DNA of 64,000 nucleotides from Acidobacteriota bacterium (GTDB lineage Bacteria; Acidobacteriota; Blastocatellia; UBA7656), in assembly GCA_040754075.1 (NCBI GenBank), contig JBFMDH010000030.1, positions 1 through 64,000 on the forward strand, read 5' to 3'. Of the stretch, positions 1-64,000 are shown in pieces. The notes beneath the pieces are model-generated. The model made no database searches. It worked only from the letters and a program-made list of their open reading frames with translations, and was not told the origin of the DNA. The stretch's first letter is position 1. Each line of letters starts with the position of its first letter. Made by a program: the position numbers and the translations under genes.

Positions 1-432
1 GCAAAGCCGTAGCCGCCGATTTAAAGACGATCTATAAAGCGGCGACGCGCGACGAAGGCGAGTTGGAGTTAGAAAAATTCGCTGAGAAATGGGGAGAAAA
101 ATATCCGCCGATTGTGCAGTTGTGGCGCAAGAACTGGGAACGAGTGGCGGTTTTTTATGCTTACCCGGAAGAAATTCGTCGAGTAATTTATACGACCAAT
201 GCGATTGAAAGTGTGAATATGAGTTTGCGAAAAATTATTAAAAATCGTGGTTCATTTCCTACAGATGAAGCGGCGTTGAAATTGATATACTTAGCGTTGC
301 AGAATATCAGCGAGCGCTGGACGATGCCGGTAAAGGATTGGCGAGCGGCGTTGAATCGGTTTGCCATTGAGTTTGCTGACCGGTTGCCAGAATTTTAACT
401 CGACCGTTTACACAAAATTATGCACACGCCCG
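1..432 (+). mobile_element. Right end of an IS256-family insertion sequence
   Basis: This is the 3' part of an insertion sequence that begins left of the window. It covers the transposase C-terminus and about 30 bases beyond its stop. The stretch around 410-428 (GTTTACACAAAATTATGCAC) resembles the terminal inverted repeats of IS256-family elements as I remember them. The exact boundary and target duplication cannot be set, because the left end is not visible. The next gene begins only about 10 bases after the proposed end, so the element may have removed that gene's native promoter and start. Confidence 0.7.
3..398 (+). CDS. IS256-family (Mutator-type) transposase, C-terminal part
   Basis: Open from the left edge of the window; the true start lies upstream, and internal start codons such as the TTG at 63 are not the real one. 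It encodes about 131 C-terminal residues of a DDE transposase of the Mutator/IS256 type. The diagnostic block TTNAIESVNMSLRKIIKNRG is the conserved region around the last catalytic glutamate (E of NAIES). The following helical stretch ends in FAIEFADRLPEF, a typical family C-terminus. No frameshift is visible in the part seen, so the element may be intact. It would act on its own terminal repeats by cut-and-paste or circle transposition. Confidence 0.93.
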   Translation, partial: KAVAADLKTIYKAATRDEGELELEKFAEKWGEKYPPIVQLWRKNWERVAVFYAYPEEIRRVIYTTNAIESVNMSLRKIIKNRGSFPTDEAALKLIYLALQNISERWTMPVKDWRAALNRFAIEFADRLPEF

Positions 433-438
433 GAAGCC

Positions 439-927
439 TTGAGAAAAATAATAACCACATCATCTATCGCAATGCTGTTAGCGTTATGTTCCGCTTTTGC
501 TGGTGAAGTTGTAACCGGGCAAAAGGTTCCGGTTATGGACGTGAGGGGACAAACCATCAAATCTGTGTTTGATGGCATAAAGCCTAAACGTCAAGCGCGC
601 AGCGCGAACAAAAGGAACGACCGGGGTTTTTTGAAGAAAATTTCTTTCCCTGAAATTTTCTCGCTGGAATCGCTACCTAAAAACGCTATTCTAAAGAAAC
701 TTTCTTCCGCTGGATATTTTGAGTGTACGGGATGTTATCAATGTTGGTCAGAACTCGTTGCACCCTACCCCGGCACTGGATGTGCTTGTTGCGAAGATGA
801 TTGTGGATGGCATGGAGGTGTACCTTCGCCGTCAGATGATTATATGAGTGGCATTACTGGATGTAACGGACCTAATTGTTCTTGTGGATATTGGCTTGAA
901 GAGTGTATCTGCGACCGGTGGCGATAG
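439..927 (+). CDS. Cysteine-rich secreted protein, 5' end possibly disrupted by the IS
   Basis: I do not recognise this family. Read from TTG 439 it starts with a good signal peptide (basic RK, then a hydrophobic run ending near CSAFAGE), so export is likely. The C-terminal 70 residues hold 12 cysteines in clusters such as CTGCYQC, CACCEDDC, CNGPNCSC and CIC, with many aromatic and acidic residues. This pattern fits a disulfide-rich or metal-binding exported protein. TTG 439 is preceded only by GGAAG two bases away, which is too close for normal initiation, and the IS256 end is about 10 bases upstream. The native start may therefore have been lost. Two more genes for membrane or exported products follow on the same strand. 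The open frame reads back to 361 inside the IS, which is not a plausible start. Confidence 0.55.
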   Translation: MRKIITTSSIAMLLALCSAFAGEVVTGQKVPVMDVRGQTIKSVFDGIKPKRQARSANKRNDRGFLKKISFPEIFSLESLPKNAILKKLSSAGYFECTGCYQCWSELVAPYPGTGCACCEDDCGWHGGVPSPSDDYMSGITGCNGPNCSCGYWLEECICDRWR

Positions 928-1020
928 TAGAAATGTAAATTGCAAGTTTGGCATCTACAACAGAAAATTGAAAAAGTCTAATTTTATTAAAAGTGTAGGC
1001 ACTCATCAAAAGGAGGAATT

Positions 1021-2049
1021 ATGGAATATCCAATAAAAACTTTGCTAATTTTTACATCGTTTTTTTTGTTCTATACTTCGGGGATAGCAAGTGCCCAAGA
1101 TTTGTCATCAGTAAAAAATTTGCAGTTGAAGCCAAAATACAGGATGGCGCAGATCATTAGATATAATGCAGACCATTTTGTGATGGTTGTAATGAATAAT
1201 CCTTCCGTTGGAGAGAATCAATCGGTTGTTGTTATCAATAAAGATGGGCAACAGGTATTTTTTTGCTCCCCTCAAAAAGATATACCGGAAGCTTCATCTG
1301 TTTCTGTTCATGATGCAGCGGTCAATAAAAATGGGATGGTTAGCGTCATTGTTGTGGCTGTCAGCACGACTGTGCAACCAGTGAGCGTCCTGATGGTTTA
1401 TGATCTAAATTCCGGCAAATTACAAAGGCTCGTCCAACTCGCTCCGATCTCAGCTAAGAGTGTCGCTGTTGATGAAAATAATAATACCTGGATAATGGGT
1501 GCGGATTTGGTAAAGAAAAATAGCCGTAGGGTAGATTACGACCTGATCTATAAATTTTCATCCGAAGGTAAATTGCTCGCAAGTTATGTTGCTCGAAGCT
1601 TATTTGCGAATAATGGATTTGGTCCTCAAGATAATGAGCCTTTTAACAGACGAAAAAATAGTATAGATTATCCTCTGCTTTTTGCTAATCAGGCGGGAAA
1701 AGTTTTTGCTTGGTTCGCCGGGCAACGCACTCTGGTTGAACTTAATGGTGAGGGAGAAATTTTAAGTAAAGCTCAAATTAGTGAGGAAAACCTTAAAGGA
1801 CGATTTGTAACTTCGGTAGCAATACAACCGAACGGTCAAGTCCTGGCACTCCTTCCCACAGGAATAACTCGTCTTGTGTCAGGAAGTAATTTATGGAAGC
1901 CAATAGCATATGAGCAAAGTTCCGAAGTGACCCAAATGCTGAAAGTGAATCCCACTAATAGCATTTTTGTAATCGGAGCAGATAGCTCTTCAATTATTGT
2001 GCGCGACAGTAACAACAGAATTTTCTGGTTGCCTGTCACCAATCAATAA
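1021..2049 (+). CDS. Exported protein with propeller-like repeats, unknown function
   Basis: The protein has 342 residues. A strong Shine-Dalgarno (AAGGAGGA, 1010-1017) precedes ATG 1021. An N-terminal signal peptide (hydrophobic run IFTSFFLFYTSGIASA) ends near AQD. The remainder is beta-rich, with recurring blocks such as VVVINKDGQQVF, VAVDENNNTWIMG, VELNGEGEILSKAQI and VAIQPNGQVLALLP. These look like blades of an NHL/SMP-30-type propeller, though no blade motif is exact. It lies between a cysteine-rich secreted protein and a polytopic membrane protein, and the three may form one operon. Base composition is more AT-rich than in the housekeeping genes further right, which suggests acquired DNA. 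The fold assignment is inference. Confidence 0.7.
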   Translation: MEYPIKTLLIFTSFFLFYTSGIASAQDLSSVKNLQLKPKYRMAQIIRYNADHFVMVVMNNPSVGENQSVVVINKDGQQVFFCSPQKDIPEASSVSVHDAAVNKNGMVSVIVVAVSTTVQPVSVLMVYDLNSGKLQRLVQLAPISAKSVAVDENNNTWIMGADLVKKNSRRVDYDLIYKFSSEGKLLASYVARSLFANNGFGPQDNEPFNRRKNSIDYPLLFANQAGKVFAWFAGQRTLVELNGEGEILSKAQISEENLKGRFVTSVAIQPNGQVLALLPTGITRLVSGSNLWKPIAYEQSSEVTQMLKVNPTNSIFVIGADSSSIIVRDSNNRIFWLPVTNQ

Positions 2050-2084
2050 GCAATTAGATTAATCCCCAAATCATTACTTGGTTT

Positions 2085-3569
2085 ATGCATTTCATCGCTG
2101 ACCCATCGAAAGAAGTATCTCTGAAACGATGGGCGGTGGCGGGGGTATTGAGCATATTGTTGCTTTGCCTGTGGCGTGACTTCTCACTCCTCACAAAGTA
2201 TCCGGTCGCTGTAGGTATTGATGGTTATTATTACGTTCTTCAGGTTGACACATTACGGACAAAGGGACACTTCTGGTTTCCGATTAAAACCCCTCTGATA
2301 ATTTATCTGATAACATCATTGAGTTACTTGGCACCCAATTCGATTATTGCGATAAAAATTTCAAGTCTTTTGTTTCACAGTTTGATTAGTTTGGGAGTTT
2401 TTGCTTTAGTAACATCGATTACTCGCCAATATTGGGCGGGTTTAATTGGTTTTATTTTAACTGCTATTCCAACCTCGCGGTTATTTTTGATTGGAGAGTT
2501 CATCAGTAACTCTGGGGGCTTAGCCTTCTTTATTTGGTCAGTGTGGTTTGCCATTAAAACAAGGCAAAATAAAAAAGTCGTCTACGCCATTCCTTCGATT
2601 GTTTGTTTTCTCGCTGCGGTTTTCAGCCATCGTTCTATTTTACTGCTCGCAATATTTTTTGTTATTTCAACTTTGCCTGTGTATTTGCTTATGGCACAAG
2701 ACCGAGGCTTGATTTATAAATGGGGTGCTTTAGGATTTGCGGTTGTCATTCTCATCGCTCCGGCATTAATTATGATTCAACCTTTTATACCTGTGCCAGA
2801 GTGGCTTAGAAGTGAGTTTGCAACTGTCCCACATTGGTCTATAACCCGCGTTGCTTTAGCTGATAGATTAATACTGCTTGTCGCATCTCTCGGTATCTTC
2901 TCGGTTCTATTTTTGAGACGCAATGAACAGCCTAATCAACCAATGATTTTTTTGGGCTCCATTGCTTTATTTAGCTTATTGGTAACGCTCAATCCGTTTT
3001 TGAGCGATGGCGACGGATTGAGAGGAATTGCGGGGCGATTATGTAGCTTAGCATACCTCCAAGTGGCATTATTGGTGCCAGGGTTAATTTGGTTAAGTAT
3101 GCAGAAAGAGCCAAGGAAAGCGATTTATGTCATCGCTACCATTGTGCCGTTACTTACTTTGAGTGCGAAAGCTCCAATACCCAGAGGAATTGGTGATGAT
3201 TATTTGCAGGCTCGTCTTACTTTAATTCAAAAATTACCGCTATCACGCGCTGCTCTGGTTGACAATAGTTTTATCGTAGCCTCGCATGGCAATCAGTTTG
3301 TGGTCACTTCAACAATAGGAATTCCTTCACAACAATCAATGCCGGTGGATAATCATTATCAGCGGATTTATTGGTTAATTGACGGTGTTGAAAAAAAACT
3401 TATCACGCCTGCCAATCTTGTTTTGATGAATGACACAAATAACCGAAGTAGTATATTGATAGAAGACAGTGAACTGCGACAACAATTCGCTAGGCTTGAT
3501 CCGAAAGACAGGCATAACCTTTTACTGAATAATACTCATCTTTCCCGAAGTAATATTTTCTTGCCTTAA
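2085..3569 (+). CDS. Polytopic membrane protein, GT-C glycosyltransferase-like
   Basis: The protein has 494 residues and about ten hydrophobic segments. After the first membrane segment comes GIDGYYYVLQVDTLRTKG, an acidic/aromatic loop like the first external loop of GT-C glycosyltransferases, where an Asp binds the lipid-linked donor. A long C-terminal soluble part from about residue 360 would face the periplasm. Layout and length suit an Arnt/GT39/GT83-like enzyme, but I cannot place it in a named family. It starts 36 bases after the upstream secreted propeller protein on the same strand and is probably co-transcribed. A role in decorating a secreted partner is only a hypothesis. Confidence 0.6.
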   Translation: MHFIADPSKEVSLKRWAVAGVLSILLLCLWRDFSLLTKYPVAVGIDGYYYVLQVDTLRTKGHFWFPIKTPLIIYLITSLSYLAPNSIIAIKISSLLFHSLISLGVFALVTSITRQYWAGLIGFILTAIPTSRLFLIGEFISNSGGLAFFIWSVWFAIKTRQNKKVVYAIPSIVCFLAAVFSHRSILLLAIFFVISTLPVYLLMAQDRGLIYKWGALGFAVVILIAPALIMIQPFIPVPEWLRSEFATVPHWSITRVALADRLILLVASLGIFSVLFLRRNEQPNQPMIFLGSIALFSLLVTLNPFLSDGDGLRGIAGRLCSLAYLQVALLVPGLIWLSMQKEPRKAIYVIATIVPLLTLSAKAPIPRGIGDDYLQARLTLIQKLPLSRAALVDNSFIVASHGNQFVVTSTIGIPSQQSMPVDNHYQRIYWLIDGVEKKLITPANLVLMNDTNNRSSILIEDSELRQQFARLDPKDRHNLLLNNTHLSRSNIFLP

Positions 3570-3640
3570 TCGACACTGCTTGACAACCCCAGCGAGCAGG
3601 CGCGATGCTTTAGGCTCGCAAGTTTACCTTGAGGTTAGCA

Positions 3641-3916
3641 ATGCAATTAGCTCGCGTGGTTGGAACCGTGGTTGCCACCGTCAAAAATGAAGCCCTTGAA
3701 GGGCGTAAACTGTTGGTCATTCAACCGCTCAACGGCGAGTTGCAGGAATATGGCAAACGCCTGGTTGCTATTGATTCAATCGGCGCGGGGGTTGGCGAAG
3801 TCGTCTTCTGGTGTCGCGGCAAAGAGGCATCATTTCCTTTCGACCCGATGCCTGTGCCGACCGATTGCACGATTGTCGGAATTGTCGATTCGGTTTACAC
3901 CAATAAGAGTCCGTAG
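3641..3916 (+). CDS. EutN/CcmL-type microcompartment vertex protein (BMC-P), copy 1
   Basis: About 91 residues of the EutN/CcmL family, which forms pentamers that cap the vertices of bacterial microcompartment shells. Family features are the N-terminal MQLARVVGTVVAT, the LLVIQPL strand, the LVAIDSIGAGVGEVV block and the C-terminal IVGIVDSV. ATG 3641 is chosen because GAGG (3631-3634) sits at good spacing; a TTG at 3629 is in frame but unsupported. No hexameric BMC-H shell gene or signature enzyme is visible here. The rest of the locus may lie elsewhere or left of the window, separated by the IS-associated patch. Confidence 0.9.
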   Translation: MQLARVVGTVVATVKNEALEGRKLLVIQPLNGELQEYGKRLVAIDSIGAGVGEVVFWCRGKEASFPFDPMPVPTDCTIVGIVDSVYTNKSP

Positions 3917-3976
3917 TTCGTAGCATTACGATAATGCCCGCGACTACTGACTACTGACTACCGACTACTGACTACT
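3909..3976 (+). repeat. Heptanucleotide array (GACTACT)5 with partial inverted arm
   Basis: Positions 3942-3976 are five consecutive 7-nt units, GACTACT, with one unit ending ACC. They end exactly against the ATG at 3977. A shorter, partly complementary arm, GTCCGTAGTTCGTAG (3909-3923), overlaps the end of the first eutN gene, so a hairpin is possible. The array occupies the place where a ribosome-binding site would be expected for the second eutN gene. Confidence 0.85.
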
Positions 3977-4252
3977 ATGCTATTAGCCAAAGTCATTGGC
4001 AACGTGGTTGCCACACAGAAAAACGACCGCTACGAAGGCAGTCGCATTATGGTTGTTCAACCGGTCAATCCTGATGGAACGGCGGCGGGCGAAGAGATGC
4101 TGGCGCTTGATTCTGTCGATGCGGGAATTGGCGACACGGTGGTGATTGTGCGCGAAGGTTGGTCGGCATCGACTGCGGCTACCGGAAAATTGGGCGCGGC
4201 AATCGATACGGCAATCATTGGCGTGGTGGATACCATTGAAGAGACTGCTTAA
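3977..4252 (+). CDS. EutN/CcmL-type microcompartment vertex protein (BMC-P), copy 2
   Basis: 91 residues, paralogous to the gene just upstream. Both share the N-terminal LA[RK]V[VI]G[TN]VVAT signature, the [LM]VVQPVN-type strand, the LDSVDAGIGDTVVIV block and the closing IIGVVDT. It should form pentameric shell vertices. ATG 3977 is the only sensible start, but no Shine-Dalgarno precedes it: a 35-nt heptamer array abuts the start codon. Translation may depend on coupling to copy 1 or on leaderless-type initiation. Tandem divergent vertex paralogues are common in microcompartment loci, where they may be mixed at vertices. Confidence 0.92.
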   Translation: MLLAKVIGNVVATQKNDRYEGSRIMVVQPVNPDGTAAGEEMLALDSVDAGIGDTVVIVREGWSASTAATGKLGAAIDTAIIGVVDTIEETA

Positions 4253-4416
4253 CTACCAAACATCAACTACGGAACAAACGAAATAGAAACGGAAAACGCG
4301 AATCGCAATTCATCAAGCAAGGAGTCGTGTCGATTTAATGGATTGTAGGTTGAAAACTCAATTGACTTCGTGACAGCTTCCGTTGGCTCGGTTTTTCTGC
4401 CGTCTGTTCCGCAGGT

Positions 4417-4977
4417 TTATTCGGTAACTTGTATCGCCTTGAATCGCAACAATGAATTAATCGTTCGCGCGACTTTGTTGACGATTGAAGAACCCTCTCT
4501 ACCGGCGCTTTGAAAAGCCGCGCTGCAAGTCTTCTCACCCGAACGAAACCGAATGGTGATGATGTAATCATAGAGAATCTGCTCGGTCATTTTATGTTTT
4601 TCCAACGCATCATCATCCAGTAGCAGCTTTCGCCAGAGGGCGACGCGCTTTTCGACTTTAACTTTTTGAATGTTGTTGATGATGTGGGCTTCGATGATGG
4701 ATTCGGCATCGATTTGCACGCGCCGGCTGCCCGGCATGGACTCTTTGACTTCGATGCCATCAAGGCTTACGGTGAAACTGACCGGCAAAGGGCTGTCGAG
4801 GCGTTCAAGCCCGCCAAGATAATGCAATTCAAAGCGGCTATCGGCAAAATGTTTTGGTTGCTGATGATCGGCAATCGGCACGCCGCACCACATACATTGC
4901 ATCGCGGTCAGCGGATTGGGACGATGACATTCAAGGCATTTAATCGTTCTGGAATTGATACCGTTATTCGGGAGCAT
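4417..4977 (-). CDS. Hypothetical protein with N-terminal zinc ribbon
   Basis: The protein has 186 residues. C14-x2-C17 and C28-x2-C31 form a treble-clef or zinc-ribbon module of the kind found at the N-terminus of many small bacterial proteins. Residues 45-186 look like a single alpha/beta domain (VSLDGIEVKESMPGSRRVQI, then a basic helix). There is no membrane segment or signal peptide. GAGGA lies upstream of the ATG at 4977. It stands alone, divergent from the plus-strand membrane gene pair that begins at 5139. I do not recognise the C-terminal domain. Confidence 0.75.
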   Translation of the reverse strand: MLPNNGINSRTIKCLECHRPNPLTAMQCMWCGVPIADHQQPKHFADSRFELHYLGGLERLDSPLPVSFTVSLDGIEVKESMPGSRRVQIDAESIIEAHIINNIQKVKVEKRVALWRKLLLDDDALEKHKMTEQILYDYIITIRFRSGEKTCSAAFQSAGREGSSIVNKVARTINSLLRFKAIQVTE

Positions 4978-5077
4978 TCTGTTTTCCTCACCAGGTTTGT
5001 CCGTTCAATGTTAATCATTACAACTCGCTGCTGATTTAAGCAAATGGAGAATTCAACAATGATTCCCGATATTTTCC

Positions 5078-5106
5078 TTGTTAAGCCGGGGTGAAACTCA
5101 TATAGT
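5078..5106 (+). promoter_or_regulatory. Sigma-70-type promoter for the 5139 gene pair
   Basis: TTGTTA (5078-5083) and TATAGT (5101-5106) are separated by 17 bases and lie 32 bases upstream of ATG 5139. Both hexamers are close to consensus. This is a sequence-only prediction. Confidence 0.55.
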
Positions 5107-5138
5107 GAAAGAAATTTTTGCCACTTTCGGAGGAACGT

Positions 5139-5621
5139 ATGAGCGAGAAGCCAAGAACAGATAAACGGCTTTTGCATAAAACCTATGCGGCGATTTTATT
5201 AATACACCCTGCTCTTTACCTCATCATCTCACTTTACAGAGGTAAAGGTTTTTCCGGTGGTATCCAATACTATTTCGATCACGGGGTTTCCAGCACTTTT
5301 TTCATTATTATGTTTTATGGGTTTGTTATGGCCGGAACCGAATTGCAAGGTTTGCGCGAATCACCCGAACCGCAAACGCCGCTTAGCAGACTGAAAGCCA
5401 TCTGGGTTTGGGTGACGGTAGCTATTGCCTCCTTCGTATTGTCGTGCGTCTTTCATCTGGTAAAAGAACCTACGCTGCTTGATGCAGCAATTGAAATTTC
5501 TCTCTTTACCCTAATTTTTTTTCCGATAACGGTTGCCTTGCTCATGCTGGAACTTTGGAGCGGGCACTCAGTTCTTGAAAAAACGCTAACCGCTTTACAT
5601 TTCACTCATCGAAAAGGATAA
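5139..5621 (+). CDS. Hypothetical four-helix membrane protein
   Basis: About 160 residues with hydrophobic segments near residues 20-35, 50-70, 90-115 and 125-150, so probably an integral inner-membrane protein. GGAGG at 5128-5132 fixes the start at ATG 5139; the in-frame codon at 5118 has no such support. The stop at 5619-5621 is followed directly by the ATG of the next membrane gene, so the two are translationally coupled. I do not recognise the family, and nothing in the sequence names a substrate. Confidence 0.75.
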   Translation: MSEKPRTDKRLLHKTYAAILLIHPALYLIISLYRGKGFSGGIQYYFDHGVSSTFFIIMFYGFVMAGTELQGLRESPEPQTPLSRLKAIWVWVTVAIASFVLSCVFHLVKEPTLLDAAIEISLFTLIFFPITVALLMLELWSGHSVLEKTLTALHFTHRKG

Positions 5622-6266
5622 ATGCGAATCGCAACTATTCAACAGTTCTGGTTGTGGTTGAGTTTAACGCTTGCGGCAATTTTACTGACTCGCTTCGCCA
5701 TTGATTTCACAAATGAAATGCCGCTGCTGTTGGCGATTCCTTTTGATGGGTTGGTTCTCGCAACACTTGCGATTGCGTTTTGGAACATCATTCGATTTAA
5801 CTCATCTCAGCCGCTATCATCGGTCAATTCACTCACCGGTAATTTTCTACTGGCGGCAATTCCGCTGGGATTCTGGGCATCGTCGCTCGATTGTTCGGGC
5901 TTGTCACTGTCGGGCTGCACACCGTTTTGCACATTTATCAAAATCGGCTGGATACCGTTGATGGCTGCTGTGGTAATCGCCAGCCATTTCTTTAAAAATG
6001 AGTGGCTGTTGTTCGGTGTAGGACTGCTGTCCTGGTTGACGCTGGTGCCGCATTGTTTATGTTTCAATCCCGGCAATGGTTGGTGGATTGACAGAATCGG
6101 CGCAAGTCCGATGTGTTACATCTGGGGCTTCGTCGTAACCCTGATTTCTCTCAGCGCCTTAAAATCCAAAGCGCCAATCTGGCTGTCTCTGCTTATCAAT
6201 TCGGCAATTTTACTGGGCGCATTTGGCTTTTTTATCGCCCATCACTATTTTCACTTTCCGTGGTAA
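5622..6266 (+). CDS. Hypothetical multi-pass membrane protein
   Basis: 214 residues with about six hydrophobic segments. A short cysteine-containing loop (SLDCSGLSLSGCTPFC, about residues 86-101) lies between membrane spans. It starts on the base after the stop of the upstream membrane gene, which points to joint translation and a shared function. I do not recognise the family. A REP-like palindrome follows its stop at 6273-6306. Confidence 0.75.
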   Translation: MRIATIQQFWLWLSLTLAAILLTRFAIDFTNEMPLLLAIPFDGLVLATLAIAFWNIIRFNSSQPLSSVNSLTGNFLLAAIPLGFWASSLDCSGLSLSGCTPFCTFIKIGWIPLMAAVVIASHFFKNEWLLFGVGLLSWLTLVPHCLCFNPGNGWWIDRIGASPMCYIWGFVVTLISLSALKSKAPIWLSLLINSAILLGAFGFFIAHHYFHFPW

Positions 6267-6272
6267 AGCAAA

Positions 6273-6306
6273 GGTTGAAACGCGGTCAAAGACCGCTTGC
6301 TCAACC
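6273..6306. repeat. REP-like palindrome, copy 1
   Basis: The core GCGGTCAAAGACCGC (6282-6296) is a perfect 6-bp stem around AAA, and GGTTGA/TCAACC extends it outward. Its reverse complement closely matches one arm of the 59243-59304 hairpin (GTTGAG, AAGCGGTCTTTGACCGCG). It lies between convergent genes and could also serve as a terminator, though no T-tract follows. Confidence 0.75.
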
Positions 6307-6345
6307 GATGAGAAATAGAAACAATTGCCAATGACTCGAAACAAC

Positions 6346-7362
6346 CTAGGCTTCGTTCAATATCGCCTGCAATTCAGCGTCGCTGAATTGATATTTTTCA
6401 TTGCAATAATGGCAAATCACCTCTGCGCCGTTATCTTTGGCAAGCATATCGGCAACTTCGTCCTTGCCGAGCGCCGAAACCATCACCTCGACGCGCTGGC
6501 GCGAACACTGGCATTTGAATGACGGGGCGCGTTCATCTAAAACTGTAATCTCCAAATCGCCCAACACTCTTTGCAACATTTCAAGCGCCGAGAGACCTTC
6601 GCTCACCATCACCGTCGGATTGGGAACCGTCGGCAAATGATGTTCGAGGTAGCCGATAATCTCTTCGCTGGTATCGGGCATCATTTGAATGATGAACCCG
6701 CCCGATGCCGCTACCCGCAAATCTTCCAGCGCGAATTCAGGTGATGTGGCAACCCTTGCATCCATCGGGTTGGCGATTTTCATCAATACCCCAAGCCCGA
6801 CCGCTGAATTAATCTGTTCGGATTTTCCCAGATAATAGGCAAAATCATCGCCGATTTCGCCCGACACAATCGGCACAGAGCCGCGATAGGGTTCCAAACT
6901 CAAACCAATTTCAAAGCCCAAATCGCGTTGCACATACATCGTTCCATTGCCAACCACGGCGCGAACGTCGAATTTGCCGAGCGCATTCATCGCCGTAATA
7001 TCAGCACTCGGATTGGTAACGTAACCGCGCACCTTTCCATGCGCATCGGCTTGCGCAACGATGTCCCCGATGGGTCCGTCGCAATCAAATTTTACGGTGA
7101 TTTTTTCAAGGTCTTTAAAAGATGAACCGAGTAGCAAGGTGCCCGTGAGTGTGCGACCAAGCGCCACCGAAGCCGTCGGATAGGTTTGGTGGCGACGACA
7201 GGCTTCGCCAACCAGATTTGTCGTGATGGCTGCAAGACAACGCAGTTGATTATCTGCGGCTGTGGCGCGCATCAACCGGTCACTTTGAGCCGGGCGTCCG
7301 GTGTCTGATGTCTGAAGATTTGCGTCGGGAGTCTGGAGTCGAGCGTCTGGAGTCTTATTCAT
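6346..7362 (-). CDS. hslO: Hsp33 redox-regulated chaperone
   Basis: Hsp33 is a cytosolic holdase that is zinc-bound when reduced and activated by disulfide formation. The sequence matches throughout: RRHQTYPTASVALGRTL, the DGPIGDIVAQA block, VSGEIGDDFAYYL, GGFIIQMMP, and the C-terminal redox switch CQC with CHYC. The annotated start at 7362 gives an N-terminal extension (TPDARLQ, TPDANLQ, TSDTGRP) encoded by a heptanucleotide array; family homology begins only near residue 27. The ATG at 7270-7272 (residue 31) or the TTG before it are the alternatives. No Shine-Dalgarno favours 7362. Confidence 0.95.
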   Translation of the reverse strand: MNKTPDARLQTPDANLQTSDTGRPAQSDRLMRATAADNQLRCLAAITTNLVGEACRRHQTYPTASVALGRTLTGTLLLGSSFKDLEKITVKFDCDGPIGDIVAQADAHGKVRGYVTNPSADITAMNALGKFDVRAVVGNGTMYVQRDLGFEIGLSLEPYRGSVPIVSGEIGDDFAYYLGKSEQINSAVGLGVLMKIANPMDARVATSPEFALEDLRVAASGGFIIQMMPDTSEEIIGYLEHHLPTVPNPTVMVSEGLSALEMLQRVLGDLEITVLDERAPSFKCQCSRQRVEVMVSALGKDEVADMLAKDNGAEVICHYCNEKYQFSDAELQAILNEA

Positions 7363-7477
7363 GCTGATAGTTTAATGGTTGCGCGTATTTGAGCAAAAGT
7401 TTGTGTTGTGAATTGCCAATGAACATACAGAGTGAAGCGGTTGTTGACTCCAGACTCCAGACGCTCGACTCTAGACT
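7303..7477. repeat. Paired inverted heptanucleotide arrays around the hslO start
   Basis: The left array (about 7303-7356) is a run of 7-nt units of the type GTCTGGA, GTCGAGC, GTCTGAT. The right array (7446-7477) is GACTCCA, GACTCCA, GACGCTC, GACTCTA. Left 7330-7355 pairs with the right array at 25 of 26 bases, which leaves a loop of about 90 bases. The left arm lies inside the 5' end of the hslO frame; the right arm lies just beyond the 3' end of the mogA-type gene. Confidence 0.88.
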
Positions 7478-7479
7478 TT

Positions 7480-7980
7480 TTATGTAGCGCATTTTCGCGA
7501 TTGTTCGGTGAGCAGCCCAATGGCGTGCGGAAGGGTGCTGCGGATGGCGGTGAAGTTTTCGACCGCGCCGCGAAGGCTTCCGGGCAAATTGACAATCAAA
7601 GTTGTGCCGCGAATGCCGCATACGGCGCGTGAGAGTGGCGCAAGCGGCGTGGAATCGAGGCTGCGAAGGCGCATCAGTTCGGCAAGCCCCGGCGCTTCTT
7701 TGTCAATCACTTCGCGGGTTGCTTCGGGGGTATTGTCGCGCGGGGCAAAGCCGGTTCCGCCGGTGGTGAAGACGAGATTGACATCTTCGCGGTCGGCATA
7801 GGCTTTGAGCTTTGCGGCAATCAATTCGCGGTCATCGGAAATAATTTCGGTTGCGACAATGCGCGCGCCGAGTTTTTCAAGCTCATTGACCACCGCAGGT
7901 CCCGACGTATCTTCGCGTTCGCCGCGTGATGCTTTATCGCTGATGGTCAACACCACCGCAACGATTTCAACTTTCGACAT
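7480..7980 (-). CDS. MogA/MoaB-type molybdopterin biosynthesis protein
   Basis: 166 residues, the normal length for this family, which adenylylates molybdopterin (MogA/MoaB role) during molybdenum cofactor synthesis. Diagnostic are the N-terminal VVLTISDKASRGEREDTSGP, the TTGGTGFAPRDNTPEAT loop that binds molybdopterin, and the C-terminal IVNLPGSLRGAVENF. MogA and MoaB cannot be separated by eye, so no symbol is given. No other moa/mob gene is visible nearby. Upstream of ATG 7980 is a GGAGAT-type Shine-Dalgarno on the minus strand. Confidence 0.93.
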   Translation of the reverse strand: MSKVEIVAVVLTISDKASRGEREDTSGPAVVNELEKLGARIVATEIISDDRELIAAKLKAYADREDVNLVFTTGGTGFAPRDNTPEATREVIDKEAPGLAELMRLRSLDSTPLAPLSRAVCGIRGTTLIVNLPGSLRGAVENFTAIRSTLPHAIGLLTEQSRKCAT

Positions 7981-8069
7981 AGTTCATCTCCTGAAAAATA
8001 AATGTAGCGAAAGCCTCGAACTTGCGCTACACCATTGAGGATTTTATTCAAGTGAATTTTATCGGGCGG

Positions 8070-8660
8070 TTAAATTGCGGTTGGAGGCTGCAAAGGCAGC
8101 ACTGCCAGTGGCGTATAGATTGCCCCGCGCGGGTCGAGGTCGCTTCGCATGACGATGATTTCAGTAACCGTGAATCGGTCAGAGGCTTTGCCTCTGCGAA
8201 TGAGTTCTTCGGCAAGCTGGCGGGCATTGCGCCGGTTGCGAATGCGCCCGATGGTCAGATGGGGATTGAAATTTTTACTTTCACGCGCAATGCCGATAGT
8301 CGAAAGCTCGTCTTCGATGGCTTGCTGCAACGCTATCAAGGCATCCGGTAAATCGTTCAAGCCGATCCATAAGACGTTGGGATTTTGCGGTGAAGGGAAG
8401 ACGCCCGCGCCGCTCGCTTCGAGTTGAAACGGGCTACAGGAGCCGGTTACGTGGCGCGCGGCTTCAATGACTTGGGGAATTTTTTCGGTCGGCATATCGC
8501 CAAGGAATTTAATCGTCAGGTGAATGTTTGCCGGTTTTACCCAACTCACCTGCGCGTCAATGCGGCGCAACTCGTTCTGCAAATTCTCGATTTGCGTTTT
8601 GAGCGAAGGCGGGATGTCTATGCAGATGAAGGCGCGAATGGAGGGTGTCGAGGTTGGCAT
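8070..8660 (-). CDS. thpR: RNA 2',3'-cyclic phosphodiesterase (2H family)
   Basis: 196 residues. The two H-x-T-x catalytic motifs of the 2H phosphoesterase family are present as HLTIKFLGD (about residue 46) and HLTIGRIR (about residue 134). The N-terminal RAFICIDIPPSLK is also typical of ThpR/LigT. The family hydrolyses 2',3'-cyclic phosphates on RNA ends to 2'-phosphates. It begins 3 bases after the ppk1 stop on the same strand, so it is probably translated from the ppk1 transcript. Confidence 0.93.
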   Translation of the reverse strand: MPTSTPSIRAFICIDIPPSLKTQIENLQNELRRIDAQVSWVKPANIHLTIKFLGDMPTEKIPQVIEAARHVTGSCSPFQLEASGAGVFPSPQNPNVLWIGLNDLPDALIALQQAIEDELSTIGIARESKNFNPHLTIGRIRNRRNARQLAEELIRRGKASDRFTVTEIIVMRSDLDPRGAIYTPLAVLPLQPPTAI

Positions 8661-8663
8661 CGC

Positions 8664-10805
8664 TTAAAACTCGTCTTTAAGGTCAGGGTTCATAAAATAG
8701 GCTTGTGCGTCAACCCGCGCTTCGCCGGTCATCGGACGTACACGTTCATACTTGCCATCCACCAACAACCGTCGGGCTTTGACATTATCTTTCAAACAGA
8801 TATCCAGGATTCGTTTTAACTGTTTTTGTAAATTCGCGTCTTCAATCGGAGTGATGACCTCAACCCGCCGGTCAAGATTTCTGAGCATCCAGTCGGCGCT
8901 GCCGAGATAAAAATCTCCTGCTCCGCCATTGGCAAAATAATAGATGCGGCTGTGTTCTAAAAATCTCCCCACAATGCTGTGAACCTCTATGGTGCTGGAA
9001 AGCCCGGGCACACCCGGTCTGAGCATACAAACGCCGCGCACGATTAAATCAATCGGCACCCCGGCTTGTGAGGCTTCATAGAGTGAACGAATGATTTTGG
9101 TATCCGTCAGACTGTTGATTTTAGCGATGATATGCGCCGGAAGCCCGGCTTTGTGATGTTCGATTTCGCGTTCAATCAAGGCAGTCATCTTTTCGCGCAG
9201 GTTCACCGGCGCGACCAGTAATTTTCGATACTCCGTTTGTCTTGAAAAGCCTGTGAGAAAATTGAACAGGTCGGTCACATCTGCGCCGATTAACGGATTG
9301 GTGGTAAACAATCCCAAATCGGTATAGATTTTCGCCGTCGCCGGATTGTAATTGCCTGTGCCGATGTGAATATAACGAATCAGGGAACCGGATTCGCGAC
9401 GAACCACTAAGGCAACTTTACAATGGGTCTTGAGTCCCAGAACGCCATAGACGACGTGAACCCCTGAGCGTTCGAGTCTGCGCGCCCATTCGATATTATT
9501 TTCTTCATCGAAACGGGCTTTGAGTTCGACGAGCACGGCAACCTGTTTGCCGCCTTCGCTGGCTTCCATGAGCGCCTGCACGATAGGCGAGCGTGTACCC
9601 GTGCGATAAAGGGTCATTTTTATTGCCAGCACATCAGGGTCGGCGGCAGCCTGCCTGATGAAATCCACCACACTTGAAAACGATTGATACGGATGATGAA
9701 CCAACACATCCTGACGACGGATGACATCGAACATCGATTCGCCGGTTTTGAATTCCGGGGCAATCGGCGCAATGTAGGGGCGGTCTTTCAACGTTGACCT
9801 GCCCAAATCATAAAGCGCCATCAAATCCGGCACATTCAATGGCCCGTCAATGGTGTAGACATCATCGGCAGTGAGTCCTATCGAACTTGCCAGGTAACGC
9901 ACCATTTCACCGGGCATGGTTGATGACACTTCAAGACGCACGCCGTGACCGAAACGGCGTTTGCGCAGTTCGCGTTCCATAGTCTGCAATAGGTCGCCGG
10001 CTTCGTCTTCACGGATTTCAATATCAGCGTCGCGGGTGACTCTGAAAGTAAAGCACTCGCCGACCGTAACCCCCGGAAACAGCGCATCGGTATTGGCGGC
10101 AATGAGTTCTTCGAGCAGGATAAACTCGGTTCCCGATTCACCCACAGGAATCAACCTGGGCACGATGGGCGGCACTTTGACGCGAATGAAACTCGGTGTT
10201 GTAGAAAGCCGGGTCGAAGAATTGTCCTGCGACTGGTCAACCATCATGCCGATGTTGAGGCTGAGGTTTGAAATGTACGGAAAGCGATGACTGGGATCGA
10301 CGGCTTGCGGCGTCAGCACCGGAAAGACATTTTCAAGGAAATAATCTTTTAAATCGCGTTTCTGTTTTTCGGAAAGCGCGCGATAGGGCGTGATGATTAA
10401 GCCTTCGGCGGCAAGCGCCGGAAGAATTTCCGAAGTCAAACAGCGCATCTGGTCTTGCACCATCGGGCGCAAACGTTGGGTGACGCCTTTGAGTTGCGCG
10501 GCGGGCATCATGCCGTCGGGCGAAAGTTCGGTGACTTTCGATTCAATCTGTTGTTTGAGACCCGACACCCGAATCATGAAAAATTCGTCGAGGTTGGTAG
10601 AAAAAATCGACAGGAATTTGAGGCGTTCAAGCAGGGGTTGCGAACGGTCAAGGGCTTCTTCGAGGACGCGATAATTGAATTCGAGCCAGTTGAGTTCGCG
10701 GTTCAGCAGCAGTTGGTTGTTGAGAAAAAGGGTTTTCGGCAACGCGACATTTTCCACCATACTGATGTTTTCTTCTCGATTCGATTGTACATTCGCTTCA
10801 GCCAT
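8664..10805 (-). CDS. ppk1: Polyphosphate kinase 1
   Basis: 713 residues, full length for PPK1, which transfers the ATP gamma-phosphate onto long-chain polyphosphate. Family blocks in order: [18 protein letters not shown] (N-domain), [22 protein letters not shown]-type head domain, then the catalytic C1/C2 domains with [25 protein letters not shown], and [20 protein letters not shown], where the His near residue 480 is the phospho-acceptor. The first 16 residues before the second Met are poorly conserved, so the start could be slightly internal. thpR follows at once. Confidence 0.97.
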
Positions 10806-10869
10806 AACCGTTCACCTCAATGCTTCGATTTCAACTCTCGCGAAAATGGTAATGAAATTGGGAGAAGAG

Positions 10870-10895
10870 GGAAGCCGGATTTAACCCCGGCTTCC
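10870..10895. terminator. Stem-loop with flanking T/A tract
   Basis: GGAAGCCGG (10870-10878) pairs perfectly with CCGGCTTCC (10887-10895) around an 8-base loop. A run of eight T on the plus strand follows at about 10900. It sits between the aminotransferase stop (10906) and the ppk1 start (10805) on the minus strand. The T-tract is on the wrong side for minus-strand termination, so its role there is uncertain. Confidence 0.5.
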
Positions 10896-10905
10896 TTAAT
10901 TTTTT

Positions 10906-12108
10906 TTAAACAAATATTTTTTCCGCCGCTTCAACACCCGATTCGCAATTGTAACCTTCGGCAATGAGGGTTTGATGCAAAGCGTCCAGCAACCGTAAAA
11001 CATTGGCTTTCTGAGAGCTTTCGCCCATCAACCCGATGCGCCAGATTTTGCCTTTCAGGTGTCCGAGTCCACCGGCGATTTCGATATTGTGGTCGTTCAG
11101 TAATCGCATGCGGCAACGGTTGCCATCCAGTCCTTCGGGGACGCTTACGGCATTGACCACGATGGCGCGATTTTCCGGCGCGGTCAATAGTTTTAGCCCC
11201 ATCGCATCAAGCCCTGCGACCAGCGCCTGATGCGCTTTGAGGTGTCGCGCAAAGCGGGCTTCGAGACCCTCTTCGCAAATTAAACGCAAGGCTTCGTGCA
11301 GCGCATAATTCATGGAAATCGGCGCTGTATGATGATAGGTGCGCTCTTTGCCCCAATACTGTTCAACCATTGCTATATCGAAATACCAGCTTTGCACTTT
11401 GGTTTGGCGACCGCGCAAACGTTGAACCGCGCGTTCCGAAAAGGTAATCGGCGCAAGCCCCGGAGGCGCTCCGATGCATTTTTGCGAACCCGAATAACAA
11501 ATATCAATTTGATGTTTATCAACATCGACTGCCTGACCCGAAAGCGAAGCCACCGCATCAACGATGAGCAAGGCGTCATAGCGATGCGCGAGTTCGGCAA
11601 GCCCTTCGAGATTTTGCGCCACCCCGGTTGAGGTTTCAACATGAACCAGTGCCAGCACACGCGGCTTGCAGGATTTCATCGCCGCTTCGATTTGCTTTAA
11701 ATCAATCTGATTGCCCCATTCGGCGCGCACCACAACGGGGTTCGCCGGTGTGCGTTCAACGATGGCGAGCATGCGTTCACCAAACACCCCCATCGGGCAA
11801 ACCACGACATCGTCGCCCGGTTCAATGGCATTGAAAATCGCCGCTTCCATTCCGGCGCTGCCCGTGCCCGATACCGGAAGGGTTAAGCGATTATCGGTTT
11901 CAAAAACATATTTCAACATCTCTTTGATTTCATCCATGCATTGCAGGAATCTGGGGTCGAGATGTCCAAGCACGGTTTTGGTCATCGCCTGTAGTACGCT
12001 TGGCGGAACCGGCGTCGGACCGGGAGAAAAAAGTAGTCGATTGGGAACTTCAAAGGGTGGAAAAATCTTTAGTTCTTTTTTAGTTGGTTCGGAAACAATA
12101 GCTGTCAT
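10906..12108 (-). CDS. Class V aminotransferase, alanine/serine-glyoxylate type
   Basis: 400 residues. A PLP enzyme of the AGXT/PucG family (class V). Family motifs are LFSPGPTPVPPSVLQAM at the N-terminus, PVSGTGSAGMEAA, VDAVASLSGQ (Asp that contacts the PLP ring), and CYSGSQKCIGAPPGLAPI, where the Lys carries PLP. It would transfer an amino group from alanine or serine to glyoxylate. The substrate cannot be fixed from sequence. The ATG at 12106-12108 directly abuts the stop of the FHA-protease gene, so the two are co-transcribed. Confidence 0.92.
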   Translation of the reverse strand: MTAIVSEPTKKELKIFPPFEVPNRLLFSPGPTPVPPSVLQAMTKTVLGHLDPRFLQCMDEIKEMLKYVFETDNRLTLPVSGTGSAGMEAAIFNAIEPGDDVVVCPMGVFGERMLAIVERTPANPVVVRAEWGNQIDLKQIEAAMKSCKPRVLALVHVETSTGVAQNLEGLAELAHRYDALLIVDAVASLSGQAVDVDKHQIDICYSGSQKCIGAPPGLAPITFSERAVQRLRGRQTKVQSWYFDIAMVEQYWGKERTYHHTAPISMNYALHEALRLICEEGLEARFARHLKAHQALVAGLDAMGLKLLTAPENRAIVVNAVSVPEGLDGNRCRMRLLNDHNIEIAGGLGHLKGKIWRIGLMGESSQKANVLRLLDALHQTLIAEGYNCESGVEAAEKIFV

Positions 12109-13359
12109 TTAATAATATCCTTTCGATGATTGCCTTTCGGGGAAATGACGCGATTCGTCTTTAATTAGTTCATGTATTACACCAACAGGTTGGCAAATAA
12201 TCAAATCCTTTGCGCCCTGAATGGTGGCTGTAACAATGCCAATGACTTCGCCTCTCAGATTAAACACCGGGCATCCGCTGTTGCCGTGATAGGCGTGTAA
12301 ATCCAATTGAATTTTGTTATCGCCGACGCGGCTGACAACGCCGGTTGCCAGTGAGGTTTCAATCCGCTCATCCGTGGTCTGTACCAGCAAACTGATGCCG
12401 AGCGGATAGCCGATTGCCGCGACCTCATCGCCTTGATTGACCTGACTGAGATTGGGTTCCAATCCAAAAACCACTGTCATATCGGGCGGGGGCGTAATGC
12501 GTAGTATAGCAATATCGGTATCTTTCTCAACCGACAGATAAGCGAGACTCGCGGGAATGGCTTCATCGCGCTTACGACCTTGCAGTAAAACGGAAAGTCG
12601 TTTGAGCCGTCCGCTGATACCGGCAGGATTTTCTTCGTACTCCCACGGGTGAACCAGATGACGATTGGTGACAATCAAGCCGTTCGGGGTGATGATAAAT
12701 CCCGAACCGGTGCGCGATTCAATCATGGTGACGTTGCCTTGCGGGTCTACCAGTTCAAATTCGGTTTGCACGAAGACCACCGCATCACTGTTGCGCTTGG
12801 CGATTGCCGCAAAGTTCAAGCGGTCGCTTTCAGGCGAAGAAAATCTCTGCGATAACCGGATGCCTAAAAATGCGCCGAGCAGTAGTGACATCATGATGGC
12901 GGTGGTCAGGCGAACATTGTTTTTGCGTTGTTTGATGAATCGCTTGAAAACATTAGTGATTTCATCGCGTCGGGTCAGCGGTTTTTCGGCAATCGTGGTT
13001 TTGGCTTTCGGCAAATTGTCGAGAGGCTTCGTCGGTTTATCGTGAAAGTTGTCCGGGGATTCAAAGCTGAAGCGAATCAACGGTCCCCCGGCTCCGAATT
13101 CGATTAAATCATCTTTGCCGAGTTCGCTGATGATAATGCGGCGACCATTGAGCATGGTGCCGTTGGTCGAACCTAAATCGCGTATGAGATAGCCGTCGCC
13201 GTGACGAGTGATTTGCGCGTGGTGCGAAGAAACGCGCCGTTCCGTATCTCCAAAGGACAGCCGATTGTTGCTTGCGCGACCTATGGTGATGAGTTCATCT
13301 GAAAAGGTTGCGCATTGCCCTCTGCGCGAACCAGTCAGATGGGTAACAGTAGCGATCAT
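12109..13359 (-). CDS. FHA domain - transmembrane - trypsin-like serine protease
   Basis: 416 residues. An N-terminal FHA phosphopeptide-binding domain spans about residues 8-100 (IGRASNNRLSF, SSHHAQI, GSTNGTMLNG). One membrane segment lies at about 150-170, followed by an HtrA/DegP-like protease domain at about 185-400. The catalytic triad is visible: His234 (TNRHLV), Asp282 (DTDIAIL) and Ser361 (GNSGCPV). No PDZ domain follows, unlike HtrA. The predicted topology has FHA in the cytoplasm and protease outside, so a kinase signal could be coupled to an extracytoplasmic protease. A Ser/Thr kinase gene lies elsewhere in the window (35694), but no link is shown. Confidence 0.93.
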   Translation of the reverse strand: MIATVTHLTGSRRGQCATFSDELITIGRASNNRLSFGDTERRVSSHHAQITRHGDGYLIRDLGSTNGTMLNGRRIIISELGKDDLIEFGAGGPLIRFSFESPDNFHDKPTKPLDNLPKAKTTIAEKPLTRRDEITNVFKRFIKQRKNNVRLTTAIMMSLLLGAFLGIRLSQRFSSPESDRLNFAAIAKRNSDAVVFVQTEFELVDPQGNVTMIESRTGSGFIITPNGLIVTNRHLVHPWEYEENPAGISGRLKRLSVLLQGRKRDEAIPASLAYLSVEKDTDIAILRITPPPDMTVVFGLEPNLSQVNQGDEVAAIGYPLGISLLVQTTDERIETSLATGVVSRVGDNKIQLDLHAYHGNSGCPVFNLRGEVIGIVTATIQGAKDLIICQPVGVIHELIKDESRHFPERQSSKGYY

Positions 13360-13454
13360 TCGGAAAAGCGTTTCCTTAACAATTAAAAAATATCCGAAAT
13401 AATCTAAAACAACCGGTCGCGCGCGGACAAGAAAAATAAACGAAACTCAAAAAT

Positions 13455-13569
13455 CTAGAGTCTGGCGTCTGAAGTCCGGTGTCTGAAACGGGAAAGTATG
13501 AACGCTGAACGATGAAGGATGAACAGTGTCGCTATCTGTAATGTTCAGCGTTCATCATTCATACTTCAT
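13455..13569. repeat. Heptanucleotide arrays between the FHA-protease and tlyA
   Basis: Two array types lie side by side. GTCTGGC, GTCTGAA, GTCCGGT, GTCTGAA runs at about 13459-13487. A second set, TATGAAC, GCTGAAC, GATGAAG, GATGAAC (13497-13524), is mirrored by GTTCAGC, GTTCATC, ATTCATA, CTTCAT (13543-13569) to form a hairpin with an 18-base loop. The right arm overlaps the last codons and stop of tlyA. Confidence 0.85.
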
Positions 13570-14335
13570 CGTTATCCAGATGACGCCAGACTCGCGACGC
13601 CTGACGCTTATTGAGATGGATGAGGAATTCGCGGTTGCCTTCTGCGCCTAAAATCGGCGAATCAATCAACTCAACCGGGTTTAAATTGATGCTGGTGGCA
13701 AACTCGACAATCTCTTTGATGACGCGACGATGTTTCGCGGGGTCGCTTACGATGCCGCCTTTGCCAACTTCGCCTTTGCCGACTTCAAATTGCGGTTTGA
13801 TTAAAGCAATACAATCGCCCGCTGCTTTCAGATTTCGTTCAACTGCCGGAAGGATTTTGGTGAGCGAGATAAATGACACATCAATGACTGCAAGGTCAAA
13901 CAGGATTGAAAAATGCTTCGCTTCGAGATAACGCGCATTCAAGCCTTCAACCAGGGTCACACGCGAATCCTGTCGCAACTTCCAGGCAAATTGATTATGC
14001 CCGGTATCGATTGCATAGACCTGGGCTGCGCCGTGTTGCAACAGGCAATCGGTAAATCCACCGGTCGATGCGCCAACATCCAGACAAATTTTATTTTTTA
14101 CATCAAGATGAAAAGCGTGAAGCGCGGCTTCCAATTTCAAACCGCCGCGACTCACATAACGCGGGATTTCGCCTTTGATGCGGATTTCACAATTGGTCGC
14201 AACCGTTTGTCCGGGCTTGTCGATGCGCTGGTTGTTGACCAGCACCTGCCCCGCAAGAATCAACGCCTGTGCCTGTGTGCGGCTTTCAACCAAGCCACGC
14301 TCGAATAACAGTTTGTCTATGCGTTCTTTGGGCAT
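13559..14335 (-). CDS. tlyA: TlyA-family rRNA methyltransferase (S4 + FtsJ domains)
   Basis: 258 residues. The N-terminal S4 RNA-binding domain (residues 1-65, MPKERIDKLLFERGLVESRT) is followed by an FtsJ-like SAM methyltransferase with motif I DVGASTGGFTDC at residues 86-97. TlyA enzymes 2'-O-methylate cytidines in 16S and/or 23S rRNA; some homologues have been annotated as haemolysins. The stop and last residues (DEV) fall inside the arm of a heptamer hairpin, so the repeat has either set or trimmed the C-terminus. Confidence 0.93.
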   Translation of the reverse strand: MPKERIDKLLFERGLVESRTQAQALILAGQVLVNNQRIDKPGQTVATNCEIRIKGEIPRYVSRGGLKLEAALHAFHLDVKNKICLDVGASTGGFTDCLLQHGAAQVYAIDTGHNQFAWKLRQDSRVTLVEGLNARYLEAKHFSILFDLAVIDVSFISLTKILPAVERNLKAAGDCIALIKPQFEVGKGEVGKGGIVSDPAKHRRVIKEIVEFATSINLNPVELIDSPILGAEGNREFLIHLNKRQASRVWRHLDNDEV

Positions 14336-14431
14336 GGCTTATGGTTTACAATGATAAACCCATCACGACTGTTGATTGCTCAGGCTCTCAGGCGAAACTG
14401 ATGTAACCTGCGAAATCATCAGGCGAACAGC

Positions 14432-15040
14432 TTAGAATCGCAGTTCAAGCCACTGACGTCCGTACCGCTCACTGCCTTGAATCGGCAGTGAACGGGATTC
14501 ATTTCCCGCATACATATCTGCGCACAACCAGAACCGCTGAGATTTTAACCGGCTCAACTCAATCTGAAACTCTTTACTCTGGTCGCGAAGAAATTTTCGT
14601 GGTTCAAAGCTATCTACGCGAACGACGTTCGCTGCCCAGCCTTGATTATTCCACCAGACCCAATCCTGCCATTTGCCAAATTCCGCTTCGCGTTCGCCAA
14701 GCTTTGCCGATGCATGTAAATTCAAAACGCTCTGGTTGTCGCGATTATCCAGATACAAATCCACGCCGAGTACGCCGGTTGTCGTATCAAGCGCGATATA
14801 GAGATATTTCACATCGCGTTTTACATAGATTACTGCGAAATCAGAGGCAACGACGCGACGTGCATCCGCCCATTCTCCCGCGCTGATTTTGCCATCAACC
14901 AGAACATGCGTTCCTCGCGGGATTTTGACCGGTTCCGGTTTATTGGCATTGGTTAAACGAGCGTTGCTTTGCGCTAATATCTGAACCCCGAGCAGGGTTA
15001 TCCAAATCAAGATTCCTGTTTGTTTGATTCCTTTTATCAT
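14432..15040 (-). CDS. Secreted CBM9/DOMON-like domain protein
   Basis: 202 residues with a signal peptide (ILIWITLLGVQILAQS). The mature part has the pattern of a family 9-type sugar-binding or DOMON-like beta sandwich: VDGKISAGEWADARRV at the start of the domain, then VKYLYIALDTT, VDLYLDNRDNQS and a tryptophan-rich stretch (WQDWVWWNNQGW). Such domains occur on exported proteins of unknown role. It sits just downstream of the PQQ-propeller gene on the same strand (15 bases apart), so the two exported products are likely co-expressed. Confidence 0.75.
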   Translation of the reverse strand: MIKGIKQTGILIWITLLGVQILAQSNARLTNANKPEPVKIPRGTHVLVDGKISAGEWADARRVVASDFAVIYVKRDVKYLYIALDTTTGVLGVDLYLDNRDNQSVLNLHASAKLGEREAEFGKWQDWVWWNNQGWAANVVRVDSFEPRKFLRDQSKEFQIELSRLKSQRFWLCADMYAGNESRSLPIQGSERYGRQWLELRF

Positions 15041-15055
15041 AGCTGTGAGTATCCA

Positions 15056-16810
15056 TTAAGGTTTTCGACCGATGGCAAACAGACTCGCAGATGAACGCAC
15101 ATACATCACACCTTCTGAGAGTGCAGGGGTTGCCATCAATAGTTCGCCCATCGAATTGGTAGCAAGATGAGTGAAGGTTTTACCGGCTTTGATGACCAGG
15201 ATTTCACCATCTTCGTTTGCAAGATAAATCTTGCCGTCTGCTGCCACCGGTGACGCGCTGAATCCACTGCCGACCAGCGGCAGGCGTTGACGATAAATTT
15301 CCTCGCCGGTTTTCAGGTCGTAAGCGTCAAGCACGCCGTTGTTGGCGAGCACATAAAGAATGTCATTATAAATCAAAGGTGTCGGCATATAGGAACCGCG
15401 ACCCGTGCGACTCCACAGAATCGATTCGTTGCTGGTTTTATTTTCCTGCAAAGTCAAATCGCCGCGAGCGCCGGATTTCACTACAAAGATTGGGCGTTCA
15501 GGGGCGCGACCACTGACCACCACGAATTTATCATCGGCAAATACGGGTGTCGGCGCGGTGATTTTTGAACTGCCGCCGAGTCGCCACAATTCTTTGCCGG
15601 TTTGCGGGTCATAACCGCGAATGAAATTTGAAGCATTGGTGACGAGTTCCGCGCCTTTGGAGGTTAAGGCAACCGTCGGCGTCCCCCACGAAGGGATTTC
15701 GTTGCGTTCGGTCTTCCAGACGGTTTTACCTGTCGCGGCATCAAGCGCCAATAAAAATGAATCTGTCTGGGTGTCGCATTGCAGAATCACCAGATTGTTC
15801 CAGATGATTGGTGAACTCGCGGGTCCCCATTCGTAGGTCGGAATATCATATGCGCCAAGGTCTATTCGCCCGATGTCAACTTTCCAGAGCATTCGCCCAT
15901 TGACGTCATAAGCAAAAACTCCTTGCGAGCCGAACCACGCCACGACGATGCGCCCGTCGGTTGCGGGCGTCGAATTGGCATAGGTCGATTTGATGTGGCG
16001 TTTTTCAATCGGCACCCCTTGATAGGCGATGCGTTCCCAGAGAATTTTGCCGGTGCGTTTGTCAAGCGCGTAGAGCATCCATTTATGACGCGAATTATCT
16101 TTTGACGCATCGCCATCGCCATAGAGTCCCGGTCGAAAGGTCGCGTTCGGATCGCTGCTGACGGCGCTGGTCACAAACAATTTATCGCCCCAGACCACAG
16201 GGCTTGAATGGGCAAGTCCGGGAATTTTGCTATGCCACAAAACATTTTCGCCGCTCTTGCCATCCCAGCGATCCGGCAGGTTTTGTCCGTCGGCAATGCC
16301 GGATGCCTGCATCCCGCGAAATGATGGCCAGATGCCTTTCGGTGTGGAAGTCACCACCGGCGCAGAAAATTTTGCCCCGGCAGTACGGAGGATGCGACGT
16401 GAGGGAAGGGATTTTTGTTCGCTTGCCGGCGCCCAGTTGCTGCGGTCTAAAATCATGCGTCTTGGTGTGCAGGCATCCGAGATTAAATCAAAGGTGAGAT
16501 GTTTGCCACTCACGCGAAAACGATAACGCCCTGCGCCGTTGCATTCTTTCGGCGCGTTGGTGAGCAATAACTCAACTTCATCGCCGGTGATTTTATAGTT
16601 GCCCATCATCGTCGGCCAGCGGTCGCCTTCCAGTTTGAAGGTATTATCGGGATTGAACTGTACGGAAAAAACGCCGAATTTCATTGGTGAATTGGGTAAT
16701 TGAACGGTTGCTTGAAAATTTGCGCTCGCCGGTTTAAAAAAACTCGCGCCGACCATGCCACTCACCGCCAGCACAATGATGACCAAGCCTTTGACAATCA
16801 ATTTTTTCAT
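15056..16810 (-). CDS. Exported PQQ-repeat beta-propeller protein
   Basis: 584 residues. The signal peptide ([18 protein letters not shown]) is followed by a short N-terminal domain (about 35-130) and an eight-bladed-type PQQ propeller. Blade signatures include [67 protein letters not shown] and [16 protein letters not shown]. The overall arrangement matches acidobacterial and planctomycete PQQ-binding-like proteins. There are no clear quinoprotein dehydrogenase active-site residues, so it is more likely a BamB-like scaffold or binding protein than an enzyme. Periplasmic location is inferred. Confidence 0.88.
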
Positions 16811-16965
16811 TTCATTCCTCCGCTCACCTGAACTTAAAAACTGAGTGTGTTGTTTAAGGATACTGCTATATTCGAGGTCTCTTGCTCAAGTCAGAATCGT
16901 CAGGTAGATGAGCGAATAGCTATTCATTTGCCCATCAGACTCCATCAGGTTTGTTCAATGATTGA

Positions 16966-18126
16966 CTATTTCCCCAAGGCTTTATTAATTCGCGTCGCGT
17001 CCGGCAGTTTGCCGTTGGGCAAGGTAAAAACATGTATGTGATTGCGATTTTCCCGCAAGGCTTCAACGCTGCCTGCGCTTTCAAGGCTGGCAATCAGATT
17101 CATTAAAAAAGTCTGTTCAGTTGCATCCATCCAGCCATCATAAATATCAAATGCCAGCCCCGTGGTGTGCGGCGCAATTTCTCTTGTGGTGGCGTTGGGA
17201 TTGACTTCGCGCAATCGCTGTTGATATTCGACGGTGCGGATCAAAGAAGTAATCGGCAAGTGCCTGCCGAACTTTTCTTTGTAGGCTGCGGCGATTTGTA
17301 AAATCGTGGCGCGGGCTTCGGGGCGAATGAAACTGAGGAGTTTCATTTTAAATTCGCGACGACCCGGAGCAACTTCCAAATCATAAGCCCGTCCCCGGAA
17401 TTTTGCTGCAATGCTCGAAAGCCAGGCGTACCGCGCAAATAACATTTCGCGGCGAATCGCATCATCATAAAACGAAATCAGCAAATCGCGCCGCTCATTC
17501 AATTCGGTTAAGACCTTGTCGATTTCAGAAATTTGTTTGGAGAGATTATTTCTTAAAGCCGGGTCTGAGGTGAGCGAAAACTGGGTTTGTAAATCCAAAA
17601 CTTTTACCTGCAAATCTTCAATCTGTTTTTCAAGTTCGGCTTTGCCTTTCAACCATTCAGTTTGATTGGCAAACAGCCGGATATTTTTTTCTGAAACGCG
17701 GTCATAATAGGCGAAAAAATCGATGTCGGCTGCGTCACCTACGCCATAAAGCAGATAATTTTCGCCGAGCGATTCCATTTCAACGAGTGCGCCTTTTTCG
17801 ATAAGGTCAAGTAATTCGAGATAACCTTGCGGGCGTTCAAAATTGCGCTCGCTCCACGCCGCCTGTTGAATCGCCAGGAATCGCCTGCGGTCGCTGTAAT
17901 GTTGCAACTGACCTGGGACAACCACCTGCGCTTTGCGACCTGTGGGTTCGCCGCGCGCTTCTTCAACTTTGCTGATAGCTTCTTTCAATGGGTCGGGTTG
18001 TGTGACCGGAGGTTTTGCGGGCGGTTCGTTTTTTCGACAACTTGCAGCCGCACAAATCAGACAACCGAAAAAAAATATGAGAACGGCTCTCGTCGGTTGT
18101 CGGAATTTGCGTGCAAGGTCAATCAT
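16966..18126 (-). CDS. Lipoprotein with C-terminal LAS/M15-like peptidase domain
   Basis: 386 residues. A lipobox (ICAAASC, Cys30) marks a lipoprotein. Residues 150-215 form a coiled coil (ELEKQIEDLQVKVLDLQ). The C-terminal 110 residues contain SLIRTVEYQQRL, then HTTGLAFDIYDGW and NHIHVFTLP. The spaced H...D...H pattern is that of LAS-type zinc D-Ala-D-Ala carboxypeptidases (M15-like), so peptidoglycan trimming or recognition is plausible. Whether all zinc ligands are present needs structural alignment. Confidence 0.75.
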   Translation of the reverse strand: MIDLARKFRQPTRAVLIFFFGCLICAAASCRKNEPPAKPPVTQPDPLKEAISKVEEARGEPTGRKAQVVVPGQLQHYSDRRRFLAIQQAAWSERNFERPQGYLELLDLIEKGALVEMESLGENYLLYGVGDAADIDFFAYYDRVSEKNIRLFANQTEWLKGKAELEKQIEDLQVKVLDLQTQFSLTSDPALRNNLSKQISEIDKVLTELNERRDLLISFYDDAIRREMLFARYAWLSSIAAKFRGRAYDLEVAPGRREFKMKLLSFIRPEARATILQIAAAYKEKFGRHLPITSLIRTVEYQQRLREVNPNATTREIAPHTTGLAFDIYDGWMDATEQTFLMNLIASLESAGSVEALRENRNHIHVFTLPNGKLPDATRINKALGK

Positions 18127-18235
18127 ATCATTGAAAAAAAGGTCAGCTAATTTGTAAACTCAGAAGTTAGATTTAACGTATCAAAAACAAAAGTTCAATA
18201 ACGGGATTGATGATTGAATAAAAACCGGAGGCAAT

Positions 18236-19105
18236 ATGACATTCTGTCCGAAATGTGGCACACAGGCATTAACCACCGATCAGAAATACTGCAAGCTGTG
18301 CGGCACCAATCTGGAAGCCGTCAATGAAGTTTTAGAAAAAGGCGCAAACAGAAAAGACGGCACCAAAACGCTTCCCGAAATTGCCGGAGATTTCGTCAGT
18401 ACCATCGTTGATACGGTTAAAGAGAGCGTCGGCGAAGTCAACATCAATAAAACTCCGCGAGCGGCGCGCAAGTCGGCAGAATGGGCAATCCATAAAGAAA
18501 ATTGGGAATTGCAAAAAAAAGCCAGTATAGAAAAATGGCAAGCCATTCACGAAGCCCGCGAAAAACGCCGCGCCGCGCGTCGCGCCGAACGCGCCCAGCC
18601 ACAGATGCCCAAACCTAAAGAGTGGCTCACCTATTCGCGACAACACAATTTAAAACATGGCTTGATGGGACTGCTGGGCGGTTCAGGCTTGGGGCTGTTT
18701 TTGTATTATGCAAGTAAAACGGCTTTGGAGAGCGGACTGGTTCAACAAATCGAAGAAGCCGCGCAGCAGCATCCGGTTGTCGGATTGGAATTCGGCTTGC
18801 GCGTTGTCTGGCTGATTGCCGCGATTCCGGTTTTGAAAGGCTTTGGGCAAATTCTTTACGCGGCATTTTTTGCCGAATCAATCAAGACGCTTGCCGAGCG
18901 TTTCGCGCCTCCCGTGCAAGCGCCAACCACTGAGAAAACGTTTTCAAGAAATACTGCGCCGCAAAACACTTCACCGATTTTTGAAAGTTTACCTGAAGTG
19001 CCACCGAGCATTACCGAAGGCACTACCAAATTTTTTGACGATGCGGAAAAGGAATCTGACGAATCTCCCAACTTCATGAATCGCGCCGCTTCCGAACGCG
19101 GATAA
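18236..19105 (+). CDS. Zinc-ribbon membrane protein with SITEGTT motif
   Basis: 289 residues. The N-terminal zinc ribbon (CPKCG...CKLCG, residues 4-22) is followed by a charged, alpha-helical stretch rich in Ala, Arg and Lys (about 75-135). Two hydrophobic segments (about 145-165 and 185-205) come next, then a Pro-rich tail containing PSITEGTTKFFDDAEKE. The GGAGG Shine-Dalgarno precedes ATG 18236. The tail motif recurs in the convergent gene at 19169. I know no function. Confidence 0.82.
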   Translation: MTFCPKCGTQALTTDQKYCKLCGTNLEAVNEVLEKGANRKDGTKTLPEIAGDFVSTIVDTVKESVGEVNINKTPRAARKSAEWAIHKENWELQKKASIEKWQAIHEAREKRRAARRAERAQPQMPKPKEWLTYSRQHNLKHGLMGLLGGSGLGLFLYYASKTALESGLVQQIEEAAQQHPVVGLEFGLRVVWLIAAIPVLKGFGQILYAAFFAESIKTLAERFAPPVQAPTTEKTFSRNTAPQNTSPIFESLPEVPPSITEGTTKFFDDAEKESDESPNFMNRAASERG

Positions 19106-19141
19106 ACCTTCATTCCGTCATAAACAATCTGCCGGGTTGAG

Positions 19142-19170
19142 TCAGCGGTCTCAGACCGCTGATGTTTTTT
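19142..19170 (+). terminator. REP-like palindrome, copy 2, with T-run (terminator)
   Basis: TCAGCGGTCT (19142-19151) pairs perfectly with AGACCGCTGA (19153-19162) and a run of T (TTTTTT, 19165-19170) follows on the plus strand. This is a standard intrinsic terminator for the zinc-ribbon gene ending at 19105. The bases before it (GTTGAG) and the GCGGTC/GACCGC stem match the REP-like family at 6273 and 59243. Confidence 0.75.
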
Positions 19171-19708
19171 ATTGACGCTCTTTGTCGAAGAGTTGCGTGG
19201 TGCCTTCGGTAATGCTCGGCGTATTGACGATTTCGGAAGTGTTCAATGGCTTATGAAAATTGTCTATGCGATGGGCTTCCGGTTGTGGCAAAGCCGACGG
19301 TGGAACCGGGCGCACAGGGTGCATTGGCGACATCGGTTGCCTGCGTTGAGGTGGTAACGGTTGCGGCGTCGAGTCTTTGAATATCAGTGAATAAATCAAG
19401 GTCGCAAATCCGGCTAAAAACATGGTGAATGGAATAATCAACGGAGCGGGATGATCAGCGGCGATAGCCCCTGCGAGAAAGATTGGCGAAATCACCGCGC
19501 TGATTAACATTAAAATCACGCCGATTTTTGTGCCGCGCGGTTTCGGCTTTTTTTCTGCAAAGGGTAAATTCTGCGGCGTCACATTCGGCACCATCGGCAA
19601 CATTCCATCAGTAGCGAGCAATTGCGAAGTGCCTTCGAGTTGAAACCCGCAACCTGAACAGAAGCGCATGTTGATTGCTTGTTCACGACCGCATTTCGGA
19701 CAAAACAT
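19169..19708 (-). CDS. Zinc-ribbon membrane protein with SITEGTT motif
   Basis: 179 residues. The zinc ribbon (CPKCG...CSGCG, residues 3-21) is followed by two membrane segments (about 63-82 and 90-110) and a proline-rich linker. The C-terminus is PSITEGTTQLFDKERQ, nearly the same as the tail of the convergent 18236 gene. The two differ in the middle, so they share modules rather than being simple duplicates. Function unknown; the tail may bind a partner protein. Confidence 0.82.
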   Translation of the reverse strand: MFCPKCGREQAINMRFCSGCGFQLEGTSQLLATDGMLPMVPNVTPQNLPFAEKKPKPRGTKIGVILMLISAVISPIFLAGAIAADHPAPLIIPFTMFLAGFATLIYSLIFKDSTPQPLPPQRRQPMSPMHPVRPVPPSALPQPEAHRIDNFHKPLNTSEIVNTPSITEGTTQLFDKERQ

Positions 19709-19761
19709 GGTTGACCTCGTTTATCGAATATCCCTTGCTCAGAGTTTTATATGATACGCAT

Positions 19762-20415
19762 TCATAAATCAACTACGTGGGGCGCATTTACCGGCTGATA
19801 AGCCTCATTGCATAACGAAGCATTCAAAAACAGAGTTCCGCCGATTTGCCTTTTGCCATACGAACCATGAATGTGACCGAAACAATGCACGCGCGGGTTT
19901 ACCTCTTCAACACGTTTAAGCAATAGCTCGCACCCGGCGTGTTCACCTCTGCCAAACGGTTGGTCAAGAATGCCCAGTGGCGGGCCGTGAGTAATCAACA
20001 CATCCGTATCATCGGGAATCAGCGACCAGTAATGTCGAAGCGCCGCGCCGCCACGCGGTTCATTAAATGCCCAATCGAAAAACCAGGGTTGGTGCGGCGA
20101 GCCATAAAATTTTATGCCTGCGATTTCTACGCCGCTGTCTTCCAGATAAATGATATGTTTGAGTGATGTGTGAGCCGGTTTATAAATTTGAAAAACCCAG
20201 TCGTGATTTCCGGCAATCAATAAAATTTTTTTGAACGGCAATTCGGCGCAATATTCATCAAACGACGCGAGATCATTGAGTTGAAATGAGGCGTCAATAT
20301 CGGCTTTGCCCGAATGATTGCGAAACACATCCCCGGCAATGATGAGCATATCGCCAGCGGGCAATTGAACGCGATCCAGCATGCCGTGACAATCTGAAGT
20401 GATGACTAAACGCAT
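19762..20415 (-). CDS. Calcineurin-like metallophosphoesterase
   Basis: 217 residues with the metal-binding signatures of the family in order: SDCHG (D8, H10), GDVF, GNHDW, THGPPLG and GHIHGSYG. These form a dinuclear metal site. Related small enzymes hydrolyse phosphoesters or nucleotides, but the substrate is unknown. It has no signal peptide and is probably cytosolic. It stands alone on the minus strand. Confidence 0.88.
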   Translation of the reverse strand: MRLVITSDCHGMLDRVQLPAGDMLIIAGDVFRNHSGKADIDASFQLNDLASFDEYCAELPFKKILLIAGNHDWVFQIYKPAHTSLKHIIYLEDSGVEIAGIKFYGSPHQPWFFDWAFNEPRGGAALRHYWSLIPDDTDVLITHGPPLGILDQPFGRGEHAGCELLLKRVEEVNPRVHCFGHIHGSYGKRQIGGTLFLNASLCNEAYQPVNAPHVVDL

Positions 20416-20714
20416 GGTTTTTAATTAAGGAAGCGAATGAAATCTCATTGCCCCCACTCTCTCTATCACTTTACCCCTACGCTGACAAGCACGTCAGACC
20501 AATGCTGTACGATGAATCGGTCAAGGAAAACGCAAAATCTGAGTCCCACTTTTAATCGCACCCGTGCGACCGCCAAAACGTGCTCTCGACAATCAGACAA
20601 CAAACGGGAATGATTAACCTATCGCGAACCATCGGGTTGGTCTACTGTAACGGGGTTAATCACATCCGGTCTACAGGATGAATGACCTGATGGATCATTC
20701 AAAGGAGTCGCGCG
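20416..20714. other. Intergenic region, no gene seen
   Basis: This 299-base gap separates divergent genes (phosphoesterase minus, AraC-type regulator plus). I see no convincing tRNA, terminator or heptamer array. GGAG at 20704-20707 is the likely Shine-Dalgarno of the regulator gene. The region should hold its promoter, but I could not pick out a convincing pair of hexamers. Confidence 0.4.
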
Positions 20715-21509
20715 TTGAGTATGATTGATATTTTAACCATTAAGAATGCTGTGGGTTTAACCGCCCCGCGACGCATCAGAAAATACGTTTTGATTTGGTG
20801 TTCATCGGGTGTTGCAACCCTTCTGGTTGATGAACAGGTTTTTGAATTGACCGCCAATACGGTGATTACGATTACCTCCGGGCAAATTCATTATTTGCAG
20901 AGTACACAAAATGCCGAAGGCTATGTGCTGGAATTCACTTACGACTTTTTCTGCAAAAACGATAACGATATCGAATTGATTTTTCATAACAGTCTGTTTT
21001 GCCACTTTGCGATGAATGAAGTGATATATCTGGGGAAAGGTCATTCGGCAGGCACAGAACTTCAACATATTGAGCGGGAATTAAAAGATAAGCCCTATCA
21101 ATACCTGATCACCATTCACAGCAGAATCGAACTGCTACTGGTTGAACTCAATCGCGCCAAGATCAAACAGGGGGGCGAAATTTACAAACCTGATGCGCTA
21201 TTTTTAAAATTTCTTGAAACCATCAGAGCCAATTTCAGTAAGAAATTAACCGTCCGCCAAATCGCCAAAATTTTAGCGACGACCGAATCACGACTCAATG
21301 AGCTTTCCAAATTGCACACCGGAAGAACGGCGCAAAGTGTCATTTACGGATTGGTGGCTTCCGAAGCCAAACGTTTGCTGACCTACGAAAAGCTGTCGGT
21401 TAAGGAAACGGCTTTTCGGTTAGGATTCGATGATCCGTTTTACTTCTCAAATTTCTTCAAAAAGCAAACCAACCTTTCCCCCAAAATGTACAAAGAAAAG
21501 TTCACTTGA
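20715..21509 (+). CDS. AraC-family transcriptional regulator
   Basis: 264 residues. The N-terminal half (about 15-140) has the cupin-like effector-binding pattern of AraC proteins. The C-terminal third (about 160-262) holds the two helix-turn-helix motifs: LTVRQIAKILATTESRLNEL and AFRLGFDDPFYFSNFFKKQT, the second being the classical AraC signature. The start is TTG 20715, because GGAG at 20704 lies 7 bases upstream; ATG 20721 would be 13 bases away. A cupin and a DoxX-type gene lie 100 bases downstream on the same strand and may be its targets. Confidence 0.92.
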   Translation: MSMIDILTIKNAVGLTAPRRIRKYVLIWCSSGVATLLVDEQVFELTANTVITITSGQIHYLQSTQNAEGYVLEFTYDFFCKNDNDIELIFHNSLFCHFAMNEVIYLGKGHSAGTELQHIERELKDKPYQYLITIHSRIELLLVELNRAKIKQGGEIYKPDALFLKFLETIRANFSKKLTVRQIAKILATTESRLNELSKLHTGRTAQSVIYGLVASEAKRLLTYEKLSVKETAFRLGFDDPFYFSNFFKKQTNLSPKMYKEKFT

Positions 21510-21609
21510 AAATTACATACTTTTCCCAAAATCCTCTATTCCCGTTGAACCATTGCCCTGCCAGAATGATGACCGGAATTTAAAATCAGATGGAGGCAAG
21601 AATTAACAA

Positions 21610-22002
21610 ATGATTAAGACAAGTCACAACCAGCTTGTTAGAACGAATGAGATAAAGTGGATGCCGCTTGACGAGGATTTGGTCAAAGGCGTCTTTATAA
21701 AATCATTACTCTTCGATGAAGAAAACAAACGTTCGCCGACAATCCTTTTGAGATTTGAAGCCGGGGCGACCTATCCCTTACACAATCATCCAGGCGGCGA
21801 AGAAATTTATGTCCTTGAGGGTGATGTCAAACTTGGCAAAACCGAACTGAAAACCGGTGATTATCTTTTCACGGCAGTGAATCATAAACACCGTGTCAGT
21901 ACGCAAAACGGCTGCATTTTATTGCTGAAAGTTCCACAGCCGGTCAAAATCCTGGAGTCGCGCGGCGAGAATGACCTGGGAGATGAAAGTCATGAAAGTT
22001 GA
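21610..22002 (+). CDS. Cupin-domain protein (ChrR-type fold)
   Basis: 130 residues, a single cupin barrel. The two cupin motifs are visible: PLHNHPGGEEIYVLEGD (metal ligands H, H, E) and a second part around HKHRVSTQNG. The closest style is the cupin half of ChrR-type anti-sigma factors or stand-alone oxidative-stress cupins. No sigma factor lies next to it. It overlaps the start of the DoxX-like gene by 11 bases and lies downstream of the AraC regulator. Confidence 0.85.
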   Translation: MIKTSHNQLVRTNEIKWMPLDEDLVKGVFIKSLLFDEENKRSPTILLRFEAGATYPLHNHPGGEEIYVLEGDVKLGKTELKTGDYLFTAVNHKHRVSTQNGCILLLKVPQPVKILESRGENDLGDESHES

Positions 22003-22450
22003 GAGCCGCAGACTGGCGGAAACGGCGAAAATTTATCTGCGGGTGGCTTTGGCGGCGGCTTATCTCTCGTCGGTCGCTTCACGTTTCGGTTGGCGGGGAG
22101 CCGGTAGGGGATGGGGCAATTTTCAGAATTTTCTCGACTACACAGCCAAACTCAATCCGTTTTTGCCTGCTTCCCTCATTCCTGTTGTCGGCTGGATGGC
22201 AACAATTGCCGAGGTGGCTTTTGCGGTTTTACTGCTCATCGGGTTTCGCATCAAAACCACGGCGTTCTTAAGCGGCATTTTACTGCTGTTATTTGCCGTC
22301 GGAATGACACTCGGATTCGGATTTAAAGAACCGCTCGATTACTCGGTTTACACGGCTTCAGCCGGTTCTTTCCTGCTCGCCGCGTGGCACAAAAACGCTT
22401 TCAGTGTAGATGCGATGATCGGCAATGCAGCCGAAATCAACGGGCAATAA
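21992..22450 (+). CDS. DoxX-family membrane protein
   Basis: About 152 residues and four membrane spans, the DoxX layout. YLRVALAAAYLSSVASRFGW near the N-terminus and the paired helices IPVVGWMATIAEVAFAVLLL and TAFLSGILLLLFAVGMTLG are typical. DoxX-like proteins occur in quinone or redox-linked membrane processes; the exact function is unclear. ATG 21992 is chosen because GGGAG (21980-21984) precedes it at 7 bases; the frame also opens at 21971. It overlaps the cupin stop, so translation is coupled. Confidence 0.85.
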   Translation: MKVESRRLAETAKIYLRVALAAAYLSSVASRFGWRGAGRGWGNFQNFLDYTAKLNPFLPASLIPVVGWMATIAEVAFAVLLLIGFRIKTTAFLSGILLLLFAVGMTLGFGFKEPLDYSVYTASAGSFLLAAWHKNAFSVDAMIGNAAEINGQ

Positions 22451-22570
22451 CTACGGGTAAAATAAGAACCGGTGAACATCAAAGGCTACCTGAAGACGAA
22501 TAATCAGTGACTGCGACTCAGGGCGAAGTTTCTTCTTGAGTCAGTATAAGAAAAAAATTGAGGTGAACGA

Positions 22571-23362
22571 ATGAATCAGAAAAAAATTTGTACAGCTTGT
22601 GGTACGCAATTTCCCAACCTCGAGCAAGCGCCGGAGTGTTGTCCGATTTGCAGCGATGACCGGCAGTATCTTCCCGAAAGCGGACAAACCTGGACTACGC
22701 TCGATGACCTGTCAAAAAATTTCAAGGTCATGACTCAAAACCTAACCGACAATCTTTATGAAATGAAAATGACGCCGCACTTTGCCATCGGTCAAAGGGC
22801 GCTGTTGATTGTCGCGCCGGGCGGAAACATTTTGTGGGATTGCATACCCTTGCTTGACGAACCAACCATTGATTTCATCAATTCAAAAGGTGGGTTAAAA
22901 GCCATCGCTTTTTCTCATCCACATTTTTATAGCACGATGGGTGATTGGGCAGAAGTTTTTAACTGCACGATATACATTCATCAATCGGACGACCAATGGA
23001 TTGTTCAAAAAACCAACCGCATTAATTTATGGTCGGGAATGGAACTCAAATTGTGGGACAATATTAAAATAATCAATATCGGCGGACATTTTCCCGGTAG
23101 CTGCATTCTTCACGTCCCCTTTTTATCGGCGGAAGGGGTTATTATGTGTGGCGATAGTTTCGTCATTTCACCCAGTAAAAAGCATATTGCGGTAATGCAC
23201 AGCTATCCCAACAAAATACCTTTGCCGCTGAACGAGATAAACCGTATCAAAGAACGAATGCGACCTTTGCAATTCGACACCCTCTATGCCTGGAATTCCT
23301 CGCAAAATATCTGCTCGGAGGCGAAATTGCTTTTGGAAGATTCATTGGCGCGATATGTTTAA
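22571..23362 (+). CDS. MBL-fold protein with N-terminal zinc ribbon, degenerate active site
   Basis: 263 residues. A zinc ribbon (C7-x2-C10 ... C24/C25-x2-C28) is followed by a metallo-beta-lactamase-fold domain. The first MBL motif reads SHPHFYSTMGDW: the usual H-x-H-x-D-H has Tyr and Ser in the last two positions. A late GGHFPGS and CGDSF preserve other metal-site positions, so metal binding may be altered. GAGGTGA precedes ATG 22571. It follows the DoxX gene on the same strand with a 120-base gap, so it may be a separate transcript. Confidence 0.85.
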   Translation: MNQKKICTACGTQFPNLEQAPECCPICSDDRQYLPESGQTWTTLDDLSKNFKVMTQNLTDNLYEMKMTPHFAIGQRALLIVAPGGNILWDCIPLLDEPTIDFINSKGGLKAIAFSHPHFYSTMGDWAEVFNCTIYIHQSDDQWIVQKTNRINLWSGMELKLWDNIKIINIGGHFPGSCILHVPFLSAEGVIMCGDSFVISPSKKHIAVMHSYPNKIPLPLNEINRIKERMRPLQFDTLYAWNSSQNICSEAKLLLEDSLARYV

Positions 23363-23415
23363 TCAGGCTGCGGAGAATTTTGTATTGCAGGATTTTTTCA
23401 ATGCCGCATAAACAA

Positions 23416-23466
23416 TTAAATCACTCGAAACCCGACAACTCATTTGCGGTGTTTCGAGTGATTTAA
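23416..23466. terminator. Bidirectional terminator hairpin
   Basis: A perfect 16-bp inverted repeat (TTAAATCACTCGAAAC at 23416-23431 and its complement at 23451-23466) with a 19-base loop. It lies between the convergent ends of the MBL-type gene (23362) and dxs (23494). The A/T-rich outer pairs supply weak T-runs on both sides. Confidence 0.75.
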
Positions 23467-23493
23467 AATTTCGCTCACCGGCATATTGGCGAT

Positions 23494-25389
23494 TTATTTC
23501 ATAGCAAAACTGTATTTGCTCGCCATGAATTCTTTGGCGCTCTTGTAAATCCCTTCACCATCCAATCCGTATTTGCCGAGCAGCACATTTTGCGGTCCGT
23601 GTTCGATTAATTTATCTTCAAATCCTAAACGCAGCACACGAACATCGTACATTTTATGTTGTTCTAAAAGTTCAAGAACGGCGCTGCCGAAACCGGTCAT
23701 TAAATAATGGTCTTCGACCGTGACGAGCGAACCGTGCGATTGCGCCAAAGCTAAAATCAGTTCTTCATCCAGCGGCTTCACGAATCGCGCATTGACCACC
23801 GTTGCATTGATACCATCGGCTGCCAGTTTTTCGGCAGCCTTCATACAAAACGCGACCTGCGTGCCGATGCCTAAAATTGCCACATCGGTTCCGTCGCGTA
23901 AAATTTCGGCTTTGCCGATTTCAAGGGCGTTAATCTCTGCGTCCATCGGTACGCCCAGTCCATTGCCGCGCGGGTAACGAAGCGACGCCGGACCTTTGAA
24001 ATAGACCGCCGTCTTTAACATATGCCGGAGTTCGTTTTCATCTTTTGGAGCCATCACCACAAATCCGGGCATATGTCTCAGGTATCCATAATCCATCAAA
24101 CCGTGATGCGTCGGACCATCCGCACCGGCAACCCCGCCTCTATCTAAAGCAAACGTGACATCAAGATTCATCAACACCACATCATGAAAAATCTGGTCAT
24201 AGGCGCGTTGCAAAAATGTCGAATAGATTGCCGCAATCGGGCGCAAGCCTTCTGTCGCCAGTCCCGCAGCAAAGGTCACCGCATGTTGTTCGGCAATCGC
24301 TGTGTCGAACGTGCGGTCGGGAAATTCTTTCATCACTTTGCTGAGTCCCGTGCCATCGGGCATGGCTGCGGTAATCGCGACGATTTTTTCATCTTCGCGC
24401 ATCAGGTCAATGGTTGCCTGCGCGAAGACATTGGTATAGGTCGGAGCCGGGTTGCTGTCTTTGATGAATTTTCCGGTCGAGATTTCAAAAGCCGAGGTGC
24501 CGTGCCACGCGGCTTTGTCGTGTTCGGCTGGCGCATAGCCTTTGCCTTTGACGGTGAGCGCGTGAATCAACACCGGACCATCTTCTTTCTTGGCTTCTTC
24601 GAGGGTTTTAAGAATCGCGTCAATATCGTGCCCGTTGATTGGTCCCATATAACGCAAGCCTAACTCTTCCCAGAGCGCGCCCGGAATGATTTGACTGGCG
24701 AGCGCATCTTTTAATGATTTACCGACCGATAGCATCTTTTCGCCGACCGCCGGAATCATCTTCACCCACTCTTCGATTTCGTGTTTGAGTTCGTGATAGG
24801 GTTTCGCGCCGCGTATGCGGTTAAGATACCCAGAGAGGGCACCGACATTCGGAGCAATCGACATTTCGTTATCATTGAGCAGAATGATCATCTTCTTTTT
24901 CAGATGCCCGACCTGATTGATGCCTTCAAGCGCCATGCCTGCCGTGAGTCCCGCGTCCCCGATAAACGCAACCACATGAAAATCTTCTTCGTTAATATCG
25001 CGCGCCGCTGCCATGCCGAGCGCCGCAGATATCGAGGTTCCCGCGTGTGCCGCATTGAATACATCATAAACCGATTCTTCGCGTCGCAGGAAACCGCTGA
25101 TGCCGCCATATTGACGAATGGTCGGGAATTGATCGCGGCGACCGGTCAAAATTTTATGGGCGTAGGCTTGATGACCGATGTCAAAAACCAGTTTGTCTTT
25201 TGGCGTATCAAAGGCGTAATGCATTGCCAGGATGAGTTCTACGGGTCCTAGACTGGCGCCGGTGTGACCGCCGATTTTCGACAAGGTTTCAATCATATAA
25301 TCGCGGATTTCATCGGCGACAGTTTGCAGTTTGGATTGCGGAATATTGCGTAAATCAGCAGGGTCATTGATCTGTTTCAATAAAGTCAT
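23494..25389 (-). CDS. dxs: 1-deoxy-D-xylulose-5-phosphate synthase
   Basis: 631 residues, full length. DXS condenses pyruvate with glyceraldehyde-3-phosphate in the first step of the MEP isoprenoid pathway using thiamine diphosphate. Motifs in order: GGHTGASLGPVELILAMHY, FDIGHQAYAHKILTGR, then the TPP motif region IGDAGLTAGMALEG with NDNEMSI, the domain II segment AIAEQHAVTFAAGLA with the catalytic Glu, and DRGGVAGADGPTHHG. GDAG in place of the common GDGA is a small deviation. It lies downstream of ispA on the same strand, the arrangement known from the xseB-ispA-dxs operon. Confidence 0.97.
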   Translation of the reverse strand: MTLLKQINDPADLRNIPQSKLQTVADEIRDYMIETLSKIGGHTGASLGPVELILAMHYAFDTPKDKLVFDIGHQAYAHKILTGRRDQFPTIRQYGGISGFLRREESVYDVFNAAHAGTSISAALGMAAARDINEEDFHVVAFIGDAGLTAGMALEGINQVGHLKKKMIILLNDNEMSIAPNVGALSGYLNRIRGAKPYHELKHEIEEWVKMIPAVGEKMLSVGKSLKDALASQIIPGALWEELGLRYMGPINGHDIDAILKTLEEAKKEDGPVLIHALTVKGKGYAPAEHDKAAWHGTSAFEISTGKFIKDSNPAPTYTNVFAQATIDLMREDEKIVAITAAMPDGTGLSKVMKEFPDRTFDTAIAEQHAVTFAAGLATEGLRPIAAIYSTFLQRAYDQIFHDVVLMNLDVTFALDRGGVAGADGPTHHGLMDYGYLRHMPGFVVMAPKDENELRHMLKTAVYFKGPASLRYPRGNGLGVPMDAEINALEIGKAEILRDGTDVAILGIGTQVAFCMKAAEKLAADGINATVVNARFVKPLDEELILALAQSHGSLVTVEDHYLMTGFGSAVLELLEQHKMYDVRVLRLGFEDKLIEHGPQNVLLGKYGLDGEGIYKSAKEFMASKYSFAMK

Positions 25390-25512
25390 TTTATGGCTCC
25401 TTATTTTTAGAAAAGACGACTTGGCAACGCCTTTAGTTGCTGCCTGATAAATTTGGGTTTGCTCATAATTTTGAATTCAGAATATAGCGGTTTGATAGAC
25501 AGTTGTCACTCT

Positions 25513-26418
25513 CTAAGATTGTCTTTCAATGATGAAGCGGGCGATGGACTGGAGTATGCGGGTGTCGCCGCCAAGGGATGAAACGATGGTAACGGCTTCG
25601 TCAACCATTTCGCGAGCTTTGGCGTGTGAAGCGTCGAGTCCATGAATTGCCGGATAAGTCGCTTTAGCGGCGGCGAGGTCTTTGCCTGCGGTCTTGCCCA
25701 ACTGTTCACTGGTTTGCGTGACATCCAAAATATCATCGGCAATTTGAAAGGCGAGTCCGATGCACTCGCCGTAACGAATGATTTTCTGCATCTCGTCATC
25801 ATTTGCCCCGGCGATGATGCCGCCAACCAGGCAACAGACGCGAATCATCGCGCCGGTTTTTGAGCGGTGAATGTATTCAAGCGTCGCTGCGTCAACCGCT
25901 TTGCCTTCGCTTTCGATATCGACCACCTGTCCGCCGATTAAAGCTTCGATGGTTCCTGCGGCATTGGCAATTTCGCGAATCACCCGCACCTGTTTTTCGG
26001 CGTCGCGATTCACGGCGTCGGCTGCGAGCGTGCGAAAGGCTTGCGTAAGCAGAGCGTCACCGGCGAGGATGGCAATTGCTTCACCGAAAGCTTTGTGACA
26101 GGTCGGACGCCCGCGCCGCAAATCATCATTATCCATTGCCGGCAAATCATCGTGAATCAGCGAATAGGTGTGAATCATTTCCACAGCGCACGCCGCGGGC
26201 ATCAGGTCTTCGGTTGCTGCGCCCAGGGCTTCACCGCTTGCGAGAACAAGAATGGGGCGCAGGCGTTTGCCGCCCGCAAATATCGAATAACGCATGGCGC
26301 GGTGAATGGAATCAGGTTGCACCGATTCCTGTGGTAAGAATTTATCGAGCCAGGCGTTTACTTCTTCGGTTCGACGTGTGAAGTATTGGGTTAGTGATTC
26401 GCTTGCGAATGTTGTCAT
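25513..26418 (-). CDS. ispA: Polyprenyl diphosphate synthase (IspA type)
   Basis: 301 residues. A trans-prenyltransferase making farnesyl or geranylgeranyl diphosphate. The first aspartate-rich motif is DDLPAMDNDD (about residue 90), followed by RRGRPTCHKAFGE; the second is DDILDVTQ (about 230). The order (xseB upstream, dxs downstream) supports IspA. Chain length cannot be read off with certainty. Between xseB and ispA lie an HNH gene and a MITE-like element, so this gene may need its own promoter. Confidence 0.95.
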   Translation of the reverse strand: MTTFASESLTQYFTRRTEEVNAWLDKFLPQESVQPDSIHRAMRYSIFAGGKRLRPILVLASGEALGAATEDLMPAACAVEMIHTYSLIHDDLPAMDNDDLRRGRPTCHKAFGEAIAILAGDALLTQAFRTLAADAVNRDAEKQVRVIREIANAAGTIEALIGGQVVDIESEGKAVDAATLEYIHRSKTGAMIRVCCLVGGIIAGANDDEMQKIIRYGECIGLAFQIADDILDVTQTSEQLGKTAGKDLAAAKATYPAIHGLDASHAKAREMVDEAVTIVSSLGGDTRILQSIARFIIERQS

Positions 26419-26475
26419 AGCAGTAAATAAATCTTATGAAATCTGCCTATCAGACATAGATTAATATCCCTATTG

Positions 26476-26611
26476 AATTAGTACATTGGAAACTAAGTTA
26501 GTTGATATTCCTTTAGCGTTCAGAGTTACGCATTTATGCGTGAATTGCTCTTCTCTCACGCCTGAAGGCGTTACTCTGAACCTCAAGAAATTTAGTTTCC
26601 AATGTAATTAG
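26476..26611. repeat. MITE-like nested inverted repeat
   Basis: The element is about 136 bases. Outer arms TACATTGGAAACTAA (26482-26496) and TTAGTTTCCAATGTA (26592-26606) are near-perfect complements. Inside lies a second pair: GTTCAGAGTTACGC (26519-26532) against GGCGTTACTCTGAAC (26568-26582), and a third around CACGCCTGAAGGCG. No protein is encoded. Its right edge abuts the stop of the HNH gene, and it separates the HNH gene from ispA. Confidence 0.8.
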
Positions 26612-26614
26612 TTT

Positions 26615-27160
26615 TCAAAATAAATTGCTACGTATTTTTTCTGCAATCATATCGGCTTCATTCATTAATTCAAATATTTGTTCTCTCAATTTCAAATACT
26701 GTGCCCATTCCTCTGGCATTTCTATTTTGATTTTTTCAAGGTCTACCGGTTTAGCATGGCGTTGAAGATATAATTTTAACCGTCGTTTCAATTCTTCCTT
26801 GGTATTTTCCTCTTTTACATTTTTATCAATGAAAGATTCCCAATCTTTTGCTCCTTTTTTTGAATTGCAACTCTTGCAACAAGGAACAAGGTTTCCTATT
26901 TGATGACCATAGCCTCGCAGTTCTGAATTTTTTACTAAGCTGATTAGATGATCCCAAGTTTCGGCTTTAAAATTACAATAAATACAATGCAGCTCAACGT
27001 CTGGGTTTTGCCCGATTAGTCTCAAACCTTCATCTATAAGTTTATCGTTATAAGTATCGTTTGGCGCAAGTGCAGACGCAAAAGCATTGTTAATTGTTGT
27101 TTTCCGTTCTTTGTAAATTGAATAAGGTTTGAGATGTTTTTTTATGGATTGCTTTTTCAT
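26615..27160 (-). CDS. HNH endonuclease
   Basis: 181 residues. Zinc-stabilised HNH core: CIYC (C59, C62), DHL (D70, H71; catalytic His), GNLVPCCKSCNSKKG (N90, C95/C98). The N-terminal 30 residues are basic and the C-terminal 60 are helical. Genes of this type occur as stand-alone nucleases, in restriction, or in mobile elements. It is AT-rich compared with its neighbours and interrupts the conserved xseB-ispA-dxs order, so acquisition is likely. No Shine-Dalgarno is visible before ATG 27160. Confidence 0.88.
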   Translation of the reverse strand: MKKQSIKKHLKPYSIYKERKTTINNAFASALAPNDTYNDKLIDEGLRLIGQNPDVELHCIYCNFKAETWDHLISLVKNSELRGYGHQIGNLVPCCKSCNSKKGAKDWESFIDKNVKEENTKEELKRRLKLYLQRHAKPVDLEKIKIEMPEEWAQYLKLREQIFELMNEADMIAEKIRSNLF

Positions 27161-27197
27161 TTTATCGGATTAAACCAATTCAATGTGGTAATCAAAG

Positions 27198-27446
27198 TTA
27201 GAAAACCTCTTCTTCATCTTCCGGGGTTTTTTCAAAATCGACTCTTGAAAATGTCCCGTCGCTGTCTTTCAACAGCAATTCGACTTTGCGTTCGGCTTCG
27301 TCTAATCGTTTTTGGCAATCACGCGACAGGTTGATGCCTTGCTCGAATAATTCAAGCGACCGTTCCAGAGGCAAATCGCCGCCTTCAAGTTGTTCAACGA
27401 TTTTCTCTAATTCCTTGAGCGATGATTCAAATGTTTTTTTTGTCAT
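27198..27446 (-). CDS. xseB: Exodeoxyribonuclease VII small subunit
   Basis: 82 residues. The helix-rich family signature FESSLKELEKIVEQLEGGDL with PLERSLELFEQGINLSR is complete, and the tail is acidic. XseB binds XseA in multiple copies to form ExoVII, which degrades single-stranded DNA. xseA lies 1.2 kb upstream on the same strand, separated by an O-methyltransferase-like gene and a heptamer hairpin. Confidence 0.96.
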   Translation of the reverse strand: MTKKTFESSLKELEKIVEQLEGGDLPLERSLELFEQGINLSRDCQKRLDEAERKVELLLKDSDGTFSRVDFEKTPEDEEEVF

Positions 27447-27447
27447 T

Positions 27448-27555
27448 AGTCCGTAGTCCGTAGTCCGTGGTCCGTAGCTTTAAGTCAACTGCTTCGCTTA
27501 TTGAAATGAATCAGATTCAGAAAACGACTGACTACGGGCTACGGACTACGGACTG
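27448..27555. repeat. Paired inverted heptanucleotide arrays upstream of xseB
   Basis: Left array 27448-27478: AGTCCGT, AGTCCGT, AGTCCGT, GGTCCGT, AGC. Right array about 27526-27555: the complementary type (GACTACG, GGCTACG, GACTACG, GACTG), about 50 bases away. The two arms can pair over about 25 bases. This is the clearest case of the tandem-word hairpin family in the window. Confidence 0.9.
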
Positions 27556-27557
27556 TT

Positions 27558-28568
27558 TTACTTCGACGCCAAGATTATGGGCGAAGGCGCGGGCGCGTCA
27601 ACCGTCCAGATGCGTTTGAACCCGGCTTCCTTGAGCCACACTTTGTACTCTTTCATGGTAAACACGCTGCCTTCTTTGGTATGAATCAGCATATTCAGTC
27701 CGAAGACCAGCGGCATCGCGGGACCGGTGCGGGTGTCATTGGGAACCATTTCGGCAATCAACAAAATGCCGCCTTCTTTTAGTGCTGCGGCGCATTTCTT
27801 GATTAACTTTTTGCCCCACTTTTCGCCTTCCGAATGGATGATATGACCGAGCAGGATCAGGTCATATTTGTTGCGCCCGAAATTGATTTCGCGCAGATTG
27901 CCATCAATGTAAGTGTAACGGTCGTTCAATCCGAATGAGTCAACGAATTGCCGCGCAATCGGCGTGACTTCCGGGTAATCCAGAACGGTGACACGGGCAT
28001 CGGGGATCGCTTGCGCAAAAGCGAGCGACCACGCAGCCGAACCTGCCGCGACATCTAAAATCTCTTTAATCTGTTTGCGCTTCTTTTCAGGAAGGCTTGC
28101 GGCAACTGCGCTTGCGCCGCCGAAACTCATCGGGAAAATTGCTGCAACCAGTCTCGGAAAGAAATCGCGCCCGGCTTGTTCCTGGTCAACTGCGACTATC
28201 GGGCGACCGGTCTTGACGACTTCGGTCAGTTGTCCCCAGGCGTCGTAATTTAATTTGGTCTCCTGAGCGAACGCGCCCATATATGGATTTTGACCTTTAA
28301 TCAGAAACGCTGCCGACACCGGTTCGAGTCCGTATTTATCGCCTTTTTTGTTCAAATAACCGGTGCCCACCAGCGCATCGAGCAAATGACTAAGTCCGCG
28401 TTTGCTGGCTTTCGTGGCTTTGGCTAAATCATTCAAAGTATTTTTGCCCTGAGCGATGTGCGTGAAAACGTCCAGATCAACGCCACTGACGAGCGCCATG
28501 GTGTTTCGCGCCGCCCATAAATCCTGCATAATTTTTTCGGGTGTAACGGTTGGTTGATTTGCGTCCAT
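27558..28568 (-). CDS. O-methyltransferase family 2-like methyltransferase
   Basis: 336 residues. An N-terminal winged-helix dimerisation domain (LNDLAKATKASKRGLSHLLD) is followed by a SAM-binding Rossmann domain with motif I ILDVAAGSAAWSLAFAQ and DARVTVLDYPEV. A later segment IHSEGEKWGKKLIKKC is typical of the family. The fold is that of acetylserotonin/hydroxyneurosporene O-methyltransferases, but bacterial members methylate many small molecules, so the substrate is unknown. It is between xseA and xseB and does not belong to ExoVII. Confidence 0.88.
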   Translation of the reverse strand: MDANQPTVTPEKIMQDLWAARNTMALVSGVDLDVFTHIAQGKNTLNDLAKATKASKRGLSHLLDALVGTGYLNKKGDKYGLEPVSAAFLIKGQNPYMGAFAQETKLNYDAWGQLTEVVKTGRPIVAVDQEQAGRDFFPRLVAAIFPMSFGGASAVAASLPEKKRKQIKEILDVAAGSAAWSLAFAQAIPDARVTVLDYPEVTPIARQFVDSFGLNDRYTYIDGNLREINFGRNKYDLILLGHIIHSEGEKWGKKLIKKCAAALKEGGILLIAEMVPNDTRTGPAMPLVFGLNMLIHTKEGSVFTMKEYKVWLKEAGFKRIWTVDAPAPSPIILASK

Positions 28569-28650
28569 TCAATATTCCTTTCAGATTTAAAATCGGATTT
28601 TACTTGAGTGAAGTACGTCGTTCATCGGTGCGGAAGATTTTTCGCTTGAA

Positions 28651-30006
28651 TTATTTTTTTGTGCATTCGATTTCGCCTTCGGCAAGGCGTATGCGAACCG
28701 CGTCGCCGCTTTGCACATCTATGGCGCGCTTGATGATTTTGTTCTCATCATCGAAAGCAATCGCGTAGCCCCTCGATAAAACCGCGAGCGGTGAAAGTGC
28801 CTGCAATTTACCAACAGTGATGGCAAACGATTCGCGTTGATGGTCGGTTTGATTTTTGATTGCTGCCGCAAGCCTTGTGGAAAGAATGCCCAGTTCGCCG
28901 CTTTGACGCGCCAGCTTATGTTTGAGGTTGGCGTCACGCACGCGAATGTTGAATTGCTCGCGAACCGCTCGTTTATTTCTTATCTGTTTTCTGAGCGCCG
29001 ATTCCATTGCGTAAATCGCATCGTCGAAACGTTGCCGGTAGGTTTTAATGCGCGAAGGGATTTCCAAAAAGGCGCGGCTGGAAACGATGTCTGCGAGTTC
29101 GTGTTGCGCGTCGGCGAGTTTATAACGAATCGCGTTGTACATTTCCTGCACGAGTCCCGCGAGTCTTAATATCACCTCTTCGCGCGCCATCGATACAACT
29201 TCGGCTGCCATCGAAGGCGTTGCAACCCGTAAATCAGCGACGAAATCGGCAATCGTAAAATCGGTTTCGTGTCCGACGGCAGAGATGACCGGCACCCGCG
29301 AATTATAAATTGCGCGAGCCACCGTCTCTTCGTTAAAACACCAGAGGTCTTCGATTGAACCGCCGCCGCGTCCAACGATAATCACTTCAACATCGTCCTG
29401 GGCGTTTAAATTTTCAATCGCGCGGGCAATCTCCTTTGCCGCGCCTTCGCCCTGCACACGCGCCGGGGCAATCAGCACATTGACGCTTTCATTGCGGCGT
29501 TTTAACACCCGCAAAATATCGCGTAGCGCCGCGCCGGTCGGCGAAGTCACAACCCCTATGCAACGCGGCAAAGCGGGGATTTCGCGCTTGTGTTCAATAT
29601 CGAAAAGTCCATCGGCGGCGAGTCGTCGTTTGAGTTGCTCGAATGCCAGTTGCAGCGCCCCCATACCAACCGGTTCGAGGTATTCGACAATCATTTGATA
29701 ATCGCCGCGCGTTTCATAAAGCGATAAGTGACCGCGCGCCCGAACCTTCAACCCGTCTTCGGGGGTGAAGCGAATTAAACGGTTTTGCATACGGAAACTC
29801 GCGCATCTGAGGGTTGCGCCTTCGTCTTTTAAAGAGAAATACCAGTGACCGGAAGAGTGGCGTTTGAAATTGGAAACTTCGCCTTCGACCCAGACATCAG
29901 CGAAACGATTCTCGACCAGGATTTTTATTTGCGCCGTGAGTTCGGAAACCGTCAGCGGTTCGCGCTCCTGCATCAGTTGTTCGAGAAAAGAGAGTTGTTG
30001 CGACAT
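28651..30006 (-). CDS. xseA: Exodeoxyribonuclease VII large subunit
   Basis: About 451 residues from the chosen start. The OB-fold N-domain (VWVEGEVSNFKRHSSGHWYF, SLKDEGATLRCASF) is followed by the catalytic region GVVTSPTGAALRDILRVLKRR, VIIVGRGGGSIEDLW and SAVGHETDFTIADFVAD, then a long coiled-coil region and the C-terminal VLSRGYAIAF. ATG 30004-30006 is preferred because AAGGA lies just upstream; the frame opens at 30105, but those residues are not family-like. Confidence 0.96.
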   Translation of the reverse strand: MSQQLSFLEQLMQEREPLTVSELTAQIKILVENRFADVWVEGEVSNFKRHSSGHWYFSLKDEGATLRCASFRMQNRLIRFTPEDGLKVRARGHLSLYETRGDYQMIVEYLEPVGMGALQLAFEQLKRRLAADGLFDIEHKREIPALPRCIGVVTSPTGAALRDILRVLKRRNESVNVLIAPARVQGEGAAKEIARAIENLNAQDDVEVIIVGRGGGSIEDLWCFNEETVARAIYNSRVPVISAVGHETDFTIADFVADLRVATPSMAAEVVSMAREEVILRLAGLVQEMYNAIRYKLADAQHELADIVSSRAFLEIPSRIKTYRQRFDDAIYAMESALRKQIRNKRAVREQFNIRVRDANLKHKLARQSGELGILSTRLAAAIKNQTDHQRESFAITVGKLQALSPLAVLSRGYAIAFDDENKIIKRAIDVQSGDAVRIRLAEGEIECTKK

Positions 30007-30135
30007 GAAAATCCTTGCAAGAATTTTAAGCTGCATTCTACACCCAAGCTTTCCTTCCGCACAAAATTTAAAAGTTTGTGATGACGTGATATGCTTGCCA
30101 ACCAACGTTTTGAACTCTTAAAAGTGATCACCAAT

Positions 30136-31557
30136 ATGAAAAAAATAATTGTGCCTCTGGTTTTAATTTTACTTTTTACGATTGCGACGTATTCGCAACA
30201 AGCGGATAAAAAAACACCGCCACCCTCGATTGTCTTTACCAACGTTTCGGTGATTGATGCGACGGGCAACCCTTTGCAAAGCGATATGGCGGTGTTGATA
30301 ACCGGAGATAAAATCGTCGCCATCGGTAAATCCAACAAAGTCAAATTGCCGAAAGGCACGCAGAAAATCGAAGCCAAGGGCAAATTTCTGATTCCCGGTC
30401 TCTGGGATATGCACACCCATCTGACATTGAGTAAAGATTTTTCGCTTCCACTGTTTATCGCCAACGGTGTCACCAGCGTGCGCGATATGGGCGGCGACTG
30501 GGAGGTTTTGAAATCCTGGAAAGCAGCCAGCGCCAATGGTGAAATATTAAGCCCACAGATTAAAACCGCCGGTTCGATTATCGAAAGCGCCAATTTTTTA
30601 AATATGCTTAGACGCATCGGCGCGTTTATCAACAAACCGAATAACCCAGCCATCCTCAAAGGTCGAATGGGTGTCGCCAATCCCGAACAATCGAAACAGG
30701 CGATTCAGAAATTGGTCAAAGATGGCGTGGATTTCATCAAGTTTCGCACCAACATTTCACGCGAAGCCTACCTGGCAATGGCAACGGAAGCCAAAAGCGC
30801 GGGCTTGATGTTTGTCGGGCACGCGCCGACCGGCGTGACTTTAATCGAAGCCTCGGATGCCGGACAGAAAAGCATCGAGCACGGCATGGATGCCTTAATG
30901 AAACTCACGGACGAAGAACGTCAACAGACTTATGAGCGATTGGTGAAAAACCAAACGTGGGTGGTGCCAACCTGGATTACCATGAAAAGTGTGCGGCTCA
31001 TACCCGATAAAGATGTGGTTGCGGTGATCAACGACCGTGAGAATAAAATTGATGCGCGGCGAAAATATCTGTCTGCCAGTTTGCTGGATTTATGGGATAC
31101 CCAGGTCAAAATCAAAAAATTTGAATCCGCAACGGATTGGACAAAAGTGATGCAAGCTTACCAACAACATTTTCGCGAGCTGCATAAAGCCGGGGTGCGA
31201 ATGATGGCGGGAACCGATACCGGTTCACCTCTGGTTTATCCCGGTTTCAGTTTGGCGGAAGAATTGGAATTGCTGGTGAGTGATATTGGACTCACACCGA
31301 TGGAGGCATTGCAGAGCGCGACGCGCAACCCTGCGGAATTTTTTGGTATGGAGAAAACCCTTGGCGCCATTGAAGTCGGAAAGCTTGCCGATGTGGTTTT
31401 GCTTGAAGCCAACCCCTTGGAAAATATCGGCAATATTAAAAAGATTGCCGGGGTGATGCTTGGCGGAAAATATTTAGATAAACCGGCTTTGCAGAAAATA
31501 TTGAATGACGTGGAAGTGGCAGCCAGTAAAGACCGGGAAAGCGCGATTAAAAAATAA
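30136..31557 (+). CDS. Secreted amidohydrolase-family protein
   Basis: About 473 residues. The signal peptide (MKKIIVPLVLILLFTIATYSQ) sets the start at ATG 30136. The metal-dependent amidohydrolase core shows DMHTHLT (H-x-H), GHAPTGV, IEHGMD and MAGTDTGSP (catalytic Asp). Related secreted members include prolidase-like and imidazolonepropionase-like hydrolases. The next gene starts with its ATG overlapping the stop by one base, so the two are coupled. The substrate is unknown. Confidence 0.9.
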   Translation: MKKIIVPLVLILLFTIATYSQQADKKTPPPSIVFTNVSVIDATGNPLQSDMAVLITGDKIVAIGKSNKVKLPKGTQKIEAKGKFLIPGLWDMHTHLTLSKDFSLPLFIANGVTSVRDMGGDWEVLKSWKAASANGEILSPQIKTAGSIIESANFLNMLRRIGAFINKPNNPAILKGRMGVANPEQSKQAIQKLVKDGVDFIKFRTNISREAYLAMATEAKSAGLMFVGHAPTGVTLIEASDAGQKSIEHGMDALMKLTDEERQQTYERLVKNQTWVVPTWITMKSVRLIPDKDVVAVINDRENKIDARRKYLSASLLDLWDTQVKIKKFESATDWTKVMQAYQQHFRELHKAGVRMMAGTDTGSPLVYPGFSLAEELELLVSDIGLTPMEALQSATRNPAEFFGMEKTLGAIEVGKLADVVLLEANPLENIGNIKKIAGVMLGGKYLDKPALQKILNDVEVAASKDRESAIKK

Positions 31558-32912
31558 TGCAAAAGCAAATTACTCTCGGATTAGTTGCTCTCAGTTTGGT
31601 TGCAATTTCGCTCAATGTTTTCGGGCAAAAACCGCTCGGTGTGGGTAGGAAATATTCAAGCACCGAGCGCCTGAAAATCGAGCGATTGCAATCTGTCCAC
31701 GCTGACCGTTTGCGTTACCGCCAAGCGCGTCATCCGGTAAAACTCAAAACCGGGCTTACGGATTATCGCGCGATTATGCACGCGCACGCCGAAGATTCAT
31801 CGCACACCGGTGGCACACGTCCTGAGCTTCTGGAAGCCGCAAAACGCGCGGGTGTGAAAATCATTATGCTCACAGACCATGTTCGACCCGAACGTGATTT
31901 CATTAATGACAGTTGGCGCGGCTTGCGCGATGGCGTGTTGTTTATACCGGGAGCCGAACACGAAGGTTTTCTGGTTTATCCGCAAGCTTCGATCAAAAAT
32001 CAACCCAGGAAAACCCGCGACGAATACATTCGTATGATAAAAGCACCCGGTGGCAATATTTTTTTATCGCACGTTGAAGAACGACCGGATTGGGATACCA
32101 GCCAACTCGATGGCATAGAGATTTACAATCATCACTCGGATATAAAAGATGAAAATACGTTTTACTTGTGGTTGATGGCGACGCTTACGGATGCCCAACG
32201 CTTGAATGATTTTCAAACTGCCCTCAATGAATTTCCCGAAGAAGTTTTCGGCGCGCAACAGGATTATCTCGCAGGAACGATTGCGAAATGGGATAAAGAC
32301 TTGTTGCAACATCGCGTCACCGGTGTTGCAGCCAATGATTGTCATCACAATCAGATTTTTACCGTGACCTGCCTCGATGAAAACACCGTTGAAATCGGTT
32401 ACATCGGTTCGCGTCGGGAAACCCGCAAAATCACCAAAGAGCAAGCGCCTGGCATCAGCGAACTCACACGCGGCAGAAAAGCCGGTGAACTGATTGCCAA
32501 ACTTGACCTCGACATTTACGACCGCAGTTTGAATTATGTGAACACGCATATTCTCACCAATCGGTTGGATGAGCCGTCGGTGCGCGAAGCCCTGCAACAG
32601 GGGCACGCTTATGTTGCGCACAACTGGTTATGCGAGGCGACAGGCTTTGCGTTTATTGCCGAAGCCAGGGGTAAACGAGTCGCCGTGATGGGCGACGAAG
32701 TGAAACTGGTTGATCGGTTGAAACTCAGAGTTGAAACGCCTGTGACCTGTTCATTAAAACTGATTCGTAATGGCGAAGTGATTGAGACATTACAAAGCGA
32801 TAAACTGGAATTGGCGTTAAAAGAAGCGGGCGTTTATCGCGTCGAAGCGTGGTTGACGTTTGATGGGGAAGCGCGACCGTGGATTTATAGCAACCCGATT
32901 TATGTCAGATAA
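31557..32912 (+). CDS. Secreted PHP-superfamily metallohydrolase
   Basis: 451 residues with a signal peptide (ITLGLVALSLVAISLNVFGQ). The PHP-type metal motifs are AIMHAHAEDSSHTGG (H-x-H near residue 75), VKIIMLTDHVRP, PGAEHEGFL, ILSHVE-like NIFLSHVEERPDW, and AANDCHHNQ. A C-terminal domain from about 345 adds beta strands. It overlaps the upstream amidohydrolase by 1 base. Both exported products may work in sequence on one substrate, which is inference. Confidence 0.85.
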   Translation: MQKQITLGLVALSLVAISLNVFGQKPLGVGRKYSSTERLKIERLQSVHADRLRYRQARHPVKLKTGLTDYRAIMHAHAEDSSHTGGTRPELLEAAKRAGVKIIMLTDHVRPERDFINDSWRGLRDGVLFIPGAEHEGFLVYPQASIKNQPRKTRDEYIRMIKAPGGNIFLSHVEERPDWDTSQLDGIEIYNHHSDIKDENTFYLWLMATLTDAQRLNDFQTALNEFPEEVFGAQQDYLAGTIAKWDKDLLQHRVTGVAANDCHHNQIFTVTCLDENTVEIGYIGSRRETRKITKEQAPGISELTRGRKAGELIAKLDLDIYDRSLNYVNTHILTNRLDEPSVREALQQGHAYVAHNWLCEATGFAFIAEARGKRVAVMGDEVKLVDRLKLRVETPVTCSLKLIRNGEVIETLQSDKLELALKEAGVYRVEAWLTFDGEARPWIYSNPIYVR

Positions 32913-32927
32913 CCTTGGTGAACCCTT

Positions 32928-33449
32928 ATGCGTAATTTTATTGTCGGGGTGATGGGCGCAGGCGAAGACGCCAGCAGAGAAGAGTTGCAGATGGCTTTCC
33001 GCTTGGGTGAGTTGATTGCCAGACAAGGATGGGTGTTACTCACCGGAGGTCGCAACGCCGGGGTGATGCACGCAGCCAGTCGCGGCGCAAAATCTATCGC
33101 AGGCAGTTTAACCATTGGCATTCTGCCTGACCGAAAATCTGAAATCTCGAAATATGTCGATGTCGCCATCATCACAGACATTGGGCAGGCGCGCAACAAT
33201 ATCAATGTGCTGTCAAGCGATGTCGTGGTGGCTTGCGGGGCGCGCGGCGCAGGAACGATTTCGGAAATCGCCCTGGCAATTAAAAATCACAAACCGGTGA
33301 TTGTGATGAATGCAGATGCAGTGAGTCGAAAATTTTTCGAGCGATTAAATTACAGGGAGTTGTTTTTTGTGAGCGAAGCAGATGAGGCGCTCAAACTGAT
33401 TTGTAAGAAGTTGGTAAAATCAAAACCGAGAAAGCGGATTGCGAACTGA
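32928..33449 (+). CDS. TIGR00725/LOG-like Rossmann protein
   Basis: 173 residues. The Rossmann-type nucleotide-binding pattern of the LOG/SLOG group is present: GVMGAGEDASREELQMAFRL, WVLLTGGRNAGVMHAASRGAK, and VVACGARGAGTISEIALAIK (the GxGTxxE-type loop). Related proteins bind nucleotides or act in cytokinin-type hydrolysis, but this subgroup has no known role. It lies 15 bases after the PHP gene. Its last codons form one arm of a terminator hairpin. Confidence 0.85.
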   Translation: MRNFIVGVMGAGEDASREELQMAFRLGELIARQGWVLLTGGRNAGVMHAASRGAKSIAGSLTIGILPDRKSEISKYVDVAIITDIGQARNNINVLSSDVVVACGARGAGTISEIALAIKNHKPVIVMNADAVSRKFFERLNYRELFFVSEADEALKLICKKLVKSKPRKRIAN

Positions 33450-33472
33450 ATCAATAAATTCGCAATCCGCTT
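33432..33472. terminator. Bidirectional terminator hairpin
   Basis: A perfect 14-bp inverted repeat (AAGCGGATTGCGAA at 33432-33445 and its complement at 33459-33472) with a 13-base loop. It overlaps the end of the 32928 gene and sits before the convergent stop at 33478. Confidence 0.7.
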
Positions 33473-33477
33473 GATGC

Positions 33478-33939
33478 TTAATATTTAATGCGCGGCAAAT
33501 TGTAAACCCCTGCGAGGGTATTTAAATCGGCGCGAACCTTAGCCCACAGTTTATGAACCTTGCTGCCAAACACCGGTTTACTACAGATTCTTCCCACTTC
33601 ATCGGCTTCGCGTAAAACTTCTGCAACTTTTTGACGCGATTCAATCCAACGGTCTCGACGGTCAAAATCGTCGCGCAAATCATCAAGGGCTTTTTCCAAA
33701 TCCTTGACCTGTTCATTCCAGTTATCTTCACGATTGCTGCCGTCGAGAATGCTGCGGTCAAGCGATTTATCAACCGTATCTTTCAATTTATCGCTGTTGG
33801 TTTCAACGCGCTTAATAATATTGTCAACTTGACTTTTGGTGTAATAACGACCTCGCGCGGTTCCTTGTCCGAAGGCGCTCGTCAGTAACAACGTGACGGT
33901 TGCCAGAGTGACTAAAATAGAAATGGTTTTTCCTCTCAT
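33478..33939 (-). CDS. Hypothetical secreted helical protein
   Basis: 153 residues. The signal peptide (ISILVTLATVTLLLTSAFGQG) is followed by a helical, highly charged chain with repeated heptads (KDLEKALDDLRDDFDRRDRW). It probably folds as a helical bundle in the periplasm. I do not recognise the family. It is alone on the minus strand. Confidence 0.75.
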   Translation of the reverse strand: MRGKTISILVTLATVTLLLTSAFGQGTARGRYYTKSQVDNIIKRVETNSDKLKDTVDKSLDRSILDGSNREDNWNEQVKDLEKALDDLRDDFDRRDRWIESRQKVAEVLREADEVGRICSKPVFGSKVHKLWAKVRADLNTLAGVYNLPRIKY

Positions 33940-34096
33940 CTTTTTCTCCTATCCTAAATTCTTATTCAAAAAATTCTCCTCATCGGAGCAAACTATCATT
34001 TAACGCTTCGCACGTTTTGCTAACGTGTCGAGGCATTCAGGCAATAAGACTGGGGATGACGGATTTTGGTCTTCTTTTATTTGAAAAATTTTTTTA

Positions 34097-35314
34097 TCAC
34101 AAGTTCCATTGCTTATCAACGAACTGTAAGCAGAGGCGTTCGAGTTTGTCGCTACCGAAAAAACGGTTGCGAATCACCGCGAGACTATTGAAGTTATGAG
34201 TCGGGCTGATGACTTTGACGACTTCGAGTTCAGGGGGGACGGCTTGTAAACAGACGCGCATGCCGCCGGCGCTGATATTTTCGGTGAGTCCTTTTTCTTC
34301 GCCGATGGTGTGCATCATTTGATTGAGGTATTCAATGGTGACGGTTTCTTTCAGAGCTTTGCGCGGTTCGCGTCGTCGATCCTGTCCTTGCCAGGATTCG
34401 GTGCGATAGACACTGGCGGGTTTTTCGTGGTAGCCGTTGGGCGGCGCTTCCTGAAGAAATTCCAATCCCATTTCTCGCGAACCGTTTTTCAATGGCTCAA
34501 TGCGACGAACAATGGCGTAAATTTTATAACTCGGCTCGCCAAATCCATGATTTCGTAATTTGACCGGAAACGGCATGGTCAAATGCACCACCTGACCATG
34601 TCTTAAACGACGAGTCAATCTGAGTGACACGCCACCTTTGCTGACATCAATCGTGTGGGTCATCTCCTGCCATTTCTTGCCATCTTTTCCGTAACCCGCA
34701 ACGTAGGTCGGCAGGGATAGGTTGAAGCGTTGAAACCGGCGGAGTTTTTCCAATGTGCGATCTGCCACTTTTTCACTGGTCAGTTCAACCGGTTTGGTGA
34801 ACATCACCTTGTTGGCGGCGCTGCGCACAATGGCTTCGGTTGCGTGAATCACCTTGGCATTCAATTTGCCGGTTGTCCCGCGATTGACGATGACCCGTTG
34901 TTCGCGTCTGAGGTCATTGATTTTTGCGGAGGGCAGTTGAGAATTTTGAGGATTGGCTGGAGGTTTTTGCCCAAGAATTTTATCGACATTGATTGGCGCT
35001 TTGGCGTTATCGCGCAAAGCATTGTCATATTCGGTGCGTTTGCCGAAATGCATGAGCACGAAAAAAGCGGCGGAGGCTTTTTCGGTTGCGCCGCGCAATC
35101 GTTGAACCATGTCGGGCGGCATGAGGAAAGCGGTTTTGAAACGCAGCAATTTCAAAAGCTTCATCGTGTGATAATAACCGGCTTTGATTTGTTCAGGCGT
35201 GGCAGTGCGCTCGATGCCTAATACCTGATAATGCGTAGTGGCGCGTTCGATTCGTTCAATTAGCCTTTCCAGTTCCAGATAGTAAGCGCTAATTTGATTC
35301 GCCGAATAATTCAT
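34097..35314 (-). CDS. J-like N-terminus fused to two PilZ domains
   Basis: About 405 residues. Residues 20-95 resemble a J-domain (HYQVLGIERTATPEQIKAGYY) but lack the HPD tripeptide that contacts Hsp70. After a linker come two PilZ-like beta barrels: RRFQRFNLSLPTYVAGYGKD with SKGGVSLRL, and DRRREPRKALKETVTIEYL with ENISAGGMRV. Both carry the arginine-rich entrance and the (D/N)xSxGG motif used by PilZ for cyclic-di-GMP. ATG 35314 follows AGGAGG; the frame opens earlier at 35413. Confidence 0.85.
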   Translation of the reverse strand: MNYSANQISAYYLELERLIERIERATTHYQVLGIERTATPEQIKAGYYHTMKLLKLLRFKTAFLMPPDMVQRLRGATEKASAAFFVLMHFGKRTEYDNALRDNAKAPINVDKILGQKPPANPQNSQLPSAKINDLRREQRVIVNRGTTGKLNAKVIHATEAIVRSAANKVMFTKPVELTSEKVADRTLEKLRRFQRFNLSLPTYVAGYGKDGKKWQEMTHTIDVSKGGVSLRLTRRLRHGQVVHLTMPFPVKLRNHGFGEPSYKIYAIVRRIEPLKNGSREMGLEFLQEAPPNGYHEKPASVYRTESWQGQDRRREPRKALKETVTIEYLNQMMHTIGEEKGLTENISAGGMRVCLQAVPPELEVVKVISPTHNFNSLAVIRNRFFGSDKLERLCLQFVDKQWNL

Positions 35315-35693
35315 TGTCGCTGCCTCCTGAAAATTTAATTCACACATTAATCGGTTGCCGCGTATTTTTGACTGGCTGTGATACCCCAAACCCCGCAACG
35401 GGCGCACCACCACAAAAGGGTAAGGGTAAATTTATTGAGCAATTTTTATTCCGGTGTCAGGTTTGAAAAAAAATGGCGATTTCAGATGATGAGCTTCCCT
35501 GAATCGGTAAATGGTCGTTGTTAAACCTTGAGGTTCAAGGCATCGGTTAGCGCGGGCGACTTGCAAAAATTGTCACAGCGGTTAGGAAAAGTTACTGGAA
35601 AAGCAGTTTTCTTTTTTGATTCATCGGGCTTTCATCTTGTGCGAGTAAGGGCTGAGTGTATAATCAGATTCAGGACGTTAAAGGTTAAACACG
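35315..35693. other. Intergenic region before the kinase gene
   Basis: This 379-base divergent gap holds the kinase promoter (35637-35664) on its right side and the promoter of the PilZ gene somewhere on its left, where I saw no clear hexamers. I saw no RNA gene or heptamer array. Confidence 0.4.
35637..35664 (+). promoter_or_regulatory. Sigma-70-type promoter for the kinase gene
   Basis: TATAAT (35659-35664) is a perfect -10, and TTGTGC (35637-35642) is a plausible -35 with a 16-base spacer. It lies 30 bases upstream of ATG 35694. Confidence 0.6.
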
Positions 35694-38180
35694 ATGGTTG
35701 GAAGAACCATACTGCACTACAAAATATTGAAAGAGATTGGTAAAGGTGGCATGGGGATTGTTTATAAAGCCACAGATACCAAACTGCATCGCGCGGTCGC
35801 CATCAAAGCCTTAGCCACTGAACTGGTCGGCGATGAAAAAGCCCGCACCCGTTTTTTAAGAGAAGCGCGCGCCGCTTCTTCAATCGACCATCCCAACATT
35901 TGCACGGTTTATGAAATCAACGAAGTCGATAACCTTCTCTTTTTCGTGATGCCTTATATCGAGGGGCAGAATTTGAAAAAGTATATCAACGGTCGCCCAT
36001 TGCCGGTCGAACAGGCGCTCGAATTCGCTTTGCAAATCACCGACGCGCTTGCCGAAGCGCATCACAAAAATGTCCTGCACCGCGACATCAAATCCGCCAA
36101 TGTGATGATTAATGAACGCGGACAGATCAAAATTCTCGATTTCGGATTGGCGAAACTGACGAAAACTTCAAGCGACGAATCGCTCATCGTCAATGAACTC
36201 ACGCAACTCGGAAAACCGTTCGGCACGGCAAGTTATATGTCGCCGGAACAGGCGCGCGGGGAAGCCGCTGATGCGCGCAGCGATATTTTCAGTCTCGGTA
36301 TTGTGATTTATGAAATGCTCGCCGGACGATTGCCGTTTCGCGGGAAAACTTCTGTGGATGTGATGCACGCGGTTTTGCATACCGAACCTGACGCGCTTGA
36401 AAATGTCCCTTTGCGGTTTCAGAACATCATCCTGAAAGCCCTGGCAAAAGATAAAACGGCGCGTTACCAAACGGCTGATGCCATGCTTGATGAATTGCGC
36501 GCCTTTGCCCGCAGTTTCCATTCACAACAAAGCGGCGGAGGAGCACCATTCAGTTCGGCTTATCGCGCTTCAACCCGCCCGCAAAAAGAGACGGGGCTTG
36601 CCGGTCGCCTTGCCGGTTGGATGCAAAAGGCTTTCGGCAAATCGCAACCGGCAGTCGATGATTTGCAAGATACCGGCACGCCGACGACCGATTCATCACC
36701 GTCCAAAATTGAATCCACTCCGCCATCGGATGCGACAACCACCTGGAAGTCGCGCGATAAAAAAGCTCTGGCGATTTTGCCGTTTAAAAATTTATCGGGA
36801 AATTCTGCCGATGAATTTTACAGTTTCAGCCTTGCCGATTGTGTGATAACTGAACTGGCACAACTGCGCGATTTGATTGTTCGTCCGTCATCATACATTG
36901 CGCAATTTCAAGGCAAAGAGATTGACCCGCGCGCCATTGGCAATCAACTGACGGTTGATGCGGTACTCGTCAGCGGTTATATCAAAGCGGGCGACCGTTT
37001 TCGGGTGACGCCGCAATTGATTGATGTGGCGTCGGGCGATATTTTGTGGAGCGAAAAGATTGATGTCGATGCAAAAGACATCATCACTTTGCAGGACACG
37101 ATTTCACAGTTGATTGTCGAAGGCTTGCGGGTGCGCACGACCTCTAAAGAGCAAGCCAAACTCGCGAAGAAATCGCCGACCGAAAATCCGCAGGCTTATG
37201 AAAATTATTTGAAAGCCCGCACCGTGCTTTACAAATTCCTCACCCAGACCCTCAACGTGCAAGACCTCGAAGAAGCGATTGAGTTATTTGAAAGCGCCCT
37301 GGATATGGATGGCGATTTTGCGCTGGCGCATAGCGGTTTGGGGCTTTGCTATTTGAACTATGTTTTGAAAGGCATCGGCGGCGTCGAATATTACACGCGG
37401 GCGAAAGCGGCTTTTGAAGTGGCTCTGGCATTAGACCCCAATCTCATCGAATCCTGTGTGCGAATGGTTTACATCGATTTGCTTGAAGGGCGTTCGCAAC
37501 AAGCCAGAGCGGAGATTCGCCGGTTGCTGAAAAAAGCGCCCAATGAACCGTCTGTGCATTCGGCGGCGGCATATGTCTATCGGTTGTCTGGGCAATATGA
37601 AAAAGCGTTGGAGCAGTGGGCAGCCTATTTGAAAATCAGCCCGACCGACATCGTTTTCGCAAGCTATAACCGTGCCCGCATCTATGTCTATCAACGCGAC
37701 TGGGCAAAAGCGAAAAGCGAAATCGCTATGGGGCTAGCCATTGAACCGAACCATCCGAATTTAAAAATACAAAGCGGGGTGATCGCTTATTTTGAAGGGC
37801 AAATCGATAAAGCGACACAGATTATGGAAGCGGTATTGGCGAAAAATCCTGAACTCCATTCTCACAAATTACATCTGGCGGCAGCTTATCTTGCCAGAGG
37901 TGAACGTGACCGGGCTTTTGAATTGATTGATGAAAAGGTTGAAGCGACCGCCTACGCCGATCAGGATAATGCTTATCGGCTGGCATCCGTGTATGCGCTT
38001 GATAAGCAGGAAGACAAGGCGATTGAATGGCTATTGCGTGCCATTGAAATGGGCAATGAAAATTTCAGGTGGTTTGCGGTTGACCCGAGATGGGAGGCGT
38101 TAAGAGCCAGCCCGGGTTATCAGGAATTCTGGGAAAATCTGAAGGCTCGCCGCGAAAGCCTTCAAGAACCGGAAAAATAA
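35694..38180 (+). CDS. Ser/Thr protein kinase with TolB-like and TPR regions
   Basis: 828 residues. Residues 9-270 are a PknB-type kinase with all key residues: glycine loop GKGGMG (16-21), K38 in VAIKAL, HRD (129-131), DFG (149-151) and SYMSPEQARG activation segment. A linker of about 80 residues is followed by a TolB-N/FlgO-like domain (ALAILPFKNLSG, then SSYIAQFQGK and DAVLVSGYI), and then TPR repeats over about residues 500-800. No membrane segment is evident, so it appears cytosolic. This layout is common in Acidobacteria. Its partners are unknown; the FHA-protease at 12109 is one speculative reader. Confidence 0.95.
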   Translation: MVGRTILHYKILKEIGKGGMGIVYKATDTKLHRAVAIKALATELVGDEKARTRFLREARAASSIDHPNICTVYEINEVDNLLFFVMPYIEGQNLKKYINGRPLPVEQALEFALQITDALAEAHHKNVLHRDIKSANVMINERGQIKILDFGLAKLTKTSSDESLIVNELTQLGKPFGTASYMSPEQARGEAADARSDIFSLGIVIYEMLAGRLPFRGKTSVDVMHAVLHTEPDALENVPLRFQNIILKALAKDKTARYQTADAMLDELRAFARSFHSQQSGGGAPFSSAYRASTRPQKETGLAGRLAGWMQKAFGKSQPAVDDLQDTGTPTTDSSPSKIESTPPSDATTTWKSRDKKALAILPFKNLSGNSADEFYSFSLADCVITELAQLRDLIVRPSSYIAQFQGKEIDPRAIGNQLTVDAVLVSGYIKAGDRFRVTPQLIDVASGDILWSEKIDVDAKDIITLQDTISQLIVEGLRVRTTSKEQAKLAKKSPTENPQAYENYLKARTVLYKFLTQTLNVQDLEEAIELFESALDMDGDFALAHSGLGLCYLNYVLKGIGGVEYYTRAKAAFEVALALDPNLIESCVRMVYIDLLEGRSQQARAEIRRLLKKAPNEPSVHSAAAYVYRLSGQYEKALEQWAAYLKISPTDIVFASYNRARIYVYQRDWAKAKSEIAMGLAIEPNHPNLKIQSGVIAYFEGQIDKATQIMEAVLAKNPELHSHKLHLAAAYLARGERDRAFELIDEKVEATAYADQDNAYRLASVYALDKQEDKAIEWLLRAIEMGNENFRWFAVDPRWEALRASPGYQEFWENLKARRESLQEPEK

Positions 38181-38228
38181 CCAATCGGGGTTTCATAAGG
38201 TGATTGGCGCAGTTATTGAGCCATTAAA

Positions 38229-38260
38229 AAAAGGCTGGATGAACGTTCATCCAGCCTTTT
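38229..38260. terminator. Perfect 32-base palindromic terminator
   Basis: AAAAGGCTGGATGAAC and its exact complement GTTCATCCAGCCTTTT meet head to head at 38244/38245. The A- and T-tracts on either side make it work for both convergent genes (kinase and large secreted protein). Confidence 0.85.
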
Positions 38261-38292
38261 GGTTTTACGACTGTGTCAGTCGTGGTTGATGG

Positions 38293-41200
38293 TTATTTTT
38301 TAGGCGTTGATCCTACCGGCATAACCGGCATGCCACAAAGACAGGTGTTGTTGGTAATGTTGTCGTCACGAATCGTACAACGCAACGTCCCCGGCGGGCT
38401 TTGCAAACTGCCATTGCCCTTCTTGGTCGAGCCGTCAATCTGTAACAACACGCGACGATCCGGCGCGTTGTGCGTCAAGGTGTACACATTACCTTGTTTC
38501 TTCACGGTGCCGGTTCCCGTAAAGGTTGTGCCATCGCAGCAGAAGCGATAAGCGCCATTGGTCGTATTAAACAACGCCGAGGAATTGCAGGCGGCTGATT
38601 CATCCTGCAATGAAGCGTTGAATAACGCCACGGTGAATGTACAGGTCGCGGTGTTGCCTGCGGCATCGGTCGCTGTGCAAGTCACCGTCGTGACGCCAAC
38701 CGCGAAGGTTGACCCGGAAGGCGGTACACAAGCGGTCGTTACCCCTGGACAATTATCCGAAGCGGTTGGCGGCGGATAATTGACCACAGCAGTTGCCGCG
38801 CCCGGCGTCGGGGTGACTGCGGTCACGTTAGCCGGACAGGTGATTGACGGCGGTTGAGTGTCATTGATGGTGACGGTGAATGAACAGGTCGCGCCGCCGC
38901 CTGTGGGCGCTGCGCCGCCGCCGGATTCAGAGCAAGTGACAGTGGTTGTGCCCACAGGGAAGAACGACCCGGATGGCGGGGTGCAGGTCACTGTACCGCA
39001 AGAGCCGGTGGTTGTCGGTGCAGGATAGTTGACCACCGCGCCACACTGATTCGTGTCATTGCTTTGGGTGACATTTGCCGGACAAGTGAGGGTACAAGCG
39101 CCACCGGTGGTACAACAGGTGAAGCCAGCCGTGAGGGTGATGGTGTCAATACGCCAGCCGACATCGGCAACGCTGGTGTCGGTTGCCCGACGGAAGCGAA
39201 TGACGACCGGTTGCCCTTGAGACGAAGCGGGCAGATTGATGCCGGTAGTGACGTAACCGCTGGAGGTATTGGTGAAGGCTTGCCGACCGGCAATCGGGCT
39301 GGAGAAGTTGACACTGATGGTGCCATTGTAACCCTGAGTGCCGCCGACGAACGAACCGCCTGCCGTGATGATGTCGGTGAATGCCCCGCCGTTGATGGAG
39401 ATTTCGACAACCCCGCCATCAAAGGTGTTTTCCATATCGAAATTGTTACGGAAGGTCAACACCGCAGGACCCGCCGGGAGATTGAGGGTCGGCGTATCGA
39501 GCCATTCATCCGAAATATTATTCGGATCATTGGTGAAGGCGCTGTTGGGTGCGGTATCAGCGGTAGCGGCTTGGGTAGCCCAGGGGTTGGAGTTACCGGC
39601 GACGTCTTGGTTTTCGGTAGCGACCCAGCCAGCCGGAAGGGCAGGAGCGGTGACGCCATCGAAGTTTTCAGACAAGGCAGTGTTCAAGACACCGAGCGTG
39701 AACGTATAGGTGACGGTGCCAAGGTTAGTTGCGCCATCAGACAAATCCAGAGTAGCGGTGAGGGTGCCGCCGCAAGTGCCCGATGCCGTGAAGGTGAAGT
39801 TGCGGCAGACCGCAGGACCACCGGCAACCACAACTCCGTAATTTTGCGGAGCGCCCGCGCCGGTCACGCCACCCGTGTTTTGCAGGGTGCCAACCAGATT
39901 CGTCGTATCCAATCCGCCCGTGTTCTGCACACAGAGGCTGACGGTAACGTTTTCACCTGGGTCAATGGCGCCATTTGCCGGGGTACATCCTTCGGTTACG
40001 ATGGTTGCGCCAGCACTGGTGATGATAGCTGATGGTGCCAGGCAGCAATTGACGGTTGCCGTCCCGCCGGCTGTAACCGTTACCATTTGGGTGCAGGTGC
40101 TAAAGCCGCCGGGTGCCGTTACGGTGATCGTGTAGGTTCCCGGTGAAACTGTCATGGAAGCCGTCCCGCCAGCACTCGTCTGTCTGAAAAACCCATCAGC
40201 CGTGGTGGCAACCGCACCGGCAATCGGATTACCGCTAACGCAGTTGGTTACGTTGATATTAATCGTGCCACGCGGCGCAGTCACACAAGTCGGATTGACT
40301 TTGAAACTGAAGGCGCGGGTATTCCAGTCAAAAGTTGCGGTTGGGGAATCAACATATTCAAACGCTCCCCAGAAAGTGCATTCATCGGATGGGTCAACAA
40401 ACAATGAACTGTAATCGCCCCAGCGATTCGAGGTTGCGGTTTGTACCCCTCTGGTGACGGCTGAAAACGCATCTATTTCACCTTGCGGCAACGTGTTTGC
40501 AGGGTCGCCAGCCAACCGTCCGGTGTAAATCGCTGTGGGATTCAGCGCCGGGCTGGTGCCGCTGGCGTTAGCTGCGAGTGCGATATTGCCTTCGCCGTCT
40601 TGAGCCACAGACGCCATCCACAAGTCGCGACCGGTGCCGCTACCTGAACCCGGCGCATAAGTCGCTTCCTGGTTGATGGTCAACGCGCCGGTTCCGGCAT
40701 TGCGCCGCAATTCCATCCAGCGAATGCCTGCCTGATAAGTGGCTGAACTGGTTGGAGTGACGCCGCTGACGTTGACCGACCAGTTGAATACGTAAGATTG
40801 CACGCCGCCCGACAACACGCGGAAGTTCAAGGCGTGCATGAGGCGGTCAGCAATGGAATCCAGCCCTTCGCCGCCTGCCGGTTGAGCGATGTCGGCGCGC
40901 CCCGATGGATTACGGGCATCAAACGCCGCCACTGGAATATCCGACAGTTGAGTTAATGTCGAAGATGCCGGAGTCGTGTAATTCGGGCGAAACTCGAAGA
41001 CGCGAATCAAATCGGTGGCGGCACCGAACTCGTCGGCGTCAAACTCGATGAACAGGTTTGGCGTATTGACCGGCGGTGCGGTGAAGCCCTGTAGGTTGGT
41101 CGGCAACATGCCGCCTTCGGTATTTGGCAAGTTGAAGCCGATGATCTTCGCCGTCGGGTCGCCAACCAGCATCTTGGCGCGCTCGAAGACGTAGCATCCG

Positions 41201-42105
41201 GCACCGAGGAAAGCCGTGCCTGAAGTGTTGAAATCGTTGCTCGCCATGTAATAGCCGTCGGGCCAGACGCCGACGTGCGGATAGTCAACGAATCTCCCGG
41301 CATTAGTTAAAAAGTCATAAGCGTACCACGCGCCGGTCGGATCACCGGTTTGGGATACGGCGACGTGCATGTGCATCTGGCTGCTTGCATTAAAACGCAG
41401 ATTGAATTGACTGATGAACCAGCGGTCGGCAAGCGAGTCATAAAGCACAATCGGGTCGCCATCATCATCGGTGGCATTGGCGATGCCCACCAGTAAACTA
41501 CTGATTCTCACTGGCCCAAGCAGTGAGGTTCCGGTCTTATTGAAGACCTCAATCATACTGTTGGTGGCAAAAACCACATGGTTTGGGCCCACCGCCGCAT
41601 TGGTGTCGGGCGGCGCAAACCGCCCGCCAAATAGTGCGGGCAGGTCATCGGCTTCCGGGCCGTCGAAATTCTGAATCGGATTGGTGACGGCAGTGCTTTG
41701 CGGATCCTTGGCGTTGTTTATCGCCCGATCTAAAAAGTTAGTGGTCTTTTTCGGGTCCCATTCCGGGCGAATCCGCTTGACGTTGGAAGCGTTCTTCTCT
41801 TTTTTAATCTCTCTTTCGCGAGCGATTTTCGCCAGTTGTTCCGGGGTCAAAATTTCCGGCTTGATGTCCCTGAGAGCTGGCGTCACCACCATAGCTTGCG
41901 CCTGACTGAAAGAGGGAACGAGTTTACTGCCCTTTTGGGCAGACGATACTCCGGCTCTGAAAAGAGCGGGCAAGATGATGAATAAGGAACACAGGAGAAC
42001 GGAGAGGGCAATAACTCTAAATCTGAACTTCCGTCTGGGAGTAGATGAAGATGCCGTCCGCTCCACAGGCTTTCGCCCTGAAGAAAAACGAGCAAATCTT
42101 TTCAT
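38293..42105 (-). CDS. Large secreted protein with HYR-type domains
   Basis: 1270 residues. A long basic N-terminus and hydrophobic segment (about 31-55) form the export signal. Residues 150-600 include the acidic, aromatic-rich segment APPDTNAAVGPNHVVFATN, seen in exported proteins of soil bacteria. This is followed by a carboxypeptidase-regulatory-like stretch (GTININVTNCVSGNPIAGAV), a beta-sandwich region (LSENFDGVTAPALPAGWVAT), and two HYR-type repeats near 1050-1200 (CPANVTQSNDTNQCGAVVNY; CPANVTAVTPTPGAATAVVN). The last 70 residues are a small domain with cysteines. Probably an extracellular adhesion or surface protein; no enzyme site is seen. A long antisense frame here is a shadow. Confidence 0.88.
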   Translation of the reverse strand: MKRFARFSSGRKPVERTASSSTPRRKFRFRVIALSVLLCSLFIILPALFRAGVSSAQKGSKLVPSFSQAQAMVVTPALRDIKPEILTPEQLAKIAREREIKKEKNASNVKRIRPEWDPKKTTNFLDRAINNAKDPQSTAVTNPIQNFDGPEADDLPALFGGRFAPPDTNAAVGPNHVVFATNSMIEVFNKTGTSLLGPVRISSLLVGIANATDDDGDPIVLYDSLADRWFISQFNLRFNASSQMHMHVAVSQTGDPTGAWYAYDFLTNAGRFVDYPHVGVWPDGYYMASNDFNTSGTAFLGAGCYVFERAKMLVGDPTAKIIGFNLPNTEGGMLPTNLQGFTAPPVNTPNLFIEFDADEFGAATDLIRVFEFRPNYTTPASSTLTQLSDIPVAAFDARNPSGRADIAQPAGGEGLDSIADRLMHALNFRVLSGGVQSYVFNWSVNVSGVTPTSSATYQAGIRWMELRRNAGTGALTINQEATYAPGSGSGTGRDLWMASVAQDGEGNIALAANASGTSPALNPTAIYTGRLAGDPANTLPQGEIDAFSAVTRGVQTATSNRWGDYSSLFVDPSDECTFWGAFEYVDSPTATFDWNTRAFSFKVNPTCVTAPRGTININVTNCVSGNPIAGAVATTADGFFRQTSAGGTASMTVSPGTYTITVTAPGGFSTCTQMVTVTAGGTATVNCCLAPSAIITSAGATIVTEGCTPANGAIDPGENVTVSLCVQNTGGLDTTNLVGTLQNTGGVTGAGAPQNYGVVVAGGPAVCRNFTFTASGTCGGTLTATLDLSDGATNLGTVTYTFTLGVLNTALSENFDGVTAPALPAGWVATENQDVAGNSNPWATQAATADTAPNSAFTNDPNNISDEWLDTPTLNLPAGPAVLTFRNNFDMENTFDGGVVEISINGGAFTDIITAGGSFVGGTQGYNGTISVNFSSPIAGRQAFTNTSSGYVTTGINLPASSQGQPVVIRFRRATDTSVADVGWRIDTITLTAGFTCCTTGGACTLTCPANVTQSNDTNQCGAVVNYPAPTTTGSCGTVTCTPPSGSFFPVGTTTVTCSESGGGAAPTGGGATCSFTVTINDTQPPSITCPANVTAVTPTPGAATAVVNYPPPTASDNCPGVTTACVPPSGSTFAVGVTTVTCTATDAAGNTATCTFTVALFNASLQDESAACNSSALFNTTNGAYRFCCDGTTFTGTGTVKKQGNVYTLTHNAPDRRVLLQIDGSTKKGNGSLQSPPGTLRCTIRDDNITNNTCLCGMPVMPVGSTPKK

Positions 42106-42689
42106 AATGTTTACGGTCCTCCATAAGTTTTGAACTTTACCAATAATGCCTAATGCTTAGAATTGTTGACGAACGCCGAGAGCAAAGAATGTCAGCAGAA
42201 AGTTTCCGGAAATCCTTGTTGCTGATTTTCTTTATTTAATGACTGACTTAACTCAAAAGAGCGATTAATTAATAAACAGAAAACCTAATAAACAGAAAAA
42301 TATATTCAATAACTAAAAACCTTCATTTAATGCCTTTGAATACCGGCGTCAGAGGAGAAGTGCCTGGCTCAAACTATTGATTACTCATTACTGCTTGTAA
42401 ACGACGCCGAATATTATGCATGAATGGGAACTTAGTCAAGCCGAATAAAAAATAGGGATAAAGGATGGGTTATTGCCGGGAAAAGGGGCGTCACTCAAGC
42501 TTCCGGTTTATCAATTTGGGGAGTAAAAAGCCAATCAATCTACGGAAATTGCGCCTGCCCATTTATCGCGAACCTCACCTTCCTGCGCTCATCCCCAACC
42601 TTTTGTGCGGTCTAGCCTTGAGAAAAATTGATTCGCTTTTCCTGACAAGGTAGAATGGGTGCGGTGAGTTTACCTTGCCGGAGGCGGCT
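42106..42689. other. AT-rich divergent intergenic region
   Basis: The gap of about 580 bases separates the large secreted gene (minus) from ccsA (plus). It contains a direct repeat TAATAAACAGAAAA (two copies within about 42268-42303) in an AT-rich stretch, probably the promoter zone of the secreted gene, and the ccsA promoter at 42628-42656. A 62-codon frame at 42465-42653 shows no sign of being a gene. Confidence 0.45.
42628..42656 (+). promoter_or_regulatory. Sigma-70-type promoter for the ccsA-hemA-hemC group
   Basis: TTGATT (42628-42633) and TAGAAT (42651-42656) with 17-base spacing, 34 bases before ATG 42690. This is the best promoter match in the window. Confidence 0.65.
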
Positions 42690-43508
42690 ATGGATTATTT
42701 ATGGGTCATTATTCTTCTCGGTTATACCTTTTGTGTAGGTCAGGCAATTTTTACCTTGACGACGAAACGTCCGGTTATGCAAAGGGCCGCTAATGTTGCG
42801 TTAGGAATTTCATTCTTAGCGCACACGGTCTGGTTAATCTGGAAAGGGTTTACCGCAAATCGTTGCCCGATTGTCGGCACTCAGGAGATGTGCGCGTTTC
42901 TCTCCTGGTCATTGATCGTCTGTTTTTTTATTGCCACCCGCTGGTATCACGCCAATGCCTTGAAAGCCTTTGTGCTGCCCATCGTTTTTGTGTTGACCTG
43001 GGTGGCGGCGCTCGCCACCGGCACCTCGGAGCGCCCGGAAGGTTCGACCGAACCTTTGCAGAAATTATTATTCCCGGCACACGCCGGATTGATTCTTTTG
43101 GCTTACGCGGCGTTCTTTATTTCATTCGGCGCAGCCTTGATGTATATCCTGCAAGAGCGCGAATTGAAAAGGAAACGATTCGGCACGATTTTTTATCGCC
43201 TGCCGAGCCTCGAAACCTGCGATGCCATCAGTTTTAAAGCCTCAGCTATCGGCTTTGTCCTGCTGACGCTCGGCATTGCCGCAGGCATCGCCTGGTCGCG
43301 CACCCGCGATGGCGTATTCTGGCACGGACAACCCCTGGAAATGTTCGTCATCTTCATCTGGGTGATTTATCTGTTGATGTTGCAATCGCGCATCAGCGCC
43401 GGTTGGGGCGGACGCACGGCGGCGCTGGCTTCGATTATCAGTTTTATTTTAGTTGTCGGCAGTTTAATCGGTGTCCGATATTTAGGAACGTTGCACGTAT
43501 TTGGCTAA
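42690..43508 (+). CDS. CcsA/HemX-type cytochrome c assembly membrane protein
   Basis: About 272 residues and eight membrane spans. Family features of the CcmC/CcsA/HemX superfamily are seen: conserved His/Trp in HTVWLIWKGF, HAGLILLAYAAFFISFGAAL, and the tail GRTAALASIISFILVV. The usual tryptophan-rich motif is weak. HemX genes next to hemA influence glutamyl-tRNA reductase levels in some bacteria. GGAGG (42680-42684) gives ATG 42690; the frame opens at TTG 42675. The heptamer hairpin at 43513-43631 separates it from hemA. Confidence 0.88.
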   Translation: MDYLWVIILLGYTFCVGQAIFTLTTKRPVMQRAANVALGISFLAHTVWLIWKGFTANRCPIVGTQEMCAFLSWSLIVCFFIATRWYHANALKAFVLPIVFVLTWVAALATGTSERPEGSTEPLQKLLFPAHAGLILLAYAAFFISFGAALMYILQERELKRKRFGTIFYRLPSLETCDAISFKASAIGFVLLTLGIAAGIAWSRTRDGVFWHGQPLEMFVIFIWVIYLLMLQSRISAGWGGRTAALASIISFILVVGSLIGVRYLGTLHVFG

Positions 43509-43512
43509 AACT

Positions 43513-43631
43513 GTCTGGAGTCTGGAGTCGTGAGTCCGCAGTCCCTGATTTAACTTTGACTGGCGGCGCAAAGATTTAGTCAGAGGTGAAAGGCGCTGGC
43601 ACAACAGACTCCAGACTCCAGACTCCAGACT
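43513..43631. repeat. Paired inverted heptanucleotide arrays upstream of hemA
   Basis: Left 43513-43544: GTCTGGA, GTCTGGA, GTCGTGA, GTCCGCA, GTCC. Right 43606-43631: AGACTCC repeated three times plus AGACT, the complement type, 7 bases before ATG 43639. The arms can pair and enclose about 60 bases. The word GTCTGGA recurs from the hslO locus at 7330. Confidence 0.9.
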
Positions 43632-43638
43632 ATCGTTT

Positions 43639-44907
43639 ATGAATATTGTTCTTGTAGGTCTCAGTCACCGCACCGCGCCCGTCGAAATACGCGAACGCGT
43701 AGCGTTCAACGAAGCCTGTCTGGCGGAGGCGCTCGCCAATCTCGTCGATCAGGAGACGATTGACGAAGGGGTGATTGTCTCGACCTGTAATCGCGTTGAA
43801 CTGATTGCCTCATCGCCGGCGGGCGCTGAACCCGGACTCCATCGTTTAACCAACTTTATCTGCGATTTTCATAGCCTTTCGGTTGATACCATCCATCATC
43901 ACCTTTACCGTCACTCGCAGGATCACGCGATTAAACATCTCTTCCGTGTGGCGTCGAGCCTCGATTCGATGGTGCTCGGCGAATCGCAAATTCTCGGGCA
44001 GGTGAAAGAAGCCTATCGCAACGCCATCGAAGCCGGAACCGTCGGGCGTATTCTCAGCCAATTGATGCACCGCACGATCAACGTTGCCAAACGGGTGCGC
44101 ACCGAAACCGCGATTTCCCAACTGCCGGTGTCGGTGAGTTCTGTGGCTGTCGAACTCGCGGAAAAAATCTTCGGTGAGTTGAACAACAAAACCATACTTT
44201 TAGTTGGCGCAGGCGAAATGGCTGAACTCGCTGCGCAGAATTTGATGGAAGCCGGAAGCAATAAATTGCTGGTGACGAACCGCACGGCAGAACGCGCCGA
44301 ACGCTTTGCTCATGAGTTCAACGGCGGCACCGTCGGATTTGAAACCTTTTATGAAGTCATGCCGGTCGTCGATATTGTCATCTGTTCAACCGGCGCGCCT
44401 GATTATGTGATTCGCGCCGAAGAAGCGCGGCGCGCCTTGAAATCGCGACGCAAAGGACCGCTGCTGTTTATAGATATTTCGGTGCCGCGCAACATCGACC
44501 CGGAAGTCGCCGAACTCGATAACGCTTTCCTGTTCGATATAGATGATTTTGAAGGCGTCGTCGAATCCAATATCCGCGAACGCGAACGCGAGGCGCGCAA
44601 TGCCGAAGCCATCATCGAAACCGAAGTGCATAATTTCATCAAACATATGCGGTCGTTTGACATCGGACCTAGCATTGTCGAAGTCAAACAGATTGTCACC
44701 CAACTGGCGCAAAATGAACTCAAACGCCATCGTAAAAAACTTGGTGAATTAAGTCCCGAACAGGAAATTAAAATCGCTGAAGTCCTGCTTCCGGCGCTCG
44801 TCAATAAACTTTCACATCCGATTATTATGCAAATGCGCGCCGCAGCAAGAAACGAAGAACCGGCGGATACCCTCGAAGAATTAAGAAAGATGATAAAAAT
44901 TGATTAG
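43639..44907 (+). CDS. hemA: Glutamyl-tRNA reductase
   Basis: 422 residues. Full length; reduces glutamyl-tRNA to glutamate-1-semialdehyde, the first step of C5 heme synthesis. Motifs: LVGLSHRTAPVEIRERVAF at the N-terminus, STCNRVEL with the catalytic Cys (about residue 50), LGESQILGQVKEAY, the NADPH-binding VGAGEMAELAAQNL, and the C-terminal dimerisation helix. It is followed at once by hemC. Confidence 0.97.
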   Translation: MNIVLVGLSHRTAPVEIRERVAFNEACLAEALANLVDQETIDEGVIVSTCNRVELIASSPAGAEPGLHRLTNFICDFHSLSVDTIHHHLYRHSQDHAIKHLFRVASSLDSMVLGESQILGQVKEAYRNAIEAGTVGRILSQLMHRTINVAKRVRTETAISQLPVSVSSVAVELAEKIFGELNNKTILLVGAGEMAELAAQNLMEAGSNKLLVTNRTAERAERFAHEFNGGTVGFETFYEVMPVVDIVICSTGAPDYVIRAEEARRALKSRRKGPLLFIDISVPRNIDPEVAELDNAFLFDIDDFEGVVESNIREREREARNAEAIIETEVHNFIKHMRSFDIGPSIVEVKQIVTQLAQNELKRHRKKLGELSPEQEIKIAEVLLPALVNKLSHPIIMQMRAAARNEEPADTLEELRKMIKID

Positions 44908-44996
44908 TCATTGGTACGTTGTCAATTATCCATCTTTGCGAATGACCAATTGACAACGCCTCAATGACCAATGACAAGTGACCAATGACCAACGAC
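44906..44996. repeat. Heptanucleotide arrays between hemA and hemC
   Basis: Left arm 44906-44928 (AGTCATT, GGTACGT, TGTCAAT) faces right array 44944-44996 with the complement words (AATGACC, AATTGAC, then AATGACC, AATGACA, AGTGACC, AATGACC, AACGAC). The right array runs over the start codon of hemC and encodes its first residues MTND. Confidence 0.88.
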
Positions 44997-45914
44997 AAAT
45001 TAACCATCGGCACACGCGGCAGCAAACTGGCGCTCTGGCAAACTAACTGGGTGAAAGCCGAGTTGGCACGTCATCACCCGCACCTGCACATCGACATTAA
45101 AATCATTTCCACCAAAGGCGACCGCGTGTTGGATGTGTCGCTTCCGAAACTCGGCGAACAGGGCAAAGGACTTTTCACTAAAGAACTCGAAGACGAAATG
45201 TTTGCCGGGCAGATTGACCTTGCGGTTCACAGTTTGAAAGATTTGCCGACCGAACTTCCCGCAGGCTTAACCGTCGGGGCGATTTGCGAACGCGAAGATG
45301 TGCGCGATGCTTTTGTCGCCGTCGGGGGCATCGCCAATTTTGCGGCGTTACCCGAAGGCGCAATTCTCGGCACCAGTAGCCTCAGACGCGAAGCGCAGAT
45401 TCGTGCCGCGCGCCCGGATTTAAAGATCGTTCCGGTGCGCGGCAATCTCGATACGCGACTGAGAAAACTTGATGAAGGCGAATTTGCGGCAATTATTTTA
45501 GCCGCCGCAGGTCTTCGTCGCCTCGCCTATGACCACCGCATCACCGAGTATCTGGATTCGCGTTTTATGCTTTCGGCGGTTGGCCAAGGGGCGCTTGCCA
45601 TTGAATCGCGACAGGATGACGCGCGCGTAAATGAAGTTTTGAAAGCCATAGACCATTTGCCTACGCGACTGGCTTGTACAGCCGAGCGCAGTTTTTTAAA
45701 AGGACTTGGTGGCGGTTGCATCGTCCCGATTGCGGCGCTTTGCAGAGTTGCTGGCGATGAATTGATATTGGACGGGCTGGTAGCAAAAGCCGATGGCTCG
45801 CGAATCATTCGCGAACAGATGAACGGCAACGTAAACGATGCCGAAGGATTGGGACAGCAATTAGCAAATCAATTATTACAACAGGGGGCAAAAGAATTAT
45901 TGGCTAACCAGTAA
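44985..45914 (+). CDS. hemC: Hydroxymethylbilane synthase
   Basis: 309 residues. Porphobilinogen deaminase, third shared step of tetrapyrrole synthesis. Motifs: IGTRGSKLALWQTN, KDLPTELPAGL, GTSSLRREAQIRAARPDL, VPVRGNLDTRL, and GGGCIVPIAAL, whose Cys carries the dipyrromethane cofactor. The start codon sits inside the heptamer array, so the N-terminal MTND may be repeat-derived. hemA-hemC order is usual. Confidence 0.97.
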   Translation: MTNDKLTIGTRGSKLALWQTNWVKAELARHHPHLHIDIKIISTKGDRVLDVSLPKLGEQGKGLFTKELEDEMFAGQIDLAVHSLKDLPTELPAGLTVGAICEREDVRDAFVAVGGIANFAALPEGAILGTSSLRREAQIRAARPDLKIVPVRGNLDTRLRKLDEGEFAAIILAAAGLRRLAYDHRITEYLDSRFMLSAVGQGALAIESRQDDARVNEVLKAIDHLPTRLACTAERSFLKGLGGGCIVPIAALCRVAGDELILDGLVAKADGSRIIREQMNGNVNDAEGLGQQLANQLLQQGAKELLANQ

Positions 45915-45935
45915 CCGGTTATTTGAAAGATAAAC

Positions 45936-45964
45936 TTGCAATCGGAAAAATTTTCGAGTATTTT
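45936..45964 (+). promoter_or_regulatory. Possible promoter for the 46048/cmk group
   Basis: TTGCAA (45936-45941) and TATTTT (45959-45964) with a 17-base spacer, about 85 bases before ATG 46048. Confidence 0.45.
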
Positions 45965-46047
45965 TCGCGGGCATCCCGATAGAGCTTACGTGAGATTAAA
46001 CCTCATCCTCATAATCCCAGTCCAAAAATTTCGAGGGATGGATTTTC

Positions 46048-46302
46048 ATGGCACAAAATCAGGATCGTGTAACCACACTCCATCGACTGCTCAAAAGCGC
46101 AACGCGAAATGAGTTTTTATTTCAAACCGTATTGGCTGAATTAACCGAAGAACAATTAACCACCCTGGAACTGATTTGCGAAAAATATGCCAAAAAGCAG
46201 AGAGACCTGACGCCGGTCGTGGTCGGGCATTATTATCGAGAAGATTTAGACCACAGCTTTCTTAAAAGATTGCGCCGCCGGTTCAAACGCAAACTGAAAT
46301 GA
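46048..46302 (+). CDS. Small hypothetical basic protein
   Basis: 84 residues, helical, with a lysine/arginine-rich C-terminus (LKRLRRRFKRKLK) that could bind nucleic acid. GAGGGATGG precedes the ATG. It overlaps cmk by 4 bases (ATGA), so the genes are translationally coupled. I do not recognise the family. Confidence 0.7.
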   Translation: MAQNQDRVTTLHRLLKSATRNEFLFQTVLAELTEEQLTTLELICEKYAKKQRDLTPVVVGHYYREDLDHSFLKRLRRRFKRKLK

Positions 46303-46967
46303 ATAATATTGTCATCGCCATTGATGGGCCATCGGGTGTGGGAAAAAGCACTTTAGGAAAAGCGCTTGCCAGATACTTCAACTACCTGTTTATCGATTCC
46401 GGCGCACTCTATCGCGCCATCGCCTTAAAAGCTCTGCAATCGCAAACGCCGCTTGATAACCGAAATGCCGTTACCGAGATTGCGCGGGGTTCGCAAATCA
46501 AACTTGAAGGCGACCCCGATGCCTTGCGAGTGTATCTCGATGGCGCGGAAGTGACTCGCGAAATTCGTCTGCCCGAAGTCAGCCAGGCGGCATCTGTGGT
46601 TGCCACCCTTGCCACGGTTCGCGAAGTCGTGGTTGATAAACTTCGCGAGATGCGCAAGTCCGGCGGTCTGGTGATGGACGGACGCGACATCGGCACCAAA
46701 GTATTTCCCGACGCCGAAGTGAAATTATTTTTAGAGGCATCGCCTGCGGTTCGCGCCGAACGTCGCTGGCTCGAAGAAAAACAAAAAGGCAGCGAGGTTT
46801 CATTTGAACATATTAAAGCGGAGCTTGCCGAACGCGACCGCCGTGACCGTGAACGTGAAGCCACGCCGCTTGTGAAAGCCGATGATGCAATTTTAATCGA
46901 TACCTCAACGATGACGGTTGACCAGGTCATTGCCCGTGTCCTTGAAATCATTCAATCGCACGGTTAG
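46299..46967 (+). CDS. cmk: Cytidylate kinase
   Basis: 222 residues. Phosphorylates CMP/dCMP. Motifs: P-loop IAIDGPSGVGKSTLGKALA, FIDSGALYRAIALKAL, MDGRDIGTKVFPDAEVKLFL, and DRRDREREATPLVKADDAI. It is in a plus-strand cluster with ribE. Confidence 0.97.
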   Translation: MNNIVIAIDGPSGVGKSTLGKALARYFNYLFIDSGALYRAIALKALQSQTPLDNRNAVTEIARGSQIKLEGDPDALRVYLDGAEVTREIRLPEVSQAASVVATLATVREVVVDKLREMRKSGGLVMDGRDIGTKVFPDAEVKLFLEASPAVRAERRWLEEKQKGSEVSFEHIKAELAERDRRDREREATPLVKADDAILIDTSTMTVDQVIARVLEIIQSHG

Positions 46968-46986
46968 ACTTTTTCTTCGCCAAACC

Positions 46987-47083
46987 GGCAAAGGCAAAAG
47001 TAAGCAAGCGAAGTGGGGTTTAACTATTTTGTATGAGAGGGGTAGTCAACCTCACCTTTCCCTTTTTACTTTTGCTTTTTTAT
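46987..47083. repeat. Weak heptamer-type inverted arrays upstream of ribE
   Basis: GGCAAAGGCAAAAGTAAGC (from 46987) faces CTTTCCC, TTTTTAC, TTTTGCT, TTTTTAT (about 47056-47083). The right part resembles the ACTTTTT units at 58461. It is degenerate and given low weight. Confidence 0.5.
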
Positions 47084-47095
47084 TTGATGGAACTG

Positions 47096-47752
47096 ATGGG
47101 CATTTTCACTGGCTTAATTATGGAAGTCGGACGGGTGCGGCGCATTGAGCGGCGTGCCAGCGGCGCTTACCTGGTCATCGAATGCCGGAAAGTTTTACAA
47201 GGGACACAAATCGGCGATTCGATTACCGTCAACGGGGTTGATTTGACAGTAACTACCATGACCGATAATCAATTCACCGCCGATGCTTCGCTTGAAACCT
47301 TGACCCGCTCAACGCTCGGCGATTTGCGCGTCGGAAGTCGGGTCAATCTCGAACGCGCGCTCGGCGTCGGTGAACGACTCGGCGGACACATGGTTCAAGG
47401 ACACGTTGATGGAACCGCTTCGTTGATTTCAGCAACGCCCGAAGGCAATGCCTATCGTCTGCGGTTTGGCGCGCCGAAAGTCTTGATGCGTTACATCGCG
47501 ATGAAAGGTTCAATTTGCGTCGATGGCATCAGCCTCACGGTTGCCGGACTTGGCAGTGATTGGTTTGAAGTGGCGGTCATCCCGCACACCTGGCGCGAAA
47601 CCACATTGGCAGAGTTGAAACCCGGTGACCGCGTCAATCTCGAAGTCGATGTGCTCGCAAAATATGTCGAGCGGTTGTTACTCTATAAAGCCGATTATGA
47701 GGAAAGCGCCAATCAATTAACGCTTGAGAGTTTAATTGAGAAAGGCTATTGA
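47096..47752 (+). CDS. ribE: Riboflavin synthase alpha chain
   Basis: About 218 residues. Two lumazine-binding barrels: FTGLIMEVGRV begins the first, and GHMVQGHVDGTASL with the YIAMKGSICVDGISLTV segment marks the second. It dismutates 6,7-dimethyl-8-ribityllumazine into riboflavin. Family proteins start at MFTG, so ATG 47096 is preferred to the upstream in-frame starts at 47087 and 47033; the extra residues (LTFPFLLLLFYL) are from a heptamer-type array. The stop overlaps the next ATG. Confidence 0.94.
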   Translation: MGIFTGLIMEVGRVRRIERRASGAYLVIECRKVLQGTQIGDSITVNGVDLTVTTMTDNQFTADASLETLTRSTLGDLRVGSRVNLERALGVGERLGGHMVQGHVDGTASLISATPEGNAYRLRFGAPKVLMRYIAMKGSICVDGISLTVAGLGSDWFEVAVIPHTWRETTLAELKPGDRVNLEVDVLAKYVERLLLYKADYEESANQLTLESLIEKGY

Positions 47753-48038
47753 TGAATCCTCGGTTTGAGTGGGATGTCAGAAAAGCGGAAGAGGTCAAAG
47801 CGGAACGCGGCATTTCATTCGACGATGCAATAGCAGTTTTCTTCGACCCCGCTTCTTTCGATTAGTTTGATGAAGCTCATTCGATTGAGGAGTCGCGTTA
47901 CGGAATAATTGGTTTATCGAATAAGGGCTTGTTGACGTGATTTACACCATCATCGAGAGTGAAGAAGGAGAAATTTATCGCATCATAACAGCCTGGCAAG
48001 CGACAAGCCGCGAGGAGAGTTTATATGAAGGCAAATAA
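47752..48038 (+). pseudogene. BrnT toxin pseudogene (RelE-like fold), broken
   Basis: Translation from ATG 47752 gives MNPRFEWDVRKAEEVKAERG and ISFDDAIAVFFDP, the N-terminus of a BrnT/DUF497 toxin. TAG at 47863-47865 stops it at codon 38. After that stop the frame continues FDEAHSIEESRYGIIGLSNK, then shifts by one base near 47925-47935 and ends as VIYTIIESEEGEIYRIITAW with a C-terminal [13 protein letters not shown]. The tail matches the family's RIISAR-type ending. Two lesions in an otherwise recognisable gene mean the toxin is dead. It starts on the stop of ribE and overlaps brnA. Confidence 0.88.
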
Positions 48039-48429
48039 GGAGCGATTTGAAATCACTCAAGCTGATTATGAGCAGATGCTGAAAGAAGGCGCTGACCCTG
48101 AATATGCACTCAAGCCAGGCAAATACACTGCCCAGCGCGGGAGATTTGCGAAAAAATATCCTGACTTAAAAAAAGATGATGTTGAACAACATCCACAAAC
48201 TGCCATTTATCTGGACACAGATATTGTGGAGTTCTTTAAGCAACATTCTAAAAACTCTGAATCAATGGCATATCAAGCAGAGATTAATAACCTGCTACGA
48301 CACTATATTGAAAATGAACGATCCGCTAAGAAGTCCAAGCGTAGACGTCAGCAAGATGATTTTAGAAAATTGCTATCAGATACCGCGTTTATCAAGGCAG
48401 TAGCCGAGCGGGTTAGAAAAGTATTGTGA
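48025..48429 (+). CDS. BrnA-like antitoxin
   Basis: 134 residues. [19 protein letters not shown] followed by [16 protein letters not shown] is the ribbon-helix-helix pattern of BrnA antitoxins (BrnA_antitoxin/COG3514), here with a basic C-terminal extension. It overlaps the end of the brnT remnant and reads cleanly. BrnA normally neutralises BrnT and represses its own operon. With the toxin dead, it would be a free repressor or an antidote to a homologous toxin. The pair sits between ribE and ribBA. Confidence 0.85.
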
Positions 48430-48459
48430 GAATAGTTTTCATAGAAAGTGTAAGACATT

Positions 48460-49674
48460 ATGTTTGCCACCATTCCTGAAGCAATTGAAGATTTTCGTGA
48501 AGGGCGAATGGTCATCATCGTCGATGACGAAGACCGCGAAAATGAAGGTGATTTAGCCTGTGCCGCAGAAAAGGTCACGCCGGAAATTATCAATTTCATG
48601 GCGAAATACGGACGCGGCTTGATCTGTTTGCCAATGACTCCCGAACGTCTTGAAGCTTTGCAGATTCCTTTGCAGATGCCCGAAGCCGAAAATACCGCAG
48701 CACTCGGCACTGCCTTCTGCGTTTCGATTGAAGCGCGGCGCGGCGTCACCACAGGCATCTCTGCATCCGACAGAGCGACGACGATTCAAGTTGCGGTTGA
48801 CCCGCGCAGCAAACCTGCGGATTTGGCGCGTCCCGGTCATATCTTCCCGTTGCGTGCGCGACGCGGCGGCGTGCTGGTGCGTCCGGGGCAAACCGAAGCG
48901 TCGGTTGATCTGGCGCGCATGGCGGGACTGACGCCAGCCGGAGTGATTTGCGAAATCATGAATGATGACGGGACGATGTCGCGATTGCCTGAACTTGAAA
49001 AATTTGCTCAGGAACACGGCATAAAAATTATCTCGGTCGCCGATTTGATTAGCTATCGCATGGCAAGCGAACTGCTGGTGCAACGCGCAGGCGAAGCGCA
49101 GGTGCCGACGGTGTATGGCGATTTTCGCGCCATCGCCTTTACCAATGACATCAATTCCGATGTCCACCTGGCGTTAGTGAAGGGCGCAATCGATTCGGAA
49201 AAAAGTTTGCTGGTGCGGGTGCATTCGCAATGTGTGCTCGGCGATGTATTCGGGTCTTTGAGAGATGACACCGGATGGCAATTGCATCGTTCGCTTGAAC
49301 TCATCGCCGAAGAGGGCGCAGGCGTCCTGCTGTATCTCAGACAGGAAGGGCGCGGGCTTGGGTTAGTCAATCAACTCAAAGCCTACAAGGTGATGGACGA
49401 ACAGAATAAAGATGCGGTTGATGCGGATGCCGAAACCGTCGGGGTGCATAAAATGGACCCGCGCGATTACGGCATCGGCGCGCAGATTCTTCATGCGCTC
49501 GGTGTGCGTAAAATGCGTTTGATTACCAATCATCCCGTCAAGCGCGCGGCGATTGAAGGATTCGATTTGGAAATTACCGAGCGTGTGCCGATTGAAATCG
49601 AACCCAATGAATCGAATGAACAGGTGCTACGCGCCAGAAAAGCCAAACTCGGTCATTTGCTGACCAAAGTTTAG
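48460..49674 (+). CDS. ribBA: RibBA: DHBP synthase / GTP cyclohydrolase II, GCHII zinc ligands missing
   Basis: 404 residues. The N-terminal DHBP synthase domain (1-200) has all main motifs: [32 protein letters not shown] and [13 protein letters not shown]. The C-terminal GCHII-like domain (205-404) has [35 protein letters not shown] and [10 protein letters not shown]. The Cys at 258 is present, but the next two zinc ligands are Asp269 and Thr271 where GCHII has Cys-Asp-Cys. GCHII is normally zinc-dependent, so this half may be inactive or altered. Confidence 0.95.
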
Positions 49675-49688
49675 TCGAACAAGAGGAA

Positions 49689-50477
49689 ATGGAATTAATT
49701 GATATTGGTGTCAACCTGGCTCACGCAGCATTCAACACGGATCGTGACCAGGTGATTAAACGGGCAATGGCAGCCGGAGTTACGACAATGGTGATTACCG
49801 GCACCAGCCTCAAAAGCAGCCACGATGCGCAACAGCTTGCCAGCCGCTATCCGAATATTCTTTTTTCAACGGCGGGCGTTCATCCGCATAACGCCAAACA
49901 GTGTAATGACGAAACCATAAAAGCGTTGAAAGGGTTGACTCAGTATGATGAAGTGGTTGCCATTGGCGAGTGCGGATTGGATTTCAACAGAGATTTTTCG
50001 CCGCGTCCGGTTCAGGAAAAATGGTTTGAAGCGCAAATTCAGTTGGCAGGCGAATTGAACCTGCCGCTCTTTTTACATGAGCGTGATGCGCATCAACGTT
50101 TCAAAGAAATATTATCGGCTTACCGAAAAAATTTTGAGTGCGCGGTGGTTCATTGTTTTACCGGCAACGCCGATGAAATGAAAGCCTATCTCGACCTCGA
50201 TTTGCATATCGGCATAACCGGCTGGATTTGTGATGAGCGGCGCGGTTTGCATTTGCGCAATCTGGTTCGGCAAATTCCTTTGCATCGTTTGATGCTTGAA
50301 ACCGATGCGCCGTTTTTGACGCCGCGCGACATGCAACCAAAACCCAAAGACGGAAGAAATGAACCGGCGTTTTTGCCCCATGTGCTTCGACAGGTTGCCA
50401 ATTGTTTGAATAAATCTGTTGATGAAATTGCCCGGGCAACGACCGAAACGGCGGATAAATTTTTCTGGACTTCATAA
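49689..50477 (+). CDS. tatD: TatD-family hydrolase
   Basis: 262 residues. IDIGVNLAHAAF is the TatD-type N-terminus, then GVHPHNAK, GECGLDFNRDFSPRPVQ, LFLHERDAH, VVHCFTGN and LETDAPFLTPRDM. These supply the TIM-barrel metal site. TatD proteins are metal-dependent nucleases. It lies 14 bases after ribBA, probably in the same operon. Confidence 0.93.
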   Translation: MELIDIGVNLAHAAFNTDRDQVIKRAMAAGVTTMVITGTSLKSSHDAQQLASRYPNILFSTAGVHPHNAKQCNDETIKALKGLTQYDEVVAIGECGLDFNRDFSPRPVQEKWFEAQIQLAGELNLPLFLHERDAHQRFKEILSAYRKNFECAVVHCFTGNADEMKAYLDLDLHIGITGWICDERRGLHLRNLVRQIPLHRLMLETDAPFLTPRDMQPKPKDGRNEPAFLPHVLRQVANCLNKSVDEIARATTETADKFFWTS

Positions 50478-50484
50478 CCCATAA

Positions 50485-50853
50485 ATGAAAATCAACTTCA
50501 CCCGAATTCATCATGTTCAATTGACCATTCGCGAAGGCGACGAAGCGCGGGCGCGGGCGTTTTACGGCGAACTGCTGGGACTGACGGAGATTGAAAAGCC
50601 CGAACCGCTGAAACCGCGCGGCGGACTGTGGTTTGAAATGGGCAACATTCAATTGCATCTGGGCGTCGAAGCTTTTCAAGGTGAATCCAAACGCCATCCG
50701 GCATTTGAAGTTGAAAACCTTCAGGCAATCAGAGAGTATTTAGAAGCGAAGGGTGTGCGCGTGAAAGACGAAATCAATATTCCGGCTATCGAAAGGTTTT
50801 CGTTTTTCGACCCGTTTGGTAATCGCATCGAGTTGATGGAAAAACAAAAATAA
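50485..50853 (+). CDS. VOC (glyoxalase/bleomycin-resistance) family protein
   Basis: 122 residues. FTRIHHVQLTIREGDEARAR, FYGELLGLTEIE, IQLHLGVE and DPFGNRIELME are a standard single VOC fold with metal ligand positions (His in HHVQL, His in LHLG, Glu in IELME). It follows tatD with 7 bases between. Substrate unknown. Confidence 0.88.
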   Translation: MKINFTRIHHVQLTIREGDEARARAFYGELLGLTEIEKPEPLKPRGGLWFEMGNIQLHLGVEAFQGESKRHPAFEVENLQAIREYLEAKGVRVKDEINIPAIERFSFFDPFGNRIELMEKQK

Positions 50854-51017
50854 ATGTCAGTACCGTCTGCGTGAGTGGGCGGGGGGAAGATGGCGTCGGT
50901 AGCGCCACTGCCTGAACCGGTGCTGGCAACATCATCGCATAATTAAAAGCAACGAAAGACTGGCTTGATTCAACCAACTTTTGCAGAAACCACAACGGGT
51001 AAAAACTTCTCCAAGCT
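50854..51017. other. Intergenic region with a GC-rich stretch
   Basis: This 164-base gap contains AGTACCG and GTGAGTGGGCGGGGGG (around 50870-50886), a GC-rich piece that may belong to a dispersed repeat; I could not confirm a second copy here. Confidence 0.3.
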
Positions 51018-54000
51018 ATGCAGGGTAAAATCAAAATTATCTTAGTCAGCCTACTGAGTCTTTTCTTACTACTCTTAATTGCGGTCTTTATTTATGTGCG
51101 AAGCGGGGGACTGGAACATCTCCTCGAAGATGCCATCATCACTTCCTTTAAAGAGGTCGGCATCCGCGCGGAAATCGGCGCATCCAACCTCGACCTGACA
51201 GGCAGCAAAGTCACCCTCGAAAACCTCGAGCTTTTCATCGAAAGTGATAATCAAAAACTTGGCAGCATCGAAAAAATTCAAGGCGAATTTTCGGTGCTCA
51301 GTTATTTAAAGCAGCGCGTCGATTTGAAAAAGTTGAGCGTCATCAAACCGGAATTCTGGATTGCGGTTGATGACGCGGGACGCACGACTTTGGAAAAATT
51401 GAAATCACCGCCCGAAAAAAAAGAGAAGCAGGACAATATCAAAATTTTCACCGCCGAATTTGCAATCGCCGACGGCACCATTCATTTCACCGACCAGAAA
51501 AATCAAATTAGCGCGCTGGTTCCGAATCTCTCAGCGACCCTGACACCGAAAACCCCCGACGCCCTGGTTGATGAACTCAATCATCTGTTCATCTTGAAAT
51601 TCGATAAAGCCACAGCTACTTATCAAGGTCGTGAAGTAAAAACCATCTCATTGAACGTTGAAGGCGATGCGCGCGAAAGCGATGCCAATATTAAATCGCT
51701 GGTGTTCAATTCCGATGTGGCTAATATTAAAAATGCCACCGGACAAATTACCGATTTCAAAACCTTCGCTTACCATTTTTCAGATATTCAAGTGGAAACT
51801 GTTTTAAATGAAATTGCCCGCATTTTCGCGCCCGAAACCAGACTCGCCGGACGAGCCACATTTGCCGGAGAGGTGCAGGGCAAAGGCGATGAGTACAAAG
51901 CCAGAGGGCATCTCACCGCCAATGATTTGCAGGCAGTTGACATTCGCGCCAGCAATCTTGAAGTCAAACTTGATGAAGTCAATGGCAAAGGCGACGAGTA
52001 CAAAGCCAAAGGACAACTCGCTTCAAGCTTTATCAATGCCGAAGGCTTTCGCATCTCGGATGTTCGCATCAATTTCGACGCCAATGGAAAAGGCGCGGAG
52101 TATAACGCCGACGCCGATATTCTGACCGCCAGTGTCAGCAATAATGATTTCAGCATCAACACCGTGCGACTCGATGACGCCAATGTCACAGGCCACGCGG
52201 CAGCCTTTGATGTGACGACCAATTTGACGCTCGCGGCGCTCAAAAGCGGCAAAGTCAATTTAACCAATTTGCGCGGAAAACTGACGGCAAACAGCAACCG
52301 CGCAACGCTGGCGAATTTCACCGCGCAGGTTTTAGGGGGGTCAGTCACCGGCAACGCCGCTGTGGTTTATAAAGGCAGCGGCGAATCAAAAGTTGATGTG
52401 GTGTTTCAAGCGATTGACCTCAATCAAGCGGCGCAACTTGCAGCCGCCAACGATGTGACCGTAACCGGCAAAGCCAGCGGCAATGCGCAACTCAGTTTTT
52501 CCGGGCTGAATTACAAAGTTGCAAATGGCAAAGTGAATGCCGATTTCGATGCCGTGGTTGCGCCCAAAGAGGAAGGCGGCGAATCCTTACCCGCAAAGGG
52601 CCAGATTGCCCTGCTTGCCACCGGGCACGGCTTTCAAGTGGAACGCGCCGACATCCACTCAGCCAATAGCCAGATTACCGCGAGCGGTTCGATTGATTGG
52701 GATGGCATTGCCGATTTGAACGTCAACTTTAATTCCCAGGATATGTCCGAGTTGCAGCGCGTCATCGATTCATTCGGACTGATACCGGAAAACATTAAAA
52801 GCGAATACGAAGTCACCCTCAGCGGCGCAGGTGAATTCAATGGTCGGGTGCAAGGTAAATTCGCTGCCGCGAATTTGAACGGGCATCTTAGACTGGCAAG
52901 CGTCAAGATGCATGAAGAAGAGGTGGGTCAGGTTGAAGGCGACATCGCTTATACCGCAAATCTGCTTCGCGTTGAAAACGGTTCAATCGTTCGCGCTGAT
53001 AAAAATTCGCGCGCTGATTTTACTTTAAACGCGCTGTTGAAAGATGGCGGCGGCACCTCGGTGCAGGCGACGCTCAAGGATTTCGATTTGCGTCAAGTGG
53101 TGAATCTGGCTGCGCCGCAACTGGGTGAGCAAGTCACCAGCGGGAAAGTAAATGGCGAGGTCGATTTAAAAAATTTGGGTGATAAACGCAAACTCACAGG
53201 CACGGCAAATATCACCCTCAGCGCCGCCGAGTTCACCCCTCTGCCGGAAGAAGGCGAAGAAGCAAAGCCGATTGTCATACCGGAATTCATTGGCAAAATT
53301 GCTATCAACAACAGTGTTGTCAAGGTTCAGAATCTGCAAATGAAACTCAACGACAGTCTGATTGCAGGCACCGGTTCTTTTAACCTCGACACCTACGAAT
53401 ATGCTGTGAACGCTGAAGGCAAGAGTATCGACCTTGCCGAGTTGTCAAATCGAATCAACAGCAGTGAAGGTGGCGGCGTCAAACTCACGGGGCTTGCCAA
53501 TTTGAATGTCAAAGGCGAAGGCTTCTGGGGCAAAGACAATTCCGATGACTGGTCGCGCGTCAATTTGAATGCCACGATTCAAGGTCAAAACGTCGCCATC
53601 AACGGGCGCGATGTCGGCGATGCGAAAGTGGTCGCTTTCACAGATAACGGCATCGTTAAAATCGAAGCCACGGGAAATATTTTAGAGCAGGAACGCACCC
53701 TGCACGCGACGGTCGATTTGCGTGACCGCAAAGTCTGGGCTTTGAATTCAAGCATTGATTTTGCCGATGCTGAACTTGGTCCCTACCTCGCGCTGGTTTC
53801 GCCCGATTTAGCGAACCTCACGGGACGCGCAACCGGCAACATCGTCATCAGCGGTCCCTTGCAGGAGCCTGAAAAAATCCAGGCGCTCGCGACCCTTTCA
53901 AAACTTGAACTCGGCGGCGACCTCGCGGTCGACCGACCTTATAAAATCACCAATCAAGACCCGATAGTCATTCGCGCCACCTCGAAAGAATTTACCATCG

Positions 54001-55382
54001 AGCCGGTTACTTTCACCGGTGAAGGCACCAGCGTCCGGGTTGCCGGAACCATTGGGGGAACCGATGAAAATGTCAAACCCAATTTAACCGTAACCGGCGA
54101 ACTCAATTTACGATTTCTTTCGACGTTTATCGCCGACGTTGCAACCACTGGGGTCGCGCAATTGCAGGCATCGGTAACCGGAACCCTGGATGCGCCGCAA
54201 ATCCTCGGATTGGTCAACCTCAAAGATGTGGGAGTGCGAGTGGTCAATTTCCCTGTGTCGATTGCGCGCGGTTACGGGCAGGTGCGCTTCACTGCGAATC
54301 AGGCATTGATTGAAGATTTTTCGGCATCAACTTCGGGCGGCGGGCGATTGACGGTCAATGGTGGCGCGGCGCTTTCGGGTTTTATTCCCGACCGCTTTCG
54401 TCTGGAAGGCAGAGGCGAACAAATTGGCGTTGAATATCCGCGTGATACGCAAACCATCGCCGATGTGTTTGTCACCTTTCAGGGAAATCAAAAATTGCAG
54501 GTGCTATCGGGGAATGTCAAAGTCCGGCGCGCCACATACACCAAGGATTTAACTATTGAAGAACTCGTCAACACCGGCGGTCCCTTCACCCCGGCGTTTT
54601 ATGAAACCGGACCGGGCGGCAAAGGCGACCCGGGACCGCCGATTTCTCTCGATGTCCATGTTGAAGCCGATAATACCGTCGTCGTGCGGAATAATTTAAT
54701 GGAAGCCACCGGCAGCGCTTCGCTCAATTTACGCGGGCCGATTGGCGAACCGCTGGTGTCAGGTCGTTTGCAATTCAATCAGGGGTATTTGGAATTTCGC
54801 AACGAGCGTCACGAAATCACCCGCGCGTTGATTACGGTTTTGCCGCGTCGCGGCGCGGAACCCCTGCTTGATTTGCAAACCGAAGTCGATGTCGGCGGAT
54901 ACCACATTACTACGAATTTCAATGGGCCGCCGAGTAAACTGAGAACCGTGTTGCGCTCTGACCCGAGTTTGCCTGAAACCGATATTGTTTCGCTTCTGCT
55001 CACCGGTTCGGTAGCCGGCGATACGCGCTCTGCCGAAGAAGTCAATCAACGCGGACTCAATTTAGCGCAGAGTTTACTGGCAACCGGGCTTTCAGAAAAA
55101 GGTGAAAAATTTACTCAGCGGATTTTCGGATTGAATCGCTTTTCGATTGATCCGTTGATTGCCGGACGCGGCAACGACCCGACTGCCAGAGTTACGGTGG
55201 GAAGAAAAATCACCAAAGACCTGACGATTACCTATTCGCAAAATTTAACGCCATCAGGGCAGGCGGGTATTGACCGCATCGTTTTGGTTGAATACCGCTT
55301 GAGCAATCGCTTATCGGTTGTCGGTTTCAGAAATGAACGCGGCGAAATCGGATTTGATGTGCGGCTGAGAAAGCGATTTTAA
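51018..55382 (+). CDS. TamB-like translocation and assembly module
   Basis: 1454 residues. An N-terminal membrane anchor (ILVSLLSLFLLLLIAVFIYV) is followed by a long periplasmic beta-helical or taco-like chain of repeated DUF490-type segments. The C-terminal 400 residues match the TamB domain (RFTANQALIEDFSASTSGGG, then TEVDVGGYHITTNFNGPPS, LPETDIVSLLLTGSV). The family forms a trans-periplasmic bridge with a BamA/TamA barrel. Residues about 292-375 contain a triplicated segment beginning GKGDEYKA. The BamA-like gene follows at 55453, as in many Gram-negative genomes. Confidence 0.94.
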   Translation: MQGKIKIILVSLLSLFLLLLIAVFIYVRSGGLEHLLEDAIITSFKEVGIRAEIGASNLDLTGSKVTLENLELFIESDNQKLGSIEKIQGEFSVLSYLKQRVDLKKLSVIKPEFWIAVDDAGRTTLEKLKSPPEKKEKQDNIKIFTAEFAIADGTIHFTDQKNQISALVPNLSATLTPKTPDALVDELNHLFILKFDKATATYQGREVKTISLNVEGDARESDANIKSLVFNSDVANIKNATGQITDFKTFAYHFSDIQVETVLNEIARIFAPETRLAGRATFAGEVQGKGDEYKARGHLTANDLQAVDIRASNLEVKLDEVNGKGDEYKAKGQLASSFINAEGFRISDVRINFDANGKGAEYNADADILTASVSNNDFSINTVRLDDANVTGHAAAFDVTTNLTLAALKSGKVNLTNLRGKLTANSNRATLANFTAQVLGGSVTGNAAVVYKGSGESKVDVVFQAIDLNQAAQLAAANDVTVTGKASGNAQLSFSGLNYKVANGKVNADFDAVVAPKEEGGESLPAKGQIALLATGHGFQVERADIHSANSQITASGSIDWDGIADLNVNFNSQDMSELQRVIDSFGLIPENIKSEYEVTLSGAGEFNGRVQGKFAAANLNGHLRLASVKMHEEEVGQVEGDIAYTANLLRVENGSIVRADKNSRADFTLNALLKDGGGTSVQATLKDFDLRQVVNLAAPQLGEQVTSGKVNGEVDLKNLGDKRKLTGTANITLSAAEFTPLPEEGEEAKPIVIPEFIGKIAINNSVVKVQNLQMKLNDSLIAGTGSFNLDTYEYAVNAEGKSIDLAELSNRINSSEGGGVKLTGLANLNVKGEGFWGKDNSDDWSRVNLNATIQGQNVAINGRDVGDAKVVAFTDNGIVKIEATGNILEQERTLHATVDLRDRKVWALNSSIDFADAELGPYLALVSPDLANLTGRATGNIVISGPLQEPEKIQALATLSKLELGGDLAVDRPYKITNQDPIVIRATSKEFTIEPVTFTGEGTSVRVAGTIGGTDENVKPNLTVTGELNLRFLSTFIADVATTGVAQLQASVTGTLDAPQILGLVNLKDVGVRVVNFPVSIARGYGQVRFTANQALIEDFSASTSGGGRLTVNGGAALSGFIPDRFRLEGRGEQIGVEYPRDTQTIADVFVTFQGNQKLQVLSGNVKVRRATYTKDLTIEELVNTGGPFTPAFYETGPGGKGDPGPPISLDVHVEADNTVVVRNNLMEATGSASLNLRGPIGEPLVSGRLQFNQGYLEFRNERHEITRALITVLPRRGAEPLLDLQTEVDVGGYHITTNFNGPPSKLRTVLRSDPSLPETDIVSLLLTGSVAGDTRSAEEVNQRGLNLAQSLLATGLSEKGEKFTQRIFGLNRFSIDPLIAGRGNDPTARVTVGRKITKDLTITYSQNLTPSGQAGIDRIVLVEYRLSNRLSVVGFRNERGEIGFDVRLRKRF

Positions 55383-55452
55383 GGAATCGAAAATCTCCTG
55401 AGCCTGAAGCCTAAAGCGCCATAGTCGCGTTAATGATTGGATTACCGTTTTG

Positions 55453-58374
55453 ATGAAATGCGGAGTCGAAAAATCAATTCTCAAATTGGGGTTGGCGATG
55501 ATTTTAATTTTCATCGCAAACCCCGCGATTTCCGCGCAAACCAATAGCATTCCGCTAAATGTAAACCGCCACGCCAATGATGTCGGCGCGGAATTTATGG
55601 GGCGGCGTGTCGTCAGTGTCGATGTGATGATTGATGGGGCGACGGGGAGTCCGACCAATGAAATGAAAACTTCTTTGGCGGTTACGGTTGGGCAACTCTA
55701 CTCGCCGGTAAATATTCACGATTCACTTTATAAACTTTATAGTTCGGGACAGGTTTCAAGCGCGCGCGTCGAAGCCGAACCCCTTGGCGCGGACGGCGTA
55801 GCGATTAAATTTATCGTTAAACCACAAGCCCGCATCGATTCGATTATTTTTGAAGGCAGTCCGATTTTTTCGGCGAATGAACTGCGTTCGCGACTTGGTG
55901 AAATTGAAACCGGTATCAAACTTTCTGCGAGTATGGTGACCCGCGGACAGGATGATTTGCAGGCATTTTATTCCGAACGCGGTTTTAAAGATGCGCGCAT
56001 CAATTCCGAAGTCCGGTTGGATGCCACGGGAACCCGCGCAACATTGGTTTACGCGATTGCGCCGGGCGAACAGGCGCGCATTGCCAAATACACCACCAGT
56101 ATTACCGGCGCGCACATCGATTTATCGCAACCTGACCCGGTGATCAGCGAAGGCGATTTATTTACCGAGCTCGCGGTTCAACAGGAGATTGACCGCATCC
56201 GCCAGATTTACCTATCGGAAGATTATTTGAACGTCCGCATCAATGAAAGAGTCACGCCCGGAGCGGATAATAAAACCGTGAATGTCACTTTGGATATTGA
56301 AACGGGCCCGCGGGTTGATGTCGAAGTAACCGGCATCGAAAAAATCAAGGGGCTTAAAATCGAAAAGAATGATAAGCAGAAAATCTTTCCGTTTTACCGG
56401 CAGGGCGGCGTTGATGAATTTACCATTGAAGAAGGGCGTCTCAGGCTTCTCGATTATCTGCAACGCAAGGGCTATTTTTTTGCCCAGGTGACGGCACCGA
56501 ATATTTCCGGTTCAACCGACGGACTTTCCAAAGTCGCTTATACGGTCGAGCCGAAAAAACGCTATCGTCTGACGCAAATCCATTTTGAAGGCATCACGGC
56601 AATCGCTGAGATTGATTTACGTTCCGAATTGAAATCAAAAACCGCTTCGCTGATTCCCAATGTCGGATTTCTACCGACGTTTGGCACAGAGCGCGGCGTA
56701 ACCTCTGACGAAATGTTGCGGCAGGATACGCTGCTGATTACCAAACGATTGCGCGAACTCGGTTATCGTCACGCCGAAGTTGAAGAGCGTCGCGGTGTTG
56801 ACCCCGACAGTGATAAATTGATTATCACCTTTGCGGCAACCGAAGGTCCGCGCACCTATATTGAACAGGTTGATGTGCGCGGCAATAATATTTTAACCGC
56901 CGAAGAAATAAAAAATCTGCTGGCAATTAAACCCACAGACCCGTTGGTTGCTGATGTAGTTCGGCAAAACTCCGATAAAATTCTGGTCGCTTATAATGCG
57001 CGTGGTTATGCCACAGCGGAAGTGACCGCAGAGATTGCCGATTTAGGCAGTGTTGAAAAGCAAGACCGCGTGCGCTTGATTTACAACATCACGGAAGGCA
57101 ATCGCGTGCGCATTCGCAATATCACGACGCGTGGTATTACCTCTTCGACGGACATCGGACGACTCGAACGCAACTTTTATCTGTTCAAAAAAGGCGAGTG
57201 GTTGGATTCGGATAAAACGCTGGAAACCGAACGCGTGTTGTATGACACCAATGCGTTCAGTTCGGTGACGATTACTGCAGAACCGGTGGGGCAAACGCCC
57301 GAGGGCATCGAAGAACGCGATGTCACGGTCAACATCATCGAATCGAAACGCAACCTGTTGATTTACGGCGGCGGTTTTCAATTTTCGAGAAACGCCCCGA
57401 AATTGCCGAATCTCAGTTTTTTAAATGGACTGCGGGGTTCGGCGCAAATCTCGAATACCAACTGGTTCGGCAAACTTTATACAGTGAGTTTACTCGGTCG
57501 CATTTCGCAGGATGAAATACTCAGCCAGGTATCATTTCAAAACCCCAGACCGTTGGGGAAAAGTTATCCGTTGCTGATTTCGTTGTTTGCTCAACGTTTG
57601 GCAGAAACCTCGTTCAGTTCAAACCGCTACACCGCGTTGATTCAGGTTGAAAAACGTTTGTCTTCGAGAACCATCATTTACGGCAGCTATAATTTTGAGC
57701 GGATCAGTTTGTTTGATTTAAAAGTCAGTCCCGATGAAATCACCCGCAACCGTCAGGCTATCAGACTGGGTCGCGTGGGACCCAGTTTTGTGCACGACAC
57801 ACGCGACAGTGCTTTTGAACCGACTACCGGAACACTGACACTTGGCAGTGTTTATTTCGCTTCAAAATTTTTAGGCGGCAATGAACAGTTCATCAAATCT
57901 CTGGTTGAACATAGTCGTTATTATCGTTTGGATAGAAGAGGTGAGCTGGTATTTTTAACCGCCGGACGATTGGGGCTTTCATCGCCGTTTAGCGGGCGCG
58001 AAACCTTACCGCTTTCCGAACGCTTTTTTGCCGGCGGTTCACGGGATTTGCGCGGATTTGGTTTTGAAGAAGCGGGACCCGCTGACCCGGTGACCGGAAG
58101 ACCGGTCGGCGGGAATGCGCTGGTGGTTTTAAACAATGAACTGCGATTCCCGATTAAAGGAATTTTAGGCGGCGCGGTGTTTGCTGATGTTGGCAATGTA
58201 TTTCGCCGCGTGCGCGACATCAATCCCGGAAAAATGACCGGCTCTTTGGGATTCGGATTGAGATTGAAAACCCCGATTGGACCTGTGCGGTTGGATATAG
58301 CCGGGTTGATTTTCAACCGACCGCAGGGCGCACCGCAACTGAAAGGTCATTTCAGTTTCGGACAGACATTTTAA
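55453..58374 (+). CDS. BamA/TamA-type outer-membrane protein with POTRA domains
   Basis: About 973 residues. A signal peptide (AMILIFIANPAISAQ) is followed by several POTRA domains (recurring patterns such as VEIKFIVKPQARIDSIIFEG, then RLTQIHFEG and TYIEQVDVRGNNILTAEEI), then the barrel from about 620 to the end with GGSRDLRGFGFEEAGP (loop 6 region) and the terminal KGHFSFGQTF, a beta-signal with final Phe. The start is ATG 55453; a TTG codon precedes it. With the upstream tamB-like gene it forms an outer-membrane assembly or TAM pair. Confidence 0.95.
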   Translation: MKCGVEKSILKLGLAMILIFIANPAISAQTNSIPLNVNRHANDVGAEFMGRRVVSVDVMIDGATGSPTNEMKTSLAVTVGQLYSPVNIHDSLYKLYSSGQVSSARVEAEPLGADGVAIKFIVKPQARIDSIIFEGSPIFSANELRSRLGEIETGIKLSASMVTRGQDDLQAFYSERGFKDARINSEVRLDATGTRATLVYAIAPGEQARIAKYTTSITGAHIDLSQPDPVISEGDLFTELAVQQEIDRIRQIYLSEDYLNVRINERVTPGADNKTVNVTLDIETGPRVDVEVTGIEKIKGLKIEKNDKQKIFPFYRQGGVDEFTIEEGRLRLLDYLQRKGYFFAQVTAPNISGSTDGLSKVAYTVEPKKRYRLTQIHFEGITAIAEIDLRSELKSKTASLIPNVGFLPTFGTERGVTSDEMLRQDTLLITKRLRELGYRHAEVEERRGVDPDSDKLIITFAATEGPRTYIEQVDVRGNNILTAEEIKNLLAIKPTDPLVADVVRQNSDKILVAYNARGYATAEVTAEIADLGSVEKQDRVRLIYNITEGNRVRIRNITTRGITSSTDIGRLERNFYLFKKGEWLDSDKTLETERVLYDTNAFSSVTITAEPVGQTPEGIEERDVTVNIIESKRNLLIYGGGFQFSRNAPKLPNLSFLNGLRGSAQISNTNWFGKLYTVSLLGRISQDEILSQVSFQNPRPLGKSYPLLISLFAQRLAETSFSSNRYTALIQVEKRLSSRTIIYGSYNFERISLFDLKVSPDEITRNRQAIRLGRVGPSFVHDTRDSAFEPTTGTLTLGSVYFASKFLGGNEQFIKSLVEHSRYYRLDRRGELVFLTAGRLGLSSPFSGRETLPLSERFFAGGSRDLRGFGFEEAGPADPVTGRPVGGNALVVLNNELRFPIKGILGGAVFADVGNVFRRVRDINPGKMTGSLGFGLRLKTPIGPVRLDIAGLIFNRPQGAPQLKGHFSFGQTF

Positions 58375-58377
58375 ATG

Positions 58378-58450
58378 GGTTAATGGTTACTCGTTATTGG
58401 TCACTTTAAAGGGCAAAATGCAAATAATCATTAACCAGTGACCAATAATA
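58378..58450. repeat. Paired inverted heptanucleotide arrays
   Basis: Left 58378-58406: GGTTAAT, GGTTACT, CGTTATT, GGTCACT. Right 58425-58450: AATCATT, AACCAGT, GACCAAT, AATA, complementary in type. The words are the same kind as between hemA and hemC. Confidence 0.85.
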
Positions 58451-58456
58451 AAAACA

Positions 58457-59092
58457 ATGAACTTTTTACTTTTTACTTTTTACTTTTTACTTTTGCTTTC
58501 GCCGCCGCAGAAAGTGGTTGACCAGATATTGACTTTGGTGAATGGCGAATTGATTACGCGAACCGATTTGATTTGGAGTCTGGCGCTTGATGCCAAAGCG
58601 CCGAATCCTGCGGGTGGCGTGAGCCGCGATATTATGCAGCAGAAAATTGATGTGATGATTGATGAGCGGTTGATTAGTCAGGAAGCGGCGCGATTGCCGA
58701 GCGCCGAAATCACCCGCGAAGAAATCAATAAAAAACGCGCTGAATTAATTAAACTATTTCCTTCCGAAGCGGTGTTTCGCGAACGCATCGAAGCCGTCGG
58801 ATTAACTGCCGATAAACTCGATGAGATACTGCGCGGGCGCATTGCCATCGAAAAATATATTGAGTTTCGCTTTAAATCGTTCGTGTTTGTCACCGACGAT
58901 GAAGTCGCGCAATATTACTTTGAGAAACTGGTTCCGGCAGTTAAAGCGCGCGGCGCGGTGCCGCCGACGATTGATAAAGTGAGCGCCGAAATCAGAGAGT
59001 TATTGAAAGCTGAAAAAGTCGAAACTGAAATCGACGCGTGGCTGACCTCAGCACGTCAACGCGCCGAAATTGTGCATCTCGCTGAGCCTTAG
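58457..59092 (+). CDS. SurA-N-like periplasmic chaperone
   Basis: 211 residues. After a hydrophobic N-terminus, VVDQILTLVNGELITRTDLI is the SurA N-domain start, followed by QKIDVMIDERLISQEAARLP and FRERIEAVGLTADKLDEIL. There is no parvulin PPIase domain, so it is a short SurA-N-type chaperone for outer-membrane proteins, which fits the BamA neighbour. The signal region (LLFTFYFLLLL) is encoded by four copies of the heptamer ACTTTTT (58461-58488) and has no basic n-region. The true signal could be altered. Confidence 0.88.
   Translation: MNFLLFTFYFLLLLSPPQKVVDQILTLVNGELITRTDLIWSLALDAKAPNPAGGVSRDIMQQKIDVMIDERLISQEAARLPSAEITREEINKKRAELIKLFPSEAVFRERIEAVGLTADKLDEILRGRIAIEKYIEFRFKSFVFVTDDEVAQYYFEKLVPAVKARGAVPPTIDKVSAEIRELLKAEKVETEIDAWLTSARQRAEIVHLAEP
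58461..58494 (+). repeat. Heptanucleotide array (ACTTTTT)4 inside the 5' coding end
   Basis: Four perfect 7-nt units at 58461-58488 plus ACTTTT. They are in coding sequence just after the ATG at 58457 and encode Leu/Phe-rich residues. Seven is not a multiple of three, so a change of copy number would shift the frame. Confidence 0.92.
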
Positions 59093-59093
59093 A

Positions 59094-59396
59094 TTAGTCA
59101 GCCTGCTTTGATTGCGATAGCCGATTAGCGGATGCGGCTAATTCCTTCTCAACCTCTTGCTTAAACTTTTGAGTTGCCTGATTCACTGCTTCCAACCGTT
59201 TCATTGCTTCACCTATAGCAGTTTGCAAAACGATTTACTCAAGTTGAGGAAGCGGTCTTTGACCGCGTGTGACGGGAAACGCGGTCAAAGACCGCTTCCT
59301 CAACAGCGGCTGAGTAAACTCAATCGCAAACCGCTCTAAAGCTTGGCGAAAAGCCTCACCTTGCGAAAGATAGTGGTTAGCTTCATCCGACACCAT
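59094..59396 (-). pseudogene. Small helical protein gene broken by a REP-like palindrome
   Basis: Reading the minus strand from ATG 59396 (Shine-Dalgarno AAGGA upstream) gives MVSDEANHYLSQGEAFRQAL with ERFAIEFTQPL. The frame then passes through the 59243-59304 palindrome (residues LLRKRSLTA ... RGQRPLPQLE) to an in-frame TAA about 59238. Beyond that stop the same frame continues AIGEAMKRLEAVNQATQKFK and a tail to a TAA at 59094-59096. The two clean ends with a repeat in between suggest an insertion. The product would be a short helical protein; I do not recognise it. Confidence 0.75.
59243..59304. repeat. REP-like palindrome, copy 3, 26-bp perfect stem
   Basis: GTTGAGGAAGCGGTCTTTGA (59243-59262) continues CCGCGT to 59268. 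Its exact complement is at 59279-59304, with a 10-base loop. Outer arms TTTACTCA/TGAGTAAA (59234-59241; 59311-59318) extend the symmetry. It matches the palindromes at 6273 and 19142 in the GCGGTC...GACCGC core. It lies inside a small minus-strand gene. Confidence 0.92.
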
Positions 59397-59475
59397 TTTG
59401 GTTTCCTTTATTCGATATTTATATTTGTGATGCTTTCACGCCTCGTAAAATCGGTCAATTTATTTATCCGTGAAG

Positions 59476-59505
59476 TTGCTACGTGCTTTGCCTGACAGTT
59501 ACAAT
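59476..59505 (+). promoter_or_regulatory. Possible promoter for purF
   Basis: TTGCTA (59476-59481) and TACAAT (59500-59505) with an 18-base spacer, 25 bases before ATG 59531. Confidence 0.45.
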
Positions 59506-59530
59506 AAATTACTCCTTCAAGGGCAAAAAA

Positions 59531-60964
59531 ATGTTAGATAAATTTAAAGAAGAATGCGGGGTATTTGGCATCTTCAATCACGAAGAAGCCGCGCGACTAA
59601 CTTATTTAGGTCTCTATTCTCTACAGCATCGCGGACAGGAATCAGCAGGCATTGTTTCCGCCGATGACAAACGACTATACGCCTGTCGCGGAATGGGACA
59701 CGTTCATGAAATTTTCGGCGAAGCGCAACTCTCCACCCTTCCCGGAAACTCAAGCATCGGCCATGTCCGCTATTCAACTGCCGGAAGCGTCAGTCTGCTT
59801 GAAGCTCAACCCTTTTTAGTCGATGGCTATCGCGGACAAATCGCCCTCTGTCACAATGGCAACTTGCCATATGCCAACGAAGTGCGGCGCGAACTCGAAA
59901 TGGACGGCGCAATCTTCTCTTCGACATCGGATACCGAAGTCGTGCTGCATAAAATCGCCCGCTCGAAAGCGCCCAATTTAATCAGCGCGATTTTGGATGT
60001 TTTTCAGCACATCGAAGGCGCGTATTCGATGCTCTTTTTAACCAAAGAGAGTTTGATTGCGGTGCGCGACCCGCGCGGCTTTCGCCCACTCTGTTTAGGC
60101 AAGTTGGATGGCTCGTATGTGTTGGCATCGGAAACCTGCGCTTTTGATTTGATTGGCGCAACCTATGAACGCGATGTTGAACCGGGCGAAATAGTCGTCA
60201 TCAACCACGCGGGAATCGAATCGTATTTTTTACCGCAAGAGGCGAAACCCGCGCACTGCATTTTTGAACACGTCTATTTTTCGCGTCCCGATTCACTGGT
60301 ATTCGGCATTTCGGTAAATAAAACCCGTCACAAAATGGGCAGGCAACTTGCCGTTGAATGTCCCGCCGATGCCGACATTGTGGTTCCGGTGCCGGATTCC
60401 GGGGTCGCGGCGGCTGTCGGTTATGCTTCGCAGTCGGGTTTGAAATTCCGCTTCGGACTGGTGCGCAACCATTATGTCGGGCGCACCTTTATTGAACCCA
60501 AACAATCGATTCGCCATTTCGGCGTAAAAATCAAACTCAATCCGGTTCGCGATTTGATTGAAGGTCGCCGGGTGGTGTTGATTGATGATTCGATTGTGCG
60601 CGGCACCACTTCCAAAAAAATTGTGCAGATGGTGCGCAGCGCGGGGGCGCGTGAAGTTCACGTTCGCATCAGTTGTCCGCCGACGATTGCGCCGTGTTTT
60701 TACGGCGTCGATACGCCGACCCGCGAAGAGCTAATCGCCTCGAACAAATCCATCGAAGAGATTGCCAAATTCATTGACGCGGATAGTTTGGGGTATTTGA
60801 GCATCGGCGGCTTGCTGGCTGCCTGTGACGACCCTGAAGGTCAACGATTCTGCACAGCCTGTTACACGAATAACTATCCGATTCCTGTGACCGCAAGCGC
60901 CCGCACCAAAACCGAAAGGGAAGAAGGGGCTTTGCAACCGGATGCCATTTGGCCGCGCTCTTGA
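59531..60964 (+). CDS. purF: Amidophosphoribosyltransferase
   Basis: About 477 residues. First step of purine synthesis. MLDKFKEECGVFGIFNHEEA has a short propeptide before the catalytic Cys (C9), and GLYSLQHRGQESAGI is the glutaminase signature. The C-terminal part has the PRPP-binding VVLIDDSIVRGTTSKKIV, and late cysteines (CPPTIAPCFYGVDT, CTACYTN) fit the iron-sulfur-type PurF. ATG 59531 is preceded by AAGGG; the frame opens at 59483. Confidence 0.97.
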   Translation: MLDKFKEECGVFGIFNHEEAARLTYLGLYSLQHRGQESAGIVSADDKRLYACRGMGHVHEIFGEAQLSTLPGNSSIGHVRYSTAGSVSLLEAQPFLVDGYRGQIALCHNGNLPYANEVRRELEMDGAIFSSTSDTEVVLHKIARSKAPNLISAILDVFQHIEGAYSMLFLTKESLIAVRDPRGFRPLCLGKLDGSYVLASETCAFDLIGATYERDVEPGEIVVINHAGIESYFLPQEAKPAHCIFEHVYFSRPDSLVFGISVNKTRHKMGRQLAVECPADADIVVPVPDSGVAAAVGYASQSGLKFRFGLVRNHYVGRTFIEPKQSIRHFGVKIKLNPVRDLIEGRRVVLIDDSIVRGTTSKKIVQMVRSAGAREVHVRISCPPTIAPCFYGVDTPTREELIASNKSIEEIAKFIDADSLGYLSIGGLLAACDDPEGQRFCTACYTNNYPIPVTASARTKTEREEGALQPDAIWPRS

Positions 60965-61045
60965 TTTTGCAGCATTGAATTTTAATCTCAGTCAATAACC
61001 GCCTGTTGTGGGTTATCCCGAAACATAAAGGTCGAACCGTAGGCA

Positions 61046-62038
61046 ATGAAAATCAATCGGAAAACCATTGCGATAGTCGGGTTGTTGGCGCTCGTGGCGC
61101 TGTTTTTTTATCAACGGTGCGCGAAAAAGCCGACCCCGGAACCGCAACCAGGTCCTGTAACCGGCAAACTCGTTGTGCGATTTTTAGACATCGGACAAGG
61201 CGACGCGCAGCTTTTGCAATTGCCCGGTGGCGAAACCATTCTGATTGATTCCGGCGACAGAGGAAAACCGACGACTGAACTGCTCAAACAATTCGGCGTC
61301 AGTGAAATCGATTTAATCATTGCCACGCATCCGCACGCCGACCACATCGGCGAAATGCGCGATGTCATGCGGGCTTTTAAAGTGAAAGAGTTCTGGGATG
61401 CCGGATTTACCAAAAACGCTACCAAAACCTATACCGAAATGCTTTCCGAAATAAAGCAGCAGGGGATTAAATTCGCTGCGCCGAAACGCGGCGAAACCCG
61501 TAAATTCGGCGACGTTTTGCTGGAAGTTTTAAACCCTTCGACAACGATTGCCGAAGATGATACCAATAACTCTTCAATCGTCGCGCGTGTCACTTTCGGT
61601 GCAAAGCGTTTTTTATTTACCGGCGATGCAGAGGTCGGCGCGTGGAAACAGATGATTGAAACGGAGAAAGAAAAACTGCGCGCCGATGTGTTGAAAGCCG
61701 CGCATCACGGCAGTTCCAACGGCACGACCAGAGAGGTGCTCGACGTTGTGCGCCCTGCGATTTTTACCATCAGTTGCGCGGTCGCCAATGATTATCATCA
61801 CCCGCATCCGCGAGTGGTTAGCCTTTTGCAACGTGAGCGCAACATTCAGGTTTTTCGCACCGATTTGCAGGGGACGATAACCGCGATTTGCGATGGCGAA
61901 AACATTGAAATGAGCAGCGAAAAACCGGTCGAGGCGGCGCGACTCTATATGACCGGCGATGAAGTTGCGGGAAAAGCTTCGAGTGGGGATGAAGGCGGCA
62001 GCATGAATTCCGGCGGGCGCGGCAGGAGGAGCAAATGA
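61046..62038 (+). CDS. ComEC-type MBL-fold protein, membrane-anchored
   Basis: 330 residues. An N-terminal anchor (IAIVGLLALVALFFYQ) is followed by a ComEC/Rec2 C-domain-like metallo-beta-lactamase fold: VRFLDIGQGDAQLLQLPGGE, ATHPHADHIGE, LLFTGD-like FLFTGDAE and AAHHGSSNGT. This stand-alone version without the ComEC channel is common. The tail is low-complexity Gly/Ser/Arg. It overlaps the next gene by 4 bases. Confidence 0.93.
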   Translation: MKINRKTIAIVGLLALVALFFYQRCAKKPTPEPQPGPVTGKLVVRFLDIGQGDAQLLQLPGGETILIDSGDRGKPTTELLKQFGVSEIDLIIATHPHADHIGEMRDVMRAFKVKEFWDAGFTKNATKTYTEMLSEIKQQGIKFAAPKRGETRKFGDVLLEVLNPSTTIAEDDTNNSSIVARVTFGAKRFLFTGDAEVGAWKQMIETEKEKLRADVLKAAHHGSSNGTTREVLDVVRPAIFTISCAVANDYHHPHPRVVSLLQRERNIQVFRTDLQGTITAICDGENIEMSSEKPVEAARLYMTGDEVAGKASSGDEGGSMNSGGRGRRSK

Positions 62039-62307
62039 GCAAAAAAAGCGATGACGACAAACCGGAAGCAACAAAAGCGAAAGAGCATACATTGAAAATC
62101 TACATCGACCGCATCGAAGACGCCATTGCCACGGTGGTAATGAGCGATGATGACAGCGTGCATTTCAATATACCGGCGTCATATTTACCCGAAGGCGCAG
62201 AAGACGGCGATCATTTTCAATTGATTTTCAAAGCCGATAAAGCAAGCGCCAAAGAAATCCAAACCAAAGCCGAAGATTTGCTCAAGGATTTGTTAGGGCA
62301 AAAGTAA
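62035..62307 (+). CDS. DUF3006-domain protein
   Basis: 90 residues. LKIYIDRIEDAIATVVMSDD followed by VHFNIPASYLPEGAEDGD is the DUF3006 (small beta-barrel) signature. Genes of this family often lie directly downstream of ComEC-like MBL genes, as here with a 4-base overlap, so the two likely act together in an unknown role. Confidence 0.88.
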   Translation: MSKKSDDDKPEATKAKEHTLKIYIDRIEDAIATVVMSDDDSVHFNIPASYLPEGAEDGDHFQLIFKADKASAKEIQTKAEDLLKDLLGQK

Positions 62308-62345
62308 ACCGCTGGCTAAATTAAGCACGTAAAGCGTTATATTTC

Positions 62346-63152
62346 ATGGCGAATTCCAAAAAAGTGCAACAGGCGAAATATCTGGAAATTCTTATAAAGA
62401 AAATAGAGATATGCCGCAACTACAAACCTAAATTCGGACAGGGGAAAGAAGTTTCGCTTGAAGAGTTTCAAACTTTATATGGTACAGATCCGTTTTATTC
62501 CTGGTTTGGAATGGATGATTCCTTAATATATGCAGCACATAAGGCGGCTGGCGGCATAACATCTCTGTACCGCCAAGTTGGAATCGGATGCGAACAACTA
62601 TTTCGGCAAATCTTGCAAGACCAGCTTGGATTAACAAACGAACAAGTACGCTGGGCGTATGAATTGCAAGCTGATGTTGGTAAGGTTCGTACGCTCTCGC
62701 TGGATGGTCGTATTGAAATTGAAGACATAGCTTCCAAAGAATATAGAACCAAAGTGACGGACTGGCTTACACAAGCTGTAGCGAAAAAATCGCTAGATGC
62801 AAAGATAGCTAGTGCTTTGAAAGGGGCGGTCTTTGAAGTGCGTCAAGGTTACAAAAGCAAAGATTCCAAACGTCAGAATGCAGACATCAGTAATGCGGGT
62901 ATTGCATATGCACAAGGGTATTTGCCGGTTGTTTTAATGCTTTCTACACAAATTGATAGTGATGTTGCTGAGCGATACGCTCATGCAGGTTGGCTGATTC
63001 TTCGCGGTAACCTTGATGAATCGCCGATTTCATCAACGTACGCTTTTTGTAAGCGGGTGCTCAAATATGATTTGGCCGCATTTTTGAAAACTAACTCAAT
63101 GCAATTAAAACGGATTGTGGAACAAGTGGTAGAGTCTTTATTGAAAGCTTGA
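62346..63152 (+). CDS. Probable type II restriction endonuclease, family unrecognised
   Basis: 268 residues. The middle is helical (EEFQTLYGTDPFYSWFGMDD), and GAVFEVRQGYKSKDSKRQNA near residues 160-180 has a spaced acidic/lysine pattern compatible with a PD-(D/E)xK core, though the family is not one I know. The methyltransferase gene starts 13 bases downstream on the same strand, which is the main reason for the call. AT-rich composition supports horizontal acquisition. Confidence 0.65.
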   Translation: MANSKKVQQAKYLEILIKKIEICRNYKPKFGQGKEVSLEEFQTLYGTDPFYSWFGMDDSLIYAAHKAAGGITSLYRQVGIGCEQLFRQILQDQLGLTNEQVRWAYELQADVGKVRTLSLDGRIEIEDIASKEYRTKVTDWLTQAVAKKSLDAKIASALKGAVFEVRQGYKSKDSKRQNADISNAGIAYAQGYLPVVLMLSTQIDSDVAERYAHAGWLILRGNLDESPISSTYAFCKRVLKYDLAAFLKTNSMQLKRIVEQVVESLLKA

Positions 63153-63165
63153 ATAATGGATTTCT

Positions 63166-64000
63166 ATGGTAACAACAAAAGCTGAATTGACATTCAAACA
63201 TAATCTGAACTATGGAAGACATGGTTGGCTGAGACTCACCCCTGCTTATTCGGTAAAAGTCGTTCACAAAATTCTTGAAGAAAATCGTTGGATTAGACAT
63301 GTCCTTGATCCGTTTTCAGGTAGCGGTACAACCGGATTAGCCTGCGCAGAGCAGAATTTAAACTGCGATTTGTTGGATATTAATCCTTTTTTAATCTGGT
63401 TTGCAGAAGTTAAAACGGCAAACTATAGCGAAGCGCAATGTAGGGAAGCGCGAATCATAACTAGAGAGATTGCGCAAAAACTCAGTGAACCGAACTACAA
63501 TAATGAATTGTGGATGCCCGCAATTAAAAATATAGAGCGTTGGTGGCCAGCAACAGAACGCGCACTGCTGGCAGGAATTTATGATGGCATCCATAGACGA
63601 TTTCCGGAGAGAACTCCGGTAAGCGATATTTTGCTGGTTGCATTTTGTCGAACCTTAATCGAATGGTCTAATGCGGCATTCAACCATCAATCCATGTCTT
63701 TCAAAGAATCCGGTCCTTCACTTTTTGATTATGAAAACCGTTCGGTTTTACTGGAGAATTATTTAAACCTGACGGATAGAATAATTGAATCGGCAGCGTC
63801 TTACATCCCTGGTCGGGTTCAATCACGTTTGGCGGATTCGAGAGTTGTTCATAGAACGCAAGGGCGTTTGTATGATTGTGTGATTACTTCGCCACCATAT
63901 CCAAACCGAATGAGTTATATCAGAGAACTACGGCCTTATATGTATTGGCTTGGCTATCTGAAAGAGGCGAAAGAAGCAGGTGAACTGGATTGGCAAGCGA
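63166..64000 (+). CDS. DNA methyltransferase (cytosine-N4/adenine-N6 type), partial
   Basis: Open to the right edge; 278 codons are visible from ATG 63166. Motif I is VLDPFSGSGTTGLACAE, and motif IV is TSPPYPNRMSY, the arrangement of N4-cytosine or N6-adenine methyltransferases. It opens with TFKHNLNYGRHGWLRLTPAY. The start fits: an upstream ATG at 63156 is in another frame with a quick stop. With the gene at 62346 it makes a likely type II restriction-modification pair. The C-terminal part is outside the window. Confidence 0.92.
   Translation, partial: MVTTKAELTFKHNLNYGRHGWLRLTPAYSVKVVHKILEENRWIRHVLDPFSGSGTTGLACAEQNLNCDLLDINPFLIWFAEVKTANYSEAQCREARIITREIAQKLSEPNYNNELWMPAIKNIERWWPATERALLAGIYDGIHRRFPERTPVSDILLVAFCRTLIEWSNAAFNHQSMSFKESGPSLFDYENRSVLLENYLNLTDRIIESAASYIPGRVQSRLADSRVVHRTQGRLYDCVITSPPYPNRMSYIRELRPYMYWLGYLKEAKEAGELDWQA

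Follow-up and report, generated by a model that had tools for sequence, protein, structure and literature searches.

The methylamine dehydrogenase gene cluster encodes a propeller (mauB), a Cys-rich small subunit (mauA), the mauD and mauE products, a diheme maturation enzyme, and an electron acceptor, and two conserved tryptophans form the cofactor of the enzyme. The gene family analyzed here resembles this cluster in combining a protein of predicted propeller fold with a small Cys-rich partner and a thioredoxin-like protein of maturation type; unlike the cluster, its proteins lack the corresponding Pfam matches and its Cys-rich core is very variable. NVEALA-type peptides of Bacteroidota are small, exported, Cys-bearing peptides encoded near six-bladed propeller and TlpA-like genes. 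The resemblance to them is one of general description, and neither protein of the cassette has such a Pfam match. A maturation role is described for MauE and MauD, and candidate decRiPPter families of Streptomyces are described as combining MauE/MauD homologs with precursors that carry at least eight cysteines (PMC7794033). Those families resemble the present one, by description, in placing a Cys-rich precursor with no assigned function beside a presumed thiol-disulfide maturation gene; they belong to another phylum, and the excerpts of PMC7794033 that describe them mention no propeller.

The window, meaning the whole 64,000-nucleotide stretch of acidobacterial DNA that was analyzed, begins with an insertion sequence (IS) followed by three genes on the same strand. 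The features are as follows.

3..398, plus strand: C-terminal part of an IS256/Mutator-family transposase, truncated by the contig start (Pfam PF00872, Transposase_mut, 97.1 bits, cut-off 21)
403..431, minus strand: right terminal inverted repeat of the IS, element end at 431 (two other genomic copies, 2 mismatches, sequences differ beyond)
439..927, plus strand: predicted exported Cys-rich protein, 162 aa from TTG at 439, native start uncertain (sequence, family profile, shuffle tests)
439..501, plus strand: signal-peptide-like N-terminus ending in SAFA (sequence and a simple hydrophobicity rule)
547..585, plus strand: family motif GQTIKSVFDGIKP ahead of the Cys-rich core (strict and loose motif counts)
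724..912, plus strand: Cys-rich core, 12 Cys in 63 residues (residues 96 to 158; sequence)
1011..1016, plus strand: AGGAGG ribosome-binding site of the propeller gene (sequence)
1021..2049, plus strand: predicted exported beta-propeller, 342 aa (AlphaFold2 model, Foldseek and VIA matches, relatives)
2085..3569, plus strand: polytopic GT-C-like protein, 494 aa, 8 or 9 membrane spans predicted from hydropathy, soluble C-terminal part (relatives in loci L020 and L142)
2214..2234, plus strand: GIDGYYY loop after the first membrane span with a GT-C-like acidic residue (G, D, G, Y, and Y invariant in three relatives)

An initial annotation of this region had listed a signal-bearing protein with 12 cysteines, an exported propeller-like protein, and a polytopic protein with a GT-C-like loop, AT-rich and adjacent to an IS256 transposase. 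Each of these parts was recovered. The annotated coordinates were correct, the propeller agrees with an all-beta model and its structural matches, the polytopic protein has hydropathy spans and a conserved acidic motif, and GC content is 40.7% across 432..3569, compared with 49.4% in the remainder of the window. Outside this region, the 30 window ORFs of at least 250 aa have a mean GC of 49.9% (sd 3.5).

The first base of the window is the first base of the contig, hence the partial transposase at the left edge. The right end of the IS, up to 431, is common to two other genomic copies, with divergence immediate in one and after 2 further bases in the other. The inverted repeat has one match within the window versus 0 expected, and transposase and shared right repeat together identify an IS256/Mutator element. 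A search of the assembly allowing up to 3 mismatches did not recover its left flank. Seven bases separate the element end (431) from the TTG at 439, and GGAAG lies 2 bases before this codon. The earlier proposal that the first gene appears to have lost its start to the IS is plausible, but the TTG preserves the complete signal sequence. The IS has probably eliminated or changed the native start, which would lie at the junction or immediately outside it. With the IS inserted where the Cys-rich gene begins, present expression of that gene in this organism is doubtful.

A profile built from 26 relatives, without the window protein, was searched against 2453 ORFs and returned the Cys-rich protein of the window as the sole match below E 0.1 (E 6.9e-7). 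The protein scored 27.4 bits versus at most 10.5 for shuffled versions (0/600 shuffles reached its score), and none of 12 other secreted Cys-rich ORFs reached its family-profile score. Because blind profile and shuffles single it out, the frame is not a chance one and, by sequence comparison, belongs to a family of propeller-linked Cys-rich proteins. A GxxLxxxFxG segment precedes the variable core, in loose form in 14 of 27 members, and the window protein carries GQTIKSVFDGIKP. The strict motif was chosen by eye from the same loci on which it was counted; it lies upstream of 8 of 73 propellers, that of the window among them, and is absent from all 2137 background ORFs. In 7 of 28 members, a [VI][HY]AQ site immediately precedes the core; the window protein has no such HAQ site. 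None of 27 Cys-rich proteins matches Pfam or NCBIfam at E 0.01, and a PDB sequence search gave no match for the window protein or its family. A single-sequence search of 98 relatives yielded its own gene and three matches at E 0.005 to 0.008. Two of these were taken as chance, their loci having no matching secreted Cys-rich ORF among those listed; the third is locus L009.

A propeller of the same family lies directly downstream in the window. Its AlphaFold2 model is all-beta (mean pLDDT 64) and is matched to known propellers by Foldseek and VIA (best Z 14.2). Comparison of 30 propellers with Pfam gave six weak models, each in at most 2 of the 30, and a PDB sequence search gave five rows at E 0.27 to 0.79. 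When 339 genomes of one class were sampled, this propeller was present in 49. A single genome can hold up to five propeller copies.

The order Cys-rich gene, propeller gene, GT-C gene recurs in genome G599, from another class of the phylum. Of 73 propeller genes, 26 have an upstream Cys-rich frame (at least 8 Cys per 70 residues) on their own strand and 3 have one on the opposite strand, and Cys-rich neighbors on either side number 30/73 for propellers versus 35/419 for control ORFs; the 26, the 30, and the control count all still contain spurious frames. With at least 10 Cys per 70, the upstream counts are 17 on the same strand and 1 on the opposite strand. Frames with 6 Cys per 70 are common (42/73 propellers, 119/419 controls), so part of the counted Cys-rich frames are spurious. 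These counts use stop-to-stop frames in place of a first rule (signal-like stretch plus start codon), which gave 23/73 and missed members with cut frames. From the 35 rows with at least 7 Cys per 70, L155, L164, L166, and L181 were dropped by eye as spurious and L177 and L021 as another type. The 28-protein set also leaves out the second L183 row and the window, adds L163, and swaps the L145 frame; the 27-protein alignment omits L024 and L025 from that set and restores the window.

Similarity matrices of 27 Cys-rich proteins and their 27 propellers are correlated (r 0.84, 0/2000 permutations), a value that partly reflects species relatedness and paralogy. Two tandem Cys-rich/propeller pairs occur in G631. 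By the stop-to-stop rule, 43 of 73 propeller ORFs have no Cys-rich neighbor frame, and upstream rates differ with propeller similarity (8/18, 15/28, and 3/27), which indicates that the propeller superfamily extends beyond the cassette; genomes G280, G350, and G014 have a propeller with no Cys-rich neighbor seen. Comparison across loci shows that a Cys-rich protein with a signal-like sequence, often bearing GxxLxxxFxG, and a predicted secreted propeller are encoded side by side and diverge together. On gene order and protein sequence, this pair is the core unit, to which a GT-C gene is an optional addition.

The GT-C-like protein has 30% identity to its relative in L020, 33% to that in L142, and 34% to the G599 member over 464 columns. 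It has many spans and an acidic motif in the first outer loop, with D46 invariant in three relatives, as in PMT_2/STT3-like GT-C glycosyltransferases. The L020 relative matches PMT_2 weakly (23.9 bits, below the cut-off of 26.1); unlike those enzymes, the window protein has no Pfam match at E 1, the G599 member has none at E 0.01, and no Pfam model was found for the L142 relative. A PDB sequence search gave no match, and the structure model (mean pLDDT 41) was too poor for a structure search. A single-protein search found no relative in the genome contigs searched and none in plasmids. A profile placed the GT-C gene in at least 2 of 396 genomes of the phylum sample, its own included, and also matched MAG JAHBSL010000004.1, which is the same locus as L020. 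At least 2 of 68 propeller loci contain the gene. The scan used exact short peptides and missed the G599 member, which surfaced later via its propeller; the GT-C counts are therefore minimum values. All three known members of the subfamily lie near a Cys-rich frame. That of L020 has no signal of its own; it resembles an acidic double-disulfide repeat protein (NF033662, below cut-off) and, although it neighbors the same GT-C subfamily, was not recognized as a member of the Cys-rich family of the window, and no propeller was found in that genome.

A thioredoxin-like gene is present in 6 of 68 propeller loci, on the same strand and within 550 bases of the propeller; two of five scanned thioredoxin-like proteins passed the Pfam AhpC-TSA cut-off. 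Among same-strand neighbors (84 of 102 listed ORFs compared with Pfam), no family occurred in more than three members in the 25 of 83 families listed. A C-terminal domain search pointed to another secreted family. The co-occurrence in relatives and the conservation of the first frame that the initial annotation had called for were thus found, in the G599 order, in the pair shared by many genomes, and in motif, profile, and shuffles. Its suggestion of an undescribed three-gene system, which might serve in secretion, modification, or contact, holds in part: searches of Pfam, NCBIfam, PHROGs, and PADLOC fit an undescribed system, but its core is the Cys-rich/propeller pair. None of the listed titles and abstract openings on Cys-rich, propeller, thioredoxin, or secreted-operon genes of Acidobacteria describes the cassette. 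Given the three-gene order in a distant relative and the recurrence of the first two genes as a pair, this looks like a secreted system that is undescribed as far as family and literature searches go.

The best explanation, to which we assign a probability of about 0.5, is an exported two-protein unit of Cys-rich protein and propeller with an optional modifier. The precursor of the Cys-rich protein would be exported by Sec and its core oxidatively folded in the periplasm, where some loci supply their own membrane-anchored thioredoxin-like protein. The mature core would then bind stably to its cognate propeller, either within the periplasm or at the cell surface, and the fast-changing core may be the recognition part. 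Most likely, judging from the encoded proteins, the Cys-rich protein folds oxidatively after export and works with its propeller in the envelope. Where a GT-C-like protein is encoded, in the window and G599, it may glycosylate, probably transferring sugar from a lipid carrier to either exported protein of the pair or to an envelope glycan contacted by the pair. We put forward only tentatively, as an idea with odds well against it, that Acidobacteriota possess, across the phylum, a secreted recognition system unmatched elsewhere, in which hypervariable disulfide-rich cores freed from a precursor would each be shown by a co-evolving propeller, with interchangeable modifiers (thioredoxin-like or GT-C) adapting the core.

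The Cys-rich gene might instead encode a secreted peptide, rich in disulfides and either antimicrobial or contact-dependent, for which the propeller would serve as cognate carrier, receptor, or protector. This would account for the precursor-like layout with [VI][HY]AQ before the core in 7/28 members, for cores and propellers that diverge in step, and for the multiple copies and tandem pairs in single genomes. Searches of PADLOC (five proteins) and PHROGs (three proteins) gave no match, no secretion machinery was recognized among the 84 sampled same-strand neighbors (25 of 83 Pfam families listed), and the window protein is without the HAQ site; we consider such a peptide unlikely. The same three kinds of parts could instead form a methylamine-dehydrogenase-like enzyme. 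The propeller would then be the large subunit, the Cys-rich protein would be the small one and carry a self-derived cofactor, and the thioredoxin-like protein would be a maturation factor like MauD/MauE. Among the VIA rows is 1jju_B, a quinohemoprotein amine dehydrogenase beta chain (Z 12.3, rmsd 4.7, 202 residues), tied with many unrelated propellers. This enzyme is improbable, as none of 27 Cys-rich proteins has a Pfam match at E 0.01, the small-subunit model included, 0/30 propellers match the amine-dehydrogenase model at E 0.05, the best Trp column in a loose alignment reaches 9/27, and the core varies greatly for a catalytic subunit.

The window itself could hold a decaying remnant beside the IS, its first gene already a pseudogene. 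The short interval between element and TTG, the GGAAG only 2 bases from that codon, the AT-richness, and the finding of propeller and GT-C in one of seven genomes searched of the organism's family are consistent with decay; the three frames are open and similar in length to those of relatives, and the propeller gene retains a strong ribosome-binding site, which leaves this rather unlikely. Chance adjacency of an unrelated Cys-rich frame and ordinary genes might have explained why the search of 98 relatives produced no convincing Cys-rich relative outside its own genome, but is refuted by recurrence (the G599 order, neighbor counts, motif, blind profile, and shuffles) and is now very improbable.

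Acidobacteria are described as abundant and ubiquitous in soils (PMC5900883). The predicted exported Cys-rich/propeller pair gives this phylum a two-gene unit that is defined by sequence signature and genome context and has testable partners, and its Cys-rich partner is absent from Pfam and NCBIfam. Should the variable cores turn out to be recognition or antimicrobial peptides, new disulfide-rich scaffolds could be drawn from them; should they be enzyme subunits, they would represent new cofactor chemistry.

A Cys-rich secreted protein gene, a secreted beta-propeller gene and a gene for a polytopic GT-C-like protein stand next to each other at the start of the window, and the complete three-gene order proposed in the initial annotation was also identified in G599, a genome from a different class. 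The GT-C-like proteins of the two loci have 34% identity over 464 columns (E 3e-84), and the G599 gene (locus L142) is followed by an Amidase_2 gene. Features of both loci are as follows.

Window, 3..398: transposase C-terminus, IS256/Mutator (PF00872, 97.1 bits)
Window, 439..927 (+): Cys-rich protein, frame from TTG at 439, signal-like N-terminus, 12 Cys within residues 96 to 158
Window, 1021..2049 (+): propeller gene, preceded by AGGAGG
Window, 2085..3569 (+): polytopic protein gene, directly after the propeller gene
Window, 3629..4252: tandem pair of EutN_CcmL (bacterial microcompartment vertex) genes
L142, 5697..6305: Cys-rich gene of G599
L142, end at 7440: propeller gene of G599
L142, 7407..8978: GT-C gene of G599

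As first described, the window's three genes are AT-rich (40.7% GC, compared to 49.4% for the remainder of the window). The propeller assignment also held: the predicted model is all-beta (mean pLDDT 64) and matches NHL and WD propellers in Foldseek, with a best VIA match of Z 14.2 and rmsd 4.5 over 215 residues. The two EutN_CcmL genes belong to something else; a short CTACTGA-type repeat lies 5' of the second.

The trio is rare in near relatives. Among 98 genomes, own genome counted, the propeller was found in six, the GT-C protein in two and the Cys-rich protein in four, of which only the own match is convincing. Genomes with a propeller match in profile searches numbered 6 of 162 in the window's class, 5 of 396 in a phylum sample, 49 of 339 in the class of G208 and 2 of 38 in the class of G350, both known beforehand. 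Two genomes have five propeller ORFs apiece. In G022 the propeller gene (L025 1492..2567) has its halves on opposite strands, an inversion-like arrangement that is either real or an assembly error.

Propeller relatives in other genera have adjoining Cys-rich genes. We counted these in 57 stretches covering 61 of the 62 matches in G208's class (the remaining match is L036), ten earlier loci and the window, for a total of 68 loci and 73 propeller ORFs. Stop-to-stop frames containing 8 or more Cys per 70 residues adjoin 30 of 73 propellers, compared to 35 of 419 other ORFs of at least 200 aa. At 6 Cys per 70 the values are 42/73 and 119/419, indicating that chance also produces such frames in these genomes. 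Upstream, frames with 8 or more Cys per 70 are on the same strand for 26 of 73 propellers and on the opposite strand for three; with at least 10, these counts are 17 and one. Ranked by propeller similarity to the profile, upstream rates are 8/18, 15/28 and, for the most distant, 3/27, so some of the propellers found lie outside the cassette; no Cys-rich neighbor was seen in G280, G350 or G014. Signal-bearing ORFs with 8 Cys per 70 were absent (0/319) from 366 kb of other stretches in four genomes. By eye, L022 4879..5046 (G034, contig 22) and L023 4918..5331 (G045), both 3' of propellers, appear to be broken remnants of a Cys-rich gene and seem related to that of L024.

The Cys-rich proteins of propeller loci are related to each other, although the cores of 27 members scarcely align (mean column identity 14%). 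None of the 27 has a Pfam or NCBIfam match at E 0.01. A segment, GxxLxxxFxG, occurs between signal and core in 14 of the 27. Its strict form, with Pro after it, precedes 8 of 73 propellers, including the window's, and occurs in 0 of 2137 background ORFs; the loose form precedes 14 and occurs in nine, respectively, although the motif was chosen by eye from the same loci and these counts are not a blind test. For a blind test, the window protein was left out, the other 26 members were realigned, and the resulting profile was searched against 2453 ORFs. The window protein was the sole match below E 0.1 (E 6.9e-7; composition bias 7 bits), indicating that the first frame is conserved. Its score was not reached by any of 300 full shuffles, 300 shuffles with Cys positions fixed or 12 other secreted Cys-rich ORFs. 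The similarity pattern of the 27 proteins parallels that of their cognate propellers (r 0.84, with 0 of 2000 permutations as high), to which shared descent contributes.

The source assembly has 68 contigs (7.58 Mb), and the window, which covers the initial 64 kb of contig 30, begins within an IS256/Mutator element. The right end of the element, up to base 431, is common to two further copies in the genome; its left end was sought in the assembly without success. Seven bases separate the element from the TTG at 439, which as a start would give a signal-like N-terminus, MRKIITTSSIAMLLALCSAFA. In the 14 segment-bearing members the segment starts at residue 26 to 72 of the frame; counted from this TTG, the window's starts at 37, so a start at 439 would yield a nearly full protein. 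The insertion had been thought to have removed the gene's start: the original upstream region is lost, but the coding sequence may be close to complete.

The third gene is optional. A third known GT-C protein of this kind is encoded in L020, and profile searches found no propeller in that genome. Three motifs are common to all three proteins: GxDGYxY past membrane span 1, TLNPFL, and HGxQF close to the C-terminus. The L020 relative has a PMT_2 hint in Pfam, under the cut-off, and the GT-C profile weakly matches (E 7e-10) a protein encoded elsewhere in the window's source genome, which scores above the PMT_2 cut-off. For these polytopic proteins the GT-C class originally suggested is inferred. 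Three features follow the L020 gene: a small secreted frame of 179 aa, a 388-aa frame with 44 Cys but no signal, and a gene for a thioredoxin-like protein. The first two, at 7860..9625, part near a run of nine A and may be halves of a single gene that a frame error has divided. L105 3711..7512 (G001) carries a further Cys-rich protein gene (12 Cys), and behind it a gene for a large polytopic protein resembling a membrane glycosyltransferase.

From L056 to L085, a conserved, calcium-loop-like domain ending FRYRxKV...GRWAxDVF terminates secreted proteins whose heads vary and are Cys-rich or zincin-like (23 of 58 relatives, among the matches listed). By eye, among the matches listed, these are often 3' of one of two types of small exported partner gene, sometimes with an adjoining thioredoxin-like gene.

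A literature search returned no account of a Cys-rich/propeller cassette among the matches listed. Amine dehydrogenase agrees with the cassette in parts list but disagrees in sequence-model matches and conserved Trp. The nearest published parallel found, from an excerpt of PMC7794033, is that of Streptomyces MauE/MauD homologs accompanied by precursors containing 8 or more Cys. Of 68 propeller loci, six have a thioredoxin-like gene, in each case on the propeller's strand and no more than 550 bases away from the propeller. Four of these went into the search profile, so two finds are independent (L163 and L048); the matching frame in L163 is short, and the Cys-rich neighbor in that locus has only 6 Cys per 70. 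Of five thioredoxin-like proteins scanned, two were above the AhpC-TSA cut-off (L186 and L048), two were below and one had no match. Together with the signal sequence and Cys content, these neighbors suggest that the Cys-rich protein would undergo oxidative folding following export.
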